DNA from: Streptomyces sp. NBC_00341
GTDB lineage: Bacteria > Actinomycetota > Actinomycetes > Streptomycetales > Streptomycetaceae
Assembly: GCF_041435055.1 (NCBI RefSeq)
Contig: NZ_CP108002.1
Coordinates: 1,922,001-1,986,000 of the forward strand
Direction of reading: 5' to 3'
DNA length: 64,000 bases
Numbering within the stretch: the stretch's first letter is position 1; every line of letters begins with the position of its first letter. Of this stretch, positions 1 through 64,000 are shown one piece after another. The notes beneath the pieces were generated by a model. That model worked only from the letters and a program-made list of their open reading frames with translations, made no database searches and was not told the DNA's origin. The position numbers and the translations under genes are program-made.

Positions 1-638
1 ACGAGATGCTCCGCCACATGGCGAAACTCCACGCCCACCCGCTCGACGTGGACGCCCTGATCGAGCGCCTGGGGCTCGGCGGCTGCGGCCGCACCACCTA
101 CCGCCGGCTCTCCGGCGGCCAGCAGCAGCGGCTCGCCCTCGCGATGGCCGTCGTCGGCCGCCCCGAACTGGTCTTCCTCGACGAGCCGACCGCCGGCCTC
201 GACCCGCAGGCCCGCCGCTCCACCTGGGACCTCGTCCGGGAACTGCGCACCGACGGCGTGTCCACCGTGCTCACCACCCACTTCATGGACGAGGCGGAGG
301 AGCTCGCCGACGACGTCGCGATCATCGACGCGGGCCGGATCGTCGCCCAGGGCAGCCCGGAGACGCTCTGCCGCGGCGGCGCCGAGAACACCCTGCGCTT
401 CACCGGCCGCCCCGGCCTCGACCTCGGCTCCCTGCTGAAGGCGCTGCCCGACGGCTCGGAGGCGGCCGAGCTCAGCACGGGCACGTACCGCATCACCGGC
501 GACGTCGATCCTCAGCTGCTCGCCACCGTCACCTCCTGGTGCGCGCAGAACGGCGTGATGCCCTCCGGCATCTCCGTCGAGCGCCACACCCTGGAGGACG
601 TCTTCCTGGAACTGACCGGCAAGGAGCTGCGCGCATGA
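1..638 (+). CDS. ABC transporter ATP-binding protein, C-terminal part (cut by window edge)
   Basis: This is the nucleotide-binding subunit of an ABC-2 type exporter, which hydrolyses ATP at the inner face of the membrane. The reading frame is open to the left window edge, so the N-terminus with the Walker A loop is missing. Visible parts are the ABC signature LSGGQQQR, Walker B LVFLDEP, the D-loop GLDPQ and the switch histidine in TTH, followed by a C-terminal extension typical of drug/antibiotic (DrrA-like) ATPases. Its stop overlaps the start of the permease gene by 4 nt (ATGA), so the two are translationally coupled. The substrate cannot be read from the sequence. Confidence 0.93.
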   Translation, partial: EMLRHMAKLHAHPLDVDALIERLGLGGCGRTTYRRLSGGQQQRLALAMAVVGRPELVFLDEPTAGLDPQARRSTWDLVRELRTDGVSTVLTTHFMDEAEELADDVAIIDAGRIVAQGSPETLCRGGAENTLRFTGRPGLDLGSLLKALPDGSEAAELSTGTYRITGDVDPQLLATVTSWCAQNGVMPSGISVERHTLEDVFLELTGKELRA

Positions 639-1402
639 GCGCCGGTACGTACACCCCCCGGCCGGGCGCCGCCCCGCTGCCCCGGATGATCGCCGCGCAG
701 ACCGCGCTGGAGACCCGGATGCTGCTGCGCAACGGCGAGCAGCTGCTGCTGACGGTGGTCATCCCGACCCTGCTGCTCGTGCTGTTCAGCGCGGTCGACA
801 TCGTGGACACCGGCTCGGGCGAACCGGTCGACTTCCTGACCCCCGGCATCCTCGCGCTCGCCGTGATGTCCACCGCCTTCACCGGCCAGGCCATCGCCAC
901 CGGCTTCGAGCGGCGGTACGGGGTACTGAAGCGGCTCGGCGCGTCCCCGCTCCCCCGCTGGGCGCTGATGACCGCCAAGACGCTGGCGGTACTGGTCACG
1001 GAGGTGCTCCAAGTGGTGCTGCTGACGGTGATCGCCTTCGCGCTGGGCTGGTCGCCGCACGGCAACCCGTTCGCCGTGCTGCTGCTGCTCGTGCTCGGCA
1101 CCGCCGCGTTCTCCGGTCTCGGGCTGCTGATGGCCGGGACGCTGAAGGCGGAGGCGACCCTCGCCGCGGCCAACCTGGTCTTCCTGCTGCTGCTGGTCGG
1201 CGGCGGGGTCATCGTGCCGCTCGACAAGTTCCCGGACGCGGTCCAGTCGGTGCTGGGGCTGCTGCCGATCGCGGCCCTGTCGGACGGGCTGCGCGACGTG
1301 CTCCAGCACGGTGCGGCGATGCCGTGGGGCGACCTCGGGATCCTGGCCGTCTGGGCGGTGCTGGGCCTGGGCGCGGCGGCGCGGTTCTTCCGCTGGGAGT
1401 GA
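635..1402 (+). CDS. ABC-2 type transporter permease
   Basis: This 255-residue integral membrane protein is the channel partner of the preceding ATPase. After a short cytoplasmic N-terminus it has about six hydrophobic segments (around residues 38-58, 70-90, 110-135, 145-165, 175-195 and 230-250) and an FERRYGVLKRL-like cytoplasmic loop, as in ABC-2 permeases. The start at 635 is chosen because ATGA overlaps the ATPase stop; a longer frame reaching upstream runs inside the ATPase gene and is out of frame with it. The pair is a two-component exporter of unknown cargo. In Streptomyces such a pair commonly sits beside ctaA. Confidence 0.9.
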   Translation: MSAGTYTPRPGAAPLPRMIAAQTALETRMLLRNGEQLLLTVVIPTLLLVLFSAVDIVDTGSGEPVDFLTPGILALAVMSTAFTGQAIATGFERRYGVLKRLGASPLPRWALMTAKTLAVLVTEVLQVVLLTVIAFALGWSPHGNPFAVLLLLVLGTAAFSGLGLLMAGTLKAEATLAAANLVFLLLLVGGGVIVPLDKFPDAVQSVLGLLPIAALSDGLRDVLQHGAAMPWGDLGILAVWAVLGLGAAARFFRWE

Positions 1403-1500
1403 CCCGGGACCGCCGGAGTGGCCCCGGACCGCCGGGAGTGACGCCGGACACTCGCGGGCACGATTCGTCCCCCTCGTGAAAGCTTGCACAAGCGGCCGCC

Positions 1501-1513
1501 TACGATGGTGCGC
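1501..1513 (+). promoter_or_regulatory. -10 box for a likely leaderless ctaA transcript
   Basis: TACGAT lies exactly 7 nt before the GTG at 1514 and no Shine-Dalgarno sequence precedes that codon. TTGCAC at 1484-1489 is only 11 nt upstream of the -10 box, so a normal 17-nt -35 spacing is not met. The reading as a leaderless start is an inference from spacing. Confidence 0.45.
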
Positions 1514-2515
1514 GTGCCCAAGCTGACCCGAGCCGAAGTCGCTCAAGCCGTGCGGAACCCGCTTCAGTACATCGCCGAACGCTGGACGCCGTCCCCCCGG
1601 ACCGTCAGGCGCGCCGCCATGACGTCCGTCGTGCTGGCCGTGGTGATCATCGTGGCCGGCGGCGCGGTCCGGCTGACCGGTTCCGGCCTCGGCTGCCCGA
1701 CCTGGCCCAAGTGCTCCGACGATTCGCTGACAGCGACGAGCGAGATGGGCCTGCACGGCGCCATCGAGTTCGGCAACCGCATGCTCACCTACGTCCTGTG
1801 CGCCGTGGTCGGCTGGGCGATCATCGCCGCCCGCTCCGCGAAGCCCTGGCGCCGCAGCGTCACCCGGCTCGGCTGGGCGCAGTTCTGGGTGGTGATGGGC
1901 AACGCCGTCCTCGGTGGCGTCGTCGTGCTGGTCGGCCTGAACCCGTACACCGTCGCGGCGCACTTCCTGCTGGCCACGGCCCTGCTCACGATCGCCCTGC
2001 TGACCTGGCAGCGGATCCGGGAGGGCGACACCGCGCCACGCCCGCTGGTCGGCAAGGCCGTCTCGCAGCTGACCTGGCTGCTGGTCGTCGCGGCCGGGCT
2101 GCTGATCGCCGTCGGCACCGTCGTCACCGGGGCCGGCCGGCACGCCGGGGACTCCAGCGACGTCCACCGCATCCCGATCGACTGGAAGACGATCGCGCAG
2201 CTGCACGCCGATCTCGCCTGGGTCGTGGTGGCGCTGACCGTCGCGCTCTGGTTCGTCCTGAAGGCCGTCGACGCGCCCGTCGGGCCGCTGCACCGGGCCC
2301 GGGACCTCTTCCTGATCCTGATGGCGCAGGGCGTGATCGGGTACGTCCAGTACTTCACCGACACCCCGGAGATCCTGGTCGGGCTGCACATGTTCGGCTC
2401 GTGCCTGGTCTGGATCGGCGTGGTGCGCGTCCTGCTGTCGCAGCGCGAGCGGCCGGTGGACACCCCGCAGGTGCCCGGTCCTGCGGCCGAGCAGCCGGAG
2501 CCCGCCACGGCCTGA
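1514..2515 (+). CDS. ctaA: Heme A synthase (COX15/CtaA family)
   Basis: CtaA oxidises the C8 methyl of heme O to a formyl group, giving heme A for aa3-type cytochrome oxidase. The protein (about 333 residues) has eight predicted membrane helices and four helix-located histidines in LHGAIEFGN, AAHFLLA, QLHADLAW and GLHMFGS, the expected heme ligands. The bacterial two-cysteine loop is represented near GSGLGCPTWPKC. Starts at ATG 1505, GTG 1508 and GTG 1514 are all in frame; I prefer 1514 because TACGAT lies 7 nt upstream, as for other leaderless genes here. ctaB, for the preceding step, is 8 kb away with the galactonate operon between them. Confidence 0.93.
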   Translation: MPKLTRAEVAQAVRNPLQYIAERWTPSPRTVRRAAMTSVVLAVVIIVAGGAVRLTGSGLGCPTWPKCSDDSLTATSEMGLHGAIEFGNRMLTYVLCAVVGWAIIAARSAKPWRRSVTRLGWAQFWVVMGNAVLGGVVVLVGLNPYTVAAHFLLATALLTIALLTWQRIREGDTAPRPLVGKAVSQLTWLLVVAAGLLIAVGTVVTGAGRHAGDSSDVHRIPIDWKTIAQLHADLAWVVVALTVALWFVLKAVDAPVGPLHRARDLFLILMAQGVIGYVQYFTDTPEILVGLHMFGSCLVWIGVVRVLLSQRERPVDTPQVPGPAAEQPEPATA

Positions 2516-2537
2516 GGCCCGCCGCACGGAACAACGC

Positions 2538-2584
2538 GAACGGCCCGGTCCGCACCCCCGCTCGGGGTGCGGACCGGGCCGTTC
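2538..2584. terminator. Bidirectional terminator between ctaA and the sugar kinase gene
   Basis: A perfect 21-bp inverted repeat (2538-2558 and 2564-2584) with a 5-nt loop lies between the convergent ends of ctaA and the galactonate operon, so it can serve both strands. There is no U-tract, as is usual in Streptomyces. Confidence 0.85.
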
Positions 2585-2650
2585 TCCGGTCCCGCCGTCG
2601 GCGCCGGCCGGCCCGGGTGGGGCCGGCGGCTGCCGGACGACGAAGCTGAT

Positions 2651-3715
2651 TTACGGCGATCCGCGGGTGGGACGGGGGCCTGAGGGACCGTCCGGTTCCA
2701 GCTGCGCCGTGTGGCCTGTCATTTCGCCCGCGGCCCACGCCTCCTCCCCCGCGTCCAGCAGCGCGGCCAGCCGGTCGGGGTCCGGCAGCGGCCCGTGGTC
2801 GCCGGTGACCCGCAGCGCGGCGCCTGCGGTGAGGTGCCCGAGCCGCAGCGCCCGTACGGTGCCCTCGCCGCGCAGCAGCCCCGCGAGGAACCCGGCGGCG
2901 AAGGCGTCGCCCGCGCCCACCGGTTCGACGACCGCGACCCTGGGCGCCGGGACGGTGTGCGCCCGGTCGCCGTCGAAGGCGGTGGCGGCCCGTCCGCCGT
3001 CCTTGACCACCAGGACGCGCGGCTGGGGCAGCAGTGCGCGCACGGCGGCCGCGTCGGTCAGCCCGGCGCCCCACAGGGCCTGCGCCTCGTCCAGGCCGAC
3101 GAAGGTGATGTCCGCCTGCCGGGCGAAGCCGAGCAGCACCTCGGCCGCCCTGCCCTCCGGCCACAGGGCGGGCCGGTGGTTGACGTCGAAGCTGACCGGG
3201 CGGGGCCGTTCCGCGGCGGGGACCCCCAGCAGGGCCGCGACCAGGTCGTGGCAGTCCGCGGAGAGCGCCGGGGTGATGCCGCTGAGGTGGACCAGCCCGG
3301 CGGTGCGTACCGCGTCCTCCTCCAGCACGTCCGCGGTCAGGGCGGAGGCCGCCGAGCCGCGGCGGTAGTAGTGGACCCGGGTGGACTCGGTGCCGGGGTC
3401 CTTGACCAGCAGCCCGGTCGGGCGGTGCGGGTCGGTGCGCACCCCGGTGACGTCGACCCCGGCGGCGGCCACCTCGCCGAGGATCCGGCGGCCGAAGGGG
3501 TCGTCGCCCAGGGCGGAGACCCAGCGGGCGGGCACCCCGTGGTCCGCGAGGTACACGGCCACGTTGGACTCGGCCCCCGCGATCCGGACGCCGAGCCGCG
3601 CCGCATCCTCCAGCGGGGCGACGGGGTCCGGGACCAGCGCGGCCATCGTCTCCCCGACGCAGGCCACCGGGGGGCGTGCGGGCTCTTTGGCCCGGGCGGC
3701 GGACGCGGCGGTCAC
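2651..3715 (-). CDS. PfkB-family sugar kinase, probable 2-keto-3-deoxy sugar acid kinase
   Basis: This 354-residue ribokinase/PfkB-fold kinase probably phosphorylates 2-keto-3-deoxygalactonate (or gluconate) at O6 before aldol cleavage. It shows the N-terminal GETMAALVP strand seen in KDG kinases, the substrate-binding AGAESNVAV, and the C-terminal catalytic motif VGAGDAFAAGF with the general base Asp. The GTG start at 3715 overlaps the lactonase stop (GTGA), which fixes the start; the longer upstream frame is antisense filler. It is the last gene of the operon, just before the terminator at 2538-2584. The sugar specificity is inferred from its neighbours (dehydratase and KDPG-type aldolase), not from the kinase sequence alone. 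Confidence 0.85.
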   Translation of the reverse strand: MTAASAARAKEPARPPVACVGETMAALVPDPVAPLEDAARLGVRIAGAESNVAVYLADHGVPARWVSALGDDPFGRRILGEVAAAGVDVTGVRTDPHRPTGLLVKDPGTESTRVHYYRRGSAASALTADVLEEDAVRTAGLVHLSGITPALSADCHDLVAALLGVPAAERPRPVSFDVNHRPALWPEGRAAEVLLGFARQADITFVGLDEAQALWGAGLTDAAAVRALLPQPRVLVVKDGGRAATAFDGDRAHTVPAPRVAVVEPVGAGDAFAAGFLAGLLRGEGTVRALRLGHLTAGAALRVTGDHGPLPDPDRLAALLDAGEEAWAAGEMTGHTAQLEPDGPSGPRPTRGSP

Positions 3716-4581
3716 GCGGGGCTCTCCTGCCGGTAGGCGGCGGTGGGCAGACCGGGGACGTCGACGCGCACGGAGAACACCGCACCGTCCAGCGGACCGG
3801 GCGCGGCGAGCCCGTGCCGGGCGCTGGTGACATACAGGGTGTCGCCGTCCAGGCAGAGCCCGGCGGGCTGGGCGGCGGGGAGCCGGATCTGCCGGTCCGG
3901 GGCGCCGTCGGGGCGGAGGCGGTGGACGGTTCCGGTGCCCCAGACAGCGGTCCACAGGCCGCCCTCCGCGTCGACCGCCATGCCGTCCGGGCTGCCCCCG
4001 TCGAACACGGCGAAGGTCTCCGGCGCACGCGGCAGCCCGCTGTCCGGGTCCACCGGGTAGCGGCGGATGACACCCTTCGCGCTGTCCGCGAGGTACATCG
4101 CGGAGCCGTCCGCCGTGAACGCCGGGCCGTTGGGCACGGTCAGCCCGTCCAGCACCCGGTCCACGGTGCCGTCGTGGCCGACCCGGTAGAGGGAGCCGGC
4201 GCCCTCCACCGCGTCGTACGCCATGCTCCCCGCCCAGAACCGGCCACTCGGATCGGCGGCGGCGTCGTTCATCCGCGTCGGGTGCGCCGCCCCCTCCTCG
4301 GGACGGGCCAGCCACTCGGCGGCGCCGTCCGGGGCGATCAGGCAGATGCCGGTGCCGGCGGCGGCGATCCAGTGCCCCGGGCGCCCGTGGACGGGGGCGA
4401 CCGCGCCCAGCGGTTCGTCGAGCCGGGCCAGCTGGGTCAGCGGTGCGGTGCGGTCCGCGGGGCCGGTCAGCAGCCGGCCGGTCAGGATGTCGACGAGGAC
4501 GATGCGGCCGTCGACCGCCCGGATGCCCTCACCGAGCCCGAGCCGGTCGGCCCACTGGACAGCCGGTGCGCCGGCGCTCAT
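3712..4581 (-). CDS. SMP-30/gluconolactonase family protein, probable galactono-lactonase
   Basis: This six-bladed beta-propeller lactonase (289 residues) is expected to open the sugar lactone made by the dehydrogenase of this operon to the free aldonic acid. Metal-site residues of the SMP-30/regucalcin family are visible: the glutamate in GEG near residue 18, the asparagine in RMNDAA near residue 104, the asparagine in VPNGPAF and the aspartate in SPDGMAV. The ATG overlaps the aldolase stop (ATGA) and its own stop overlaps the kinase start, so the three are coupled. The substrate assignment comes from context. Confidence 0.85.
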   Translation of the reverse strand: MSAGAPAVQWADRLGLGEGIRAVDGRIVLVDILTGRLLTGPADRTAPLTQLARLDEPLGAVAPVHGRPGHWIAAAGTGICLIAPDGAAEWLARPEEGAAHPTRMNDAAADPSGRFWAGSMAYDAVEGAGSLYRVGHDGTVDRVLDGLTVPNGPAFTADGSAMYLADSAKGVIRRYPVDPDSGLPRAPETFAVFDGGSPDGMAVDAEGGLWTAVWGTGTVHRLRPDGAPDRQIRLPAAQPAGLCLDGDTLYVTSARHGLAAPGPLDGAVFSVRVDVPGLPTAAYRQESPA

Positions 4582-5240
4582 CGCCCGGCGTCCGGGGAAG
4601 TGCGGACGGCGTCCGACGGGAGGCGTACCGCGTCCAGGAAGGCGCGGGTGCGTTCGCGCAGCGCGTCGGTGCTGCCGCCGTCGGCCGCGTCGCCGATCAG
4701 CGGGGAGCCGACGCCCACGGCGGTGGCGCCCCGGGCCAGGTATTCGCGGGCCGCTTCGGCGTCCACGCCGCCGACCGGGACGAACGGCAGGCCGGGGAAC
4801 GGTCCGCGCAGCGCCTTCAGGTAGCCGGGGCCGCCGGCCTGCGCGGCGGGGAAGAGCTTGTAGGCGTCGGCGCCGAGCCGCTGGGCGGCGACGACGTCGC
4901 TCGGGGTCATGACTCCGGTCAGCACCGGCAGTCCGAGGCGCTTGGCCTCGGTGACGCCCTCGCAGACGGCCGGGGTGACGACGAAGTCGGCCCCCGCGTC
5001 ACGGACCGCCTGCGCGTCCTGGGCGGTCAGGACGGTGCCGGCGCCGAGCGGTGCCTCGGGGCCGAGGGCGGCGCGGGCCCGGCGGATGACGCCGAGCGCG
5101 TCCTGTCCGCTGAGGGAGACCTCGATGAGCGGGAGTCCCTCCTCTGCCAGGGCGATGACGGTCCTGAGTGCGGCATCCGCGTCGGCGCCGCGCACGATGG
5201 CGACGATCCGGTGGGTGCGCAGCGCGGTCAGCAGCTCCAC
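4578..5240 (-). CDS. 2-dehydro-3-deoxy-6-phosphogalactonate/-gluconate aldolase (KDPG aldolase family)
   Basis: This class I aldolase (220 residues) splits the 6-phosphorylated 2-keto-3-deoxy acid into pyruvate and glyceraldehyde 3-phosphate. The family markers are present: the catalytic glutamate in LIEVSLSG near residue 40, GAGTVL near residue 67, and the Schiff-base lysine in AYKLFPA near residue 127, followed by the phosphate-binding VPVGGV and GVGSPL. It starts with GTG after AAGGGAA at a normal distance and overlaps the lactonase by 4 nt. With dgoD upstream, the galactonate branch (KDPGal, as for E. coli DgoA) is more likely than the classical Entner-Doudoroff enzyme, but the sequence does not separate the two. 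Confidence 0.9.
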   Translation of the reverse strand: MELLTALRTHRIVAIVRGADADAALRTVIALAEEGLPLIEVSLSGQDALGVIRRARAALGPEAPLGAGTVLTAQDAQAVRDAGADFVVTPAVCEGVTEAKRLGLPVLTGVMTPSDVVAAQRLGADAYKLFPAAQAGGPGYLKALRGPFPGLPFVPVGGVDAEAAREYLARGATAVGVGSPLIGDAADGGSTDALRERTRAFLDAVRLPSDAVRTSPDAGR

Positions 5241-5263
5241 GTGCGGGTTCCCTTCTGGTTGCT

Positions 5264-5336
5264 CTGTACGTCTGGGCTGTACGTCTTAGTTCTGTACGAC
5301 GCTGTCCTCTACAACTACAACGTCTTGCTGTACGTC
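5264..5336 (+). repeat. 9-bp direct repeats CTGTACGTC between epimerase and aldolase genes
   Basis: Copies lie at 5264-5272, 5277-5285, 5292-5300 (last bases AC) and 5328-5336. They span the 45-nt gap and the last codons of the epimerase, which end in a Val/Asp/Gln-rich tail. The function is unknown. Confidence 0.6.
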
Positions 5337-6116
5337 CGGCGTCGTGTGCGCCGTCACGGTGAGGCGCCAGCGGGCCTCGCCAGAGGCCGGGACGACGGCG
5401 GCGTCGCCCTCCCCCGCGGCGGCCAGCCCGAAGACCCGGCCGAGCATCGGTTCGACGCCGACCGAGCGGTACGGGTCCTGCTCGGGGAACCCGCCGAGGT
5501 TGCGCCACAGCGCGACGGACACCGGCTGGCCCGCCGCCTCGACGGCCAGCCGCAGCACGGCCGTCCCGTCGTGGACGGACACCTGCCCGGTGTCGACGAC
5601 CGCGCCGGTGGCCGTCCCGTCGTCCGGGCCGATCCGGTCCAGGCCCGAGGGCCAGGCGCCCGGGACGTACCCGTCGCCGCCGTCCGGGTAGTGGCGGACC
5701 GGGGTGCCGTCCGCGATCCCGATGCGGGCGCCCGGCGCCAGGTCGAGCAGGGCGTGGGCGGCCCACAGGAAACGGTAACCGGGCTCGGCGGTGAGCCGGT
5801 ACTCGGCCACCGCCCGGTCCCCGTCGGCGCGGATCAGCCGGCTGATCCGGAAGTCGGTGCAGTCGGCGGACTCGGTGCCGTCGGCCGCGCGGTGCCAGGG
5901 CCGGGCCCAGGCGTCGCCGTGGTCGGGGGTGCCGCGTACCGTCGGCACACACTCCTCAAGGCCGCCGGCGTCGGCGAAGGCGTCGCCGGGCCGGGCTCCG
6001 GGGCGGCGCGGTTCCGGCCGGTGCCAGAGCCATTCGCGGCCGGCTGCCCGCAGCGAGGTCCACCGGCCGCCGTGCGCCGGGTCCGTCTCGATCCGCACCG
6101 GGACCGGGGCGCTCAC
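5286..6116 (-). CDS. Aldose 1-epimerase (galactose mutarotase) family protein
   Basis: This 276-residue beta-sandwich sugar epimerase would interconvert the anomers of the hexose oxidised by the operon dehydrogenase. The segment FADAGGLEECVPT near residue 40 and the later HALLDLAPG region match the mutarotase-like fold; the whole is short compared with E. coli GalM (about 346 residues) and resembles the compact aldose-epimerase group. The GTG start at 6116 is fixed by its GTGA overlap with the dgoD stop. The final residues are an unusual Gln/Val/Asp-rich tail encoded in a repeated stretch. The family call is fairly good; the exact sugar is inferred from context. Confidence 0.75.
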   Translation of the reverse strand: MSAPVPVRIETDPAHGGRWTSLRAAGREWLWHRPEPRRPGARPGDAFADAGGLEECVPTVRGTPDHGDAWARPWHRAADGTESADCTDFRISRLIRADGDRAVAEYRLTAEPGYRFLWAAHALLDLAPGARIGIADGTPVRHYPDGGDGYVPGAWPSGLDRIGPDDGTATGAVVDTGQVSVHDGTAVLRLAVEAAGQPVSVALWRNLGGFPEQDPYRSVGVEPMLGRVFGLAAAGEGDAAVVPASGEARWRLTVTAHTTPDVQQDVVVVEDSVVQN

Positions 6117-7258
6117 CACTCCGCGAACGATCCGTCGTCGTGCCGCCACACCGGGTTGCGCCAGGCGTGGCCGGAACGGTCGGCCGCGCGGACCGCGCTC
6201 TCGTCGACGGTGACGCCGAGCCCCGGCAGGGCGGTGCGCCGGGCGTGGCCGGCGTCGAAGCGGAACGGCTCGGTGTCCACGACGTAACTCAGCAGGTCGG
6301 CGTCCTTGTTGTAGTGGATGCCCCGGCTCTGCTCCTGGATGAGGAAGTTCGGGGTGGCGAAGGCGATCTGCAGGCTGGCCGCCAGCGCGATGGGGCCGAG
6401 CGGGCAGTGCGGGGCGAGCTGCACGCCGAAGGTCTCGGCGAGGGAGCCGATGCGGTGGACCTCCGAGATGCCCCCGGCGTGCGAGAGGTCCGGCTGGGCG
6501 ACCGCGATCCCGGCCGTCAGTACGGGCAGGAAGTCGGCCCGCCCGTAGAGCCGTTCGCCGGTGGCGATGGGGATGCAGGTGGCGGCGGTGAGGGCGGGCA
6601 GCAGATGCCCCTGCTCGGGCAGCAGGGGTTCCTCCACGAACAGCGGGTGCAGCGGTTCGATGGCGTGCAGCACCCGGCGGGCGCCGGCCGGTCCGAACCG
6701 GCCGTGCATGTCGATGGCGACGTCGCGGCCGGGGCCGAGCACGTCGCGGACGGCGGCGACCCGTTCCACCACGGCGGCGGTCTCGGCGGGGCTGGCCAGC
6801 GGTGAGGTGCGTCCGGCCGCGTTCATCTTGACGGCGGTGAAGCCGGCCTCGACCTGGGCGGTGACCTCCTCCGCGAGGCGGGCGGGTTCGTCGCCGCCGA
6901 CCCAGGCGTAGACCCGGACCCGGTCGCGCACGGGGCCGCCGAGCAGGGCATGGACGGGGGCGCCGTACGCCTTCCCCGCGATGTCCCACAGGGCCTGGTC
7001 GATTCCGGCGACGGCACTGGAGAGCACCGGGCCGCCCCGGTAGAAGCCGCCCTTGCTGAGCACCTGCCAGTGGTCCTGGACGCGCAACGGGTCCTGGCCG
7101 ATCAGGTATTCGGCCAGGACGTCGACGGCGGACCGGACGACCTCGGCGCGGCCCTCGACGACGGGTTCGCCCCAGCCGACGACGCCCTCGTCGGTCTCGA
7201 TCCGGCAGAAGAGCCAGCGCGGCGGTACGAGGAAGGTCTCGATACGGGTGATCTTCAT
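6113..7258 (-). CDS. dgoD: D-galactonate dehydratase (enolase superfamily, DgoD)
   Basis: DgoD removes water from D-galactonate to give 2-keto-3-deoxy-D-galactonate, using Mg2+. The 381-residue protein keeps the DgoD signatures almost unbroken: MKITRIETF at the start, GGFYRGGPVL, the Mg ligands Asp in AIDMHGRF, Glu in FVEEPLL and Glu in ATGERLYGR, then QPDLSHAGGI with the catalytic His/Asp region, APHCPLGPIALA, QEQSRGIHYNK and a C-terminal WRNPVWRHDD. This agreement with E. coli DgoD is what identifies the pathway of the whole operon. ATG at 7258 overlaps the regulator stop (ATGA). Confidence 0.95.
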   Translation of the reverse strand: MKITRIETFLVPPRWLFCRIETDEGVVGWGEPVVEGRAEVVRSAVDVLAEYLIGQDPLRVQDHWQVLSKGGFYRGGPVLSSAVAGIDQALWDIAGKAYGAPVHALLGGPVRDRVRVYAWVGGDEPARLAEEVTAQVEAGFTAVKMNAAGRTSPLASPAETAAVVERVAAVRDVLGPGRDVAIDMHGRFGPAGARRVLHAIEPLHPLFVEEPLLPEQGHLLPALTAATCIPIATGERLYGRADFLPVLTAGIAVAQPDLSHAGGISEVHRIGSLAETFGVQLAPHCPLGPIALAASLQIAFATPNFLIQEQSRGIHYNKDADLLSYVVDTEPFRFDAGHARRTALPGLGVTVDESAVRAADRSGHAWRNPVWRHDDGSFAEW

Positions 7259-8016
7259 CGGTTCACGGTCCCCTCGCCGGTGCCGGGCGCGTCCTCTGTG
7301 CCCGGGACGGTGCCGTGCACCCGGTCGAGGTCGCGGACGGCCTGGTCCAGCAGTGCGCGCATGGCGTGTTCCGCGGCGGCCGGGTCCCGGTCGCGGACGG
7401 CGTCCAGGACGGCCCGGTGGCTCGGGACCGGGTCCTCGCCGGCTTGCGAGCTGTGCACGATCTCGTCCCGGTGGGCGAGGCCGGACTCGATGACCATCTC
7501 CAGGCGTTCCAGCAGTTCGTTGTGGGTGGCCGCGAGGAGGGCGCGGTGGAAGGCGAGGTCCGCCTCGACCGCGTGGGCGGGCCCGCCCTCCTGCTCACCC
7601 ATCGCGGTGATCGCGGCTTCGAGGGTGGCCAGGTCCGCCTCGGTGCGGCGCTCCGCGGCCAGCCGGACGGCGGCCGGTTCGATGATGCCGCGGACCTCCC
7701 CGAGGTTGCGCAGGAGTGCCAGGTCGGCGCCCGATTCGGTGCCGTCGGCGAACTGCCAGCGCAGCACGTCCGCGTCGAGCAGATTCCAGTCCGCGCGGGC
7801 TCTGACGAAGGTGCCGCGCTTCTGGCGGGCATCGACGATCCCCTTGGCCGCGAGGACCTTGAGGGATTCGCGCAGGGCGGTCAGGCTGACGTCAAGCTCG
7901 CCCTGGAGCGCCACGAGGTCGAGTGTCGCCCCTTCGGGGATCTCGCCGCTCAGGACCCGGCGCGCGAGAGTCTCCACGGTCTGGCCGTGCACTCCGCGGC
8001 GCGCGTATGGCGTCAT
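7255..8016 (-). CDS. GntR-family (FadR/FCD) transcriptional regulator of the galactonate operon
   Basis: This 253-residue regulator has an N-terminal winged helix (LTALRESLKVLAAKGIV near residues 45-65) and a C-terminal all-helical FCD ligand domain (from about residue 95) whose histidines (FHRALL, AHRDEI, SHRAVL) form the usual metal/ligand site. It resembles DgoR-type repressors that respond to galactonate or its 2-keto-3-deoxy product. It is encoded inside the operon it presumably controls, between the dehydrogenase and dgoD. The palindrome at 8931-8945 is its most likely operator. The start ATG at 8016 is 46 nt after the SDR gene. Confidence 0.9.
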   Translation of the reverse strand: MTPYARRGVHGQTVETLARRVLSGEIPEGATLDLVALQGELDVSLTALRESLKVLAAKGIVDARQKRGTFVRARADWNLLDADVLRWQFADGTESGADLALLRNLGEVRGIIEPAAVRLAAERRTEADLATLEAAITAMGEQEGGPAHAVEADLAFHRALLAATHNELLERLEMVIESGLAHRDEIVHSSQAGEDPVPSHRAVLDAVRDRDPAAAEHAMRALLDQAVRDLDRVHGTVPGTEDAPGTGEGTVNR

Positions 8017-8062
8017 GTCTGTGTGCCTTTCTGCTGTGCTGTGCGACGGGGGCGGGCGAGGG

Positions 8063-8821
8063 TCAGGCCGAGGCCTTGACGACGGACCAGCCGCCGTCCA
8101 CGAGCAGGCTCGATCCGGTGATGTAGGACGCTTCGTCGGCGGCGAGGAACGCGATGGCGGCGGCCGCCTCCCCGGGGGTGCCGAACCGGCCCGCGGCGGT
8201 CTCCGCGACGCTCTTGCGGCGGTCCTCCTCGCCCACCCGGTCCCAGGCCCCGGTGAGGATGGGTCCCGGCAGTACGGCGTTGACCCGCACCTCGGGCCCG
8301 TACTCCACCGCGAGCTGTCCGCACAGCGACAGCAGCGCGCCCTTGGACGCGGCGTAGGCGGGGTGTCCGGGGATGCCCTTGTGGGCGTGGACCGAGGAGG
8401 TGAGCACCACGGCGCCGCGCTGGGCGCGCAGGTCGGGCAGGACCGCCCGGAAGCCGAGGAAGGCTCCGGTGAGGTTGACCGACAGTTGGCGCTCCCAGGA
8501 GGCGACGGTCATCTCGTGGGCGGGGGTGACGTCGACCGTGTAGGCGTTGCTCACCAGGACGCCGACGGGTCCGAAGGTGTGCGCGGCGTCCACGGCGCGC
8601 TGCCAGTCGCCCTCGTCGGAGACGTCCGTGCGCACGAAGCGGGCCCGGCCGCCGGCGGCGCGGATGGATGCGGCGACGCTCTCGCCGGGGCCTTCCGAGA
8701 TGTCCGCGAGGATCACCGCGGCGCCCTCCGCGGCCAGCCTCTCCGCGGTGGCCGCGCCGATGCCGGAGGCGGCTCCGGTGACCACGGCCACCTTGTCTGC
8801 GAAGCGGGGGATTCCGTTCAT
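8063..8821 (-). CDS. Short-chain dehydrogenase/reductase, candidate D-galactose 1-dehydrogenase
   Basis: This classical SDR of 252 residues has the nucleotide-binding TGAASGIG near residue 15, the NAG-position replaced by SNAY, the catalytic Ser in TSSVH, YAASKGA as the Tyr/Lys pair near residue 156, and the C-terminal ITGSSLLVDGGW. It is the first gene of the galactonate operon, so it most probably oxidises the free hexose (galactose, possibly arabinose or fucose) to its lactone, feeding the SMP-30 lactonase. A different oxidation in the pathway cannot be excluded. Asp in ILADIS after the second strand suggests NAD preference. Confidence 0.88.
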   Translation of the reverse strand: MNGIPRFADKVAVVTGAASGIGAATAERLAAEGAAVILADISEGPGESVAASIRAAGGRARFVRTDVSDEGDWQRAVDAAHTFGPVGVLVSNAYTVDVTPAHEMTVASWERQLSVNLTGAFLGFRAVLPDLRAQRGAVVLTSSVHAHKGIPGHPAYAASKGALLSLCGQLAVEYGPEVRVNAVLPGPILTGAWDRVGEEDRRKSVAETAAGRFGTPGEAAAAIAFLAADEASYITGSSLLVDGGWSVVKASA

Positions 8822-8922
8822 GGTGCGGGTCGACTCCTCGGGTTCAGCGGTGCTGTCGTGACGGTGGGTCGAGCGCCGAGGCCGGGTTCGGCTGCTACAG
8901 AGTGACGGTACGAGTGATCCAC

Positions 8923-8928
8923 CGTCAA
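8923..8928 (-). promoter_or_regulatory. Possible -35 box (TTGACG) of the galactonate operon
   Basis: On the minus strand TTGACG is a good -35 match. The hexamer 17 nt downstream (TCACTC) is a poor -10, so this is only a candidate. It sits 2 nt downstream of the palindrome at 8931-8945. Confidence 0.4.
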
Positions 8929-8930
8929 GA

Positions 8931-8945
8931 TTAATTACTAATTAA
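8931..8945. promoter_or_regulatory. 15-bp palindrome, likely GntR/FCD operator
   Basis: TTAATTACTAATTAA is a perfect palindrome around a central base and is strikingly A/T-only in a GC-rich chromosome. It lies about 110 bp upstream of the first gene of the operon, whose second gene encodes a GntR/FCD regulator. FCD regulators bind short AT-rich palindromes of this kind; the pairing is inferred. Confidence 0.7.
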
Positions 8946-8980
8946 GTGAAAATCGGTTCAGCGGTGGCCGGGCACGGAAA

Positions 8981-9022
8981 CGGCGGAGGCCGGTCGGACA
9001 GGTGTCCGACCGGCCTCCGCCG
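8981..9022. terminator. Strong stem-loop terminator downstream of the small conserved gene
   Basis: A perfect 19-bp inverted repeat (8981-8999 and 9004-9022) with a 4-nt loop lies 20 nt past the stop of the minus-strand gene at 9042-9413. Confidence 0.85.
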
Positions 9023-9041
9023 CTCTGTCGTTCCGGCCGCC

Positions 9042-9413
9042 TCAGGCCTTGTTGGCCGGGCCGCCGATCTGCATGCCGGCCATCCGCGTCCACTCGTACG
9101 GACCGGTGCGCACCTTCGCGGCGAACTCGCCGTCGAAGGACTCGTGCATGGTGATCCCGGACTTCTGCGCCGCGCTCTCCGCGACCGCGTACGACGGGGC
9201 GACCAGATCGCCCCAGCCGCCGTCCTCGCCGACCAGGACGATGCGGGTGCCCATCTGCCCGATGTAGGCGAGCTGCCCCTCGGCGCCGCCGTGGGCCTTC
9301 GCGAACGCGCCGATCTGCTTGGCCAGCCGCGCCGCCCTGCGCTCCGCGCGCGCCGCCTGCCTGCCGTCCACCTGCTTGCCGTCCACCTGCTGGGTCTGCG
9401 CCGTCTCTGCCAT
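9042..9413 (-). CDS. Conserved small protein of unknown function
   Basis: The predicted protein has 123 residues: a charged, Ala/Arg/Gln-rich N-terminal third (QAARAERRAARLAKQIG) likely to be helical, then a compact part with GTRIVLVGEDGGWGDL and a C-terminal RMAGMQIGGPANKA. I do not recognise a catalytic motif, signal peptide or membrane segment. Codon use is typical for the genome. The start is ATG at 9413, with TAGCAT exactly 7 nt upstream and no ribosome-binding site, so its mRNA may be leaderless. It lies alone between two terminators. Confidence 0.75.
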   Translation of the reverse strand: MAETAQTQQVDGKQVDGRQAARAERRAARLAKQIGAFAKAHGGAEGQLAYIGQMGTRIVLVGEDGGWGDLVAPSYAVAESAAQKSGITMHESFDGEFAAKVRTGPYEWTRMAGMQIGGPANKA

Positions 9414-9426
9414 GGACAGGATGCTA
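9414..9426 (-). promoter_or_regulatory. -10 box (TAGCAT) with 7-nt spacing to the start codon
   Basis: TAGCAT at 9421-9426 on the minus strand is followed by 7 nt and the ATG at 9413, the pattern of a leaderless Streptomyces promoter. No clear -35 box is seen. Confidence 0.45.
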
Positions 9427-9447
9427 CCGACGGGTAAACCAACTGGC

Positions 9448-9489
9448 GACGGGCGGGGCGCGTGGCGTGGGCCACGTACCCCGCCCGTC
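9448..9489. terminator. Terminator downstream of ctaB
   Basis: The outer arms 9448-9458 and 9479-9489 pair perfectly over 11 bp, and the inner arms 9461-9466 and 9471-9476 over 6 bp, with a 2-nt internal mismatch and a GTGG loop. It lies 20 nt past the ctaB stop. Confidence 0.75.
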
Positions 9490-9509
9490 GGCGGAAGTCG
9501 AGGGGCGGA

Positions 9510-10457
9510 CTACCTCAGGAAGGGGTCCACCGCGACGGCGACGAACAGCAGCGACACATAGGTGATCGACCAGTGGAACAGCCGCATCTCCTTGAGCTTG
9601 GCTCCCGCCGCCCCGGCCTTGGCACGGTTCTGCAGTCCGTGCGCCTCCCAGAGCCAGAAGCCACCGGTGAGCAGGGCCACCGCCGTGTAGAACCAGCCGG
9701 TGTAACCCAGCGGGGTCAGCAGCAGCGAGACGACGACCATGACCCAGCTGTAGAGCACGATCTGGCGGGCGACCACCCGGTTGGTCGCGACGACCGGAAG
9801 CATCGGGACACCGACCCGCGCGTAGTCGTCCTTCACCTTCATGGAGAGCGGCCAGTAGTGCGGCGGCGTCCAGAAGAAGATGACGGCGAACAGGATCACC
9901 GCGGCCCAGGACATCGAGTTCGTCACGGCCGACCAGCCGATGAGGACCGGCATGCAGCCCGCGATGCCGCCCCAGACGATGTTCTGCGAGGTGCGGCGCT
10001 TCAGCAGCATCGTGTACACGACGACGTAGAAGAGCAGGGCCCCGAGCGACAGCGCCGCCGAGAGCCAGTTCACCAGCAGCCCGAACCAGACCGTCGAGAT
10101 CACCGCGAGGGCGATACCGAAGGCCAGGCACTCGCGCGGGCTCACCATGCCGGTGACCAGCGGTCGCTGCGACGTACGGTCCATCAACGCGTCGATATCG
10201 CGGTCGATGTACATGTTCAGTGCATTGGCACCGCCGGCGGACAGGTACCCGCCGATGGTGGTAGTGAGCACGAGCCACAGGTCGGGTACACCCTGAGCGG
10301 CCAGGAACATCACCGGAACAGTGGTGATCAGCAACAGCTCGATGATCCGAGGCTTGGTCAGTGCCACGAATGCCTTGACACGGGCCCCGAATGGGCGATG
10401 GCCCCCTGGGCTCGGAGTCAAGGCGACCCCTGCGGGTCGGGACTCGACGGCCGTCAC
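9510..10457 (-). CDS. ctaB: Protoheme IX farnesyltransferase (heme O synthase)
   Basis: CtaB transfers a farnesyl group to protoheme to make heme O, the substrate of CtaA, in the membrane. The 315-residue protein belongs to the UbiA prenyltransferase family: [14 protein letters not shown] starts the first helix, [18 protein letters not shown] is the Asp-rich prenyl-diphosphate/Mg site, and a second polar loop follows at [17 protein letters not shown]. About nine membrane helices are visible. I use GTG 10457 because it starts the conserved TAVESRPAG sequence and is preceded by AGGGG; a longer frame to 10550 adds 31 unlikely residues. It is divergent from tkt across a 441-bp gap. Confidence 0.95.
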
Positions 10458-10898
10458 GCACACCCCTGACAGAGAAATCCCAGCAAGCTCCGGGCGTGAG
10501 GGCCCGGTGAAGACTTGCGCGAACCAGTCCACTGTAGACGTTGGGGACATGCCGTTCTTCGCGGGGGTGGGGTCGTGTTGATGTGGCGCGGGGAGCCGTT
10601 GCGGCGGCTACCCGAAGGGGCTCGCTCATCCGGGTGACGCGCCGGGTTTTCCGGCCGCTCCCCGCACTCGCTCAGGGGTGTTCCGGCACGCTCTTCGGAG
10701 TGCCTCAGGAGTGGGTCCCCGCGCTCATCGGAGAGGCGCATCGGTGAGCCCGCGCGCTCATACGGGAGGCGAATCCGGCGGGCCGCCCGCACCCTGGGAT
10801 TAGCCGGAAACAGCGGGTGGCGACGGGGGTAGGCTCGACAACGCCCGGTGCGGTCACAGCCACCGGTTTACAACAGTGGAGAGGAGCCCTGACTCAGG
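10458..10898. other. Divergent ctaB/tkt intergenic region
   Basis: The 441-bp gap holds the ctaB and tkt promoters and a block of 33-bp degenerate tandem repeats (10624-10788). A possible -10 box TAGGCT for tkt lies at 10830-10835, about 64 nt before its start. Short frames on both strands here have no recognisable product. Confidence 0.6.
10624..10788 (+). repeat. Five 33-bp degenerate tandem repeats upstream of tkt
   Basis: Units of exactly 33 bp start at 10624, 10657, 10690, 10723 and 10756. Each begins GCTC, and three begin GCTCAT. The bodies are diverged but share C-rich and CGGAG/CAGG stretches. Read on the minus strand, the period appears as an 11-residue pattern starting with Glu-Arg (ERAGSP, ERGDP, ERAGTP, ERPENP, ERAPSG). 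Confidence 0.75.
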
Positions 10899-12986
10899 GT
10901 GAGCACCAAGCCGACCACCACAGACCTCCAGTGGACCGAATTGGACCAGCGGGCCGTGGACACCGTCCGCGTCCTCGCCGCGGACGCCGTACAGAAGGTC
11001 GGAAACGGCCACCCGGGTACGGCCATGAGCCTGGCTCCCGCCGCGTACACCCTCTTCCAGAAGGTGATGCGGCACGACCCCGCCGACGCGGAGTGGACCG
11101 GCCGCGACCGGTTCGTGCTCTCGGTGGGCCACAGCAGCCTGACCCTCTACATCCAGCTCTACCTGGCCGGCTACGGCCTGGAGCTGGAGGATCTCGAAGC
11201 CTTCCGCACCTGGGGCTCGAAGACCCCGGGGCACCCGGAGTACGGCCACACCACCGGCGTCGAGACGACCACCGGCCCGCTGGGACAGGGTGTCGCCAAC
11301 GCCGTGGGCATGGCCATGGCCGCCCGCTACGAGCGCGGACTGTTCGACCCGGACGCGGCCCCCGGCACCTCGCCGTTCGACCACATGATCTGGGCCGTCG
11401 CCGGTGACGGCTGCCTCCAGGAGGGCATCTCCGCGGAGGCGTCCTCGCTGGCCGGGCACCAGAAGCTGGGCAACCTGGTCCTCCTGTGGGACGACAACCA
11501 CATCTCCATCGAGGGCGACACGGAGACCGCGGTCTCCGAGGACACCCTCAAGCGCTACGAGGCGTACGGCTGGCACGTCCAGCGTGTCGCGCAGCTGCCC
11601 AGCGGCGACCTGGACCCCGCGGGTCTGTACAAGGCGCTCCAGGCCGCCAAGGCCGAGACCACGCGCCCGTCGTTCATCGCGGCCCGCTCGATCATCGCCT
11701 GGCCCGCCCCGAACGCCCAGAACACCGAGGCCGCGCACGGCTCGGCGCTCGGCGCCGACGAGGTCGCCGCGACCAAGACGGTCCTCGGATTCGACCCGGA
11801 GAAGTCCTTCCAGGTCGCCGCCGAGGTCATCGCGCACACCCGTGAGGCGCTGGACCGCGGCCGTGAGACCAGGACCGCGTGGGAGAAGACCTTCGCCGCG
11901 TGGCGCACCGCCAACCCGGAGCGCGCCGCCGAGTTCGACCGCATCCGCGCGGGCGAGCTGCCCAAGGGCTGGGAGGACAAGCTCCCGGTCTTCGAGCCCG
12001 GCAACGGCGTCGCCACCCGCGCGGCCTCCGGCAAGGTGCTCCAGGCGCTCGGCGAGATCGTGCCCGAGCTGTGGGGCGGCTCCGCCGACCTCGCGGGCTC
12101 GAACAACACCACGATCGACAAGACGTCGTCGTTCCTCCCGGCGGGCAACCCGCTGCCGGGCGCGGACCCGTACGGCCGCACGGTCCACTTCGGCATCCGC
12201 GAGCACGCCATGGCGGCCGCCATGAACGGCATCGCGCTGCACGGCAACACCCGCATCTACGGCGGCACCTTCCTGGTGTTCTCCGACTACATGCGCAACG
12301 CCGTACGGCTCTCCGCGCTGATGCACGCGCCGGTGACCTACGTGTGGACGCACGACTCGATCGGTCTCGGCGAGGACGGCCCGACCCACCAGCCGGTGGA
12401 GCACCTGGCCTCCCTGCGCGCGATCCCGGGCCTGAACGTCGTCCGCCCGGCGGACGCCAACGAGACCTCCATCGCCTGGCGCGAGGTCCTGCGCCGCTAC
12501 ACCAAGGTGTTCGGCAAGGGCGCACCGCACGGTCTGGCGCTGACCCGCCAGGGCGTGCCGACGTACGAGGCGAACGAGAACGCGGCCAAGGGCGGCTACG
12601 TCCTGTTCGAGGCCGAGGGAGGCGACGCGGAGGTCCTCCTCATCGGCACCGGTTCCGAGGTCCAGCTCGCCGTCGGGGCGCGCGAGGAGCTGCAGGCGGC
12701 CGGCATTCCGACCCGGGTGGTCTCGATGCCGTGTGTCGAGTGGTTCGAGGAGCAGGACCAGGCGTACAAGGACAGCGTCCTGCCGCCGTCCGTGAAGGCG
12801 CGTGTCGCCGTCGAGGCGGGCATCGCACTGACCTGGTACCGGTACGTCGGGGACGCGGGCCGGATCGTCTCGCTGGAGCACTTCGGTGCCTCGGCCGACG
12901 CGAAGGTCCTGTTCCGCGAGTTCGGCTTCACCGCCGAGCACGTCGCCGCCGCCGCCCGGGAATCTCTCGCGGCCGCCGCGCGCTGA
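10899..12986 (+). CDS. tkt: Transketolase
   Basis: Thiamine-diphosphate enzyme (695 residues) that moves two-carbon ketol units between sugar phosphates in the non-oxidative pentose phosphate pathway. Seen are [13 protein letters not shown] near residue 30, the ThDP/Mg motif [10 protein letters not shown] with the distal Asn in DDNHISIEG, the Glu/Phe proton-relay part around [10 protein letters not shown], and the second-domain [16 protein letters not shown]. The start is GTG at 10899 after GGAGAGGAGC. It heads the operon tkt-tal-zwf-opcA-pgl, a standard actinobacterial arrangement. Length is normal for the family. Confidence 0.98.
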
Positions 12987-13020
12987 CGCCGTTATACGAC
13001 TAGTAGGAGATGCAATTCTC

Positions 13021-14139
13021 ATGACAGACGCACTCAAGCGCCTCTCCGACGAGGGCGTGGCGATCTGGCTCGACGACCTCTCGCGCAAGCGGATCACCTC
13101 GGGCAACCTGGCCGAGCTGATCGACCAGAGCCACGTCGTGGGTGTCACGACCAACCCGTCGATCTTCCAGAAGGCGATCTCCTCGGGCGACGGTTACGAG
13201 CAGCAGCTCACCGACCTCGCGGCCCGCAAGGTGACCGTCGAGGAAGCCCTCCGCATGATCACGACGGCCGACGTCCGCGACGCCGCCGACATCCTGCGCC
13301 CGGTCTTCGACGCGACGGGCGGCCAGGACGGCCGGGTCTCCATCGAGGTCGACCCGCGACTGGCGCACAACACCCTGGCGACGGTCGCGGAGGCCAAGCA
13401 GCTCGCCTGGCTGGTGGACCGGCCGAACACGCTCATCAAGATCCCGGCGACCAAGGCCGGTCTGCCCGCGATCACCGAGACCATCGGCCGCGGCATCAGC
13501 GTCAACGTCACGCTGATCTTCTCGCTGGAGCGCTACCGCGAGGTCATGGACGCCTACCTGGCGGGCCTGGAGAAGGCGAAGGCCGCGGGCCTGGACCTCT
13601 CCAAGATCCACTCGGTGGCCTCCTTCTTCGTGTCCCGGGTGGACACCGAGATCGACAAGCGGCTCGACGCGATCGGCGGCGACGCGGCGAAGGCCGCCAA
13701 GGGCAAGTCCGCCCTGGCCAACGCGCGCCTGGCCTACGAGGCGTACGAGGAGGTCTTCGGCGGCGAGCGCTGGGCCGCCCTCGACAAGGCGCAGGCCAAT
13801 AAGCAGCGTCCGCTGTGGGCCTCCACCGGCGTCAAGGACCCGTCCCTCAAGGACACCCTGTACGTCGACGACCTCGTCGCGCCGAACACCGTCAACACCA
13901 TGCCGGAGGCGACTCTGGACGCGGTGGCCGATCATGGCGAGATCACCGGCGACACCGTCTCCGGTGGCTACGGCCAGGCCCGTGCCGACCTCGACGCGAT
14001 CAAGGAGCTCGGGGTCAGCTACGACGACGTCGTCCAGGTCCTTGAGGACGAGGGCGTCGACAAGTTCGAGACGGCCTGGAACGACCTGCTCAACTCGACA
14101 GAGGCGGAACTCAAGCGCCTCGCCCCTTCGGAGGGCTGA
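13021..14139 (+). CDS. tal: Transaldolase
   Basis: Transfers a three-carbon dihydroxyacetone unit from sedoheptulose 7-phosphate to glyceraldehyde 3-phosphate. The 372-residue protein is of the longer actinobacterial type: [14 protein letters not shown] near residue 41 and the Schiff-base lysine in [10 protein letters not shown] at about residue 140, followed by [15 protein letters not shown] and [13 protein letters not shown] at 13021 has AGGAGA upstream. It lies 34 nt after tkt and 5 nt before zwf in the pentose-phosphate operon. Confidence 0.97.
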
Positions 14140-14144
14140 CCACT

Positions 14145-15677
14145 TTGTCTGGTGTTCCCGGAGCCAACCCGCTCCGTGACGCCCAGGACCGACGGCTCCC
14201 GCGCATCGCGGGGCCGTCGGGCCTGGTCATCTTTGGCGTCACGGGCGATTTGTCCCGTAAAAAGCTGATGCCCGCCATCTACGACCTGGCCAACCGCGGC
14301 CTGCTGCCACCGGGCTTCTCGCTCATCGGTTTCGCGCGCCGCGACTGGGAGGACGAGGACTTCGCCCAGGTCGTCCACGACGCAGTCAAGGAGCATTCCC
14401 GCACGCCCTTCCGCGAAGAGGTCTGGCAGCAGCTCAGCCAGGGCATGCGCTTCGTCCAGGGCAACTTCGACGACGACGTCGCCTTCGAGACCCTCAGGGC
14501 CACGATCGAGGAGCTCGACAAGGCACAGGGAACGGGCGGCAACTTCGCCTTCTACCTGTCCGTGCCGCCGAAGTTCTTCCCCAAGGTCGTCCAGCAGCTC
14601 AAGAAGCACGGGCTCGCCGACCAGAGCGAGGGTTCCTGGCGCCGGGCCGTCATCGAGAAGCCCTTCGGCCACGACCTGAAGAGCGCGCAGGAGCTCAACC
14701 AGCTCGTGCACGACGTCTTCCCGCCGAACGAGGTCTTCCGGATCGACCACTACCTCGGCAAGGAGACGGTCCAGAACATCCTGGCGCTGCGCTTCGCCAA
14801 CACCATGTGGGAGCCGATCTGGAACAGGTCGTACGTCGACCACGTCCAGATCACGATGGCCGAGGACATCGGCATCGGCGGCCGGGCCGGCTACTACGAC
14901 GGCATCGGCGCCGCCCGTGACGTCATCCAGAACCACCTGCTCCAGCTGCTGGCCCTGACCGCGATGGAGGAGCCCGGCTCCTTCCACCCCAAGGCCCTGG
15001 TCGCGGAGAAGCTCAAGGTGCTCACGGCGGTGGAGCTGCCGGAGGACCTCGGCAAGCACACGGTGCGCGGCCAGTACACGCACGCGTGGCAGGGCGGCCA
15101 GGAGGTGCCCGGCTACCTGGAGGAAGAGGGAATCGACCCCAAGTCGAAGACCGACACCTTCGCCGCGGTGAAGCTGACGATCAACAACCGCCGCTGGGCG
15201 GGCGTGCCGTTCTATCTCCGTACCGGAAAGCGGCTCGGCCGCCGCGTCACGGAGATCGCGATCGTCTTCAAGCGCGCCCCGTACCTGCCCTTCGAGTCCG
15301 GGGCCACCGAGGAGCTGGGCAGCAACGCCCTGGTCATCCGGGTGCAGCCGGACGAGGGCGTCACCGTGCGGTTCGGCTCCAAGGTGCCCGGCACCTCGAT
15401 GGAGGTACGGGACGTCACGATGGACTTCGCCTACGGCGAGTCCTTCACAGAGTCCAGCCCGGAGGCGTACGAGCGGCTCATCCTCGATGTCCTGCTCGGC
15501 GACGCCAACCTCTTCCCGCGCCACCAGGAGGTCGAGCTCTCCTGGAACATCCTGGATCCGATCGAGGAGTACTGGGACAAGCACGGCAAGCCGGCGCAGT
15601 ACCCGGCCGGAACCTGGGGCCCGTCCGAGGCGGACGACATGCTCGCACGAGACGGACGGAGCTGGCGGCGGCCATGA
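14145..15677 (+). CDS. zwf: Glucose-6-phosphate 1-dehydrogenase
   Basis: Oxidises glucose 6-phosphate to 6-phosphogluconolactone with NADP+, the entry into the oxidative pentose phosphate pathway. The 510-residue protein has the dinucleotide motif FGVTGDLSRKKLMP near residue 30, the substrate motif RIDHYLGKE with catalytic His near residue 201, and the usual FYLRTGKRL. It starts with TTG at 14145, five bases after the tal stop; no in-frame ATG or GTG close by fits better. The gene is followed by opcA, whose product activates this enzyme. Confidence 0.97.
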   Translation: MSGVPGANPLRDAQDRRLPRIAGPSGLVIFGVTGDLSRKKLMPAIYDLANRGLLPPGFSLIGFARRDWEDEDFAQVVHDAVKEHSRTPFREEVWQQLSQGMRFVQGNFDDDVAFETLRATIEELDKAQGTGGNFAFYLSVPPKFFPKVVQQLKKHGLADQSEGSWRRAVIEKPFGHDLKSAQELNQLVHDVFPPNEVFRIDHYLGKETVQNILALRFANTMWEPIWNRSYVDHVQITMAEDIGIGGRAGYYDGIGAARDVIQNHLLQLLALTAMEEPGSFHPKALVAEKLKVLTAVELPEDLGKHTVRGQYTHAWQGGQEVPGYLEEEGIDPKSKTDTFAAVKLTINNRRWAGVPFYLRTGKRLGRRVTEIAIVFKRAPYLPFESGATEELGSNALVIRVQPDEGVTVRFGSKVPGTSMEVRDVTMDFAYGESFTESSPEAYERLILDVLLGDANLFPRHQEVELSWNILDPIEEYWDKHGKPAQYPAGTWGPSEADDMLARDGRSWRRP

Positions 15678-16693
15678 AGATCGATCTCACGGAAACCACG
15701 TCCAGCAAGATCAATCAGGCCCTGGTGTCGGCTCGCCGCGCGGTCGGCGCCCCGGCCATCGGGATGGTGCTCACCCTCGTCATCGTCACCGACGAGGAGA
15801 ACGCCTACGACGCGCTGAAGGCGGCGAGCGACTCCTCGCGGGAGCACCCCTCGCGGATCATCGCCGTGATCAAGCGGGTCAGCCGTTCGCCGCGCGCCCG
15901 CCGTGACGCGCGGCTCGACGCCGAGGTCCGGGTCGGTTCCGACTCGGGCTCCGGCGAGACCGTCGTGCTGCGTCTGCACGGTGAGCTGGCCAACCACGCC
16001 CAGTCGGTCGTCCTGCCGCTGCTGCTGCCGGACGCCCCGGTGGTGCTGTGGTGGCCCCAGGACGCCCCCGCGGACCCGGCCAAGGACGCGCTGGGCGCCC
16101 TCGCCCAGCGGCGTATCACCGACACCTACTCGGCCGAGCACCCGATCGACGGGCTGGCGGTGCGCGCGGCGACGTATCAGCCCGGTGACACGGACCTGGC
16201 CTGGACCCGCATCACGCCTTGGCGCTCGATGCTGGCGGCGGCGCTCGACCAGCAGCCGGCGGAGGTCATCTCCGCCACGGTCGAGGGCGAGTCCGACAAC
16301 CCGAGCTGTGAACTGCTGGCCATGTGGCTGGCGGACCGGCTCGGGGTGCCGGTGCAGCGCACCACGTCCGACGGCCCCGGCCTGACGGCCGTCCGGATGA
16401 CGACGAAGAGCGGCGACATCGTCCTGGACCGGGCCGACGGCTCGCTCGCCACGCTCTGCATGGTGGGCCAGCCCGACCGCGCGGTGGCGCTGAAGCGCCG
16501 GGAGACGGCGGAACTCCTCGCGGAGGAGCTGCGGCGCCTGGACCCGGACAACATCTACGAGTCCACGGTGAAGTTCGGCGTGGAGCGTCTCGAAAAGGTG
16601 GCGGAGTCGGTGACGGCGAAGAAGGCCGCCCCGTCCGAGGCACCCGCCGCCGCGAAGAAGGCCGCACCGGCGAAGAAGGCGGCGGCCAAGTGA
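15674..16693 (+). CDS. opcA: Glucose-6-phosphate dehydrogenase assembly protein OpcA
   Basis: OpcA is an actinobacterial/cyanobacterial protein that binds and activates Zwf and is expected to act in the cytoplasm beside it. The 339-residue sequence opens MKIDLTETTSSKINQAL, contains VLWWPQDAP near residue 118 and PWRSMLAAALDQQP, and ends in a Lys/Ala-rich tail of about 25 residues (AKKAA-type repeats). Its ATG overlaps the zwf stop by 4 nt. The basic tail is not needed for the family definition and resembles those on UvrA in this window and on histone-like proteins; its role is unknown. Confidence 0.95.
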   Translation: MKIDLTETTSSKINQALVSARRAVGAPAIGMVLTLVIVTDEENAYDALKAASDSSREHPSRIIAVIKRVSRSPRARRDARLDAEVRVGSDSGSGETVVLRLHGELANHAQSVVLPLLLPDAPVVLWWPQDAPADPAKDALGALAQRRITDTYSAEHPIDGLAVRAATYQPGDTDLAWTRITPWRSMLAAALDQQPAEVISATVEGESDNPSCELLAMWLADRLGVPVQRTTSDGPGLTAVRMTTKSGDIVLDRADGSLATLCMVGQPDRAVALKRRETAELLAEELRRLDPDNIYESTVKFGVERLEKVAESVTAKKAAPSEAPAAAKKAAPAKKAAAK

Positions 16694-17475
16694 CCGTCGT
16701 CCCCCAGCTCGTCGTGCACCGCGACAAGGAGCTGATGGCACAGGCCGCGGCGGCCCGGCTGATCACGAAGATCGTGGACGCCCAGGCCGCACGCGGTCAC
16801 GCCTCCGTGGTGCTCACCGGCGGGCGCAACGGCAACGGCCTGCTGGCCGCGCTCGCCGGGGCGCCCGCCCGGGACGCGGTCGACTGGTCGCGGCTCGACC
16901 TGTGGTGGGGCGACGAGCGGTTCCTGCCGGAGGGCGATCCGGAGCGCAATGTCACGCAGGCCCGCGAGGCCCTGCTGGACTCGGTGGAGCTGGACCCGTC
17001 CCGGGTGCACGCGATGCCCGCGTCCGACGGTCCGCACGGCGGGGACGTCGAGGCCGCGGCGGCGGCGTACGCCGCCGAGCTGGCGGCGGCGGCCGGTCCG
17101 GAGGACCACGGTCCGGTGCCGGTGTTCGACGTGCTGATGCTGGGCGTCGGCCCGGACACGCACGTCGCCTCGCTGTTCCCGGAGCTGCCCGCGGTACGGG
17201 AGACCGAGCGCACCGTCGTCGGTGTGCACGGGGCGCCCAAGCCGCCGCCCGTGCGGGTCACGCTCACGCTGCCCGCCATCCGGGCGGCCCGCGAGGTGTG
17301 GCTGCTCGCGGCGGGCGAGGACAAGGCGGAGGCCGCGGCCATCGCCCTGTCCGGCGCCGGTGAGATCCAGGCCCCGGCGGCGGGCGCCTACGGGCGCGGC
17401 CGCACCCTGTGGCTGCTGGACGCGGCGGCGGCATCCCAGCTGCCGCGCGCCCTCTACCCGCCGGCCTCCGCCTGA
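16690..17475 (+). CDS. pgl: 6-phosphogluconolactonase
   Basis: Hydrolyses 6-phosphogluconolactone to 6-phosphogluconate (DevB/SOL type, 261 residues). Visible motifs are VVLTGGRNGNGLLAAL near residue 38, WWGDERFLPEGDPERN near residue 73 and MLGVGPDTHVASLFP near residue 151, the last with the catalytic His region. The GTG at 16690 overlaps the opcA stop (GTGA), which sets the start. It closes the pentose-phosphate operon; a strong terminator follows at 17497. Confidence 0.95.
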   Translation: MTVVPQLVVHRDKELMAQAAAARLITKIVDAQAARGHASVVLTGGRNGNGLLAALAGAPARDAVDWSRLDLWWGDERFLPEGDPERNVTQAREALLDSVELDPSRVHAMPASDGPHGGDVEAAAAAYAAELAAAAGPEDHGPVPVFDVLMLGVGPDTHVASLFPELPAVRETERTVVGVHGAPKPPPVRVTLTLPAIRAAREVWLLAAGEDKAEAAAIALSGAGEIQAPAAGAYGRGRTLWLLDAAAASQLPRALYPPASA

Positions 17476-17496
17476 CCGGTGACTCCTGGCATGACG

Positions 17497-17536
17497 CACA
17501 GGCCCGGCCCGCTCCTCGGAGCGGGCCGGGCCTGTG
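17497..17536. terminator. Bidirectional terminator between pgl and the PH-domain gene
   Basis: A perfect 19-bp inverted repeat (17497-17515 and 17518-17536) with a very tight loop lies between two convergent genes. Confidence 0.85.
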
Positions 17537-17566
17537 TCGTGCGGGGCCGTGATCGCGCCGCCGGGC

Positions 17567-19138
17567 TCACTCCCCCGCCGGGACCCGCTCCAGGAAGGGC
17601 TCCAGCAGTCCCTGGACCGCCTGGGACGCGAACTCCAGGCCCTCGGCCCCGTCCGCGTCGTACACCGTGTACGCGCCCGCTCCGGCGGCCGTCGTGGCGG
17701 TGATGTTCAGCAGCCGGGACCGCCGCTGGAAGTAGGACTGGCGCACCGTCCAGCCGATCACCCCGGTCCGTTCCAGCGCCGCGGTGGAGCGGCGCAGGGC
17801 GCCGGAGCGGGTGACCAGGTACCCGCCGCTGAGCGCGTGCCCCAGACTCCGGTAGGCGTCCCGGGCCAGCAGCACCCCGACGGGCAGTCCGACGGCCGCG
17901 CAGCCGAGCGCGGTCCAGAGCAGGACGGGTGTCAGCAGGACGCCGAGGAGCGCGAGGAGGAGGACCGGGGCCAGGACCGCCCACAGCGCCCGGCGCAGCC
18001 GCCGGCCGCGGGCGGCGGCGGGGTGCGCGATCAGCGCGGCCCCGGTGGGGGACGTGGTCTCGCGGAGCACGGCGGCGGCGACGAGGTCCGCGACCGGGCG
18101 GGGCGCGGGGGGCAGCAGCGTACTGAGGTCGCCCTGCTCCTCCTCGTCGTCCGTGGCCAGTCCGGTGGTGATGGCGTCGACCCGGGCGGCGCCCATCAGC
18201 CGGACGCCGAGCGGCTCGACGAGGTCGATGCCCCGCAGCCTGCGCTCCTCGATGGAGACGGACCGGGTGGTGAGGAGTCCGCGCCGGACGCGCAGGGTGC
18301 CGCCCGGTTCGCGCTCCAGGCTGTAGTTCCACCACATCTTGACCCAGCGGCCCAGCGCGCCGACGCCCCCGACGAGTACCCCGGCGACGACGAGCAGCAC
18401 GATCACCGAGAGCAGGGAGCTGTCCCGGTAGCGGTCGCCGACCCAGTCGATCACCCGGCCCTGCTCCCCGAACCAGTCGCTGACCTGCAACACGGCCCCG
18501 GCCGCCGCGCAGCCGAGCGCGGGTGCGACGAAGGAGACCGGTGCGTAACGGATCCAGCGCGGGTCGAGGGAGACCAGCTCGCCCTCGCGGTGGGCGCCCG
18601 GGGTGGCGGTGAGGCCCCGTTCCAGCAGTGCGCGGCGCAGCCGTTCGCCCTCGGCGCGCGGGACCGGGTCGAGCTCCAGGGTGGATTCCCCGCCGGTGTG
18701 CTCGCCGGTGCCGATCCGGACGGTGACGAGCCCGAGGAGGCGCTGGAGGAGATGGGCGCTGAGGTCGACGCTCCGGATGCGTGTCCGGGCCAGGGAGCGC
18801 TTCTTGACCAGCAGCAGGCCGGTGTGGAGTTCGACTCGGTCGGCGCCGACGCGGTACCGGGTGCGGCGCCACCTGATGTAGTCGGTGCCCGCGCCGAAGG
18901 CGGTCAGGAGGGCGACGCCCGTCAACACCCAGGCGATGGCGGGGCCGGCCCCGAGGCGCCCGGAGAGCCCGAGGGCGGTCGGCACGGCGGCACCGGCCGC
19001 CACGCCCGCGGTGACGAGAGCGGCGAGCAGGACCGTACGCCGGTCGAGCCGCCGCCACTCGGCGGGCGCGGGGCCTGTCTCTGCTCTGTCCGCCGTGCCT
19101 GCCGTGTCCGCCGTGTCCGCCGTGTCCGCCGTGGTCAT
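17567..19138 (-). CDS. PH domain-containing membrane protein (YdbT-like, two or more bPH2 domains)
   Basis: This 523-residue membrane protein has paired hydrophobic segments near residues 35-80, 200-260 and 370-410, with bacterial PH (bPH2/DUF304) domains between them; the conserved YRVGADRVELHTGLL is a typical bPH2 strand. YdbS/YdbT pairs in other bacteria are linked to resistance to antimicrobial compounds, but no function is proven here. The start ATG at 19138 overlaps the stop of the smaller partner (ATGA). The N-terminus carries a Thr-Ala-Asp repeat encoded by a 9-bp direct repeat (GTGTCCGCC on the plus strand, about 19085-19130), a likely site of copy-number slippage. Confidence 0.85.
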   Translation of the reverse strand: MTTADTADTADTAGTADRAETGPAPAEWRRLDRRTVLLAALVTAGVAAGAAVPTALGLSGRLGAGPAIAWVLTGVALLTAFGAGTDYIRWRRTRYRVGADRVELHTGLLLVKKRSLARTRIRSVDLSAHLLQRLLGLVTVRIGTGEHTGGESTLELDPVPRAEGERLRRALLERGLTATPGAHREGELVSLDPRWIRYAPVSFVAPALGCAAAGAVLQVSDWFGEQGRVIDWVGDRYRDSSLLSVIVLLVVAGVLVGGVGALGRWVKMWWNYSLEREPGGTLRVRRGLLTTRSVSIEERRLRGIDLVEPLGVRLMGAARVDAITTGLATDDEEEQGDLSTLLPPAPRPVADLVAAAVLRETTSPTGAALIAHPAAARGRRLRRALWAVLAPVLLLALLGVLLTPVLLWTALGCAAVGLPVGVLLARDAYRSLGHALSGGYLVTRSGALRRSTAALERTGVIGWTVRQSYFQRRSRLLNITATTAAGAGAYTVYDADGAEGLEFASQAVQGLLEPFLERVPAGE

Positions 19139-19638
19139 GTGGCGTCCCCGGGGGTGTCCTGGGTGATCCGGGTCAGCCGTTCCGCGAGTTCGGCGGCCAG
19201 CTCGTGGTCGAGGCCCTCGATCCGGAGCGCGCCCTTGGCGGAGGCGGTGGTGACGGTGACCGTGGCGAGCCGGTAGAGCTGTTCGAGCGGCCCGCGCACC
19301 GTGTCCACGGTCTGGATCCGGGACATCGGCGCGATCCGCCACTCCTGCCACAGCGCCCCCGTACGGACGTACACCGCCTCGTCGGTGACCTCCCAGCGGT
19401 GGGTGCGGAACCACCAGAGGGGGAGCAGGACGGCGCAGCCGGCGCCGAGGACCGCCAGGACCGCGGCGCAGAGCAGCAGCCAGAACCGGGCGGACGTCAG
19501 GAACACGCCCAGCACGGCCAGGACCACCACCGGACCGGCGGTCAGCAGCAGCCACCGGGTCCGCCACCAGCCCACCACCCTCGGGTCCAGCGTGTTGACC
19601 GGCGGCCTCAGCCGTACCGTCCCCTCCCCCCTGGGCAC
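19135..19638 (-). CDS. PH domain-containing membrane protein (YdbS-like)
   Basis: A 167-residue protein with two adjacent membrane helices (about residues 28-75) followed by one bPH2 domain (VTDEAVYVRTGALWQEWRIAPMSRIQTVD). It is the small partner of the downstream larger PH protein and is coupled to it by a 4-nt overlap. I place the start at GTG 19638, five bases after the pgi stop; a longer frame to 19734 would overlap pgi by about 90 nt and encode a low-quality arginine/proline stretch. Role unknown beyond family association with the cell envelope. Confidence 0.85.
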   Translation of the reverse strand: MPRGEGTVRLRPPVNTLDPRVVGWWRTRWLLLTAGPVVVLAVLGVFLTSARFWLLLCAAVLAVLGAGCAVLLPLWWFRTHRWEVTDEAVYVRTGALWQEWRIAPMSRIQTVDTVRGPLEQLYRLATVTVTTASAKGALRIEGLDHELAAELAERLTRITQDTPGDAT

Positions 19639-19642
19639 GGGC

Positions 19643-21319
19643 TCAGCGCCCCCTGCGCTCGCGGTAGGCGGCGACGAGCGCGGCGGTCGAGCTGTCCAGC
19701 TGCTCGGCGTCCTCGCCCCCGGCCGCCTTGTCACGGGTGAGCACCGGCTCGATCTTCTTGGCGAGGACCTTGCCGAGCTCGACGCCCCACTGGTCGAAGG
19801 AGTCGATGTTCCAGACGGCGCCCTGGACGAAGACCTTGTGCTCGTACAGCGCGATCAGCTGGCCGAGCACCGACGGCGTCAGCCGGTCGGCGAGGATCGT
19901 CGTCGTCGGGTGGTTGCCCCGGAACGTCTTGTGCGGCACCAGCTCCTCGGGGACTCCCTCGGCGCGCACCTCGTCCGGTGTCTTGCCGAAGGCCAGCGCC
20001 TGGGTCTGGGCGAAGAAGTTGGCCATCAGCAGGTCGTGCTGGGCCACCAGTCCCGGCAGCAGTCCGTCGACCGGTTCGGCGAAGCCGATGAAGTCGGCCG
20101 GGATGACCTTGGTGCCCTGGTGGATCAGCTGGTAGTAGGCGTGCTGACCGTTGGTGCCGGGGGTGCCCCAGACGACCGGTCCGGTCTGCCAGTCCACCGG
20201 ATTGCCGTCCCGGTCCACCGACTTGCCGTTGGACTCCATGTCGAGCTGCTGGAGGTACGCGGTGAACTTGGACAGGTAGTGGCTGTAGGGCAGGACCGCG
20301 TGCGACTGGGCGTCGAAGAACGCGCCGTACCAGACGCCGAGCAGGCCCAGCAGCAGCGGGGCGTTCTCCTCGGCCGGGGCGGTGCGGAAGTGCTCGTCGA
20401 CGAGGTGGAAACCGTCGAGCATCTCGCGGAACCGGTCCGGGCCGATGGCGATCATCAGCGAGAGGCCGATGGCGGAGTCGTACGAGTAGCGGCCGCCGAC
20501 CCAGTCCCAGAACTCGAACATGTTCGCGGTGTCGATACCGAAGTCCGCGACCTTCTCGCCGTTGGTCGACAGCGCCACGAAGTGCTTGGCCACCGCGTCC
20601 TGACCGGCCCTCAGGCCGGTCAGCAGCCAGTCGCGGGCGGAGGTGGCGTTGGTGATCGTCTCGATCGTGGTGAAGGTCTTCGACGCGATGACGAACAGCG
20701 TCTCGGCCGGGTCCAGGCCGTGCACGGCCTCGTGCAGGTCGGCGCCGTCGACGTTGGAGACGAAGCGGAAGGTGAGCGAGCGGTCCGTGAAGGAGCGCAG
20801 CGCCTCGTACGCCATCGCGGGACCGAGGTCGGAGCCGCCGATGCCGATGTTGACGATGTTCTTGATCGGCTTGCCGGTGTGACCGGTCCACTCGCCCGAC
20901 CTGACGCGCTCCGAGAAGGCGGCCATCTTGTCGAGCACCGCGTGTACCGCGGGCACCACGTTCTCGCCGTCGACCTCGATCACGGCGTCGCGCGGGGCGC
21001 GCAGCGCGGTGTGCAGGACGGCGCGGTCCTCGGTGGTGTTGATCTTGTCGCCGCGGAACATGGCGTCCCGCAGGGCGGCCACCCCGGTGGCTCCGGCGAG
21101 CTCGCGCAGCAGCCGGAGCGTCTCGTCGGTGACGAGCTGCTTCGAGTAGTCGATGTACAGGTCACCGACGCGCAGGGTGCATCCGGTGCCGCGCTCCGGA
21201 TCGTCCGCGAACAGTTCGCGCAGGTGGGTCGCCCCGAGCTGCTCACGGTGCTTTCCCAGCGCGGTCCATTCCGGCGTCTGGTTGAGCCTGGTTCGACTTT
21301 GTGCGTTCATCCCGGACAT
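19643..21319 (-). CDS. pgi: Glucose-6-phosphate isomerase
   Basis: Interconverts glucose 6-phosphate and fructose 6-phosphate. The 558-residue protein carries [14 protein letters not shown] near residue 150, [17 protein letters not shown] near residue 210, and [19 protein letters not shown] with catalytic residues near 385-395, then [21 protein letters not shown] near the C-terminus. I choose ATG 21319 because GAGGAG lies 10 nt upstream; ATG 21310 (three residues shorter) is equally compatible with related proteins. It sits upstream of the two PH-domain genes on the same strand. Confidence 0.96.
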
Positions 21320-21422
21320 CAGCCCATCTCTCCTCGTCACCGCAGTTCCCCGCTGCCCCTCCAACCTAATTGATCAGCGGGGAGGACGGGACGGCGGCGG
21401 GCTGCGGCACGACGGAAGCATT

Positions 21423-21453
21423 CCGGCCGGACACCCGTGGGGTGTCCGGCCGG
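21423..21453. terminator. Terminator downstream of the RbpA-family gene
   Basis: A perfect 14-bp inverted repeat (21423-21436 and 21440-21453) with a 3-nt loop ends 7 nt beyond the stop of the minus-strand gene. Confidence 0.85.
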
Positions 21454-21460
21454 TGAACCA

Positions 21461-21796
21461 TCAGATCTCGCCGCGGAGTTTCGCGAGGGCCTCGGCGAGA
21501 ATCGCCTCGCCGTCCTCGTCGCTGCGCCGCTCGCGCACGTACGCGAGGTGCGTCTTGTACGGCTCGGTGCGCGGCGGGTCCGGCGGGCTGTCACGGTCCT
21601 GGCCGGCCGGGAAACCGCAGCGCGGGCAGTCCCAGGTGTCCGGTACCTGCGCGTCATGGGCGAAGCTCGGCTGCGTCTCGTGCCCGTTGGAGCACCAGAA
21701 GGAGATGCGGGCCCGTGGCGCGGACTCGCCGCGCTCGGCCTCCCCCATCGGCCCCGCTCCGACCCGGCTTCCCCGGATCGCGTTGCCACTTGCCAC
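21461..21796 (-). CDS. RbpA-family RNA polymerase-binding protein (paralogue, RbpB-like)
   Basis: This 111-residue protein has the RbpA layout: a flexible N-terminus (GSRVGAGP), a zinc-ribbon core with CSNGHE and CPRCG, and a C-terminal helix-rich part (THLAYVRERRSDEDGEAILAEALAKLR) matching the sigma-interaction domain. RbpA tethers the principal sigma factor to RNA polymerase and activates transcription in actinobacteria. The C-terminal extension of the main Streptomyces RbpA is absent, and neighbours (secG, pgi) fit the locus of the second copy, often called RbpB. GTG start at 21796. The assignment as the second copy is from memory of related genomes. Confidence 0.85.
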   Translation of the reverse strand: MASGNAIRGSRVGAGPMGEAERGESAPRARISFWCSNGHETQPSFAHDAQVPDTWDCPRCGFPAGQDRDSPPDPPRTEPYKTHLAYVRERRSDEDGEAILAEALAKLRGEI

Positions 21797-21904
21797 GGTC
21801 GTAACTCCCTGCGTGATGGTGCTCGAAGATGCCCCAGTCTACGTAAGGCCCAACGCGCGTCCAGTGAAAGGAGTTACACCCTCACAGGAATCACGTACGA
21901 CGGG

Positions 21905-22141
21905 TCAGCTGTCCAGCTTGATGAGCAGACCAAGCACCACAATGCATGCGAACCAGCCGAGACCGACCACGACGGTGATCCGGTCGAGGTTGCGCTCGGC
22001 GACCGAGGAGCCACCGACGGACGACTGCATGCCGCCACCGAACATGTCGGAGAGGCCGCCGCCCTTTCCCTTGTGCATCAGCACCAGCAGCATCATCAGC
22101 AGGCTGAAGACGATCAGGGCGATCTCGAACGCCAAAATCAC
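21905..22141 (-). CDS. secG: Preprotein translocase subunit SecG
   Basis: SecG is the small auxiliary subunit of the SecYEG protein-conducting channel. The 78-residue protein has two membrane helices (about residues 3-22 and 55-75) joined by a glycine-rich loop, KGKGGGLSDMFGGG, that is diagnostic of the family. It follows tpiA on the minus strand after an imperfect terminator hairpin, so part of its transcription may read through from gap-pgk-tpiA. Confidence 0.93.
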   Translation of the reverse strand: MILAFEIALIVFSLLMMLLVLMHKGKGGGLSDMFGGGMQSSVGGSSVAERNLDRITVVVGLGWFACIVVLGLLIKLDS

Positions 22142-22187
22142 GGCTGGTCCCTACTTTCCGGAAATTCCTGGACTGCTATACGAACAA

Positions 22188-22221
22188 CGGGGGCCGGGAG
22201 GCTCAGCCTCCTCGGCCCCCG
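22188..22221. terminator. Stem-loop between tpiA and secG
   Basis: The arms 22188-22203 and 22205-22221 pair over most of their length with a single bulge. The hairpin lies just past the tpiA stop on the minus strand and may only partly terminate, because secG follows. Confidence 0.7.
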
Positions 22222-22253
22222 CAAGGGTACGACGGATCCGCGCTACCGCATAC

Positions 22254-23042
22254 TCACTGATCGCGGAAGCGGACGATCTTGACGAACTCGTCGGCGTCCA
22301 GTGCGGCGCCGCCGATCAGCGCGCCGTCCACATCGGGCTGCGCCATGATCGCGGCGACGTTGCCGGACTTGACCGAGCCGCCGTACTGGATGCGGACCGC
22401 GTCGGCCAGCTCCTGCGAGTACAGCTCGGCGAGGCGGCCGCGGATCGCACCGCAGACCTCCTGCGCATCGTCCGGGGTGGCGACCTCGCCGGTGCCGATG
22501 GCCCAGACCGGCTCGTAGGCGATCACGATGGACTCGGCCTGCTCGGCCGGGACGTCCTTCAGGGCGCCGTCCAGCTGGGCGAGCGTGTAGGAGACCTGCT
22601 CGCCGGCCTTCCGGATGTCCAGGCCCTCGCCGACGCAGAGGATCGGGGTCAGGCCGTGCTTGTACGCGGCCTTCACCTTGGCGTTGCAGACCTCGTCGGT
22701 CTCGTCGTGGTACTGGCGGCGCTCGCTGTGGCCGACGGCGACGTAGGTGCACTTCAGCTTGGCGAGCATGGGACCGGAGATCTCACCGGTGTACGCGCCG
22801 GAGTCGTGCGCCGAGATGTCCTGGGCGCCGTACTTGATCTTCAGCTTGTCGCCGTCGACCAGCGTCTGCACGGAGCGCAGGTCGGTGAAGGGCGGCAGGA
22901 CGGCGACCTCGACGGCGTCGTAGTCCTTGTCGGCCAGGGCGAAGGAGAGCTTCTGGACGTGCGCGATGGCCTCGAGGTGGTTGAGGTTCATCTTCCAGTT
23001 GCCCGCCATCAGCGGGGTCCGGCCTTGGGCGGTAACAGTCAT
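22254..23042 (-). CDS. tpiA: Triosephosphate isomerase
   Basis: TIM-barrel enzyme (262 residues) interconverting dihydroxyacetone phosphate and glyceraldehyde 3-phosphate. All catalytic positions are visible: Lys in GNWKMN near residue 17, His in AVGHSERR near residue 103 and Glu in [11 protein letters not shown] near residue 175, with the phosphate loop GGSVKSGN near residue 220. ATG at 23042 lies 6 nt after the pgk stop and is preceded by GGAGGAC. Third gene of the gap-pgk-tpiA operon. Confidence 0.97.
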
Positions 23043-23048
23043 GAAAGG

Positions 23049-24260
23049 TCAGTCCTCCAGTGCGGCGAGGCCGGGAAGCGTCTTGCCCTCGAGGTATTCG
23101 AGGCTGGCGCCGCCACCGGTCGAGATGTGTCCGAACGCGTTCTCGTCGAAGCCCAGGATGCGGACCGCGGCGGCGGAGTCGCCACCGCCGACCACGCTGA
23201 AGCCGGACGAGTCGACGAGGGCCTGGGCGACCGCCCGGGTGCCCTCGGCGAAGTCGGGGTGCTCGAAGACGCCCATGGGGCCGTTCCAGAAGACGGTGGC
23301 CGCGTCGGCGAGCTTCGATGCGTAGAGCTTGTTGGTCTCCGGACCGTTGTCCAGACCCATCTGACCGGCCGGCATGGCGTCGGCGGCGACGGTGGTGGGG
23401 TTGGCCGGGGCCTTGGTCTTGAGGTCGGGGAACGCCGGGGCGACCACGACGTCGACGGGGAGCACGAACTCCACGCCCTTCTCCTCGGCGCGCTTGAGGT
23501 ACTCCAGCACCACCGGGATCTGGTCCTCCTGCAGCAGCGAGCTGCCGACCTCGTGGCCCTGGGCCTTGAGGAAGGTGTACGCCATGCCGCCGCCGATGAG
23601 GATGCGGTCGGCGCGCTCCAGCAGGTGGTCGATGACGCCGAGCTTGTCGGAGACCTTGGCGCCGCCGAGGACGACCGCGTAGGGCCGCTTCACATCGGTG
23701 GTGAGCTTCTTCAGGACGCCGACCTCGGTGGCGATCAGGTCGCCCGCCGCGTGCGGCAGCCGGGCCGGGAGGTCGAAGACCGAGGCGTGCTTGCGGTGCA
23801 CGGCGCCGAAGCCGTCACCCACGTACACGTCGGCGAGCTCGGCCAGCTGGTCGGCGAACGCGCCGCGCTCGGCGTCGTCCTTCGACGTCTCGCCGGGGTT
23901 GAAGCGGAGGTTCTCGATGACGGCGACCTTGCCGTCGGTGAGGGCGGCGACCGTGGCGCGGGCGGACTCCCCGACCGTGTCGGTCGCGAACGCCACGTCG
24001 GTGCCGAGCAGCTCACCGAGCCGGGTGGCCGCGGGCGCCAGCGAGAACGCCGGGTCCGGGGCGCCCTTGGGGCGGCCCAGGTGCGAGGCGACGACGACCC
24101 GGGCACCGGCCGCGGCCAGCTTCTCCACGGTCGGCTGGACGGCGCGGATGCGGCCGTCGTCGGTGATGGTGGTGCCGCTGAGCGGCACGTTGAGGTCGGC
24201 GCGGACGAATACGCGCTTGCCGGTGACCCCTTCGGCGAGAAGTTCGTCGATCGTCTTCAT
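23049..24260 (-). CDS. pgk: Phosphoglycerate kinase
   Basis: Transfers the acyl phosphate of 1,3-bisphosphoglycerate to ADP. The 403-residue protein shows the PGK signature [13 protein letters not shown] near residue 15, the substrate arginines in SHLGRPKG, the hinge region and the nucleotide-binding GGGDSAAAV near residue 360. The start ATG at 24260 has AAGGAG 8 nt upstream; the longer frame to 24296 runs into the leader hairpin. It lies behind a stem-loop (24296-24337) that separates it from gap. Confidence 0.97.
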
Positions 24261-24295
24261 CTTCTGCACTCCTTGGAAGGACGAGAGAGCATGCA

Positions 24296-24337
24296 ACGGG
24301 GCTCGAACGGCGCTTCGTTGCGCTGTTCGAGCCCCGT
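24296..24337. terminator. Hairpin between gap and pgk (attenuator or processing site)
   Basis: Perfect 13-bp arms (24296-24308 and 24325-24337) enclose a 16-nt loop that can itself fold (GCGC at 24310-24313 with 24320-24323). It lies 30 nt downstream of gap and 36 nt upstream of the pgk start on the minus strand. Confidence 0.7.
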
Positions 24338-24368
24338 GCTCACATCGAGGTGCCTGCCGATTCGAGGG

Positions 24369-25394
<1,026 letters not shown>

Positions 25395-25399
25395 TTAGG

Positions 25400-25420
25400 G
25401 ACGCCGGTTTTAGACGCCGG
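25400..25420 (+). repeat. GACGCCGG direct repeat in the gap leader
   Basis: Two identical 8-bp copies at 25400-25407 and 25413-25420 separated by TTTTA lie 20 nt upstream of the gap start. A regulator site is possible but not identified. Confidence 0.4.
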
Positions 25421-25506
25421 CGAGTTTGTATGGGATGTCCCCGACCGCCTACGACCCTACCTCTCCGAGGCGGCCGGGGTGACATCGAGCAGGGCCGGAA
25501 GAACGA

Positions 25507-25544
25507 CGGAGGCCCGTACTCCTCGGTAGGAGTACGGGCCTCCG
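25507..25544. terminator. Terminator downstream of whiA
   Basis: A perfect 17-bp inverted repeat (25507-25523 and 25528-25544) with a CGGT loop lies between the whiA stop and the gap promoter on the minus strand. Confidence 0.88.
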
Positions 25545-25637
25545 GTTGTCCGGCCCCGTCCGCCGCCACGATTACGCAGCGTCAACGCCCCCGGGGCCGT
25601 GGCGCGTTCCCGCGCCGCCCGACGGCAGGAGTGCGAA

Positions 25638-26627
25638 TCAGCCGACCAGGCCGTCGGCCAGCTCTTCGCTGAGGGTGGACTCCGTGCTCGGGATACCCAG
25701 GTCCTGGGCCCGCTTGTCGGCCATCGCGAGGAGCCGGCGGATACGGCCCGCGACGGCGTCCTTGGTCAGCGGCGGATCGGCCAGGGCGCCCAGCTCCTCC
25801 AGGGAGGCCTGCTTGTGCTCCATGCGCAGCCGCCCGGCCGCCGCGAGGTGCTCGGGCACCTCCTCGCCCAGGATCTCCAGCGCGCGCCCCACCCGGGCAC
25901 CCGCGGCCACGGCGGCCCTGGCGGACCGGCGCAGGTTCGCGTCGTCGAAGTTGGCGAGGCGGTTGGCGGTGGCACGGACCTCGCGCCGCATCCGCCGCTC
26001 CTCCCAGGCCAGCACCGACTCATGGGCGCCGAGCCGGGTGAGCAGGGCGCCGATCGCGTCGCCGTCGCGGACGACGACCCGGTCCACGCCGCGCACCTCG
26101 CGGGCCTTGGCCGCGATGGAGAGCCGACGGGCGGCGCCGACCAGCGCGAGGGCCGCCTCCGGTCCCGGGCAGGTCACCTCCAGCGAGGAGGAGCGGCCGG
26201 GCTCGGTGAGCGAGCCGTGTGCCAGGAACGCCCCGCGCCAGGCGGCCTCCGCATCGCAGGTGGCCCCCGAGACCACCTGCGGGGGAAGCCCGCGGATGGG
26301 ACGGCCGCGGCCGTCCACCAGACCCGTCTGACGGGCCAGCTGGTCGCCGCCCGCCACCACTCGTACGACGTAGCGGGAGCCGCGCCGCAGCCCGCCGGGG
26401 GCCATCACGATCAGCTCCGAGCTGTGCCCGAAGATCTCGAGGATGTCCCGCTTCAGCCGGCGCGCCGCCATCGCGGTGTCCAGCTCCGCCTCGATCACAA
26501 TCCGGCCGCTCACCAGGTGCAGCCCACCCGCGAACCGAAGAATCGCCGAGACTTCTGCCTTCCTGCAGCAGGTCCGGGTTACGGGAAGCCGAGAGATTTC
26601 GTCCTTCACCGCTGGCGTCATCGCCAT
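25638..26627 (-). CDS. whiA: Sporulation/cell-division regulator WhiA
   Basis: WhiA is a DNA-binding protein that acts with WhiB to switch on sporulation septation genes (ftsZ, ftsW and others) in Streptomyces. The 329-residue protein has the N-terminal LAGLIDADG-like fold ([29 protein letters not shown]) and a C-terminal helix-turn-helix ([21 protein letters not shown]) that provides most of the DNA binding. It is the last gene of the uvrC-rapZ-yvcK-whiA operon; its ATG lies inside the 3' end of yvcK (10-nt overlap). Autoregulated promoters of whiA inside the upstream genes are known in Streptomyces but I do not identify one here. Confidence 0.97.
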
Positions 26628-27652
26628 GGGCCGATCCTTCCATGCATCCGAAAAATACGGTCGTACGCGGCGGCCAACAGCTCCGGATCATGAATCGGAA
26701 CGCCGTCGGGTGAGGCCACGGGCGCCAGCTCGACCGCGGCACCGAGCCGTTTTGCGGCATCGGCGAGGGACTCGCGGTCGGGCACGGCGGCCTCGTCGGC
26801 CAGCACCACGTCCAAGGCGAGTTTAGGGGCGTGTCGTCCCAAAACCTCCAAATGACGCTGCGGAGAGAAGCCATCTGTTTCACCGGGTTGCGGCGCGAGG
26901 TTCAGCGAGAGGACCTTCCGGGCCTTCGTTTCGATCAGCGCGTCCAGCAGATCGGGGACGAGCAGATGGGGGATGACCGAGGAGAACCAGGACCCGGGAC
27001 CGAGCACCACCCAGTCCGCGTCCAGGACCGCCGCGACCGCTTCCGGGACGGCCGGCGGGTCGGCCGGGACGACGTGCACGGACTGCACCTCGCCCGGGGT
27101 GAGCGCCACGGTGGCCTGGCCCCGGACCGTGTCCACCTCGTCCGGGCGCTCCGGGTCGTGCCCGCGTACGAGCGCCTGGAGCTCCAGCGGCACGGCGGAC
27201 ATCGGGAGCACCCGGCCGTGCGCCCCGAGGAGCTTGCCGACCAGGTCCAGGGCCTGGACGTGGTCACCGAGCTGCTCCCACAGGGCGACGATCAGCAGAT
27301 TGCCGACGGCGTGCTCGTGCAGATCGCCCTTGGACTGGAAGCGGTGCTGGATGACCTGGGCCCAGGTCTGGCCCCAGTCGTCGTCGCCGCACAGGGCGGC
27401 CAGCGCCTTGCGCAGGTCGCCGGGCGGCAGGACGCCCAGCTCCTCGCGGAGCCGTCCGCTGGAGCCGCCGTCGTCCGCGACGGTTACCACGGCGGTCAGA
27501 TCACCGGTGATCCGCCGCAGCGCGGCCAGCGAGGCGGACAGCCCCATGCCGCCGCCGAGCGCGACGACCTTGGGCTGCGCGCCCCGCTTGCGGCCGGACA
27601 GTGCGGAGGTGGCCCTGCTCAGCCGGCGCAGACGCAGATTGCGACTGGTCAC
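26618..27652 (-). CDS. yvcK: UDP-sugar-binding gluconeogenesis factor, YvcK/CofD-like
   Basis: This 344-residue protein of the CofD/YvcK family is linked to carbon-source-dependent cell-wall growth in other Gram-positives and binds UDP-GlcNAc. The dinucleotide-like [18 protein letters not shown] lies near residue 28, [15 protein letters not shown] near residue 57 and [12 protein letters not shown] near residue 75; [15 protein letters not shown] near residue 220 is the other conserved block. The GTG start overlaps the rapZ stop, and the 3' end overlaps whiA by 10 nt. The rapZ-yvcK-whiA order is conserved in Firmicutes and actinobacteria. Confidence 0.94.
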
Positions 27653-28623
27653 TCGCGCCCCATGTCCCGGTGTACGAGCACGGTCTCGATCCCCTCGGTG
27701 GCGAGCCGGGCCGCCAGCTTCTCCGACATGGCCACCGAGCGGTGCTTGCCGCCCGTGCAGCCCACGGCGATGGTCACGTACCGCTTGCCCTCGCGGCGGT
27801 ATCCCGCGGCGATGAGCTGGAGCAGCTCCGTGTACTGGTTGAGGAACTCCTTGGCGCCCGGCTGGTCGAAGACATACGCGGAGACCTCCTCGTTGAGCCC
27901 GGTGAAGGGGCGCAGCTCGGGGACCCAGTGCGGGTTGGGCAGGAACCGGCAGTCCACCACGAGGTCGGCGTCGACCGGGAGCCCGTACTTGTAGCCGAAG
28001 GACATCACCGTGGCCCGGAGCTCCGGCTCCTCGTCACCGGCGAACTGGGCGTCCATCTTGGCGCGCAGCTCGTGCACGTTGAGGCTGGAGGTGTCGATCA
28101 CCAGGTCGGCGTCGCCGCGCAGCTCGCGCAGCAGGTCGCGCTCGGCGGCGATGCCGTCGACGATGCGGCCGTCGCCCTGGAGGGGGTGCGGGCGGCGGAC
28201 CGACTCGAAGCGGCGGACCAGGGCGTCGTCGGAGGACTCCAGGAAGACGATCCGCCGGGTGACGCCCTTGGCCTCCAGGTCCGCGAGGGACTCCCGGAGG
28301 TTGTCGAAGAAGCGGCGGCCTCGTACGTCCACGACCACGGCGATCCGGGCGACGTTGCCCTGGGACCTGGCGCCGAGCTCCACCATGGTGGGGATCAGCG
28401 CGGGCGGCAGGTTGTCCACGACGAACCAGCCGAGGTCCTCCAGGCACTTGGCCGCGGTGCTGCGGCCGGCGCCCGACATGCCGGAGATGATCACCAGCTC
28501 GGGGATGGCGGCGGCGCTGTCGGCCGTCTCGGCCGGGGTGCCGGTACTCACGTGTGCTGCTCCGTCTGTTCCGTCTGCTCGGTCTGTGCGGTCGTGCCCT
28601 TGTTCATGTTCGCGCTCAGTCAT
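27649..28623 (-). CDS. rapZ: RapZ/YvcJ-family nucleotide-binding protein
   Basis: A P-loop protein of 324 residues: Walker [15 protein letters not shown] near residue 45, [11 protein letters not shown], and the C-terminal [10 protein letters not shown] that in E. coli RapZ contributes to RNA and GlcN6P binding. In E. coli it is an RNase E adaptor controlling glucosamine-6-phosphate synthase; in actinobacteria its targets are unknown. The first 35 residues ([19 protein letters not shown]...) are acidic, low-complexity and poorly conserved, and are encoded by an imperfect 9-10-bp repeat. ATG overlaps the uvrC stop by 4 nt. Confidence 0.93.
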
Positions 28624-30734
28624 GTCGTACTGCCCCCGTCGTCCTCTTCAATGATCTCTCCTGTGGCCGTGTTCACGGCGGGCGCGGCCGGGGTGGTCGA
28701 GGCGAGCGCGACGGCCACTGATTCCGCCGTTCTGCGGCCTATCCCCGGGACCTCGCAGATCTCGTCGATTGTCGCCTGCCGCAGCTTCTTCACGGAGCCG
28801 AAATGCTTGATCAGCGCCTGCTTCCGGGTATCGCCGAGACCGGCCACGTCGTCCAGGGGGCTGGAGCGGACCCGCTTGGCCCGTTTGGCGCGCTGGTAGG
28901 TGATGGCGAAGCGGTGCGCCTCGTCGCGGATGCGCTGGAGGAGGTAGAGGCCCTCGCTGGAGCGGGGCAGGACCACCGGGTCGTCGTCATCGGGCAGCCA
29001 GACCTCTTCGAGGCGCTTGGCCAGGCCGCAGACCGCGATGTCGTCGATGCCCAGCTCGTCGAGCGCCCGCTTGGCCGCGGCGACCTGGGGCTGGCCGCCG
29101 TCGACCACGAGGAGCTGCGGCGGGTAGGCGAACCGCTTGGGCCGGCCGTCGTCCTCGCGGGGCTCGGCCGCCGAATCCGGGGCGGGGCCGGTGGGCGCGG
29201 GGACCGGGCCGGTGGGCGCGGGGCCGGTGGGAACGGGGCCGGTGGGAACGGGGGCGGGCCCGGCGGTCTGCTCAGGCGTCTGCGAGGTCTGTTCAGGCGT
29301 CTGCGCGGGGTTCTCCTCCCACTCCCCCGTGTGCTCCTTCTCGTGCAGGTAGCGGCGGAAGCGGCGGCCGATCACCTCGTGCATCGAGCGGACGTCGTCC
29401 TGTCCCTCGAAGGTCTTGATCTGGAAGCGGCGGTACTCCCCCTTGCGGGCCAGCCCGTCCTCGAAGACCACCATCGACGCCACCACGTCGTCGCCCTGGA
29501 GGTGGGAGATGTCGAAGCACTCGATGCGCAGCGGGGCCGTGTCCAGGCCGAGGGCCTCGGAGATCTCCTCCAGGGCCCGGGAGCGGGTGGTCAGGTCGGA
29601 GGCGCGTTTGGTCTTGTGCAGCCCCAGGGCCTGCTGGGCGTTGCGCTGGACCGTGGCCATCAGGTCCTTCTTGTCACCGCGCTGCGGGATGCGCAGGCTG
29701 ACCTGGGAGCCCCGGCGCTCCGCCAGCCACTGGGAGACCGCGTCCGGGTCCTCGGGGAGGGCCGGGACGAGGACCTCCTTGGGGACCGCGTCCCCGGCCT
29801 CCTCGCCGTACAGCTGCTGGAGCGCGTGCTCGACGAGCCCGGAGGTGTCGACGTTCTCCACCTTGTCGGTGACCCAGCCGCGCTGGCCGCGCACCCGGCC
29901 GCCCCGGACGTGGAAGATCTGGACGGCGGCCTCCAGCTCGTCCTCCGCGACCGCGATGAGGTCGGCGTCGGTGGCGTCGGCGAGCACGACGGCGCTCTTC
30001 TCCATCGCGCGCTTGAGCGCCTCCGCGTCGTCCCGGAGGCGGGCCGCCCGCTCGTACTCCATCTCCTCGGCCGCCGCCGTCATGTCCTTCTCCAGGCGGC
30101 GGATGTAGGCGCCGGTGCGGCCGGCCATGAAGTCGCAGAAGTCGTCGGCCAGTTCGCGGTGCTCCTCGGGGGTGACCCGGCCCACGCAGGGGGCCGAGCA
30201 CTTGCCGATGTAGCCGAGGAGGCAGGGGCGGCCGGTCCTGGCCGCGTTCTTGAAGACACCGGCGGAGCAGGTGCGGACGGGGAAGACCCGCAGCATCAGG
30301 TCGACCGTCTCGCGGATCGCCCAGGCGTGGCCGTACGGACCGAAGTAGCGCACGCCCTTCTTCTTCGCCCCGCGCATCACCTGCACGCGCGGGAACTCCT
30401 CGTTGAGCGTGACGGCGAGGTACGGATAGCTCTTGTCGTCCCGGTACTTGACGTTGAACCTGGGGTCGTACTCCTTGATCCAGGAGTACTCCAGCTGGAG
30501 CGCCTCCACCTCCGTGGAGACGACGGTCCACTCCACGGACGCGGCGGTGGTCACCATCGTGCGCGTACGCGGATGGAGGCCCGCCAGGTCCTGGAAGTAG
30601 TTGGCCAGGCGCTGGCGCAGGTTCTTCGCCTTCCCGACGTAGATCACCCGGCGGTGTTCGTCGCGGAATTTGTAGACCCCCGGGGAGTCGGGGATCTGTC
30701 CCGGCTTGGGGCGGTAGCTGGAGGGGTCTGCCAT
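28620..30734 (-). CDS. uvrC: Excinuclease ABC subunit C
   Basis: UvrC makes both incisions in nucleotide excision repair. The 704-residue protein has the N-terminal GIY-YIG nuclease ([26 protein letters not shown] near residue 20), a UVR motif ([17 protein letters not shown] region near residue 215), the RNase H-like domain ([24 protein letters not shown]) and two C-terminal helix-hairpin-helix motifs. A Pro/Thr/Gly-rich insertion of about 55 residues built from 15-bp repeats lies between the GDDVVASMV part and the second acidic catalytic strand. ATG at 30734 is preceded by TAGGGT at 7-nt spacing and a partial DNA-damage promoter motif. Confidence 0.97.
29165..29315 (+). repeat. 15-bp minisatellite inside uvrC
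   Basis: Repeats of GGGCCGGTGGGMRCG type (about 29180-29265) encode [10 protein letters not shown] units in UvrC on the minus strand; a second short repeat (29270-29305) encodes QTPEQT units. Confidence 0.7.
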
Positions 30735-30764
30735 GTCTCCCACCCTACTTGCGGGCGGTGACAG
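30735..30764 (-). promoter_or_regulatory. Variant RecA-independent damage promoter of uvrC
   Basis: On the minus strand CTGTCACCG (30756-30764), 8 nt, TAGGGT (30742-30747), 7 nt, then ATG. The TGTCA core and the N8 spacing match the RecA-NDp layout tTGTCRgtg-N8-TAnnnT; the flanking CCG does not. Compare the exact copies before uvrB and ogt. Confidence 0.55.
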
Positions 30765-30793
30765 CGCGGGGTGCGCACGGGTGGCGCCGGGCC

Positions 30794-30824
30794 CCGGGAC
30801 ACGGATTGGGGGCACGTGTCCCGG
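30794..30824. terminator. Terminator downstream of the protease operon
   Basis: 10-bp arms (30794-30803 and 30815-30824), extended by further GC pairing after a bulge, lie past the stop of the minus-strand gene at 30860 and before the uvrC promoter. Confidence 0.65.
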
Positions 30825-30859
30825 AGCCCGGGGTCTTCGGGGGCGGGCGGGATCCGCCG

Positions 30860-31723
30860 TCACCCCCGACCGCGGCGGCGTCCGCGGTTGCGCAGGGCGG
30901 CGACCGCGAACAGGGCGAGTACGGCGGCGCCCGCGGCCGCCGCCCCCGAGGTGGCGGTCAGGGCGGTGGCCTGGCCGGTGTCGGCCGCGATGGCGGGTCC
31001 GGAGCGCACCGCCGGGGCCTTCTCTGCGGACGGCCCGTAGCCGCCGGCCCGGCCCGAGCGGGCGTACCCGGAGCCGGGGAGCTTGTCCGCGTACGCGGAC
31101 CGTACCCGGGTGCGGTAGGCGGCCAGGGTGGTGCCGTCCTTGCCGACCGCGCCCACCGCGTCCCGGTCCAGCGGGAGCACCCGGCTGCCCTTCTGGACGT
31201 ACCAGGCGTCGATCTGCGGCTCCCGGAAGACGATGCCGCCGGGCAGCTCGCGGGCGCCCGCGGCGGCGTAGCGGGTCTCGTCGTCGCCGGTGGCGATGTT
31301 CACCACCTGCCAGCTCCCGTCCTTGCCCGGCTCGGGCAGCGTCCACAGGGACGCCTTCTGGCCGTCGGAGGAGACGGCGGTGCTGGCCAGGTAGTCGAGC
31401 GCGGCGACGGGCGCCCCCGGTTCACCGGCGACGAAACCGGCGGACAGGGTGCGGACCGGCACGGCCGCGCCCTCGATCCGTGGGGCGGCGGCCGCCCTGG
31501 TGACGGCGCCCTCCCGGGCGAAGAACCGGGACAGGGTGTCCAGGGTGGCGGCGTCGGTGGCCGCCTCATGGGCCGCCGCCAGGGATGCCGGGGTGGCCGA
31601 GGGGCCGGTGTCGGCCGCGGCCTGCGGGGCGACGGTGAGCAGGGCGGCGCCCGCCAGCACCCCGCTCGCGGCGAGGGCGGCGGCGAAGGGACGCGCACCG
31701 CGTGCGGTACGGGTGGAGGTCAT
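30860..31723 (-). CDS. Predicted secreted, C-terminally membrane-anchored protein of unknown function
   Basis: The 287-residue protein has a cleavable signal peptide (basic start, hydrophobic residues 14-35 ending APQAAADT), an Ala/Asp-rich exported region with no motif I recognise, and a C-terminal hydrophobic helix followed by an arginine-rich tail ([10 protein letters not shown]), as in cell-wall or membrane-anchored proteins. There is no LPXTG motif, so sortase attachment is not indicated. It starts 4 nt after the C70 protease stop, so the two are made together. It could be an anchor, substrate or inhibitor of the protease; none of these is shown by the sequence. Confidence 0.75.
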
Positions 31724-31727
31724 GCCG

Positions 31728-32339
31728 TCACGCCCCGATCCGGTAGAGCGAGTGGGTCCAGGAGAACTCGCTGTTGTTCACGTACCAGGCGTGCGAGGCC
31801 CAGTTGTAGCGGTTGTTGGAGGGCCAGGGATCGCCCCAGTAGACCCAGCTGTTCGCGTCGTCGTAGCCGTACAGGACGTGCATGTGGCCGCCGCCGGAGG
31901 ACCACTGGATGCGGGTCTCCACCGGCCGCCCGGCGCTGATCTCGGCCTGCACGGTGGGGTAGCGCAGCCAGCCGGTGACGTACGAGCCGGGGTTGATGCC
32001 CGCCCAGTACAGACCGTCCTGGACGTTGCCGAGCGAGGCCTGCGAGTTGGGGCACTCGTAGCCCTGGGCCCGGCCGAACGCGGCGTTGCAGAACTCGTTC
32101 TGGGTGTGGTTGCGGCCGAACCACGCGGCGACGGTGTTGCCTGCGGCGGCCCAGCACCAGTTGGTCTTCTGCTGGGCCTGCATGGTGATGTTCAGCCGCT
32201 GGGCGGCGGCGAGGGTGGCGGTGGGTGCGGAGCGGCTCTGATCCGACGCGGTGGCGGTCGCCGCGGGTACGGCGAGCAGGACAGCGGCGAGCAGGGCTGT
32301 GACCGACAGCCTTCTGGGCCTGACTCTTCGGTTGCGCAT
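31728..32339 (-). CDS. Secreted papain-like cysteine protease, AvrRpt2/C70 family
   Basis: This 203-residue protein has a signal peptide (RRLSVTALLAAVLLAVPAATATA) and a papain-like catalytic domain: the nucleophile Cys in QQKTNWCWAAAGNT near residue 62, the His in GGGHMHVLYGYDD near residue 152 and the Asp/Asn of YWGDPWP near residue 170. The fold is that of peptidase C70 (type III effector AvrRpt2 of plant pathogens) but here the enzyme is exported by Sec. It starts an operon with the membrane-tailed protein downstream. The target is unknown. Confidence 0.88.
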   Translation of the reverse strand: MRNRRVRPRRLSVTALLAAVLLAVPAATATASDQSRSAPTATLAAAQRLNITMQAQQKTNWCWAAAGNTVAAWFGRNHTQNEFCNAAFGRAQGYECPNSQASLGNVQDGLYWAGINPGSYVTGWLRYPTVQAEISAGRPVETRIQWSSGGGHMHVLYGYDDANSWVYWGDPWPSNNRYNWASHAWYVNNSEFSWTHSLYRIGA

Positions 32340-32456
32340 GGTGGTCCTCCCGGGGCGGGGGGTGGGGTTCCAAGGAGCGCGTCCGGACGCTGTCGAGGAG
32401 CATCAACCGTTGTCGGGAACGGGTCAACACGCTTCAATGCGGGGGAACATCGCGGT

Positions 32457-32554
32457 GTGAACGCCAGGGGCGGCTGCGTGAACGCCTCCCCCCGGCCACC
32501 TGCGGACCGGCATCCACCGGCGCGGCCCCGCCCCCGCGCGACGTGAACGTTCAC
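32457..32554 (+). promoter_or_regulatory. GTGAACG repeats upstream of the XRE-like gene
   Basis: GTGAACG occurs at 32457-32463, 32478-32484 (21 bp later, two helical turns) and 32543-32549, the last within a perfect 12-bp palindrome GTGAACGTTCAC (32543-32554). They lie between divergent genes and just before the ribosome-binding site of the XRE-like gene, which suits autoregulation. Confidence 0.5.
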
Positions 32555-32565
32555 CTGGAGGACCC

Positions 32566-33492
32566 ATGCAGCACACCGAGGCCGAACTGGCGCAGGTGCT
32601 GCACACCGGCCCGTTCCATCTGGCTCTGCGCACCGCGCTCTCGGTGCGCGGGCTGCCGCTCCAGCGGGTGCAGCACCATCTGGCGCACCGCGGGGTGAAG
32701 GTCGGCGTGACCAGCCTGAGTTACTGGCAGCAGGGCGCCAGACGTCCGCAGCGCCCGGAGTCCCTGCGGGCCGTGAAGGCGCTGGAGGAGGTGCTGGAGC
32801 TGCCGGGGAACTCGCTGCTCGGGCTGCTGGGGCCCGGGGAGTCCCGCCAGGAGGCCGACCGCCCGCAGGGCCGCTCGTACCGCTCCCTGGTGGACGCGTC
32901 CGGCGCGGTCGAGCGGCTGCTCACCGCGATGGAGTCACCCGCGGACGGCGGGCTGCACACGGTGGGGCACCAGGAGCGGGTACGGATCGGGCCCGGCCGC
33001 CGGATGCAGCGGCGCAGCTCCCAGCACGTGGTGCGCGCCCACCGCGACGGCATCGACCGCTATCTCGCCGTGTACCGCGGCGATCCGGGCTGCGATCCGG
33101 CCCGGGTCGGGGTGAGCGCGCGGGAGAACTGCCGGACGGGGCGGGTCCGCTGGGACGCGGCGGCGGGGGTGCTGGTCGCGGAGCTGCTCTTCGACACCCG
33201 GCTGCGGGCGGGCGACACGTACCTCTTCGGTTACGGCTTCGAGGACGGTACGGGCGGGCCCTGCGGCGAGTACGTGCGCGGTTTCAGCTTCGGCGGCGGG
33301 CAGTACGTGCTCCAGGTCCGGTTCGACGAGGAGGCGCTGCCGGTCCGGTGCCGGCGCTTCGTCCAGGTGTCCGCGGGGGCGCCGCGCGGCGCCCGGACGG
33401 ACCTCACACTCACCGGCCGCCACCGGACGGTCCACCTGGTGGAGCAGGGGGTGCGGCCCGGCCTGGTCGGCATCGACTGGGACTGGGAGTGA
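32566..33492 (+). CDS. XRE-like helix-turn-helix protein with C-terminal domain of unknown function
   Basis: The N-terminal 80 residues form a Cro/XRE-like helix-turn-helix (LALRTALSVRGLPLQRVQHHLAHRG...SLSYWQQGARRPQRPESLRAVKALEEVLELP). The remaining 220 residues are a beta-rich region I cannot place, with GRRMQRRSSQHVVRAHRDGIDRYLAVY and a C-terminal GIDWDWE. It is a cytoplasmic DNA-binding protein of 308 residues, typical of Streptomyces in composition. ATG 32566 follows CTGGAGGACCC. Repeats in its leader suggest self-control; the divergent protease gene could be another target. Confidence 0.75.
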   Translation: MQHTEAELAQVLHTGPFHLALRTALSVRGLPLQRVQHHLAHRGVKVGVTSLSYWQQGARRPQRPESLRAVKALEEVLELPGNSLLGLLGPGESRQEADRPQGRSYRSLVDASGAVERLLTAMESPADGGLHTVGHQERVRIGPGRRMQRRSSQHVVRAHRDGIDRYLAVYRGDPGCDPARVGVSARENCRTGRVRWDAAAGVLVAELLFDTRLRAGDTYLFGYGFEDGTGGPCGEYVRGFSFGGGQYVLQVRFDEEALPVRCRRFVQVSAGAPRGARTDLTLTGRHRTVHLVEQGVRPGLVGIDWDWE

Positions 33493-33504
33493 GCGGGGGC
33501 ACGG

Positions 33505-33547
33505 CCTGAGCCGGCCGGGGCGGCTTCAGACCTCGGGCCGGTTCAGG
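33505..33547. terminator. Terminator between the XRE-like and Rieske genes
   Basis: 12-bp arms (33505-33516 and 33536-33547) pair with one G-T wobble between convergent genes. The right arm overlaps the Rieske stop codon. Confidence 0.65.
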
Positions 33548-33971
33548 CGTCGGGGCCCGCGACCAGCCGGCCGCCCTCGACCCTGACCGGGACGGAGGGC
33601 AGCGGCACGGTCGCCGGACCGTGCACGGCCTTGCCGGTGGTGGTGTCGAAGCGGCTGCCGTGACAGGGGCAGTGCCCCTCGTTCTCCTCGACCTTGTCCA
33701 GCAGGCAGCCCGCGTGGGTGCACTGGGCGCTGAACGCCTTGTACTGGCCCTTGGCCGGGCAGCTGACGATGACGCGCTGCTCGCGGAAGAGCTTGGACTC
33801 GCCCACCGCCACCTCGTCCGGGGCGCCGAGCTCGACGGGTGCGGTGGGGGTCGGCGTCTGGGCGTGCCCGAGCTTCGAGTCGGTCGAGCAGGCGGCCGTT
33901 CCCAGCCCGGCGACGCCCACGAGAGCGGCGCCCTTCAGCACGGTACGGCGGGCGGCGGGCTGGCCGGGCAT
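33543..33971 (-). CDS. Rieske [2Fe-2S] protein with Tat signal and lipobox
   Basis: This 142-residue protein holds a twin-arginine signal (ARRTVLKGAALVGVAG) ending in a lipobox-like GTAAC, so it is probably exported folded and lipid-anchored. The Rieske centre ligands are present as CTHAGC (near residue 83) and CPCHGSRF (near residue 103), with the two Cys for the disulfide. It is not part of a bc1 or dioxygenase operon; a lone electron-transfer or ferredoxin-like role outside the membrane is likely. ATG at 33971 is chosen because it begins the Tat signal. Confidence 0.88.
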   Translation of the reverse strand: MPGQPAARRTVLKGAALVGVAGLGTAACSTDSKLGHAQTPTPTAPVELGAPDEVAVGESKLFREQRVIVSCPAKGQYKAFSAQCTHAGCLLDKVEENEGHCPCHGSRFDTTTGKAVHGPATVPLPSVPVRVEGGRLVAGPDA

Positions 33972-34181
33972 GCGGTCTCCACTGGTTCTGAGGGATTCGG
34001 TGCGGTGCCAGAGGTGCCTGGGACAGCAGCGGCAGCGGAGGCATCGGTGACGTAACCGACGATACCGGCGGAGACGGATGCCCCGGCGCCCGGGGCCGGT
34101 GCGGCAAGGCAGGTCGCGCGGGACGGCTGCGGTACAGCACGGTGCGGTGCGGTGCGGCACTGCGGCTGCGGAACATGCCGC

Positions 34182-34217
34182 GAGGCGGCGGCTCCCGGAC
34201 CGGGAACCGCCGCCTCG
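34182..34217. terminator. Second hairpin downstream of uvrA
   Basis: 17-bp arms (34182-34198 and 34201-34217) pair with one mismatch and a 2-nt loop. It follows the hairpin at 34234-34265 on the uvrA transcript. Confidence 0.7.
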
Positions 34218-34233
34218 CCCGATGTCAGGCCCT

Positions 34234-34265
34234 GCGCGCAAGGCCTGAGGTCAGGCCTTGCGCGC
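34234..34265. terminator. Hairpin overlapping the uvrA stop codon
   Basis: A perfect 15-bp inverted repeat (34234-34248 and 34251-34265) with a 2-nt loop includes the uvrA stop (34251-34253) and its last four codons. Confidence 0.75.
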
Positions 34266-37200
34266 GCGGGCCGCCTTCTTGGCGGCGGGCTTCTTCGCCG
34301 CGGGCTTCTTGGCCGCTGCCGTGCCGGTGGCCTTCGCCGTCGCCGTCTTCCTGGCGGGGGCGGACTTCGCGGCGACCGCCTTCTTCGCGGCCGTCTTCCG
34401 GACCGGCTTACGGGCTGCGGGAACCGCCGCCTCGCTGACCCGGTCCGCGTCCAGGATGCCCTGGAGGAACTTGCCGGTGTGGCTGGCGGGGACTCCGGCC
34501 ACGTACTCCGGGGTGCCCTCTGCGATGACCAGACCGCCGCCGTTGCCCCCCTCGGGGCCCATGTCGATGACCCAGTCGGCGGTCTTGACGACATCGAGGT
34601 TGTGCTCGATGACGATCACCGTGTTGCCCTTGTCGACCAGGCCGGAGAGCACCTTGATGAGCTTGGAGATGTCCTCGAAGTGCAGACCGGTGGTCGGCTC
34701 GTCCAGCACGTAGACCGTGCGGCCGGTCGAGCGCTTCTGCAGCTCGCTGGCCAGCTTCACGCGCTGCGCCTCACCGCCGGAGAGCGTCGGCGCGGACTGG
34801 CCGAGCCTGACGTATCCGAGACCGACCTCGTTGAGCGTGCGCAGGTGGCGCGCGATGGTCGGCACGGCCTCGAAGAACTCCAGGCCCTCCTCGATGGGCA
34901 TGTCCAGCACCTCTGCGATGGACTTGCCCTTGTAGTGGACCTCCAGCGTCTCCCGGTTGTAGCGCGCTCCGTGGCAGACCTCGCACGGGACGTACACGTC
35001 CGGAAGGAAGTTCATCTCGATCTTGATGGTGCCGTCGCCGGAGCAGTTCTCGCAGCGGCCGCCCTTGACGTTGAAGGAGAACCGGCCCGGCAGGTAGCCG
35101 CGGACCTTGGCCTCCATCGTCTCCGCGAACAGCCTGCGGACGTGGTCGAAGACGCCGGTGTAGGTCGCCGGGTTGGAACGGGGTGTACGGCCGATGGGCG
35201 ACTGGTCGACGTGCACGACCTTGTCGACGAGATCGTCCCCGTCGACCCGGGTGTGCCGGCCGGGCACCGACTTGGCGCCGTTCAGCTCGCGCGCCAGGTG
35301 GGTGTAGAGGATGTCGTTGACCAGGGTCGACTTGCCCGAGCCGGAGACACCGGTCACGGCGGTCAGCACACCGAGCGGGAAGGAGACGTCGATGTCCTGG
35401 AGGTTGTTCTCCCGGGCGCCGTGCACCGTGAGCAGCCGCGAGGGGTCGACGGGACGCCGGACGTCGGGCATCGCGATCGACCTCTTGCCGGTCAGGTACT
35501 GACCGGTGATCGACTTCTCGTTGGCCAGCAGCTCCTTGAGCGAACCGGAGTGGACCACCTTGCCGCCGTGCTCACCGGCGCCGGGGCCGATGTCGACGAC
35601 CCAGTCCGCGACCTTGATGGTGTCCTCGTCGTGCTCGACGACGATGAGGGTGTTGCCCATGTCGCGGAGCCGGACCAGGGTCTCGATCAGCCGGTGGTTG
35701 TCACGCTGGTGCAGGCCGATGGAGGGCTCGTCCAGCACGTAGAGCACGCCGACCAGGCCGGAGCCGATCTGGGTGGCGAGCCGGATGCGCTGGGCCTCGC
35801 CGCCGGACAGGGTGCCGGCCGCGCGGTTCAGCGAGAGGTAGTCCAGGCCCACGTCGACCAGGAACTTCAGCCGCTCGTTGACCTCCTTGAGCACCCGCTC
35901 CGCGATCTTCTTGTCACGGGCGTTCAGCTTCATCCGGCCGAGGAACTCGGCGCACTCGCTGATCGACATCGCGGAGACCTCGGCGATGGACTTCTCCATC
36001 ACCGTCACCGCCAGGACGATCGGCTTGAGGCGGGTGCCCTCGCAGGTCGGGCAGGGCACCTCGCGCATGTAGCCCTCGAAGCGCTCCCGGCTGGAGTCGC
36101 TCTCCGCCTCGGAGTGCCGCCTCTTGACGAACTGGACGGCGCCTTCGAAGGAGGGCGTGGTGTAGGCGCGCTCGCGCCCGTAACGGTTGCGGTAGCGGAC
36201 CTCGGTCTGGATCTTGTGGCCGTGCAGCAGGGCCTTCTTGGCGCGCTGCGGCAGCCCGGCCCAGGGGATGTCCGTACGGAAGCCGAGGGCTTCGGCCAGC
36301 GCGTTGATCTGGCGGCCGAAGTACTCCTTGGTGTGGCCGTGCGACCAGGGGTGGATCGCGCCCTCTTCGAGGGACTTCTCCTCGTCGGGGACGATCAGCT
36401 CCGGGTCGACCTCCATGCGGGTCCCGATGCCCGTGCAGTCGGGGCAGGCGCCGAAGGGCGAGTTGAAGGAGAAGGAGCGCGGCTCCAGCTCCTCGAAGGA
36501 GAGGTCGTCGTACGGGCAGTAGAGGTGCTCGGAGTACATCCGCTCGCGCTCGGGGTCGTCCTCGGGGAGGTCGACGAAGTCGAGCACGACCATGCCGCCG
36601 GAGAGGCCCAGCGCGGTCTCGACCGAGTCGGTCAGCCGGCGCTTGGCGCTGTCCTTGACGGTGAGGCGGTCGATGACCACCTCGATGGTGTGCTTCTCCT
36701 GCTTCTTGAGCGTGGGCGGCTCGGAGAGCTGGATGGTCTCGCCGTCGACCCTGGCCCTGCTGTAGCCCTTGGTCTGGAGGTCGGCGAAGAGGTCGACGAA
36801 CTCGCCCTTGCGCTCGCGCACCAGCGGCGAGAGGACCTGGAAACGGCTGCCCTCCGGCAGGCCGAGCACCTTGTCCACGATGGCCTGCGGCGACTGGCGC
36901 GAGATGGGCCGGTGGCACTCGGGACAGTGCGGCTTGCCGATCCTGGCGAAGAGCAGCCGGAGGTAGTCGTAGACCTCGGTGATGGTGCCGACCGTCGAGC
37001 GCGGGTTGCGCGAGGTCGACTTCTGGTCGATGGAGACGGCGGGCGACAGGCCCTCGATGAAGTCGACGTCCGGCTTGTCCATCTGGCCGAGGAACTGCCG
37101 GGCGTACGAGGAGAGCGACTCCACGTAACGGCGCTGCCCCTCGGCGAAGATCGTGTCGAACGCGAGCGACGACTTGCCCGACCCGGAGAGCCCGGTGAAG

Positions 37201-37286
37201 ACGATGAGGGAGTCGCGGGGAAGGTCGAGCGAGACGTTCTTGAGGTTGTGCTCGCGAGCGCCACGGACGATGAGACGGTCGGCCAC
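34251..37286 (-). CDS. uvrA: Excinuclease ABC subunit A
   Basis: UvrA is the damage-recognition ATPase of nucleotide excision repair. The 1011-residue protein has two ABC ATPase modules: Walker [10 protein letters not shown] near residue 30 and GVSGSGKST near residue 650, signatures [12 protein letters not shown] and [12 protein letters not shown], Walker B YVLDEP twice, and zinc fingers (CPECHRP..., [16 protein letters not shown]...CEVCHG). The GTG at 37286 begins the conserved [13 protein letters not shown]; an upstream frame to 37955 is spurious. The C-terminus is a Lys/Ala-rich tail of about 50 residues (KKAVAAK, KKPAAKK units) not present in E. coli UvrA. I see no TTGTCRGTG damage motif upstream. 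Confidence 0.97.
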
Positions 37287-37425
37287 GCCGGTCCGCACCT
37301 TTCTAGAGAGAAGCGGGGGAACTGAGCCCCTGCCCCAGGGTATGGGGGGTGCCACAGCGATGTACGGAGCTTTCGACTCCGAGCGTATAGCACGCGCATT
37401 CGATTTACGGACGGCTGATGACTCC

Positions 37426-37454
37426 TTCACCCGATCGAGTGGCGGGACTACTCT
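37426..37454 (+). promoter_or_regulatory. Promoter of the DinB/maleylpyruvate isomerase-like gene
   Basis: TTCACC (37426-37431), 17 nt, TACTCT (37449-37454), then 7 nt to the ATG. Standard -35/-10 spacing and no Shine-Dalgarno sequence indicate a leaderless transcript. Confidence 0.6.
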
Positions 37455-37461
37455 CGGCCCC

Positions 37462-38154
37462 ATGACTGAACACGTGCATGACCTGGACGCACTGCGGGAA
37501 GCGACCGCCCGGCTGCTCAGCGCCACGGCGAAATTGGACGACTCCGAGCTCGCCCGGCCGTCGCGGCTGCCCGGCTGGAGCCGGGGCCATGTCGTCGCGC
37601 ACCTTTCACGTAACGCCGACGCGCTGGTAAATGTTCTCCAGGGTCGGCCGATGTACGCAGACAGCGAAACCCGCGACCTCGAAATCGAGCGCGACGCCCC
37701 CCGGCCGCAGGCCGAACAGCTGGCCGACCTGGCGGAGAGCGCGGCCCGTTTCGTGGCGGCGGCCGCCGCCCCGGCCGACTGGTCACGCACGGTCGCGATG
37801 CGCAACGGTGTGACGGACTCGGCCTCCCGGATCCCCTTCCGCCGCCGCAACGAGGTCGAGCTGCACCACGTCGACCTGGGGGTCGGGTACGAGCTGGAGG
37901 ATCTGCCGGACGAGTTCACCGCCCGGGTGATCGGCTTCCTGGCCGAGCGGTTCACCGGTCACCCGGAGGTCGTGTCCACGAGCGTGGCCGACGACACGGG
38001 CCGCACCTGGACGACGGGGGGCGGGAAGGAAGGCGGCCCGGTAGCGGTCCGCGGGACGGCGCCCGAGCTGCTCGGCTGGCTCAGCGGGCGCCGCGACGGG
38101 TCCGCGCTGACCGTCGAGGGCGGGCACTCCCTGCCCGCACTGCCCCCGCTATAG
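37462..38154 (+). CDS. Maleylpyruvate isomerase/DinB-like family protein (mycothiol-dependent type)
   Basis: A 230-residue protein with the N-terminal DinB four-helix bundle: the three metal-binding histidines are seen in [13 protein letters not shown] near residue 45-50 and VELHHVDLG near residue 135, followed by the C-terminal MDMPI-type domain ([13 protein letters not shown]). Family members are mycothiol-dependent maleylpyruvate isomerases or thiol S-transferases. ATG 37462 is preceded by a promoter at leaderless spacing. It is divergent from uvrA and 10 bp upstream of an MBL hydrolase on the same strand. Confidence 0.88.
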
Positions 38155-38157
38155 GCT
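38152..38157 (+). promoter_or_regulatory. -10 box (TAGGCT) at leaderless spacing before the MBL gene
   Basis: TAGGCT overlaps the stop codon of the upstream gene and lies exactly 7 nt before the ATG at 38165. No clear -35 is seen. Confidence 0.4.
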
Positions 38158-38164
38158 GAGACGC

Positions 38165-38821
38165 ATGACGTACAGCGGAGTGGTCAAGGTCGGCGGGCGG
38201 GCGGACGTACACGAGCTGACGGACCTGATGATCTCCAAGGTCGCCGTCGGCCCGATGAACAACAACGCCTATCTGCTGCGCTGCCGGGCCACCGGCGAGC
38301 AGCTCCTGATCGACGCGGCGAACGAGGCCGGGACCCTGCTGCGGCTGATCGGTGACGACTCGATCGCCTCGGTCGTCACGACCCACCGGCACGGCGACCA
38401 CTGGCAGGCGCTGGGCGAGGTCGTGGCGGCCACCGGCGCCCGTACGTACGCCGGGCGCTACGACGCCGAGGGGATCGAGGTCCCCACCGATGTGCTCGTC
38501 GAGGACGACGACACGATCCGGGTCGGCCAGGTCGCCCTGACCGCCCGCCACCTGACCGGGCACACACCGGGGTCGATCGCGCTCCTCTACGACGACCCGC
38601 ACGGCGCCCCGCACCTGTTCACCGGGGACTGCCTCTTCCCGGGCGGGGTCGGCAACACCTTCGGGGACGCCGAGGCGTTCGTGAGCCTGCTGGACGATGT
38701 GGAGACCAAGCTCTTCGCCCCGCTGCCGGACGAGACCTGGGTCTACCCGGGCCACGGCGACGACACCACCCTGGGCGACGAGCGCCCGCGACTGCCCGAG
38801 TGGCGGGCCCGAGGCTGGTGA
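38165..38821 (+). CDS. MBL-fold metallo-hydrolase (glyoxalase II-like)
   Basis: A 218-residue metallo-beta-lactamase-fold hydrolase with the zinc motif THRHGDHW near residue 77, the later GHTPGSIAL, Asp in FTGDCLFPGG near residue 155 and YPGHGDDT near residue 200, the usual five-ligand set. This compact arrangement is that of hydroxyacylglutathione/mycothiol thioester hydrolases. Its position after a mycothiol-dependent isomerase-like gene suggests a related thiol detoxification, but the substrate is unknown. Confidence 0.9.
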   Translation: MTYSGVVKVGGRADVHELTDLMISKVAVGPMNNNAYLLRCRATGEQLLIDAANEAGTLLRLIGDDSIASVVTTHRHGDHWQALGEVVAATGARTYAGRYDAEGIEVPTDVLVEDDDTIRVGQVALTARHLTGHTPGSIALLYDDPHGAPHLFTGDCLFPGGVGNTFGDAEAFVSLLDDVETKLFAPLPDETWVYPGHGDDTTLGDERPRLPEWRARGW

Positions 38822-38823
38822 AA

Positions 38824-38865
38824 CGGCCCCGGTGCCCCCCGTACAGCGGGAGGGCACCGGGGCCG
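38824..38865. terminator. Bidirectional terminator between MBL and terC genes
   Basis: Perfect 14-bp arms (38824-38837 and 38852-38865) lie immediately after the MBL stop and 30 bp before the TerC stop (convergent). Confidence 0.85.
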
Positions 38866-38896
38866 CGCCGCGGGCGTCACCGCCTCGCGGGCCCGG

Positions 38897-39910
38897 TCAG
38901 GCGTCGATTCCGGCGCCCTTGTCCGCACCGTCGTCCGCACCGTCCTCGGCCTTCGCGCTCTCCGCGGCGGCCTGCTTCCTGGTGGCCAGGAGGCTGGTGA
39001 TCGTGGTGATCACCAGCACGCCGCAGATGACGCCGAGCGAGACCGGGATCGAGATCTCCGGAACGTGCACCCCGGACTCGTGCAGGGCGTGCAGCACCAG
39101 CTTGACGCCGATGAAGCCGAGGATCACCGAGAGCCCGTAGCTGAGGTGGACCAGCTTCTTCAGCAGACCGCCGATCAGGAAGTACAGCTGCCGCAGGCCC
39201 ATCAGGGCGAAGGCGTTGGCGGTGAAGACGATGTACGGGTCCTGGGTCAGCCCGAAGATCGCCGGGATCGAGTCCAGCGCGAACAGCACATCGGTGGTGC
39301 CGATGGCGAGCATGACGACCATCAGGGGCGTCAGGACGCGCTTGCCGTTGTTCCGGATGAAGAGCTTCGTGCCGTGATACCTGTCGGCGACACCGAAGCG
39401 GCGCTCGATCGTCTTCAGGAGGCGGTTCTCCTCGAACTCCTCTTCCTCCTCGTCGGCCCGCGCCTCCTGGATGAGCTTCCAGGCGGTGAAGATCAGGAAC
39501 GCGCCGAAGATGTAGAAGACCCACGAGAAGTTGGCGATGACCGCGGCGCCCGCGGCGATGAAGATCGCCCGCAGCACCAGCGCTATCAGCACACCGAAGA
39601 GCAGCACCCGCTGCTGGAGGTGCGAGGGCACCGAGAACTTCGCCATGATCAGCACGAAGACGAAGAGATTGTCGACGCTCAGCGACTTCTCGGTGATGAA
39701 ACCGGCGAAGAACTCGCCGGAGGCCTGGGTCTCACCGAAGACGAGCAGTCCGAGCCCGAAGAGGGCGGCCAGGGCGATCCAGACGACCGTCCAGATTCCG
39801 GCTTCCTTGGTCGACACGTCATGGGGCTTGCGCCCGATGAAGAAGTCGACGGCGATGAGGGCGCTGAGACCAAGGATGGTCAGCGCCCAGAGGGTCCATG
39901 AAACGTCCAC
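38897..39910 (-). CDS. terC: TerC family integral membrane protein
   Basis: This 337-residue protein has about nine membrane helices with the conserved acidic residues in LSALIAVDFFIG, KSLSVDNLFVFVLIM and FALDSIPAIFGL, as in TerC/Alx proteins that export Mn2+ or support metal loading of secreted enzymes. A charged cytoplasmic stretch (ADEEEEEFEENRLL) divides the halves, and the C-terminus is an Asp/Ala-rich tail. It sits next to two TerD-domain genes, as in the ter stress modules. No mntP-type riboswitch was recognised in the 259-bp leader, which instead holds a purine tract and a palindrome. Confidence 0.92.
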   Translation of the reverse strand: MDVSWTLWALTILGLSALIAVDFFIGRKPHDVSTKEAGIWTVVWIALAALFGLGLLVFGETQASGEFFAGFITEKSLSVDNLFVFVLIMAKFSVPSHLQQRVLLFGVLIALVLRAIFIAAGAAVIANFSWVFYIFGAFLIFTAWKLIQEARADEEEEEFEENRLLKTIERRFGVADRYHGTKLFIRNNGKRVLTPLMVVMLAIGTTDVLFALDSIPAIFGLTQDPYIVFTANAFALMGLRQLYFLIGGLLKKLVHLSYGLSVILGFIGVKLVLHALHESGVHVPEISIPVSLGVICGVLVITTITSLLATRKQAAAESAKAEDGADDGADKGAGIDA

Positions 39911-40048
39911 TGCGCCTCCGGCAGTTCGCTACGGCTACTGATCAGCGTCGTCGCTGCCGGAGGTCTCTTCCACCTGGGCGCGCGGGCTGCGCGCCTGGCC
40001 GGCGCCCCGGGACCGGTCACAGTCCGTACTGACGGGAACGCCGCGATC

Positions 40049-40060
40049 GGGAGTACTCCC
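40049..40060. promoter_or_regulatory. 12-bp palindrome upstream of terC
   Basis: GGGAGTACTCCC is a perfect palindrome about 140 bp upstream of the terC start. The binding protein is unknown. Confidence 0.4.
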
Positions 40061-40084
40061 CTCCGCCCAAAGAACAGTACAGGA

Positions 40085-40130
40085 ATTACCAAGGAAAGGT
40101 AAAGAGAAAGCTAAAGGGGAACCAAAGGCC
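40085..40130 (+). other. Purine-rich tract between terC and the TerD-fusion gene
   Basis: Nearly uninterrupted A/G on the plus strand (AAGGAAAGG, AAAGAGAAAG, AAAGGGGAA) for about 45 nt, with unusually high A content for this genome. It lies between the end of the TerD-fusion gene and the terC promoter. Confidence 0.55.
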
Positions 40131-40169
40131 CAGGTCAGGGGGGTAGTGAGTGGGCGGCGGCGGAGCAGG

Positions 40170-42158
40170 TCAGCGGGGTCCGCCGCGGCGGGCGGCCGCC
40201 ACCCGGTCGAGCACCAGCTCAAGCACGCGGCTGCCCGGAGGCGTCGCCAGCGGCTCGTACGTCCAGGCGTGGCCGACCCAGGGGTCGGCCAGATGGTCGT
40301 CGGCAACCGGAGTGATCCGGAGCAGCGACCGCCACAGCGGATCGAGTACCGGCCCGAACGCGGAGGCGTCCTCCCGGTCCGCGACCATCAGCAGGTGCAC
40401 GCCGACGGACGGCCCCTCGTCGGCGAGGTAGCGCAGCTGGTTGACGGCCCGGTCGTCGAAGCCGTGCGGGAAGTCGTTGACGATCAGCAGCTGCTCGGCC
40501 GGGTCCAGGTCGGGCGGCAGTGAGTCCGCGGCGCCGGCCCGGATCGCCATCTGCACCAGGTCCACCCGCCGGGTGAGCTGGGCGAGGACCGAGGACACTC
40601 CCCCGGCACCGGACGCGGGCGGACCCGCGAGCACCCCGGAGCGGACCAGCGGGGCGAGCGCGGCCGAGGCGGATCCGGCCGGGTCGATGACGTGGACCGA
40701 GAACTCGCCCGCCGGGTAGACGGCGAGCAGCCGGGCGGCGTGCAGCACCGCGCTCTCCATGGCCAGCCGGTGCAACTGGTCGCTGTCCGTCAGGGCGGCG
40801 GCCTCCGAGGCCGTGCGCCCGCTGTCGATCCAGATCCCGCGCTCCAGCGGCAGCCGTACGAGCAGCGGGATGCGCAGGGCGGCGCTCTCCGGCAGGTGCA
40901 GGTCACCGATGCGCAGCGCCATCGGGATCTCCATCGGCACCCGGTAGGCGTGCCAGACGGGGTTGTCCCAGCCCGCGTAAGGGGCGGGCAGCGCGGGTTC
41001 CACCACGGCGGACTCCGCGGCCAGCTGGGCGAGGTCGCGGTCCAGCGCCTCGCGGGCCCGGCCGGTCAGCTCGTCGCGTTTGGCGCGGGCCTGCTCACGG
41101 GCGAGGTCGCCCGCACCGCCGATCCGGCTGCGCGGGTCGGACAGGGTCCGCTCCAGCTCCTGGTCCATCCGGGACTCCGCGAAGTCGACCGCGCTGCGGT
41201 AGGCGGCGGTGGCCCTGGCCAGGTCCTCGAACATCCCCCAGATCTGGTTGTAGAGGCGCTCGTCCATGGACCAGCCGGTCGCGTCCCCGGCGACGGGCTG
41301 CGCCGGCTGTCCGGGCCCGGCGGGCGGCGCGGCGGGCGGGGGCGGCGGAGGCGCGGCGGACTGGCGGCGCGGGTGCGCGTAGTCGATGGGGCCGGACGGG
41401 ACGGCGGCCGGTGGCTCGGGTTGCCGGGCGGCCGGCGGCCCGACGGTGGGCTGCCCGGCTCGGGGGTGTCCCCCTGCTGGGGGCTGTCCGGCTGGGGGCT
41501 GTCCGGCCGGAGGCTGTCCGCCGCCCTGGGCGGGTGCCGGTCGCGCCGGGTGCCGGACCCGGTCGCCCTCCGGGGTGCGGGGCGGCGGCGGTGACACCGA
41601 GCGGGCCAGGCCGCGGGCGACGGCCTCCTGGATCGAACCGGCCAGTTCGACGGCCCGGTCCACGCCCTGGTCGGCGAGCATCGCGGCGAGACCGCCCGCA
41701 TAGCCCTGGCCGACCGCGCGGACCTTCCAGGCGCCGTGCCTGCGGTAGAGCTCCAGGGCGGCGACCGCGGACTCACTGTCCAGGCCGGTCAGGGTGAAGG
41801 TGGCGATCTCGGTGCCTTCGAGTCCGGTGACGGCGACGAAGGGCGCGGCCACGGCTCCGAACCGGGCCGGACCGCCCGCCTCCAGCGGCAGGGCGAGCAG
41901 CACGGTGACCCGGTGCACGCCTTCGGGCAGGGCGTCGAGGTCGACGGCTAGCCGGTGCTCCGCCGCCGCCTGCCTGGAGACCTCGAGCCCCGGCAGCTGC
42001 GGTGAGCCGGGGTGGGCTATCCGCTCCACGCCGTGCACGGTGCCGTGCTCGTCCCCGAGCGTGGCTCCGGCGACGACCGGCGCGCCTGCCGAAATCCGGA
42101 TCTCCAGACGGGTCTGGGGCAAGGTGTGGTTCTGCCCCCGGACCAGCTCGGCCGTCAT
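40170..42158 (-). CDS. TerD domain protein fused to a degenerate FtsK-like region
   Basis: The 662-residue protein begins with a TerD (calcium-binding stress protein) domain of about 190 residues (GLDSESAVAALELYRRHGAWKVRAVGQGYAGGL), followed by a 100-residue Pro/Gly/Gln linker with GQPPA repeats, then a helical part and a region like FtsK/HerA ATPases (PLLVRLPLERGIWIDSG, LLIVNDFPHGFDDRAVNQLR as Walker-B-like). A Walker A loop is not visible where it would be expected, so ATP hydrolysis is doubtful. It lies between terC and terD on the same strand; all three probably serve one envelope or metal stress response. GTG/ATG start at 42158 fits the TerD domain. Confidence 0.82.
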   Translation of the reverse strand: MTAELVRGQNHTLPQTRLEIRISAGAPVVAGATLGDEHGTVHGVERIAHPGSPQLPGLEVSRQAAAEHRLAVDLDALPEGVHRVTVLLALPLEAGGPARFGAVAAPFVAVTGLEGTEIATFTLTGLDSESAVAALELYRRHGAWKVRAVGQGYAGGLAAMLADQGVDRAVELAGSIQEAVARGLARSVSPPPPRTPEGDRVRHPARPAPAQGGGQPPAGQPPAGQPPAGGHPRAGQPTVGPPAARQPEPPAAVPSGPIDYAHPRRQSAAPPPPPPAAPPAGPGQPAQPVAGDATGWSMDERLYNQIWGMFEDLARATAAYRSAVDFAESRMDQELERTLSDPRSRIGGAGDLAREQARAKRDELTGRAREALDRDLAQLAAESAVVEPALPAPYAGWDNPVWHAYRVPMEIPMALRIGDLHLPESAALRIPLLVRLPLERGIWIDSGRTASEAAALTDSDQLHRLAMESAVLHAARLLAVYPAGEFSVHVIDPAGSASAALAPLVRSGVLAGPPASGAGGVSSVLAQLTRRVDLVQMAIRAGAADSLPPDLDPAEQLLIVNDFPHGFDDRAVNQLRYLADEGPSVGVHLLMVADREDASAFGPVLDPLWRSLLRITPVADDHLADPWVGHAWTYEPLATPPGSRVLELVLDRVAAARRGGPR
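41455..41545 (+). repeat. 15-bp repeats encoding the proline-rich linker
   Basis: Units of CTGTCCGGCTGGGGG type, repeated about four times, encode PAGQP pentapeptides on the minus strand in the TerD fusion. Confidence 0.7.
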
Positions 42159-42197
42159 TGCCCTGTCCCCTCGACGAGTCTGCTGCCGCGCGGCGCC

Positions 42198-42246
42198 GTG
42201 CCGCGGTGGTGATGCGGTGGTGGTGATGCGGTGGTGGTGATGCGGT
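42198..42246 (+). repeat. 14-bp tandem repeat GGTGGTGGTGATGC
   Basis: Two full units and a truncated first unit lie in the 157-bp gap between the two TerD genes. There are no spacers, so this is not a CRISPR. Confidence 0.7.
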
Positions 42247-42280
42247 GCAGCTCCCGGCGGCCGATGCCTCCGGGAGCTGC
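42247..42280. terminator. Terminator downstream of terD
   Basis: 11-bp perfect arms (42247-42257 and 42270-42280) lie 36 nt past the terD stop on the minus strand. Confidence 0.75.
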
Positions 42281-42315
42281 GCGTTACCGATACGGACCGG
42301 CTGGCCCGGCTCCGC

Positions 42316-42894
42316 CTACAGGTGCGGCAGGATCGCCGGCATGAGGTCCTGGAAGGTGCGGCCGTTGGCCGGGTTGCCGATGGCGGTCATCTGCCAGCCG
42401 TTGCCCGAGCGGTGCACCTTCGCCATGATCTGGGCGGTGTACTGCCCGCCGCCGTCCAGGGTGTAGCGGGCGAGCTCCTGGCCGTTGGTCTCGTCGACGA
42501 TGCGGCAGAAGGCGTTCTGCACCTCCTGGAACGTCTGTCCGGTGAAGGAGTTCACCGTGAAGACGATCTGGTCGATGTGGACCGGCACCCGCTGGAGGTC
42601 GACCAGGATCGCCTCGTCGTCGCCGCCGGAACCGGCGCCGCCGACCAGGTTGTCCCCGGTGTGCTTGACCGAGCCGTCGTCGCTGACGAGGTGCCGGAAG
42701 AAGACGACGTCGACCGGCTGCTTGTCGGCGAACAGGACCGCCGAGGCGTCCAGGTCGATCTCCCGGGTGCGCGAACCGAACAGGCCGCGGCGCGGCGCCG
42801 CCTGCCAGCCGAGCCCCATCCGTACCGCGGTCAGGGTCCCCCCGTCGCTCTTCTGCAGGCTGATGGCCTGGCCCTTGGTCATATTGACCGTCAC
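42316..42894 (-). CDS. terD: TerD family stress protein
   Basis: A 192-residue TerD/CABP-type protein. The conserved features are QAISLQKSDGG near the start, GLGWQA, IDLDASAVLF and FFRHLVSDDGSVKHTGDNLVGG, where the clustered Asp/Asn residues form the calcium sites, and FCRIVDETNGQELARYTL. Such proteins accompany TerC in tellurite/stress modules and are abundant in Streptomyces; calcium signalling in development has been proposed. GTG at 42894 is the furthest plausible start, with ATG four codons later as an alternative. Confidence 0.93.
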   Translation of the reverse strand: MTVNMTKGQAISLQKSDGGTLTAVRMGLGWQAAPRRGLFGSRTREIDLDASAVLFADKQPVDVVFFRHLVSDDGSVKHTGDNLVGGAGSGGDDEAILVDLQRVPVHIDQIVFTVNSFTGQTFQEVQNAFCRIVDETNGQELARYTLDGGGQYTAQIMAKVHRSGNGWQMTAIGNPANGRTFQDLMPAILPHL

Positions 42895-43008
42895 GCGCTG
42901 TCCCCTCTCCGCTTCCCCGCAAACCGTCCTTGCGCGGTTTCCAGCACCCTACGCATTCGCTCCACCAGCGCATCGGGTCCGGGCCGTTTTGTGTCGTTCC
43001 TGCAACAC

Positions 43009-43025
43009 ACCCCGCAGCGCGGGGT
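43009..43025. terminator. Short hairpin at the end of uvrB
   Basis: 7-bp GC-rich arms (43009-43015 and 43019-43025) with a 3-nt loop touch the uvrB stop codon. Confidence 0.5.
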
Positions 43026-45142
43026 CAGGCCAGGCCCGCCTCCCGCATCTGGCGCAACTCCTTCTTCAACTCCCCCACCTCGTCGCGCAGTCGGGCGGCC
43101 ACCTCGAACTGCAGGTCCGCGGCGGCCGCGCGCATCCGGTCGGTCATCTCCTCGATGATCCCGGCGAGCTCGGTGGCCGGGCGGTCGGTGACCACCGCCC
43201 CGTCCCCCTTGGTCTTCGCGGAACCGGCCTTGATGCCCAGCGTGGGCACGGGCGCCTTGGCACCCTTCGCCTGGCGGTAGCCGGTGCCGAGCAGCTGCTC
43301 GGTGTCGACCTCCTCGCGGGCGATGGACGCCACGATGTCGTTGATCTTCTTGCGCAGCGGCTGCGGGTCGACTCCCCGCTCGGTGTTGTAGGCGATCTGC
43401 TTCTCGCGGCGCCGGTTGGTCTCGTCGATCGCCTGCGCCATCGCCGGGGTGATCTTGTCCGCGTACATATGGACCTGCCCGGACACGTTACGAGCGGCAC
43501 GGCCGATGGTCTGGATCAGTGAAGTACCCGACCGCAGGAAGCCCTGTTTGTCGGCGTCGAGGATCGCCACGAGCGACACCTCGGGCAGGTCGAGGCCCTC
43601 ACGCAGGAGGTTGATGCCGACCAGGACGTCGTACTCGCCCGAGCGCAGTTCGCGCAGCAGCTCGATGCGGCGCAGGGTGTCGACGTCGCTGTGCAGGTAG
43701 CGGACCTGGATACCCAGCTCCAGGAAGTAGTCGGTGAGGTCCTCCGACATCTTCTTGGTGAGGGTGGTGACCAGGACCCGCTCGTCCTTCTCGGTGCGCT
43801 TGCGGATCTCGTGCACCAGGTCGTCGATCTGGCCCTCGGTGGGCTTGACGACGATCTCCGGGTCGACGAGACCGGTGGGCCGGATGATCTGCTCCACGAA
43901 GCCGTCGCCCCGGGAGAGCTCGTACTTGCCGGGGGTGGCGGAGAGGTAGACCGTCTGGTTGATCCGTCCGAGGAACTCCTCCCACTTCAGCGGGCGGTTG
44001 TCCAGCGCGGACGGCAGCCGGAAGCCGTGGTCGACGAGGGTCCGCTTGCGGGAGGCGTCGCCCTCGTACATCGCGCCGATCTGCGGCACGGTGACGTGCG
44101 ATTCGTCGAGGACGAGCAGGAAGTCCTCGGGGAAGTAGTCCAGGAGGGTGTTGGGCGCGCTGCCGGGGGTGCGGCCGTCGAAGTGCATCGAGTAGTTCTC
44201 GACACCCGAACAGGTGCCGATCTGGCGGAGCATCTCGATGTCGTACGTGGTGCGCATCCGCAGCCGCTGGGCCTCCAGCATCTTGCCCTGCTTCTCCAGC
44301 TCGGCAAGCCGCTGCTCCAGCTCCTGTTCGATGCCGCCGACGGCCTTCTCCAGGCGCTCAGGACCCGCCACGTAGTGGCTGGCGGGGAAGACGTGGAGGG
44401 ACTCGTCCTCGCTGATGACCTCGCCGGTGAGCGGGTGGAGGGTGGAGAGCGCCTCGATCTCGTCACCGAACATCTCGATGCGGACGGCGAGCTCCTCGTA
44501 GACCGGGAAGATCTCGATGGTGTCGCCCCGCACCCGGAAACTGCCCCGGGTGAACGCCAGGTCGTTGCGGCTGTACTGGATCTCGACGAAGCGGCGCAGC
44601 AGCTGGTCGCGGTCGATCTCGTCGCCCACCTTGAGCTGGACCATGCGGTCCACGTACTCCTGCGGTGTGCCGAGGCCGTAGATGCAGGAGACGGAGGCGA
44701 CCACGACGACGTCACGCCGGGTGAGCAGGGAGTTCGTCGCGGAGTGGCGCAGCCGCTCGACCTCCTCGTTGATCGAGGAGTCCTTCTCGATGTAGGTGTC
44801 CGACTGCGGGACGTACGCCTCGGGCTGGTAGTAGTCGTAGTACGAGACGAAGTACTCGACGGCGTTGTTGGGCAGGAGCTCGCGGAACTCGTTGGCGAGC
44901 TGGGCGGCGAGGGTCTTGTTCGGCGCCATCACCAGGGTGGGGCGCTGCAGCTTCTCGATCATCCAGGCGGTGGTCGCCGACTTTCCGGTGCCGGTCGCGC
45001 CGAGCAGCACGACATCCTTCTCACCTGCCCTGACACGCCGCTCCAGCTCGGCGATGGCCGTCGGCTGGTCGCCGCTGGGCTGGTAGGGACTGACGACCTC
45101 GAAAGGCGCCACCGAACGTTCGATCTTCGAAACGGGCCGCAT
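43025..45142 (-). CDS. uvrB: Excinuclease ABC subunit B
   Basis: UvrB is the helicase-like subunit that verifies damage and recruits UvrC. The 705-residue protein has Walker [16 protein letters not shown] near residue 46, the beta-hairpin [21 protein letters not shown] near residue 100, DEAD-type LVLDESHV near residue 338, helicase motif [11 protein letters not shown] near residue 540, and a C-terminal UVR motif ([26 protein letters not shown]). ATG at 45142 has no Shine-Dalgarno sequence; it is preceded by an exact RecA-independent damage promoter, giving a mRNA that starts at or near the ATG. Confidence 0.98.
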
Positions 45143-45171
45143 GCAACCACCGTACGACCCCCCACTGACAA
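45143..45171 (-). promoter_or_regulatory. RecA-independent DNA-damage promoter (RecA-NDp, PafBC type) of uvrB
   Basis: On the minus strand TTGTCAGTG (45163-45171), 8 nt, TACGGT (45149-45154), 6 nt, ATG. This is a full match to tTGTCRgtg-N8-TAnnnT, the promoter class known in actinobacteria to respond to DNA damage through the WYL-domain activator PafBC. Confidence 0.85.
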
Positions 45172-45180
45172 CGGGGCGGG

Positions 45181-46056
45181 TCAGCGGTCGTGGTGCTCCA
45201 CGGGGTTGCGCCGCTGCGAGTGGAAGGAAGCCGGGTCGGCGTGCGTGCCGAACCGGGGAACCTGGCGCTGGGCGGGGATGCCGAGGGCCCGTCCGGCAGC
45301 GGCGTCCTCCCAGTCCGGGGTGCCCATGACCACCAGTGGGTCGAACATCACGACGACCCCGGCGACCAGCAGGAAGCAGGCCGGGCCGATCAGCATGGGC
45401 ACGAGGAGGCCGGTCGGGGTGTCACCCCCGGTGGTGCCGGTGGAGGCGGCCGCGTGCAGGTGGACCCGGAGCGCCGCCATGCCCGTGTAGTGCATTCCGC
45501 TGACCGCGACGCCCATGACGACGGCGGCGCCGAGGCTGGGCAGGAAGCCGTGGATCGAGACGGCGGCCCAGAGCGCGGCGGTCGAGGCCGACACGGCGAT
45601 GACCACCGAGAGCGTCACGGTGATCGTGTCGTACTCGAACTGCCCATCAAGTCGCATCCCGGCCATGCCGAGGTAATGCATGGTGGCCACGCCGAGTCCG
45701 GTGATCGTGCCGCCCGTCACCAGCGCCATCGGGGTGGCGCCCCGGTACCCGACCAGGAAGATCCCGACACCGACCACGACGATCGCGACGGCGAGGCTGG
45801 CGAAGGTGATCGCCTTGTCGTAGCCGATCGGCGCCTCCTCGACGGAGAAACCCATCATCGCTATGAAGTGCATCGTCCAGATCCCGGAGCCTATGGAAGT
45901 CGCGCCGAGAGCCAGCCAGCCGGCCTTGAAGGAACGTTCCGTGCGCAGAGACCGGGTGGTGCAGCGCAGGCCGAGTGCCGCGCCGAGGCAGGCCATGAGG
46001 AACGCCGCGACGGGGGTCACCGCCCCATAACTGAAACCGTCGATTGTGCCCTGCAT
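45181..46056 (-). CDS. MHYT-domain integral membrane sensor
   Basis: The 291-residue protein has seven membrane helices and the MHYT motif repeated three times: [11 protein letters not shown] near residue 60, [11 protein letters not shown] near residue 130 and [11 protein letters not shown] near residue 193. MHYT domains are thought to bind copper and sense oxygen, CO or NO. Here no GGDEF, EAL or kinase domain is attached; only a 60-residue cytoplasmic tail rich in His and Arg follows, so any output must go through a partner. ATG 46056 is preceded by GAAGGA at good spacing; the frame extends two codons further to GTG 46062. Confidence 0.9.
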
Positions 46057-46292
46057 ACACACGTCCTTCGCAGAAGCCCGGGTGCGGACGACCCTAGGGC
46101 CTGTCCTGAGGCGCGAGGCCCGGCAAACAAACAGAAGAACTGCACTTTATCGACAGGGGCACCGGTCCATGACGCGGTCCCCGGCGGCCGTTCACATGGT
46201 GGCCACCCTTCGCCTCTCCCCCGTTCGGCGGCGGCTGCGACGCTCAGGCCGTCCGCAACTCCGACGCTCCGCACCCCACGCAAGGAGTCCAC

Positions 46293-47252
46293 GTGCACGC
46301 AGGCACCGCTACCGCTACCGCCTCCGTCGCTGCCGCCGCCCTGCTGGCCGCCGGCACGTTCCTGCTGTCGAACACCGACGTACCCGTCCCGGACACCTCC
46401 ACCGCTGCCGCCGGACCCGCCGTGCCGGTGACCCGCGCCACCGCCGCTCCGAGCGGCGCCCCGCTCGTCATCGCCCACCGGGGCGCGTCGGCCTACGCCC
46501 CCGAGAACACCCTCGCGGCCGTGGACAGGGCCCACGCGCTCGGCTTCGACTGGGTGGAGAACGACATCCAGTTCACCAAGGACGGCGTTCTCGTCGTCAT
46601 CCACGACACCGATCTGAAGCGGACCACCGACGCCGAGGAGGTCTTCCCGGACCGCGCGCCGTGGGCGGTCAAGGACTTCACGGCCGCCGAGATCGCCAGG
46701 CTGGACGCGGGGAGCTGGTTCGGTGTGCGGTACGCCGGTACCCGGGTGCCCACGCTCCGGCAGTACCTGGAACGCATCGAGCACAACCACCAGAGCCTGC
46801 TCATGGAGATCAAGAGCCCCGAGACCTACCCCGGGATCGAGCGGGCGGCCCTTCAGGTGCTGGACCAGGAGGGGTGGCTGGACGCCGGTCACGTCCGGGA
46901 CCGCCTCGTGATCCAGAGCTTCGGCGCGGACAGCGTGCGCACGGTGCACAAGCAGCGTCCGGACGTCATCACGGGCTTCCTGGGCACCCCGGCCGTCGCC
47001 GAGCTGCCCGCGTACGCCGAGTTCACCGACCGGATCAACCCGACGTACACCTCGGTCTCCGGCGAGTACGTCGCGGCGGTGCACGCGCTGAAGGGACCGC
47101 ACCACAAGAAGCTCCAGGTCGACACCTGGACGGTCAACGACGCGGCGCACGCGCTCCGGGTGACCGGCTACGGCGTGGACGGCATCATCACCAACGCACC
47201 GGACGTGGTCCGCGCGGCCACCGGGGCGCGTGTGACCGCCGGGGGTGCGTGA
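46293..47252 (+). CDS. Secreted glycerophosphodiester phosphodiesterase
   Basis: This 319-residue enzyme hydrolyses glycerophosphodiesters to glycerol 3-phosphate and an alcohol, outside the cytoplasm. An N-terminal hydrophobic signal (ASVAAAALLAAGTFLLS) precedes the GDPD TIM barrel: IAHRGASAYAPENT near residue 60 with the catalytic His/Arg, ENDIQFTKDGVLVVIHD near residue 89 with metal Glu/Asp and second His, MEIKSPETY and WTVNDAAHA. The GTG start at 46293 follows AAGGAGTCC. It lies downstream of a 236-bp divergent gap from the MHYT gene. Confidence 0.92.
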   Translation: MHAGTATATASVAAAALLAAGTFLLSNTDVPVPDTSTAAAGPAVPVTRATAAPSGAPLVIAHRGASAYAPENTLAAVDRAHALGFDWVENDIQFTKDGVLVVIHDTDLKRTTDAEEVFPDRAPWAVKDFTAAEIARLDAGSWFGVRYAGTRVPTLRQYLERIEHNHQSLLMEIKSPETYPGIERAALQVLDQEGWLDAGHVRDRLVIQSFGADSVRTVHKQRPDVITGFLGTPAVAELPAYAEFTDRINPTYTSVSGEYVAAVHALKGPHHKKLQVDTWTVNDAAHALRVTGYGVDGIITNAPDVVRAATGARVTAGGA

Positions 47253-47330
47253 GGCCTTGCGTCACAAGGCCGCCGGGGGCGCGTGAGGTGGTGCGCGAGG
47301 CGGTCGGCTGACCGGTCCGGGGCCGTTGGC

Positions 47331-47374
47331 CCGTACGGCCGGCCACCGACCGTTGTCAGTGGCCGGCCGTACGG
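47331..47374. repeat. 16-bp perfect inverted repeat overlapping the ogt promoter
   Basis: Arms 47331-47346 and 47359-47374 (CCGTACGGCCGGCCAC and its complement) enclose 12 nt that hold the TTGTC of the damage promoter; the right arm covers the spacer and most of the -10 box. It may be the terminator of the upstream gene, an operator, or both. Confidence 0.8.
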
Positions 47375-47382
47375 TGGGTGGC
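47353..47382 (+). promoter_or_regulatory. RecA-independent DNA-damage promoter (RecA-NDp, PafBC type) of ogt
   Basis: TTGTCAGTG (47353-47361), 8 nt, TACGGT (47370-47375), 7 nt, ATG 47383. This fully matches tTGTCRgtg-N8-TAnnnT and is nearly the same as the uvrB promoter. Confidence 0.85.
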
Positions 47383-47925
47383 ATGAACAACAACGGGGTT
47401 GTCGAGTGGACCGTCGTGGAGAGCGATATCGGTCCGCTGCTGCTGGCCGCGACCGGTGCCGGGCTGGTGAGCGTGGTCTTCCACGCGCGTCCGGCGGTAC
47501 GGGACAGGGCGCTGGACCAGTTGCGGAGCCGGCTCGGCGCGGAGCCGGTCGAAGCACCGGACTCCGCCCGGCTGGCCGAGCCGATACGCCAGTTCGCGGC
47601 GTATTTCGCGGGCACCCTGCGGGATTTCTCGCTCGATCTCGACTGGTCGCTGACGGGCGGTTTCAACCGCCAGGTGCTCCGTGAGCTGGCGGCCGGCGTG
47701 CCCTACGGCGCCGTGGCCGGTTACGGGGAGCTGGCAGACCGGGTCGGACAGCCCGGGGCGGCCCAGGCGGTCGGGGCGGCCATGGGGTCCAATCCCCTGC
47801 CGGTCGTGGTGCCCTGCCACCGGGTGGTGGAGCGCGACGGCGGGATCGGCGGCTTCGGCGGTGGTCTCGAGACGAAGCGGCAACTGCTGGCGCTGGAGGG
47901 CGTGCTGCCGCAGCCGTTGTTCTGA
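47383..47925 (+). CDS. ogt: Methylated-DNA--protein-cysteine S-methyltransferase
   Basis: Suicide repair enzyme that takes the methyl group from O6-methylguanine onto its own cysteine. The 180-residue protein has the helix-turn-helix YGAVAGYGELADRVG near residue 110 with the arginine-finger region, and the active site PVVVPCHRVVERDGGIGGF near residue 145. ATG 47383 lies 7 nt from a TACGGT -10 box without a Shine-Dalgarno sequence, so the mRNA is probably leaderless. The damage promoter shared with uvrB supports a role in damage-induced repair. Confidence 0.96.
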   Translation: MNNNGVVEWTVVESDIGPLLLAATGAGLVSVVFHARPAVRDRALDQLRSRLGAEPVEAPDSARLAEPIRQFAAYFAGTLRDFSLDLDWSLTGGFNRQVLRELAAGVPYGAVAGYGELADRVGQPGAAQAVGAAMGSNPLPVVVPCHRVVERDGGIGGFGGGLETKRQLLALEGVLPQPLF

Positions 47926-48005
47926 AGCCGCTGTTCCGAGCCACCGCGGCGACCGGTCCCCCCTTCTCGTTTTCGTACGTACGTTCGGGCTGGCACACTG
48001 CCTCG

Positions 48006-49331
48006 GTGACCAACACCCCCGACGCATCCGACACCCCCGGCGGACCCGCTCCCACCGGAGGTGTCACCGCGGCCGACCTGCCGGGGCTCCGGCGCCGGAC
48101 GACCGCCGTCCTGATCGCAGGCCAGATACTCGGCGGCCTCGGCGTGCCCGTCGGCATCGCCCTGGCCCCCGTGCTGGCGACGCAGGTCAGCGGCTCGGAG
48201 GCGCTGTCGGGCCTCGCGCCCACCGCGTCGGTGACCGGCACGGCCCTGCTGTCGCTGCCACTCGCCGCGCTGATGACCTCGCGCGGCCGCCGCCCCGGTC
48301 TCGTACTCGCGTATCTGATCGGGGCGCTCGGAGCCGGCCTGGTGGTGCTGGCCACCCTGGTGGAGAGCTTCCCGCTGCTGCTCCTCGGCATGGCCGCGTT
48401 CGGCGCGGGCTCCTCCGCCAATCTGCAGGCGCGGTTCGCCGCGGCGGATCTGGCCGAGCCCGAGCGGCGCGGCCGGGCGATCTCGACCGTCATCTGGGCC
48501 ACCACCATCGGCTCGGTCGCGGGGCCCAACATCGCGGCTCCGGCCGGCCGGGTCTTCCGCGGCACCGCCGTGTCCGAGACGGCCGGGCCCTTCGTCTGGG
48601 CGGCCGGCATCTTGCTCCTCGCCGCCCTCGTGATCGCGGTTCTGCTGCGGCCCGACCCGCTGCTCACGGCACGCGCGCTGGACCCCCAGGAGAGCAAGTC
48701 GGCCGGGAACCGTTCGCTGCGTGCGGGCGTCGCGGCCGTGCGGGCCTCACCGATGGCCCGGCTGGCCCTGGTGACCGTCGCCGTCACGCACACCGCGATG
48801 GTGTCGATCATGGTGATGACCCCGGTCGACCTCGGCCACCACGGCGCGGACCTCCAGCTGGTCGGCCTGGTGATCAGCGGCCACATCGCGGGGATGTACG
48901 CGTTCTCGCCGGTGATGGGCTGGCTGTCGGACCGCTTCGGCCGGCTCGCCGTCATCGGCCTGGCCGTCGGACTGCTCTCGCTGGCCTCGCTGCTGGCGGG
49001 CACCGCGGGCGCCGCTCACGGCAGGACCGCGGCCGGTCTCTTCGTGCTCGGACTCGGCTGGTCCGCAGGGCTGGTCGCCGGTTCCGCGCTGCTCACCGAC
49101 TCCGTACCGCAGCCCGCCCGCGCCGCCGTGCAGGGCCTGTCGGACCTGACCATGAACGCCTCCGCGGGCATCGGCGGCGCGGTCGCCGGGGTCATCGTCT
49201 CCCGGGCGAGCTACGGGTGGCTGAACCTCACCGGCGCCTGCCTGCTGCTGCCGATGGCCGCGCTGGCCCTGCGCCGTTCCCTCACCCGCCCCGCCGAGGC
49301 CACCAAGGCCCCCGAGGCCTCCGAGGCCTGA
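48006..49331 (+). CDS. MFS transporter
   Basis: A 441-residue major facilitator with twelve predicted helices. The cytoplasmic loop 2-3 motif is modified (LMTSRGRRPGLV near residue 90, with Arg-rich loop), and the equivalent loop between helices 8 and 9 reads GWLSDRFGRLAVIG near residue 305. It is most like drug-efflux or sugar-efflux members; the substrate is not evident. The GTG at 48006 has CACACT 6 nt upstream and no ribosome-binding site, so it may be leaderless. Short N- and C-terminal tails are low-complexity. Confidence 0.88.
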   Translation: MTNTPDASDTPGGPAPTGGVTAADLPGLRRRTTAVLIAGQILGGLGVPVGIALAPVLATQVSGSEALSGLAPTASVTGTALLSLPLAALMTSRGRRPGLVLAYLIGALGAGLVVLATLVESFPLLLLGMAAFGAGSSANLQARFAAADLAEPERRGRAISTVIWATTIGSVAGPNIAAPAGRVFRGTAVSETAGPFVWAAGILLLAALVIAVLLRPDPLLTARALDPQESKSAGNRSLRAGVAAVRASPMARLALVTVAVTHTAMVSIMVMTPVDLGHHGADLQLVGLVISGHIAGMYAFSPVMGWLSDRFGRLAVIGLAVGLLSLASLLAGTAGAAHGRTAAGLFVLGLGWSAGLVAGSALLTDSVPQPARAAVQGLSDLTMNASAGIGGAVAGVIVSRASYGWLNLTGACLLLPMAALALRRSLTRPAEATKAPEASEA

Positions 49332-49373
49332 CCCCACCGCCCGAACGCGCGAGATCCTCAGGGCCTCAGAGCC

Positions 49374-49736
49374 TCAGAGGGTGATGTGGTAGGCCTTGCG
49401 CAGCGTCTCGTGCACGGTCCACGTCGTACGGTCGCCCTCGCGCAGCACGCAGGCGTCGCCCGGTCCGAGCTCCAGGGTCGCGCCGCCCTCGACCGCCACG
49501 GTCGCGCGCCCGCTGACCACCACGAACAGCTCGTTGGCCTCGGTGTCCGTGACCACGCCGGGGGTGATCTGCCAGATCCCGCGCAGCTGCTTGCCGTCGG
49601 CCGACTCCCACAGCACCTTGCCGGTGACCTGCGGATCGCCGGACACGATCTGCGCGGGATCGAGCGGTTCCGGTTCGAGCACGGCGTCCGGAATGTGCAC
49701 GGCAAAAGAGGCGGGAGCTTGATCAATTGTGGTCAT
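49374..49736 (-). CDS. Cupin domain protein
   Basis: A 120-residue single-domain cupin of the DUF861/ethanolamine-utilisation EutQ-like kind: GIWQITPGVVTDTEANELFVVVSGRATV and LGPGDACVLREGDRTTWTVHETLRK. The usual histidines of cupin motif 1 are not clear, so metal binding is uncertain; the function is unknown. ATG at 49736 lies at the edge of an inverted repeat (49735-49744 with 49753-49762) that covers its upstream region. It ends convergently with the MFS gene, 42 bp apart. Confidence 0.85.
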   Translation of the reverse strand: MTTIDQAPASFAVHIPDAVLEPEPLDPAQIVSGDPQVTGKVLWESADGKQLRGIWQITPGVVTDTEANELFVVVSGRATVAVEGGATLELGPGDACVLREGDRTTWTVHETLRKAYHITL

Positions 49737-49762
49737 GGGCGGTCACTCTAGCGACCGCCCAT
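49735..49762. repeat. Inverted repeat between the SGNH hydrolase and cupin genes
   Basis: 10-bp arms ATGGGCGGTC/GACCGCCCAT flank 8 nt containing TAGAGT (minus strand). It can act as terminator for the hydrolase operon and also covers the cupin start. Confidence 0.55.
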
Positions 49763-49781
49763 GAGCGTCCCGTGCGACCCC

Positions 49782-50426
49782 CTACCCCTGCGGACCGGCG
49801 GCGGGGTCGACCACGTCCAGCCATGCGTCGGCGATCAGCCGGTGCCCGAGCGGGGTCGGGTGGACGCCGTCCCTGGCCAGCTCCGCCGGCTTCCGGTCCC
49901 GTACCGCGCGGGCCATGACGTGGTCGGCGCGGACCACCTGGGCCCCGTTGTTGGCGGCTGCCCGCAGGACGGCCTCGGTGCGCGGAGCCAGGTCCTCGAA
50001 CCAGCTCTCCTGCTCCGGCCCGACCGGGAGCAGGAACGGGGTGATGACGACCAGCCGCGCGGGCAGCCCGCGCGCGGTGTCCGCGAGCAGTCCGTCGAGG
50101 CAGGCCTCGAACACGTCGACCGGGCTGGCCAGTCCGCTGTCGTAGTGCCGCCAGGTGTCGTTGATGCCGATCTTGACGGTGACCACGGTGGGCCGGTGAT
50201 CGATGACGTCGGTGGTCCAGCGGGTTTCGAGGTCGTAGACGCGATTGCCGTTGATCCCCCGGTTGATGACACGGGGTCCGGGTCCCTCGGCCGCCCGGTC
50301 GCGCAGGGTCCGCGCGATCTCGTGGACATAGCCCGCACCGAGCGATGCGGCGTCCGCGCGGTCGCGGCCCGCGTCGGTGATGGAGTCTCCGATGAACAGG
50401 AGCGTGTCGTCGTGTCTGATGCGCAT
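49782..50426 (-). CDS. SGNH/GDSL-family hydrolase, probable carbohydrate esterase
   Basis: A cytoplasmic 214-residue hydrolase with the four SGNH blocks: Ser in LLFIGDSITDAG near residue 13, Gly in NRGINGNRVYDL near residue 50, Asn in KIGINDTWRHY near residue 85 and Asp/His in RDGVHPTPLGH near residue 187. Such enzymes commonly remove acetyl groups from sugars or oligosaccharides, which suits its place at the end of the polysaccharide operon, 71 nt after the TIM-barrel gene. I use ATG 50426 (CAGAAT 7 nt upstream); ATG 50435 is an alternative. No signal peptide, so it would act on imported sugars. Confidence 0.87.
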   Translation of the reverse strand: MRIRHDDTLLFIGDSITDAGRDRADAASLGAGYVHEIARTLRDRAAEGPGPRVINRGINGNRVYDLETRWTTDVIDHRPTVVTVKIGINDTWRHYDSGLASPVDVFEACLDGLLADTARGLPARLVVITPFLLPVGPEQESWFEDLAPRTEAVLRAAANNGAQVVRADHVMARAVRDRKPAELARDGVHPTPLGHRLIADAWLDVVDPAAGPQG

Positions 50427-50497
50427 GTCTGCCATTCTGACGTCGGGGGCGCCTGAACGCCCCTCGCGGCCTTCGGGGTTCAGCCGACCATGATCGG

Positions 50498-51298
50498 CTA
50501 TGTCCGGCCGTACGCGGTCCGGCCCGCGCATCCCCTCAGTGTCGCGGCCTCCCGCGCGAGCACCTCGGGATCGTCGCCGGGCACGAACTCCAGGAGCGCC
50601 TGGACGTCCCGGCCGTCCAGCAGGCCGAGTACTTCGGCCCACAGCCGCGTACGGTCCGCCAGCGGCAGCCGGTTGTTGCCCGGCCACCACGAGAAGGCGT
50701 GCACGGCGCAGACCCGGTCCGCCAGCTCCGCGAGCCCCGCCAGCGCCTCCTCGTCCGAGGCGTCGAGCGGCGGCTGCCAGTACGTGCGGACGTTGTCCGC
50801 GCCCACCTCGTCCAGCAGCCGGGCGGTCGAGGCGACGGTGTCGGTGAGCGTTCCCCCGTGGAACTCGGGCGCGAGCAGCAGTCCGTGGTCCGCGGCGATC
50901 CGCGCCGCCTCCCGCAGACAGCGCACCGTCTCCTGCCGCTCACCGGGCAGCGCGGACCGCGATCCGGCCGCGCCCGCCCACACCCGTATCCGGGGTGCCC
51001 CGAGAAGCACCGCCGCGCGGGCGACGGCGGGGAATCCCGACAGTTCGTCCAGGGTGGCGCGGAAGTACGAGCCGTACGAGCAACAGGCCATCCCGTACCG
51101 CTCGGTGGCCTCGCGGACCGCGCGGACGGTGTCGGGCCGTGCCGCCGGAGCGTGTACGTCGGCGCCCCACTCGATCACCTCCAGGCCCGCCTCCGCCGCG
51201 CGGCGCGCGACCTCGGCGGCGGGCAGCCGGCGGAAGGTGACAGAACACAGCCCGAGCCCGACTCCCCCCGCCGCCTTCCGGCTGCTCTCGTCGGTCAT
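50498..51298 (-). CDS. Sugar phosphate isomerase/epimerase family protein (TIM barrel)
   Basis: This 266-residue AP-endonuclease-2-fold TIM barrel resembles xylose isomerase-like epimerases and keto-acid isomerases. Metal-binding candidates are the Glu in GLEVIEWGAD, Glu in LLLAPEFHGGT near residue 145, His in CAVHAFSWWPG near residue 200 and Glu in ALLEFVPGDDP near residue 240. It likely isomerises a monosaccharide released by the lyases or fucosidase of the operon. ATG at 51298 is 107 nt behind the upstream lyase gene, with a hairpin between. Confidence 0.85.
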   Translation of the reverse strand: MTDESSRKAAGGVGLGLCSVTFRRLPAAEVARRAAEAGLEVIEWGADVHAPAARPDTVRAVREATERYGMACCSYGSYFRATLDELSGFPAVARAAVLLGAPRIRVWAGAAGSRSALPGERQETVRCLREAARIAADHGLLLAPEFHGGTLTDTVASTARLLDEVGADNVRTYWQPPLDASDEEALAGLAELADRVCAVHAFSWWPGNNRLPLADRTRLWAEVLGLLDGRDVQALLEFVPGDDPEVLAREAATLRGCAGRTAYGRT

Positions 51299-51328
51299 GT
51301 CACTGCCTCCCGCGATGCGTGTGCTCTT

Positions 51329-51361
51329 CGTGCGGTCCGCCCGGACGGGGCGGACCGCACG
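51329..51361. terminator. Hairpin between the PL6 and TIM-barrel genes
   Basis: 14-bp perfect arms (51329-51342 and 51348-51361) with a 5-nt loop lie inside the operon and may reduce expression of the last genes. Confidence 0.7.
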
Positions 51362-51405
51362 AACTGGACTGGGCCGGGCTGGGCGGTTCCCGTCACCGCT
51401 TTCGT

Positions 51406-52833
51406 TCAGGCGGCGTTCGGGCCCACGTCGGCGGCCGTGAGCGGGTGCCGGAGCGCGGGCGCCGTCGCGTACTCGTCGGCGCCGATGTCCCGTACGCTGC
51501 CGCGCTGGTCCCCGTCGATGTCGTCGGCGACGGCGGCCCCCGCCAGTGTGGCGGCGCCGATCGCCGGGCTGCCCGACGACAGCCGCAGGACGCCGTCCGC
51601 GCCCTGGCTGAGCAGCGGGTCGGCCCGGGTGAACCCCCCGGCGGGGATGTTGCCGTCTCCGGCCGCGCCCCACAGCAGGTTGCTCTGCCAGGTGAAGCCG
51701 GTGGTGGCCCCCATCGCGACGAGACTGCCCACGTCGCCGACCAGCAGGTTGTCGGCCACGGTCACGTCCTGCGGCTCGTACGCCCGGGTCTCGCCGGAGA
51801 GCGAGCCGGTGTTGTTGATCAGGGAGTTGTGCACGATCACCGCACGGTCGCAGGCGTCGTTCCCCGTCCGCTCGTCCGGTGTCTCGCCGGAGTTGTGGTC
51901 GCGGGTGGTGCCGCTGCCGACCACCAGGGCCCGGCCGGACAGCCCGCTCAGGTAGTTGTTGACGATCCGGTGGTCGTTGCCGTAGATCCGTACCCCGTCG
52001 ATGCCGTCGATCAGGTGGTTGCCCTCCACCACGGAACGGTTGCCGTGGCGCAGCACGATGCCGCCGCGGCTGTCGCGGATGGTGTTGTACCTGATGGTGT
52101 TCTTCGACGACTTCACCGAGATGGCCTCGGGGTCGCCGTCGCAGCGCTCGAACAGGTTGTACTCCACGATCGCGTTGGCGTCGGACAGCGCCCGGCCGCT
52201 GACGCCGAGGCGGATCGGCTCGCCGCCGTTGGCGCCGGTGAAGCTGTGGTCGGAGAAGTGGTTGCGGAAGATGTGCAGGTTCTGGGCCATGGCGGTCTTG
52301 CCCGTGCCGTCCACGACGATGAAGATGCCCGCGGTGGTCTTGTTGTGGAAGTGGTTCCGGTCGATCTTCGAGTCGTCCGCCCGCACGACGAGCCAGTACG
52401 GATCGCCGGCGTCCGCGAGCTGGAAGTCGTTGCGGGTCAGCCGGATCGCCGAGCAGTCCGCCGGGATCTCCATCGTGGTGCTCTGCCGGAAGGCGAAGCC
52501 GCTGATGGTGATGTTGCTCGAATCGCTGAGCACGAAGCCGCGTTCGCCGCGCAGCACGGCGCCGCCGCGGGTCTTCGAGACGATGGTGATCTGTGCAACG
52601 GCGGTGCCGTTCTTGCCGGTGATGTTGATCGCGCTGCCCGACGGGACCGTGTAGGTGCCGTCGGCGACGACGATCCGGTCCCCGGGTGCGGCGCTGTTGA
52701 TGGCGCTCTGGAGCTGGGCGAGGGTGGCGACGGGGACGTCGGCGGCCGACGCGCTGCCCGACAGTGAGGTGGTCAGCGGTACGGCGGCGAGGGCTGCCAC
52801 GGCGGTGCTTCTGAGGAATGTGCGGCGTTGCAT
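51406..52833 (-). CDS. Secreted polysaccharide lyase family 6 (chondroitinase B/alginate lyase-like), copy 1
   Basis: A 475-residue parallel beta-helix lyase that cleaves uronate-containing polymers by beta-elimination. A Tat-like signal (QRRTFLRSTAVAALAAVP) ends ASAADV. PL6 signatures are present: IVVADGTYT, NGGEPIRLG, EAISVKSSKNTIRYNT with the likely catalytic Lys and GGIVLRHGN with the likely catalytic Arg, as in chondroitinase B, and the C-terminal DIGADEY. It follows a paralogue by 32 nt. Whether the polymer is dermatan/chondroitin sulfate, alginate or another uronan cannot be read from the sequence. Confidence 0.9.
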   Translation of the reverse strand: MQRRTFLRSTAVAALAAVPLTTSLSGSASAADVPVATLAQLQSAINSAAPGDRIVVADGTYTVPSGSAINITGKNGTAVAQITIVSKTRGGAVLRGERGFVLSDSSNITISGFAFRQSTTMEIPADCSAIRLTRNDFQLADAGDPYWLVVRADDSKIDRNHFHNKTTAGIFIVVDGTGKTAMAQNLHIFRNHFSDHSFTGANGGEPIRLGVSGRALSDANAIVEYNLFERCDGDPEAISVKSSKNTIRYNTIRDSRGGIVLRHGNRSVVEGNHLIDGIDGVRIYGNDHRIVNNYLSGLSGRALVVGSGTTRDHNSGETPDERTGNDACDRAVIVHNSLINNTGSLSGETRAYEPQDVTVADNLLVGDVGSLVAMGATTGFTWQSNLLWGAAGDGNIPAGGFTRADPLLSQGADGVLRLSSGSPAIGAATLAGAAVADDIDGDQRGSVRDIGADEYATAPALRHPLTAADVGPNAA

Positions 52834-52865
52834 GGTGCCTCCTGTGTCGATGCGGACGGGTTCGC

Positions 52866-54299
52866 TCAGCCGGCGTGCGGGCCGACGTCGGCCGGGGTCA
52901 GGGGGGCGCGCCCGGAGGCCCGCCGGGAGTATTCGTCGGCGCCCACGTCGCGGGTCCGGCCGCGCGGCTGCCCGTCGATGTCGTGGGTGACGGGCGGCCA
53001 TCGGAGCGTGCCCGCGCCGATCGCCGGGCTGTCGGCGGCCGGCCGCGCGATGCCGTACGGGTCGGGCACCAGGCGGGGGTCGACGCGGGTGCCGCCACCG
53101 GCCGGGATGTTGCCGTCGGCGGCGGCGCCCCACAGGAGGTTGCCCGACCAGGTGAAGCGCACGGTGTTCGCCATCTCGACGAGGCTGCCGGTGTCACCGA
53201 CCAGCAGGTTGTCCGCGACAGTGACGTCCCTCGGCTCGTGCGGGCGCTGGCTCTCGCCGGAGAGCGTGCCGTGGTTGCCGACCAGGGTGTTGTACGCGAT
53301 GAGGACCCGGTCCGGGGCGTCGTTGCCGGTGCGCGATTCGGGCGGCTCGCCGGGCAGGTGGTCGCGCTCGGAACCGCTGCCGATCACCAGGGCGCGCCCG
53401 GACAGGCCGGCCAGGTAGTTGTTGACGATCACGTGGTCGTTGCCGTAGATCCGTACCCCTTCCTGGCCGTCGACGAGGTGGTTGGCCTCCACCCGGTTGC
53501 GGTTGCCGTGCCGCAGGACGATGCCGCCCAGGCTGTCGCGGATGGTGTTGTACCGGATGGTGTTGTCGGAGCTCTTCACCGAGATCGCCTCGGGGTCCCC
53601 GTTCGCCCGCTCGAACAGGTTGTACTCCACGACCGCGTGGGCGCCGGACAGGGCGCGGGGGCTGACGCCGAGCCGGATGGGTTCGCCGCCGTTGGAGCCG
53701 GCGAAGGTGTGGTCGGAGAAGTAGTTGCGGTACACGTGGACGCGCTGGGCCATCTCGTCCGTGCCGGCGCCCTCGATGCCGAGGTAGATGCCGAGCGTGC
53801 TCTTGCCGTGGAAGTGGTTGTGGTCGACGGTGCTGTCGTCCGCGCGCACCATCACCCAGTGCAGGCCCTCGATGTCGGCCAGTTGGAGGTCGTTGCGGGT
53901 GAGCCTGATGTGCGAGCAGTCCGGGGGGACGTCCAGGGTGCTGCTCTGGCGGAACGAGAAGCCGCTGAGGGTGATGTGGTGGGACGCCTGGAAGACGAAG
54001 CTGTGCTCGCCCTCCAGGATGACGCCGCCCCGGCTCTGCGCGGCGATGGTCACGGGCGCGCGGCCGGTGCCCCGCTTGTCGCGGATGGTGAGGGGGCTGT
54101 CCGGCGGGACGGTGTAGGTGCCGTCGGCCACGACGATCCGGGCGCCGGGCCGGGCCCGGTCGATCGCGGACTGGAGCTCGCCCAGGGTGCGGACGGTCGC
54201 CGGGGCCGGAGCCGCGCTCGCGGTCAGCGCTCCGCCGACGGGGGCGGCGGCCAGGGCCACCCCCGCCGCGGTGCTCATGAGGAACGTGCGGCGTTGCAT
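52866..54299 (-). CDS. Secreted polysaccharide lyase family 6, copy 2
   Basis: A 477-residue paralogue of the downstream lyase, aligned over its whole length. It has its own twin-arginine signal (QRRTFLMSTAAGVALAAAP), IVVADGTYTVP, NGGEPIRLGVS, EAISVKSSDNTIRYNTIR with the likely catalytic Lys, and GGIVLRHGNRNRVEAN with the likely catalytic Arg. Differences cluster in surface loops (for example HFHGKSTLGIYLGIEGAGTDE against the NKTTAGIFIVVDGTGKTA part), so the pair may attack different bonds or chain positions. It starts 64 nt after the fucosidase gene. Confidence 0.9.
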   Translation of the reverse strand: MQRRTFLMSTAAGVALAAAPVGGALTASAAPAPATVRTLGELQSAIDRARPGARIVVADGTYTVPPDSPLTIRDKRGTGRAPVTIAAQSRGGVILEGEHSFVFQASHHITLSGFSFRQSSTLDVPPDCSHIRLTRNDLQLADIEGLHWVMVRADDSTVDHNHFHGKSTLGIYLGIEGAGTDEMAQRVHVYRNYFSDHTFAGSNGGEPIRLGVSPRALSGAHAVVEYNLFERANGDPEAISVKSSDNTIRYNTIRDSLGGIVLRHGNRNRVEANHLVDGQEGVRIYGNDHVIVNNYLAGLSGRALVIGSGSERDHLPGEPPESRTGNDAPDRVLIAYNTLVGNHGTLSGESQRPHEPRDVTVADNLLVGDTGSLVEMANTVRFTWSGNLLWGAAADGNIPAGGGTRVDPRLVPDPYGIARPAADSPAIGAGTLRWPPVTHDIDGQPRGRTRDVGADEYSRRASGRAPLTPADVGPHAG

Positions 54300-54363
54300 G
54301 GTGCCTCCGTGAGTGAGTGGTGGATCGGGGCCCGGGTCTCGGCCTCGGGGCCTCTCGTTCGGA

Positions 54364-55668
54364 TCAGGCCGGGGTGTCCAGGAACAGTTCGATGACGGGG
54401 ACGGGGGTGTCGGGGCGGCGCACCGGGATCTGGAGCGTGAGCGTTCCGGCGGGCTGTCCGCCCATCTCGGTGTTGACGGCGGGCCGGTCGGGGTCGATGT
54501 GGACCGGGACGATCTCGGACGCGTCGTTCAGCAGCTGGGCGTACCGCACCCGGCCCGCGAGGCCCGGCAGGTGCAGGTGGCGCGGCGGCCAGGCGAACAG
54601 GTGGACGTAGAGCCGGTCGCCGCGCTGGGTGTAGCGGCATTCGGCGGGGGCGGTGTACGGGGACGGGCCGCAGCCGCGGACCGAGCGCTCGTGCAGCTCC
54701 GTCCAGCGGCCGATCTCGCCGAGGATCGCCGCGTCGCGCGGGTCGAGTTCGCCGCGGCCGTTCGGCCCCACGTTGAGCAGCAGGTTGCCGCCCTTGGACA
54801 CCCCGTCGACGAGCATCCGGATCAGCAGGTCGGCGCTCTTGTGGTCGAGGTTGTCGCGGTCGTAGCCCCAGCTCCCGTTGAGGGTCTGGCAGGCCTCCCA
54901 GAGCACCGGGCGCCCGTCCTGCGTCATCGGCCCCGAGGGCTGGTACTGCTCGGGGGTCACGAAGTCCCCGGGCAGTCCGGTCCGGTCGTTGACCAGGACG
55001 TGCGGCTGGAGTTCCCGGATCGTCTCCAGGAGCTTCGGGGAGTCCCAGTCGTCGGGCCCCTTGCCGCCCCACCAGGTGCGCCCGGCGTAGGAGAAGTCGA
55101 AGAAGAGGTAGTCGACGCGGCCGAACGACGTCAGCAGTTCACGGACCTGGCCGTGCAGGTAGCGCTGGTAGTCGCGGATGTCCCGGTCGGCGTGGGCGGC
55201 CTTGAACTCCTCGTCGTCGCGCTGCGGGTGGGTGCCGTCCACCGGGAAGGACGGGTGGTGCCAGTCGATCAGCGAGTGGTAGAGGCCGACCTTGAGCCCT
55301 TCGTCGCGGCACGCCCGGACGAACGGGCCGACGAGGTCGCGGCCGTGCGGGGTGTTGGTGACCTTGTACTCGGTGAGGGCGCTGTCCCAGAGGCAGAAGC
55401 CGTCGTGGTGCTTGGTGGTCAGGACGACGTAGCGCATGCCGGCCGCCTTGGCGGCCCTGGCCCACTGGACCGGGTCGTAGCGGTCGGGGTCGAAGTGGTC
55501 GAAGTAGACCTGGTACTGCTCGTCGGTCAGCTTCTCCCGGTTCTTGACCCACTCGTGCCGCGCGGCCAGGGAGTACAGGCCCCAGTGGACGAACATGCCG
55601 AACCGGGCTTCGGTGAACCAGGTCGTCTCCGGGGCTCCTGCGGGAGCCGGGGTCACGGACGGGGTCAT
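54364..55668 (-). CDS. GH29 alpha-L-fucosidase family glycosidase
   Basis: This 434-residue retaining exo-glycosidase is expected to release alpha-linked L-fucose. It shows the GH29 opening WFTEARFGMFVHWGLYS near residue 17, TTKHHDGFCLWDS near residue 85, the nucleophile Asp in YLFFDFSYAG near residue 190 and LLLNVGPNGRGELD near residue 290. There is no signal peptide, so it acts on oligosaccharides imported by the adjacent ABC transporter. It lies between the permease genes and the lyase genes. Fucose together with uronate-cleaving lyases points to a mixed, fucosylated acidic polysaccharide. Confidence 0.9.
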   Translation of the reverse strand: MTPSVTPAPAGAPETTWFTEARFGMFVHWGLYSLAARHEWVKNREKLTDEQYQVYFDHFDPDRYDPVQWARAAKAAGMRYVVLTTKHHDGFCLWDSALTEYKVTNTPHGRDLVGPFVRACRDEGLKVGLYHSLIDWHHPSFPVDGTHPQRDDEEFKAAHADRDIRDYQRYLHGQVRELLTSFGRVDYLFFDFSYAGRTWWGGKGPDDWDSPKLLETIRELQPHVLVNDRTGLPGDFVTPEQYQPSGPMTQDGRPVLWEACQTLNGSWGYDRDNLDHKSADLLIRMLVDGVSKGGNLLLNVGPNGRGELDPRDAAILGEIGRWTELHERSVRGCGPSPYTAPAECRYTQRGDRLYVHLFAWPPRHLHLPGLAGRVRYAQLLNDASEIVPVHIDPDRPAVNTEMGGQPAGTLTLQIPVRRPDTPVPVIELFLDTPA

Positions 55669-55734
55669 GGCGGTGTGCTCCTTGCGGGGACGGGGGTGGG
55701 GCGGCGGGGGCCGGGCGGAGGAGGGCGGCGGGGG

Positions 55735-56601
55735 TCAGCCCTTCAGCGCGCCGGAGGACAGACCGCTGACGAAGGACCGCTGGAAGAACAGGAAGACGAT
55801 CACGGAGGGCAGCAGGGCCAGCAGCGAGGCGGCCATCACCACTCCGGGGGTGACCGACGGGTCGATCCGCAGGGTCCGCAGCGCCAGCGGGAGCGTGTAG
55901 GAGGAGGAGTCGGTGGAGACCAGGAGGGGCAGCAGGTACTGGTCCCAGATCATGGTGAAGCCGAAGACCCCGATGACGCCGAGCGCGGGCTTGCACATCG
56001 GCAGGATGATCTGGGCGAAGATCCGCAGGTCTCCGGCCCCGTCGATGCGGGCGGCCTCTTCGAGTTCGCGCGGCACGTCCTTCATGAACTCCGTCATCAC
56101 CAGGATGGAGAACCCCCAGGCACCGAGCGGGACGATCATTCCGGCCAGGGTGCCGATGAGGTTGAAGTGGACGACCGGCAGGTCGGAGAGGATCAGGGAC
56201 AGCGGGAGGGCCAGGATCTCCTCGGGCAGCATCAGCGTCGCCAGGACGGCGACGAGCACCAGCGTCATCCCGGGGAAGACCTTCCTGGCCAGCGCGTACC
56301 CGGCCAGCACGGAGACGGCGACCTGGAGCAGCAGCCCGCCGCCGACCACGAAGAACGAGTTCAGCAGGTACGTGAGCACCCCCTGGTCGAAGGCGATCCG
56401 GAAGTTGTCCAGGGTGACGCCGGAGGGGATGACGCTCAGCTGCGTCGGGTCCTTGACGTGTCCGAAGGCGCTGACGAGCAGGGCGAGCAGGGGCCCCGCG
56501 AAGACGATCAGGACCAGCAGGTGGACGACGTTCCGCAGGATCCGGCCGCCGACGCTCCGGCTCTCGGTCAGGCCGAGCGCGGTCTCGGTGTGCTCACTCA
56601 C
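55735..56601 (-). CDS. Carbohydrate ABC transporter permease (MalG type)
   Basis: A 288-residue inner-membrane permease with six helices and the EAA loop EEAARIDGAGDLRIFAQIILP near residue 195 that contacts the shared ATPase. The GTG start at 56601 overlaps the upstream permease stop (GTGA); the longer frame to 57624 is spurious. No ATPase gene is in the operon, so the transporter probably uses a genome-wide multitask ATPase such as MsiK, as is usual in Streptomyces. Confidence 0.93.
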   Translation of the reverse strand: MSEHTETALGLTESRSVGGRILRNVVHLLVLIVFAGPLLALLVSAFGHVKDPTQLSVIPSGVTLDNFRIAFDQGVLTYLLNSFFVVGGGLLLQVAVSVLAGYALARKVFPGMTLVLVAVLATLMLPEEILALPLSLILSDLPVVHFNLIGTLAGMIVPLGAWGFSILVMTEFMKDVPRELEEAARIDGAGDLRIFAQIILPMCKPALGVIGVFGFTMIWDQYLLPLLVSTDSSSYTLPLALRTLRIDPSVTPGVVMAASLLALLPSVIVFLFFQRSFVSGLSSGALKG

Positions 56602-57569
56602 TTGCTTTCCCTCCGCCGCAGCAGTTGGACGACGACGGTCAGGATCAGCGTCGCGACGAACAGCAGGACCGCTCCCGCCGCTCCGACACCGAGCCGGTTC
56701 TGTTCGAGGCCGAGCTTGTAGATGAGGGTCATGACGACCTCGGTGGAACCGTCGGGCCCGCCGTTGGTCAGCAGGAACACCTCGGTGAACACCCGCAGTC
56801 CGCGGATCGCGGCGAGGATGAACAGGATCGAGAACACCGACCGCAGTCCGGGCACGGCCACGTGCCACACCCGCTGCCACCTGGACGCGCCGTCGACCTT
56901 CGCGGCCTCGTACAGGCCGCGGTCCACGCTCGTCAGACCGGCGAGGATGATCATCATGTCGTAGGGGGCGCCCCGCCAGATGCCGGTGAGCATGATGGAG
57001 GCCATCGACGTGTCGGGGTCGTTGATGAACCCGGAGGGCCCCACCCCCACCATCCCGAGCAGCGAGTTGAGCATGCCGTCGCCGGTCGGGTGGTACATGA
57101 TCCGCCACAGTTCGGCGACGACCGCGAGCGGCACCACCACCGGGAGGAACGCCGCGGAGCGCACGATCTTCAGCCGGCGGCTCTGCCCCTCCATCAGCAG
57201 GGCGAGGGCGAGACCGAGTGCCATGGAGCCGGCGGTCTGCCCGGCGGCGAGTACGACGGTGTGCCACGCGGCCTCGCGGAATCCGTGGGACTGGAGCACC
57301 GTGGCGTAGTTGTCGGTGCCGACCCACTTGTTCCCCAGGTAGGGCTGAACCTCCTGGAAGGACATGGTCAGCGCGTTGGCCATGGGGATGAACTTGAAGT
57401 ACAGGAAGAGAATCAGCGCGGGCGCGAGGAACAGCCAGGGCGTCCACCACCGGCCCGATCTGCGGCTGCGCCCCAGGAGGCCGGTGGCCCCGCCGTCCCG
57501 GCGGCCCGGTTTCCGCGGGGAGGGGCCGGCCGCCGGAGGGGCGGCCGGTTCCGCCTGGTCGAGGCTCAT
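56598..57569 (-). CDS. Carbohydrate ABC transporter permease (MalF type)
   Basis: A 323-residue permease with a low-complexity basic N-terminus, six membrane helices beginning WTPWLFLAPALILFLYFKFIP and the EAA loop YEAAKVDGASRWQRVWHVAVPGL near residue 215. Its ATG overlaps the solute-binding protein stop by 4 nt and its stop overlaps the second permease, so the three transport genes are tightly coupled. Confidence 0.93.
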   Translation of the reverse strand: MSLDQAEPAAPPAAGPSPRKPGRRDGGATGLLGRSRRSGRWWTPWLFLAPALILFLYFKFIPMANALTMSFQEVQPYLGNKWVGTDNYATVLQSHGFREAAWHTVVLAAGQTAGSMALGLALALLMEGQSRRLKIVRSAAFLPVVVPLAVVAELWRIMYHPTGDGMLNSLLGMVGVGPSGFINDPDTSMASIMLTGIWRGAPYDMMIILAGLTSVDRGLYEAAKVDGASRWQRVWHVAVPGLRSVFSILFILAAIRGLRVFTEVFLLTNGGPDGSTEVVMTLIYKLGLEQNRLGVGAAGAVLLFVATLILTVVVQLLRRRESK

Positions 57570-58900
57570 GACGCGGCGATCCCCTGCTCCTTGAGGATCT
57601 CGGCGAGCTGCTTGTCGAGCTCACGGAGCTTGGCCCCGGTGTCGAGGCCGCAGTCCGCCATGAGCGCGTTCACGGTGTCCGCCGTCGCCTGCCGGACCGG
57701 GGTCCAGTTCGGGATGGACGGCGCGTACCGGCCGGAGTCCTGGTACGCCTGGGCGTAGGTCTTCCAGCGGGGGTCGGGCCGCACCTGGGTGATGTCCACC
57801 GTCTTGTTGACGGGGAGCTGCACGGTGTAGCCGGTCTCGCCCTCCATGCCGGTCTTCTGGCCCTCGGCGGAGACGGCGAAGCCGGCGAAGGCGTCCTGGC
57901 CGGCCTGGTTGGCGGAGCCGGCCATCAGATAGACGGAGCCGCCCTCCGCGAGAACGGTGGCGTCCTTCGGGCCCTTGGGCATCGGCACGACCTCGTACTT
58001 GTCCTTGCCGAGGGTCTCGTCGAAGCGCGGCAGCAGGTACGGGCCGACGACGAACATGCCGGTCCGGCCCGCCTCGAACGTCTCGTTCGTCGGCGGGGTG
58101 TCCATGGTCACGGCGCCGGGCTGGATGGCCTTGGCCTTGCAGCCCAGGTCGCGGAACCACTGCATGGCCTCGACCGATGCCTTCGTGGTCGAGGCCGGCT
58201 TGTACGTGCCCGAGCCCTTGCCGGTCTCGGTGATGAAGTCGCCGCCCGCGGCCCACAGGAAGTTGGAGAAGTACCAGGAGGCGTAGCCGCGTTTGGTGGA
58301 CAGCGGGGCGGCGAGCCCGGCGGTGTTGTTCTTGCCGTCGCCGTCCGGGTCCCGGGTGGTGAAGGCCTTGGCCATCGCGGCGAAGTCGTCCCAGTTCCGC
58401 GGGGTGTCGAGCTTCAGCTTCTGCCGCCAGTCCTTGCGGATGAGCAGCGCGGACGCCTGCGCCGAGTACGGCAGTCCGTACTGCTTGCCGTCCACGGCCT
58501 TTCCGGAGTCCAGCCCCTGGCCGATGATCTGCCCGCTGTTCTTGATCTTGTCCAGGTCGATCTCCCGGAGCAGGCCCTGGCTGTGCATGGCCCCGAGCTG
58601 GGTCACGTCGTTCATGACGATGTCGGGGAGGTTCTTCTGGGCGGCCCGCTGCTGGAGCTTGGTCTCGAAGTCGTCGAAGATCGCGGTGACCTTGACCTTG
58701 TAGCCCGTCTTCTTCTCGAAGGCGGTGGCGAGCTTGAGCGCGCCCTGCTCCCCCGGTCCGCCCGGTGTCGTCCTGGTCCAGAGCTCCAGCGGCGCCTTGG
58801 GGTCCTGCTTGGCATCCACTCCCGCAGGCCCGGACGAACAGCTGGTGAGGACCAGTGTCGAGGCGAGGACACCCGCACCGATCCATCGCGATCTCTGCAT
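57566..58900 (-). CDS. Carbohydrate ABC transporter solute-binding lipoprotein
   Basis: Captures the oligosaccharide outside the membrane. The 444-residue protein has a lipoprotein signal with lipobox LTSC near residue 22, then the family 1 solute-binding fold (LELWTRTTPGGPGEQGALKLATAFEKKTG; LPDIVMNDVTQLGAM; FEAGRTGMFVVGPYLLP). The ATG at 58900 is the one that begins the signal peptide; the frame runs 27 codons further upstream across the operator, which is not credible. It heads the polysaccharide operon. Confidence 0.93.
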   Translation of the reverse strand: MQRSRWIGAGVLASTLVLTSCSSGPAGVDAKQDPKAPLELWTRTTPGGPGEQGALKLATAFEKKTGYKVKVTAIFDDFETKLQQRAAQKNLPDIVMNDVTQLGAMHSQGLLREIDLDKIKNSGQIIGQGLDSGKAVDGKQYGLPYSAQASALLIRKDWRQKLKLDTPRNWDDFAAMAKAFTTRDPDGDGKNNTAGLAAPLSTKRGYASWYFSNFLWAAGGDFITETGKGSGTYKPASTTKASVEAMQWFRDLGCKAKAIQPGAVTMDTPPTNETFEAGRTGMFVVGPYLLPRFDETLGKDKYEVVPMPKGPKDATVLAEGGSVYLMAGSANQAGQDAFAGFAVSAEGQKTGMEGETGYTVQLPVNKTVDITQVRPDPRWKTYAQAYQDSGRYAPSIPNWTPVRQATADTVNALMADCGLDTGAKLRELDKQLAEILKEQGIAAS

Positions 58901-59375
58901 CACAACTCCTGTTTTCGCCGCATCACAGTTGGCCTGGAAAGCGCTTTCTGGGACGTTAACGGGGTGAGATTCAGCGGTCAATACTCCGATGAATACAAAA
59001 AGTTTCCACGGACCAACACAGCCTCCGCCGGTCGGCCCCCTGGGCGCACTTCCGGCAATCCGGAACGCGCGAGGGGGATATCACCTTCCGAAACCGCCCG
59101 ATAACCGACCAGTTCAGCGATCCAAGCGAACGACTGTCCCGATCCGGGGCAAGCACAGGCCGCGACAACAACTGCCGGACAACAGGGTCTGGACATCCGA
59201 CCTGTACGCGAGGACATTCCAGTGATCCGATGTATCGTCCCTGCGAGCCATCCGACCTGAGAACCAAACACGCCACACCAACGCACGACATCCAGTCAGA
59301 CGTTCACCCACAGATCCGAGCAGGGGCAGGCGGCCGCCTGCCCGGCACCGGACAGGCCGAGGAGCCAGACCCGAC
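58901..59375. other. Divergent intergenic region upstream of the polysaccharide operon
   Basis: The 475-bp gap between the solute-binding protein and the hydroxyacid dehydrogenase contains the LacI-type operator at 58937-58948. The rest (about 58975-59320) is noticeably less GC-rich than the flanks and contains only short frames with no recognisable product. Confidence 0.6.
58937..58948. promoter_or_regulatory. LacI-family operator of the polysaccharide operon
   Basis: GAAAGCGCTTTC is a perfect 12-bp palindrome with the central CG typical of LacI/GalR operators, 37 nt upstream of the start of the first operon gene. No lacI-type gene is present in the window, so the regulator must be encoded elsewhere. 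Confidence 0.75.
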
Positions 59376-60386
59376 ATGAACGAACCGGCCACCGCACCGA
59401 CAGCCCTGTTGGTCATGGAGGAAGAACGCCGGGCGGACGTCTACCCGCCCGAGGTGCTGGCCGGGATCGGCCGGCTCGCGCACTGGCAGGGACCGCCCCG
59501 CACCCGGCAGCAGCTCGACGCGGACCCCGAGGCCCTCAGGGACGTCGACATCCTGCTCACGGGCTGGGGCGCGCCCGTCCTCGATACCGCCTTCCTGTCC
59601 CGGGCCCCCCGGCTGCGGGCCGTTCTCGTCGCGGCGGGGTCCGTCCGGCACCTGACCACGCCCGCCTTCTGGGAGCGCGGCATCCCGATCGTCTCCGCCG
59701 CCTCGGCCAACGCGGTCCCGGTCGCGGAGTTCACCCTCGCCCAGGTCCTCCTCGGCCTGAAGCAGGCACACCGCATCGCGCGGGAGGTCGCGAGCAGCCG
59801 CCGCTTCCCGCACAACCCCGATGTCCCGGGCGCCTACCGGTCACGGGTGGGCCTGCTGGGGCTCGGTCACATCGGCCGGCTCGTCGCCGCCCACCTCAGC
59901 CGTTTCGACGTCGAGGTCCTGGCCACCGACCCCGTCGCCTCCCCGGAAGCCGCCCGGCAGGCGGGCGTGCGACTGGTCCCCGTCGAGGAACTCTTCGCCA
60001 CCTGCCACGTCGTCAGCCTCCACGCACCGCTCCTGCCCGAGACCCGAGGCACGATCGGGGCGCGGCTGCTGGACTCGATGAGGCCCGGCGCGACGCTGAT
60101 CAACACCGCACGGGGCGCGCTGATCGACGAGCCGGCCGCCGCTCGGACCCTGCTGGCCAGGCCCGATCTCACCGCCGTGCTCGACGTAACGCATCCCGAG
60201 CCCCCGGCTCCTGACTCGCCACTCTTCACCCTTCCCAACGTCGTCCTGACACCGCACCTCGGCGGCGCCCTGGGTGCCGAACGCCGGCGCCTCGGACAGC
60301 TCGTGCTCGACGAGCTCCACCGGTTCACACAGGACCGGCCGCTCCGCCATGCCATCGATCCCGCGCACGCCGCTTCACTGGCCTGA
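59376..60386 (+). CDS. D-isomer-specific 2-hydroxyacid dehydrogenase
   Basis: A 336-residue NAD(P)-dependent dehydrogenase of the phosphoglycerate/hydroxypyruvate reductase type: Rossmann motif VGLLGLGHIGRLVAAHL near residue 155, the substrate arginine in INTARGALIDEPA near residue 235, the catalytic Glu in DVTHPEPPAPDSPLF and the His in LTPHLGGALGAE near residue 290. It is divergent from the polysaccharide operon and may process a 2-keto acid derived from the uronates, but the link is only positional. ATG 59376 follows GAGGAG. Confidence 0.9.
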   Translation: MNEPATAPTALLVMEEERRADVYPPEVLAGIGRLAHWQGPPRTRQQLDADPEALRDVDILLTGWGAPVLDTAFLSRAPRLRAVLVAAGSVRHLTTPAFWERGIPIVSAASANAVPVAEFTLAQVLLGLKQAHRIAREVASSRRFPHNPDVPGAYRSRVGLLGLGHIGRLVAAHLSRFDVEVLATDPVASPEAARQAGVRLVPVEELFATCHVVSLHAPLLPETRGTIGARLLDSMRPGATLINTARGALIDEPAAARTLLARPDLTAVLDVTHPEPPAPDSPLFTLPNVVLTPHLGGALGAERRRLGQLVLDELHRFTQDRPLRHAIDPAHAASLA

Positions 60387-60497
60387 CGGCCGGTACCGAA
60401 CAGCCGGACGCGAGGCGGCCATGCTGTACCGAATTCCCGGGACCGGGCAAGCCCGGCCGGCACCCGATTCCGTGAATCCGCAGCCCAGGGGCGTCAC

Positions 60498-60541
60498 GTC
60501 AGCGAAAGGTTAGTGAGACGTTAGTGAGACGTAAGCGGCAG
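60498..60541 (+). repeat. 11-bp direct-repeat array, PHO-box-like
   Basis: Two identical GTTAGTGAGAC units (60509-60519, 60520-60530) are flanked by degenerate ones at 60498-60508 and 60531-60541. A period of one helical turn is the layout of response-regulator sites such as PhoP boxes, but the units match the PhoP consensus GTTCACC only weakly. Confidence 0.5.
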
Positions 60542-60592
60542 GAGCGATAGTTCAGGGCAGGCAGAAGTGCCGGCCCCGGACTGTCGCGCCGC

Positions 60593-60715
60593 CTATTCGT
60601 CAGGGCCGAATTCCTCGCGGATATCGGCACCTTCATGCGCGGCCGGATACTCATACCCGGATCCCCGTACGGATCTTCGTGCCCGCACGGAATCGGCACG
60701 GCGAATTACGGGCAT
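60593..60715 (-). CDS. Possible 40-residue small ORF
   Basis: The ATG at 60715 has GGGAG 10 nt upstream. The predicted peptide has a basic N-terminal half (IRRADSVRARRSVRG) and an acidic, aromatic C-terminal half (GYEYPAAHEGADIREEFGPDE). Third-position GC is low for this genome. I recognise no family, and it lies in a large gap; it could equally be non-coding. Confidence 0.25.
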   Translation of the reverse strand: MPVIRRADSVRARRSVRGSGYEYPAAHEGADIREEFGPDE

Positions 60716-60908
60716 TCGCTTTTCGCTCCCGCCGGAACCGCCCCCGCCGAAAGACGTTGCCCGGCGGGCACGTCCGGCCCGGCGTTCCCATTGCCGTTCT
60801 CGTTCCCCGTGGGCAATGGCGAGTAATCGCGCGCGGCCGGGCCCGGAACCCGTACGGCCGCCGCCGGGGAACGTTTGAGCCCATCCCTGCCGCGACAGGG
60901 ATGTGGAC

Positions 60909-61865
60909 ATGTCACAGACTGCGCCGACCGGCGCCGCTCCCCAGCCGCCCGCTCCGCACGCGCCCGTCCTCTCCGCCGAGGTGCGGGCCGCCCTGGCCGC
61001 GCACCGGCCCGTCGTCGCGCTGGAGTCGACGATCATCGCCCACGGCCTGCCCCGCCCCCGCAATCTGCGGGTGGCCGAGGAGCTGGAGGGGCTCGTACGG
61101 TCCGGCGGCGCCGTGCCCGCCACCATCGCCGTACTGGACGGGAGGGCCCGGATCGGCCTGGACAAGGACCAGTTGGAGCGGGTCGCCCAGGACCCGGCGA
61201 TGCGCAAGTTCGGCCACCGGGACCTCGCCCCGGCGCTGGCGGCGGGCGCGAGCGGGGCGACGACGGTCTCCGCGACCGCGTTCCTGGCCGCACGCGCGGG
61301 CCTGCGCGTCTTCGCGACCGGTGGGCTCGGCGGGGTGCACCGGGGCTGGACCGAGACCCAGGACGAGTCGGCGGACCTGCGGCTGCTGGCGGGGACCGGG
61401 ATCACCGTGGTCTGCGCGGGCGTGAAGTCGATCCTGGACGTGCCCGCCACGCTCCAGCGGCTGGAGACGCTCGGCGTCGGGGTGCTCGGTTACGGCACCG
61501 ACCGGTTCCCCGGGTTCTACCTCAGCAGTTCGGGCGAGCCGGTCGACTGGACCGTGCACAGCCCGGAGGACGTCGCCGGGGTGATGCGGGCCCAGGACGC
61601 GCTCGGCGGCCCCGGGGCGGCGCTGATCGTCGCCAATCCCGTACCGCCGCAGGAGCAGTTGGATCCCGCCCTGCACGACCGGGTGCTGGCCGAGGCGCTG
61701 GACGCGTGCCGGGAGCTCGGCATCGTGGGGCAGGCCGTCACGCCGTATCTGCTCGACCAGCTGACGCGGCGGACCGGCGGTGCCTCGCTGGAGGCCAACC
61801 TCGCGGCGGTCCGCGGCAATGTGGCGCTGGCCGCCCGGATCGCCACGGCCTGGACCGCCCGGTGA
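60909..61865 (+). CDS. psuG: Pseudouridine-5'-phosphate glycosidase
   Basis: Splits pseudouridine 5'-phosphate reversibly into uracil and ribose 5-phosphate. The 318-residue protein has the family blocks VVALESTIIAHGLPRP near residue 33, the Schiff-base lysine part MRKFGHRDL near residue 95, GATTVSATAFLA, FATGGLGGVHRG near residue 135 with metal-site residues after it, and LGYGTDRFPGFYLSSSG. ATG 60909 is used because AGGG lies 8 nt upstream; GTG 60903 is also possible. It overlaps the kinase gene by 4 nt, a normal psuG-psuK pairing; no pseudouridine transporter gene is adjacent. Confidence 0.94.
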   Translation: MSQTAPTGAAPQPPAPHAPVLSAEVRAALAAHRPVVALESTIIAHGLPRPRNLRVAEELEGLVRSGGAVPATIAVLDGRARIGLDKDQLERVAQDPAMRKFGHRDLAPALAAGASGATTVSATAFLAARAGLRVFATGGLGGVHRGWTETQDESADLRLLAGTGITVVCAGVKSILDVPATLQRLETLGVGVLGYGTDRFPGFYLSSSGEPVDWTVHSPEDVAGVMRAQDALGGPGAALIVANPVPPQEQLDPALHDRVLAEALDACRELGIVGQAVTPYLLDQLTRRTGGASLEANLAAVRGNVALAARIATAWTAR

Positions 61866-62767
61866 CCGGTGGTCTCCTCGTTGTCGGGGACGTGGTCACG
61901 GACGTGGTGGCCCGGCACGCGACGGCGCTGGTCCACGGTACGGACACGAAGGCCGGCATCCGGACCCTGCCGGGCGGGGCCGGTGCCAACGTGGCCTGCT
62001 GGGCGGTGCGTTCCGGCTGCCCAGAGGTGCGGCTGCTGGCCCGGGTCGGCGCCGACTCCGCCGGCTGGCACCGGGACCGGCTGCGCCGGGCGGGCGTCCG
62101 CGATCTGCTGGCCGTGGACGACGGGGCGCCGACCGCGACGGTCGTCGCCCTGGTCGACTCCGCCGCCGAACGCACCTTCCTCACGGACAGCGGCGCGGCC
62201 CTGCGCCTCGCGCCGGAGGACTGGTCGCCGTCGATGCTCGACGGAATCGGCCGGCTCCACCTCTCCGGCTACCTGCTCTTCGCCGAGAGGAGCCGCGCGA
62301 CGGCTCTGCTCGCGCTGCGGGAGGCCGGGCGGCGGAACATCCCGGTGAGCGTCGACCCGGCCTCCGCGGGGTTCCTGGCCGAGCTGGGCGTCGACCGCTT
62401 CCTGGAACTCGTCGGAGAGGTGGATCTGCTGCTGCCCAACGCGGACGAGGCGCGGCTGCTCACCGCCCTCCCCGGACCGGCCGACGCCGCGGCCGAGCTG
62501 AGCCTGCTGGTCCGCCAGGTGGTCGTCACCCTGGGCCGGGACGGCGCCCTGCTCGCCACCGGGGGCGCGGTGACCGGCCGGGTCCCGGCCGACCCGGTGC
62601 GGGACCCGGTGGACTCCACGGGGGCGGGCGACGCCTTCACCGGCGGCTTCCTCGCGGCGCTGCTGGCGGGCGAGGACCCCGCGACGGCCGCCGCGGCGGG
62701 ATGCCTCGCGGGAGCACGGGCCGTCATGGCGGTGGGCGGACGGCCGCCGCTGCCGGAGGAGCGGTAG
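61862..62767 (+). CDS. PfkB-family carbohydrate kinase, probable pseudouridine kinase
   Basis: A 301-residue ribokinase-fold kinase with GGLLVVGDVVTDVVA at the start, PGGAGANVACWAVRSG near residue 38 and the ATP/catalytic motif DSTGAGDAFTGGF near residue 258 with its general base Asp. The GTG start overlaps the psuG stop (GTGA). Since psuG needs the 5'-phosphate of pseudouridine, this is most likely its kinase, although generic sugar kinases look the same at this level. Its stop is only 5 nt from the convergent next gene, with no terminator between. Confidence 0.87.
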   Translation: MTGGLLVVGDVVTDVVARHATALVHGTDTKAGIRTLPGGAGANVACWAVRSGCPEVRLLARVGADSAGWHRDRLRRAGVRDLLAVDDGAPTATVVALVDSAAERTFLTDSGAALRLAPEDWSPSMLDGIGRLHLSGYLLFAERSRATALLALREAGRRNIPVSVDPASAGFLAELGVDRFLELVGEVDLLLPNADEARLLTALPGPADAAAELSLLVRQVVVTLGRDGALLATGGAVTGRVPADPVRDPVDSTGAGDAFTGGFLAALLAGEDPATAAAAGCLAGARAVMAVGGRPPLPEER

Positions 62768-62772
62768 GGCCG

Positions 62773-63426
62773 CTACCCGTCCGCGTCCCGCCGCAGGCCC
62801 GTCCAGGCGGGATGGCGCGGATCGTCGGCCCGGACGACCGCGTCCGCGCTCCCGGCGGGCGCCACCTCGTCCTCGTACCGTTCGAAGGCGGGCAGCGTCC
62901 ACTGCTCGGCCTCCTCCGTGCGCCGCCGCAGCGCGCCCGGCGAGAGCCGCAGGTGGACGCTCAGGTCGAACGGGAACCAGTGCCCCAGCAGCAACGGGCC
63001 GTGCACCACGAGCACCCCGCCCTCCGGCAGGAGCCGGTAGGGGCTCCGGGTGGCCCGGTCCGTCGCCGGGTCCCAGAGATCGGGCAGCACCCGCCCGTTG
63101 CCGCCCGCCTCCAACGGCCCGAACACCTCACGCCACAGCGCTCCGGTGTCGAACCAGCTGCCGTAGTACGAGTCGGGGTCCCGTTTGCCGTACTCGTACC
63201 GCAGACTGGCGGGCCGCAGGAACCCCGCCGTGGACACGGGAAGCACGGCCCGGCCGCGCAGCCGCAGCGCCTGTCCGAGCGACTCGGCCAGCTCGCCGGT
63301 CCGGGCGGCCGGGGCCCCGTCGACGGCGACCTTGAGCCAGGGCCCGCCGTCGGACGGCTCCAGGGCGTCGGCGTGCGCGGCGAGGGCGTCCGCCAGTCGT
63401 TCCCAGGTGATCGCTTCGAATCGCAC
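62773..63426 (-). CDS. Uridine kinase-like protein with an eroded P-loop
   Basis: The 217-residue protein has the layout of uridine/phosphoribulokinase-like P-loop kinases: WLKVAVDGAPAARTGELAESLGQ where Walker A should be, SYYGSWFDTGALWREVFGPL, VLVVHGPLLLG and a C-terminal RYEDEVAPAGSADAVVRADDP typical of this Streptomyces family. The Walker A consensus GxxxxGK[ST] reads GAPAARTG here, lacking the Lys, so catalysis is uncertain. GTG start at 63426. It is 7 nt downstream of a nucleotidyltransferase gene. Confidence 0.75.
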   Translation of the reverse strand: MRFEAITWERLADALAAHADALEPSDGGPWLKVAVDGAPAARTGELAESLGQALRLRGRAVLPVSTAGFLRPASLRYEYGKRDPDSYYGSWFDTGALWREVFGPLEAGGNGRVLPDLWDPATDRATRSPYRLLPEGGVLVVHGPLLLGHWFPFDLSVHLRLSPGALRRRTEEAEQWTLPAFERYEDEVAPAGSADAVVRADDPRHPAWTGLRRDADG

Positions 63427-63433
63427 GTCACCA

Positions 63434-64000
63434 TCATGGCCCCGGCCGGCCGAGGTCCGGCCGGTGGTCCGCCGCCAGCCGCACGACGCGTTCGGCGAGC
63501 GGGCCACGGGCGGGCTCGATCGCGGCGGCGGCAGCGGCGAGGCGGGTGATGTCGGTGAACCAGTCGCCGGAGAGCGTCTCCGCCACCCTGATACGGGCGA
63601 AGCCGCGCTCCAGCAGGCCCCTGGCGGTCTCCGGCCGGCCGCGCAGCAGCGCCTTCACGGCGGCGACGGCGTTGGCGAGCGCGCTGGCCGGCCTCGACCA
63701 GTCGTCGCTGCGCGCCGCCGGGTTGTCCTGGTCGTAGCCGGGCCGGTCCGCGACGGACAGCGCCACGATCTCCAGATCCAGCCGCCAGAAGAGGGGCAGC
63801 CCGTCGAAGTCAACGAAGAGCAGCCGCCTGCCTCGGGAGTTCCCCAGCTCGGGGTCGACCCGCAGGGAGGCGACGTGCCTGACCGCGCCGAGCAGCTCCG
63901 GGACGGCAGCGACGCAGTCCGCGAACCGGCCGTCGGGCACGGTCCAGCGGAGGTCGATATCGCTGTACGCGTCGGCGGTCCCCCGCGCGAGCGACCCCCT
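63434..64000 (-). CDS. Nucleotidyltransferase domain protein, N-terminus beyond the window
   Basis: The frame is open to the right window edge (64000) and the start lies outside. The first visible residues form the polymerase-beta-type motif GSLARGTADAYSDIDL, with GS and the metal-binding Asp-x-Asp (DID), then LLFVDFDGLPLFWRLDLEIV. Members of this family transfer nucleotides to small molecules (aminoglycoside type) or act as toxins; here the rest of the protein (RPGYDQDNPAARSDDW, WFTDITRLAAAAAAI) resembles the former. Together with the following kinase-like gene it may form a small operon. The exact substrate is unknown. Confidence 0.75.
   Translation of the reverse strand, partial: RGSLARGTADAYSDIDLRWTVPDGRFADCVAAVPELLGAVRHVASLRVDPELGNSRGRRLLFVDFDGLPLFWRLDLEIVALSVADRPGYDQDNPAARSDDWSRPASALANAVAAVKALLRGRPETARGLLERGFARIRVAETLSGDWFTDITRLAAAAAAIEPARGPLAERVVRLAADHRPDLGRPGP

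Follow-up and report, generated by a model that had tools for sequence, protein, structure and literature searches.

A probable RecA-NDp/PafBC-class promoter directly in front of uvrB in Streptomyces sp. NBC_00341, with spacing that predicts a leaderless transcript

The uvrB gene of Streptomyces sp. NBC_00341 is very probably (about 0.85) transcribed, as leaderless mRNA, from a RecA-NDp/PafBC-class promoter that responds to DNA damage. The evidence comes from the promoter motif, its spacing, its conservation, the content of the regulon behind it and the presence of the pafBC genes. The promoter lies in a window of 64,000 nucleotides, the whole stretch of DNA that was analysed, which belongs to a 9.06-Mb genome. 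The features concerned are as follows.

43025 to 45142, minus strand: uvrB, 705 amino acids (family models)
45143 to 45148, minus strand: 6 nt (GGTTGC) from the -10 element to the ATG, whose A (45142) is the predicted transcription start (geometry)
45149 to 45154, minus strand: -10 element TACGGT, of TANNNT type (letters; no canonical -35/-10 pair nearby)
45155 to 45162, minus strand: 8-nt spacer GGGGGTCG (length 8 in 17 of 18 genus loci)
45163 to 45171, minus strand: -26 box TTGTCAGTG, a RecA-NDp/PafBC-type element (letters, exact pattern match, genus alignment)
45181 to 46062, minus strand: MHYT-domain gene directly upstream of uvrB (PF03707)
45341 to 45356, no strand given: LexA-box-like word inside the MHYT gene, -214 from uvrB, doubtful (one mismatch to the S. 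venezuelae consensus)
47353 to 47375, plus strand: second exact RecA-NDp/PafBC-type promoter, TTGTCAGTG-N8-TACGGT (pattern match)
47383 to 47925, plus strand: ogt-type methylated-DNA-protein cysteine methyltransferase (PF01035, TIGR00589)

An earlier note on this DNA had claimed a full match to the consensus of the class, 8 nt from TACGGT and 6 nt from the ATG, and the letters bear this out, with 0 mismatches to TTGTCRGTG-N8-TANNNT (the consensus for the RecA-NDp/PafBC class, tTGTCRgtg-N8-TAnnnT, was used as supplied in that note). Its naming of the downstream gene as uvrB also stands, as the product scored above cut-off with both NF003673 (1072 bits, cut-off 743) and TIGR00631 (1066 bits, cut-off 750). 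Taking the A of the ATG as the first transcribed base, the -10 element TACGGT spans -12 to -7 and the box -29 to -21. A sequence test of 44900-45500 revealed no canonical sigma-70-type -35/-10 pair. TTGTCA was considered as a -35 for uvrB and rejected, because it is merely 11 nt from the -10. The note's statement that there is no Shine-Dalgarno sequence was nearly right: a 4-nt Shine-Dalgarno-like GGTG is present at 45151-45148 (minus strand), but it overlaps the -10 and is therefore missing from any transcript beginning at the ATG.

The stop codon of the MHYT gene is 38 nt from the uvrB ATG on the same strand. The promoter thus occupies the whole gap, and read-through from the MHYT gene is possible, which could yield a leadered uvrB mRNA; only such a read-through transcript could make use of GGTG.

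The exact pattern was matched twice in the window, compared to no match in 200 first-order Markov windows. When up to two mismatches were allowed, the five matches in the window were only mildly unusual (shuffle mean 1.4, with at least five in 2 of 100 shuffles). At the second exact promoter the ATG of ogt lies 7 nt past the -10. Among loci with an ogt match and enough upstream sequence, this promoter had at most one mismatch in four of five and two mismatches in the fifth.

The uvrB promoter is widely conserved. A uvrB locus was obtained from 30 of the 31 genomes searched. Of 18 loci from the genus (including that of NBC_00341), 13 have the exact promoter, four have one mismatch and one has a 7-nt spacer, while the distance from the end of TANNNT to the start codon is 6 or 7 nt in all 18. 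The exceptional promoter (locus L055, genome G005) is a natural 7-nt spacer variant in which box, -10 and 6-nt start spacing are intact. Outside the family but within the order, all 12 uvrB loci have two mismatches or fewer and 6-7 nt to a start codon. Within the genus the sequence upstream of the box drifts while the box stays. The uvrB of NBC_00341 is 93% identical to that of S. anulatus and 88% to that of S. tendae. A composite of the promoter, 6-7 nt and ATGCGGCCCG (the start of uvrB) was found in 346 of 392 genus genomes; the exact composite is absent in 46, one of which (G005) is explained by its 7-nt spacer. Given these counts and the order-wide conservation, the motif is not absent from uvrB in related species, the finding that the earlier note held would speak against its proposal.

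The genome-wide search that had been suggested showed the motif to be enriched in NBC_00341, with 19 exact sites and, at one mismatch or fewer, 86 sites versus 5 for the reversed pattern; many of these sites precede repair genes. Shortening the spacer by one base gave 15 sites versus 38 with the pattern reversed, so that the enrichment disappears when the spacing is wrong. Exact TTGTCAGTG sites numbered 462 in 21 genus genomes, compared to 2 in the control, and each of the 21 congeneric genomes has 11-40 copies of the strict motif. Across 30 class-wide genomes TGTCRGTG sites totalled 298 (10 in the control), and 29 of the 30 genomes have at least one. At the R position A is found in 18 of the 19 exact NBC_00341 sites, whereas most other genomes of the class have G among the matches listed.

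Many of the one-mismatch sites in NBC_00341 read CANNNT for TANNNT, including L042 before a Y-family polymerase gene, and the -10 of the class may accept C at its first base. Two divergent copies, one exact and the other with one mismatch, are 25 nt apart at C1:5512203-5512225 (minus strand) and 5512251-5512273 (plus strand), which suggests a divergent promoter pair.

Likely first genes were translated behind 23 sites, namely 17 of the 19 exact sites (all except L033 and L034) and 6 of 11 one-mismatch sites that were fetched; 22 of them, including uvrB, were scanned for families (L036 was left out). Repair or replication genes make up 11 of the 22. They encode UvrB, Ogt, uracil-DNA glycosylase (ung), RuvC, RecA, the DNA polymerase III beta clamp (dnaN), a RecD2-type HHH protein, a PD-(D/E)XK nuclease and a DEAD-box helicase; the one-mismatch sites contribute a Y-family polymerase and also a RarA-like ATPase (the last below NCBIfam cut-offs). 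The recA gene (L028) is preceded by a RecA-NDp-type box, an 8-nt spacer and TANNNT. Three first genes are without an evident repair role (a transporter component, a SWIM protein and a WGR protein) and eight gave no Pfam family (L016, L023, L026, L030, L032, L039, L043 and L044). The product of L032, which starts 6 nt past the -10, has as its best solved match 5e3b, 'Macrodomain protein' (E 6e-87), which we take to be SCO6735. The starts assigned at L020 and L031, 78 and 62 nt from the -10, are unsure.

Leaderless spacing extends beyond uvrB. It was examined at 77 sites in four genomes, comprising those NBC_00341 (G000) sites whose R is an A, and sites among the matches listed for G013, G018 and G009. 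An ATG with an open frame occurs at 6-7 nt from the -10 in 22 cases and at 6-9 nt in 27 of the 77, compared to a mean of 0.7 at the other offsets from 0 to 60. Another, more scattered group of starts lies approximately 35-56 nt away, often with a Shine-Dalgarno-like word, and includes recA, ruvC, ung and dnaN; leaderless spacing is thus the commonest single geometry but not the rule. In the class-wide set (29 of 30 loci, since L186 has no site at the expected place) ATG is at 6-8 nt in 15 of 29, with 4 at all other offsets from 0 to 60. Judged from these offsets, PafBC-class promoters appear to favour leaderless spacing.

In four of four Streptomyces-type genomes the recA site (L028, L205, L215 and L249) is followed by an in-frame GTG exactly 7 nt past the -10, alongside the usual recA ATG at 43 nt, and recA of Hamadaea (L325) likewise has a GTG in frame at 7 nt. 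This geometry would allow a leaderless RecA with an N-terminal extension.

Close spacing of -10 and start is common at actinobacterial uvrB. In 39 of 44 named actinobacterial loci a candidate uvrB start follows the end of TANNNT at 6 or 7 nt (all 20 loci that have the box and 19 of the 24 that lack it), compared to 0-3 for control offset pairs from 9 to 34. L089 and L104 were left out of this count as they had too little upstream sequence. Since any in-frame ATG or GTG was accepted as a start, the per-locus count is an upper estimate, a freedom shared by the offset controls. A second rise at offset 36-37 reflects an in-frame codon 30 nt inside uvrB. Among other phyla 8 of 34 uvrB loci have TANNNT at 6-7 nt (controls 0-5).

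The earlier note had also proposed looking for pafB and pafC, and the pair is present in the NBC_00341 genome, as two adjacent genes for WYL proteins at C1:1515056-1516978. Along almost its entire length the first protein matches the M. smegmatis PafB in entry 7p5x (E 2.2e-55). Genes of the Pup-ligase family lie approximately 7 and 14 kb from pafBC; a third, partial Pup-ligase match is found at C1:1518689-1519072, between pafBC and these two full-length genes. In 45 genomes (NBC_00341 and those behind the named loci) PafC was matched in 37 and PafB in 39, with PafB but no PafC in two (G046 and G069). The box at uvrB (two mismatches or fewer, 5-8 nt) is present in 19 of 44 named-locus genomes, all of them PafC-positive; the 25 genomes without it comprise 17 PafC-positive and 8 negative (Fisher p = 0.0065, a value that ignores kinship).

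By analogy with mycobacteria, from which both the PafBC mechanism and the dependence of uvrB on it are carried over, DNA damage would expose single-stranded DNA, leading to activation of the PafBC heterodimer via its WYL domains. The HTH of PafB would engage TTGTCAGTG around -26, and the PafC HTH would contact domain 4 of the housekeeping sigma factor, replacing the missing -35. RNA polymerase would open at TACGGT and begin transcription with the first base of the uvrB start codon, and ribosomes would load on the 5'-terminal ATG of the mRNA. For NBC_00341 we infer induction of uvrB, its 5' end, its dependence on PafBC and its leaderless translation. Sigma adaptation by PafBC with single-stranded DNA as the trigger is described in the available text of PMC11804915, and the mechanism also in that of PMC8223512 and PMC6789036.

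The box itself varies. Some uvrB promoters have TGTCACAC or TGTCRTAC in place of TGTCRGTG, and TGTCRYAC-N8-TANNNT is clearly enriched in five of the 20 genomes tried. These are listed with the number of sites in the genome and in its control.

G061, an Acidimicrobiales MAG: 17 versus 0
G063, an Acidimicrobiaceae MAG: 16 versus 2
G065, a MAG titled Acidobacteria: 11 versus 1
G067, an Actinomycetota MAG: 7 versus 0
G050, Hamadaea, Micromonosporaceae: 22 versus 2

There is a slight excess in G032 (6 versus 0) and G062 (3 versus 0). Counts in the rest were at or near control, for instance in NBC_00341 (3 versus 2), G045 (4 versus 2), G048 (2 versus 1), G049 (5 versus 2), G070 (4 versus 3) and G072 (3 versus 4), and no TGTCRYAC sites were found in G066, G068, G069, G071 and G054. 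In an unbiased count of the triplets in TGTCR-N11-TANNNT, CAC accounted for 15 of 42 in G061 (GTG 3) and for 9 of 50 in G063 (TAC 7, GTG 0).

Forty stretches with variant sites were taken (16 of 17 from G061, 13 of 16 from G063, 6 of 7 from G067 and 5 of 22 from G050, the last selected visually for their resemblance). Reading frames were assigned in 39, of which 19 were family-scanned; these were chosen largely for repair-like first residues, so the share of repair genes is no estimate. Genes behind the variant box include uvrB (L289), recA (L301, L302, L317 and L325) and those for RmuC (L297, L308 and L320), an exonuclease (L319) and DnaB (L316). From their domains L292 is probably a RadA-like ATPase and L315 an SbcD-like phosphoesterase; L324 is uvrB of Hamadaea, judged by its first residues. 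The others are DUF222 (twice), an AbiEi-like protein, YjbR, a Clp protein and two without a family. Behind the variant box an open-frame ATG or GTG is found 23 times at 6-8 nt, versus three or fewer at any other offset.

PafB proteins were aligned and residue 45 (numbered on NBC_00341 PafB) lies near the conserved FERDK stretch, which we read as a putative recognition helix. All 19 G-type genomes have E, N, D, S or G there, and three T-type or unclear ones have N, F or Q. Arginine is found in 7 of 7 C-type genomes, 0 of 22 G/T-type and 4 of 10 without an assigned box, a pattern confounded by kinship. The C-type label was taken from the uvrB word in G061, G062, G065, G068 and G072 and from genome-wide sites in G063 and G067; of the five labelled from uvrB only G061 and G065 show clear genome-wide enrichment, and the uvrB word of G068 lacks TGTC.

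A wider reading, for which we see the odds as even, is that the PafBC response of Actinomycetota is largely a leaderless-mRNA regulon with an evolvable -26 box. Under it uvrB would be ancestrally leaderless, the box coming, going and changing behind a fixed -10, and a change of box would be matched at PafB residue 45. The box types proposed are TGTCRGTG in Streptomyces, mycobacteria and many others, and TGTCRYAC(CC) in some Acidimicrobiia-type genomes and Hamadaea.

The motif might be linked to damage but read in Streptomyces by another factor, either a ClpR-like regulator or an unrecognised sigma factor acting on TGTCAGTG/TANNNT. A ClpR-like regulator is said, in work by Wang et al. of 2011, to recognise the RecA-independent motif in mycobacteria, and binding data for Streptomyces PafBC were not found in the open literature searched. 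This is nevertheless unlikely, as PafC co-occurs with the box at uvrB and PafB residue 45 varies with the assigned type of box (though this is kinship-confounded), while the PafBC regulon of M. smegmatis has UvrABC and its binding motif closely resembles RecA-NDp in the available text of PMC8223512. Control of uvrB mainly by LexA and the SOS response, with the box incidental or secondary, is a weaker candidate again. The genes uvrABD are named among SOS genes in general in the available text of PMC9380542. In a scan with the published S. venezuelae consensus (tCGAAC-N4-GNNCGa) the best word, at -214, had one mismatch, and words at -15 and +19 had two; with a symmetric consensus the best word had 3 of 12 mismatches. 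The validated lexA-1 site departs as far (3 of 10 mismatches to the symmetric form). However, the -214 word falls within the coding part of the MHYT gene, words as good turn up in 11 of 218 equally long window tiles, and a word with at most one mismatch occurs in just 5 of 22 uvrB loci, at differing places. The best LexA-like word near ogt has 4 mismatches. The word 'uvrB' is absent from the available main text of the S. venezuelae LexA paper (PMC9380542), and the element conserved genus-wide is the PafBC-type promoter. Added LexA control of uvrB is possible, but is not indicated by the sequence.

That the promoter is leaderless but constitutive, with the box adding little, seems the least probable of all. 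It would fit the 19 boxless actinobacterial uvrB loci (of 24) that keep TANNNT 6-7 nt before the candidate start. Against it, the box persists across the genus although its upstream flank drifts, other copies of the box stand before repair genes in the NBC_00341 genome, and the uvrB promoter has no -35. A damage-inducible promoter of the RecA-NDp/PafBC class remains the preferred explanation for uvrB.

The open literature searched held nothing joining PafBC, DNA damage and uvrB in Streptomyces, and nothing on leaderless uvrB in Streptomyces. Nor, judged by title, did it hold box variants of the PafBC motif in Acidimicrobiia or Micromonospora. Leaderlessness is not joined to PafBC damage promoters in the available parts of PMC10936776 or PMC7790235. 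Should the leaderless bias hold up, translation of many repair proteins induced by damage would begin at a start codon at the very 5' end of the mRNA, with no Shine-Dalgarno pairing. The variant box together with PafB residue 45 would amount to a natural specificity experiment for sigma adaptation.

The RecA-NDp promoter of recA in M. tuberculosis and S. rimosus was reportedly described by Ahel in 2002 and Gamulin in 2004, works that PMC5087735 and PMC2375139 cite. It has the same box, 8-nt spacer and TANNNT as uvrB of NBC_00341, whereas the uvrB start, 6 nt past the -10, has leaderless geometry. Leaderless damage-response mRNAs are known for lexA and recX of M. tuberculosis (PMC2897130, PMC3062782); lexA is SOS-controlled, the recX promoter is constitutive, and neither case is tied to RecA-NDp in the available text. 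The SCO6735 macrodomain gene of S. coelicolor, whose expression rises 5-fold after UV (PMC5087735, 2016, in the text available; also PMC9411070), has a RecA-NDp promoter of the kind found before uvrB of NBC_00341; the gene is a different one. In M. smegmatis, as far as the available text of PMC5656591 goes, deletion of pafBC cuts uvrB mRNA by 37%; the PafBC regulon there includes UvrABC and uses a -26 element for the -35, and PafBC is also present in NBC_00341.

SIGffRid motifs TGTCAGTN14,15TnG were reported in S. coelicolor and S. avermitilis, with 67 S. coelicolor genes and uvrB among the repair genes named (PMC2375139, 2008). On the available text, the promoter class and its S. coelicolor uvrB example were thus in print in 2008, in a listing that carries neither a link to PafBC nor a statement of leader length. 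Judged from sequence comparison, what is newer than that listing is the leaderless spacing bias, the retention of a -10 at 6-7 nt from the start at 39 of 44 uvrB loci in actinobacteria, and the occurrence of TGTCRYAC with Arg 45.

According to the available text of PMC9380542 (2022), conservation of the M. smegmatis motif in S. venezuelae was not seen in a first search, and a RecA/LexA-independent response in Streptomyces is said to remain to be demonstrated. This appears to be in tension with the abundance of the strict motif in the 21 congeneric genomes searched. With so many copies in each genome, many of them before repair genes, the Streptomyces question is directly testable, with uvrB and ogt as reporters. 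The uvrB observation is correct but of a familiar kind; it is of value for its tension with what was stated in 2022, for the leaderless bias of the class and for the pairing of box and PafB as a testable lead.
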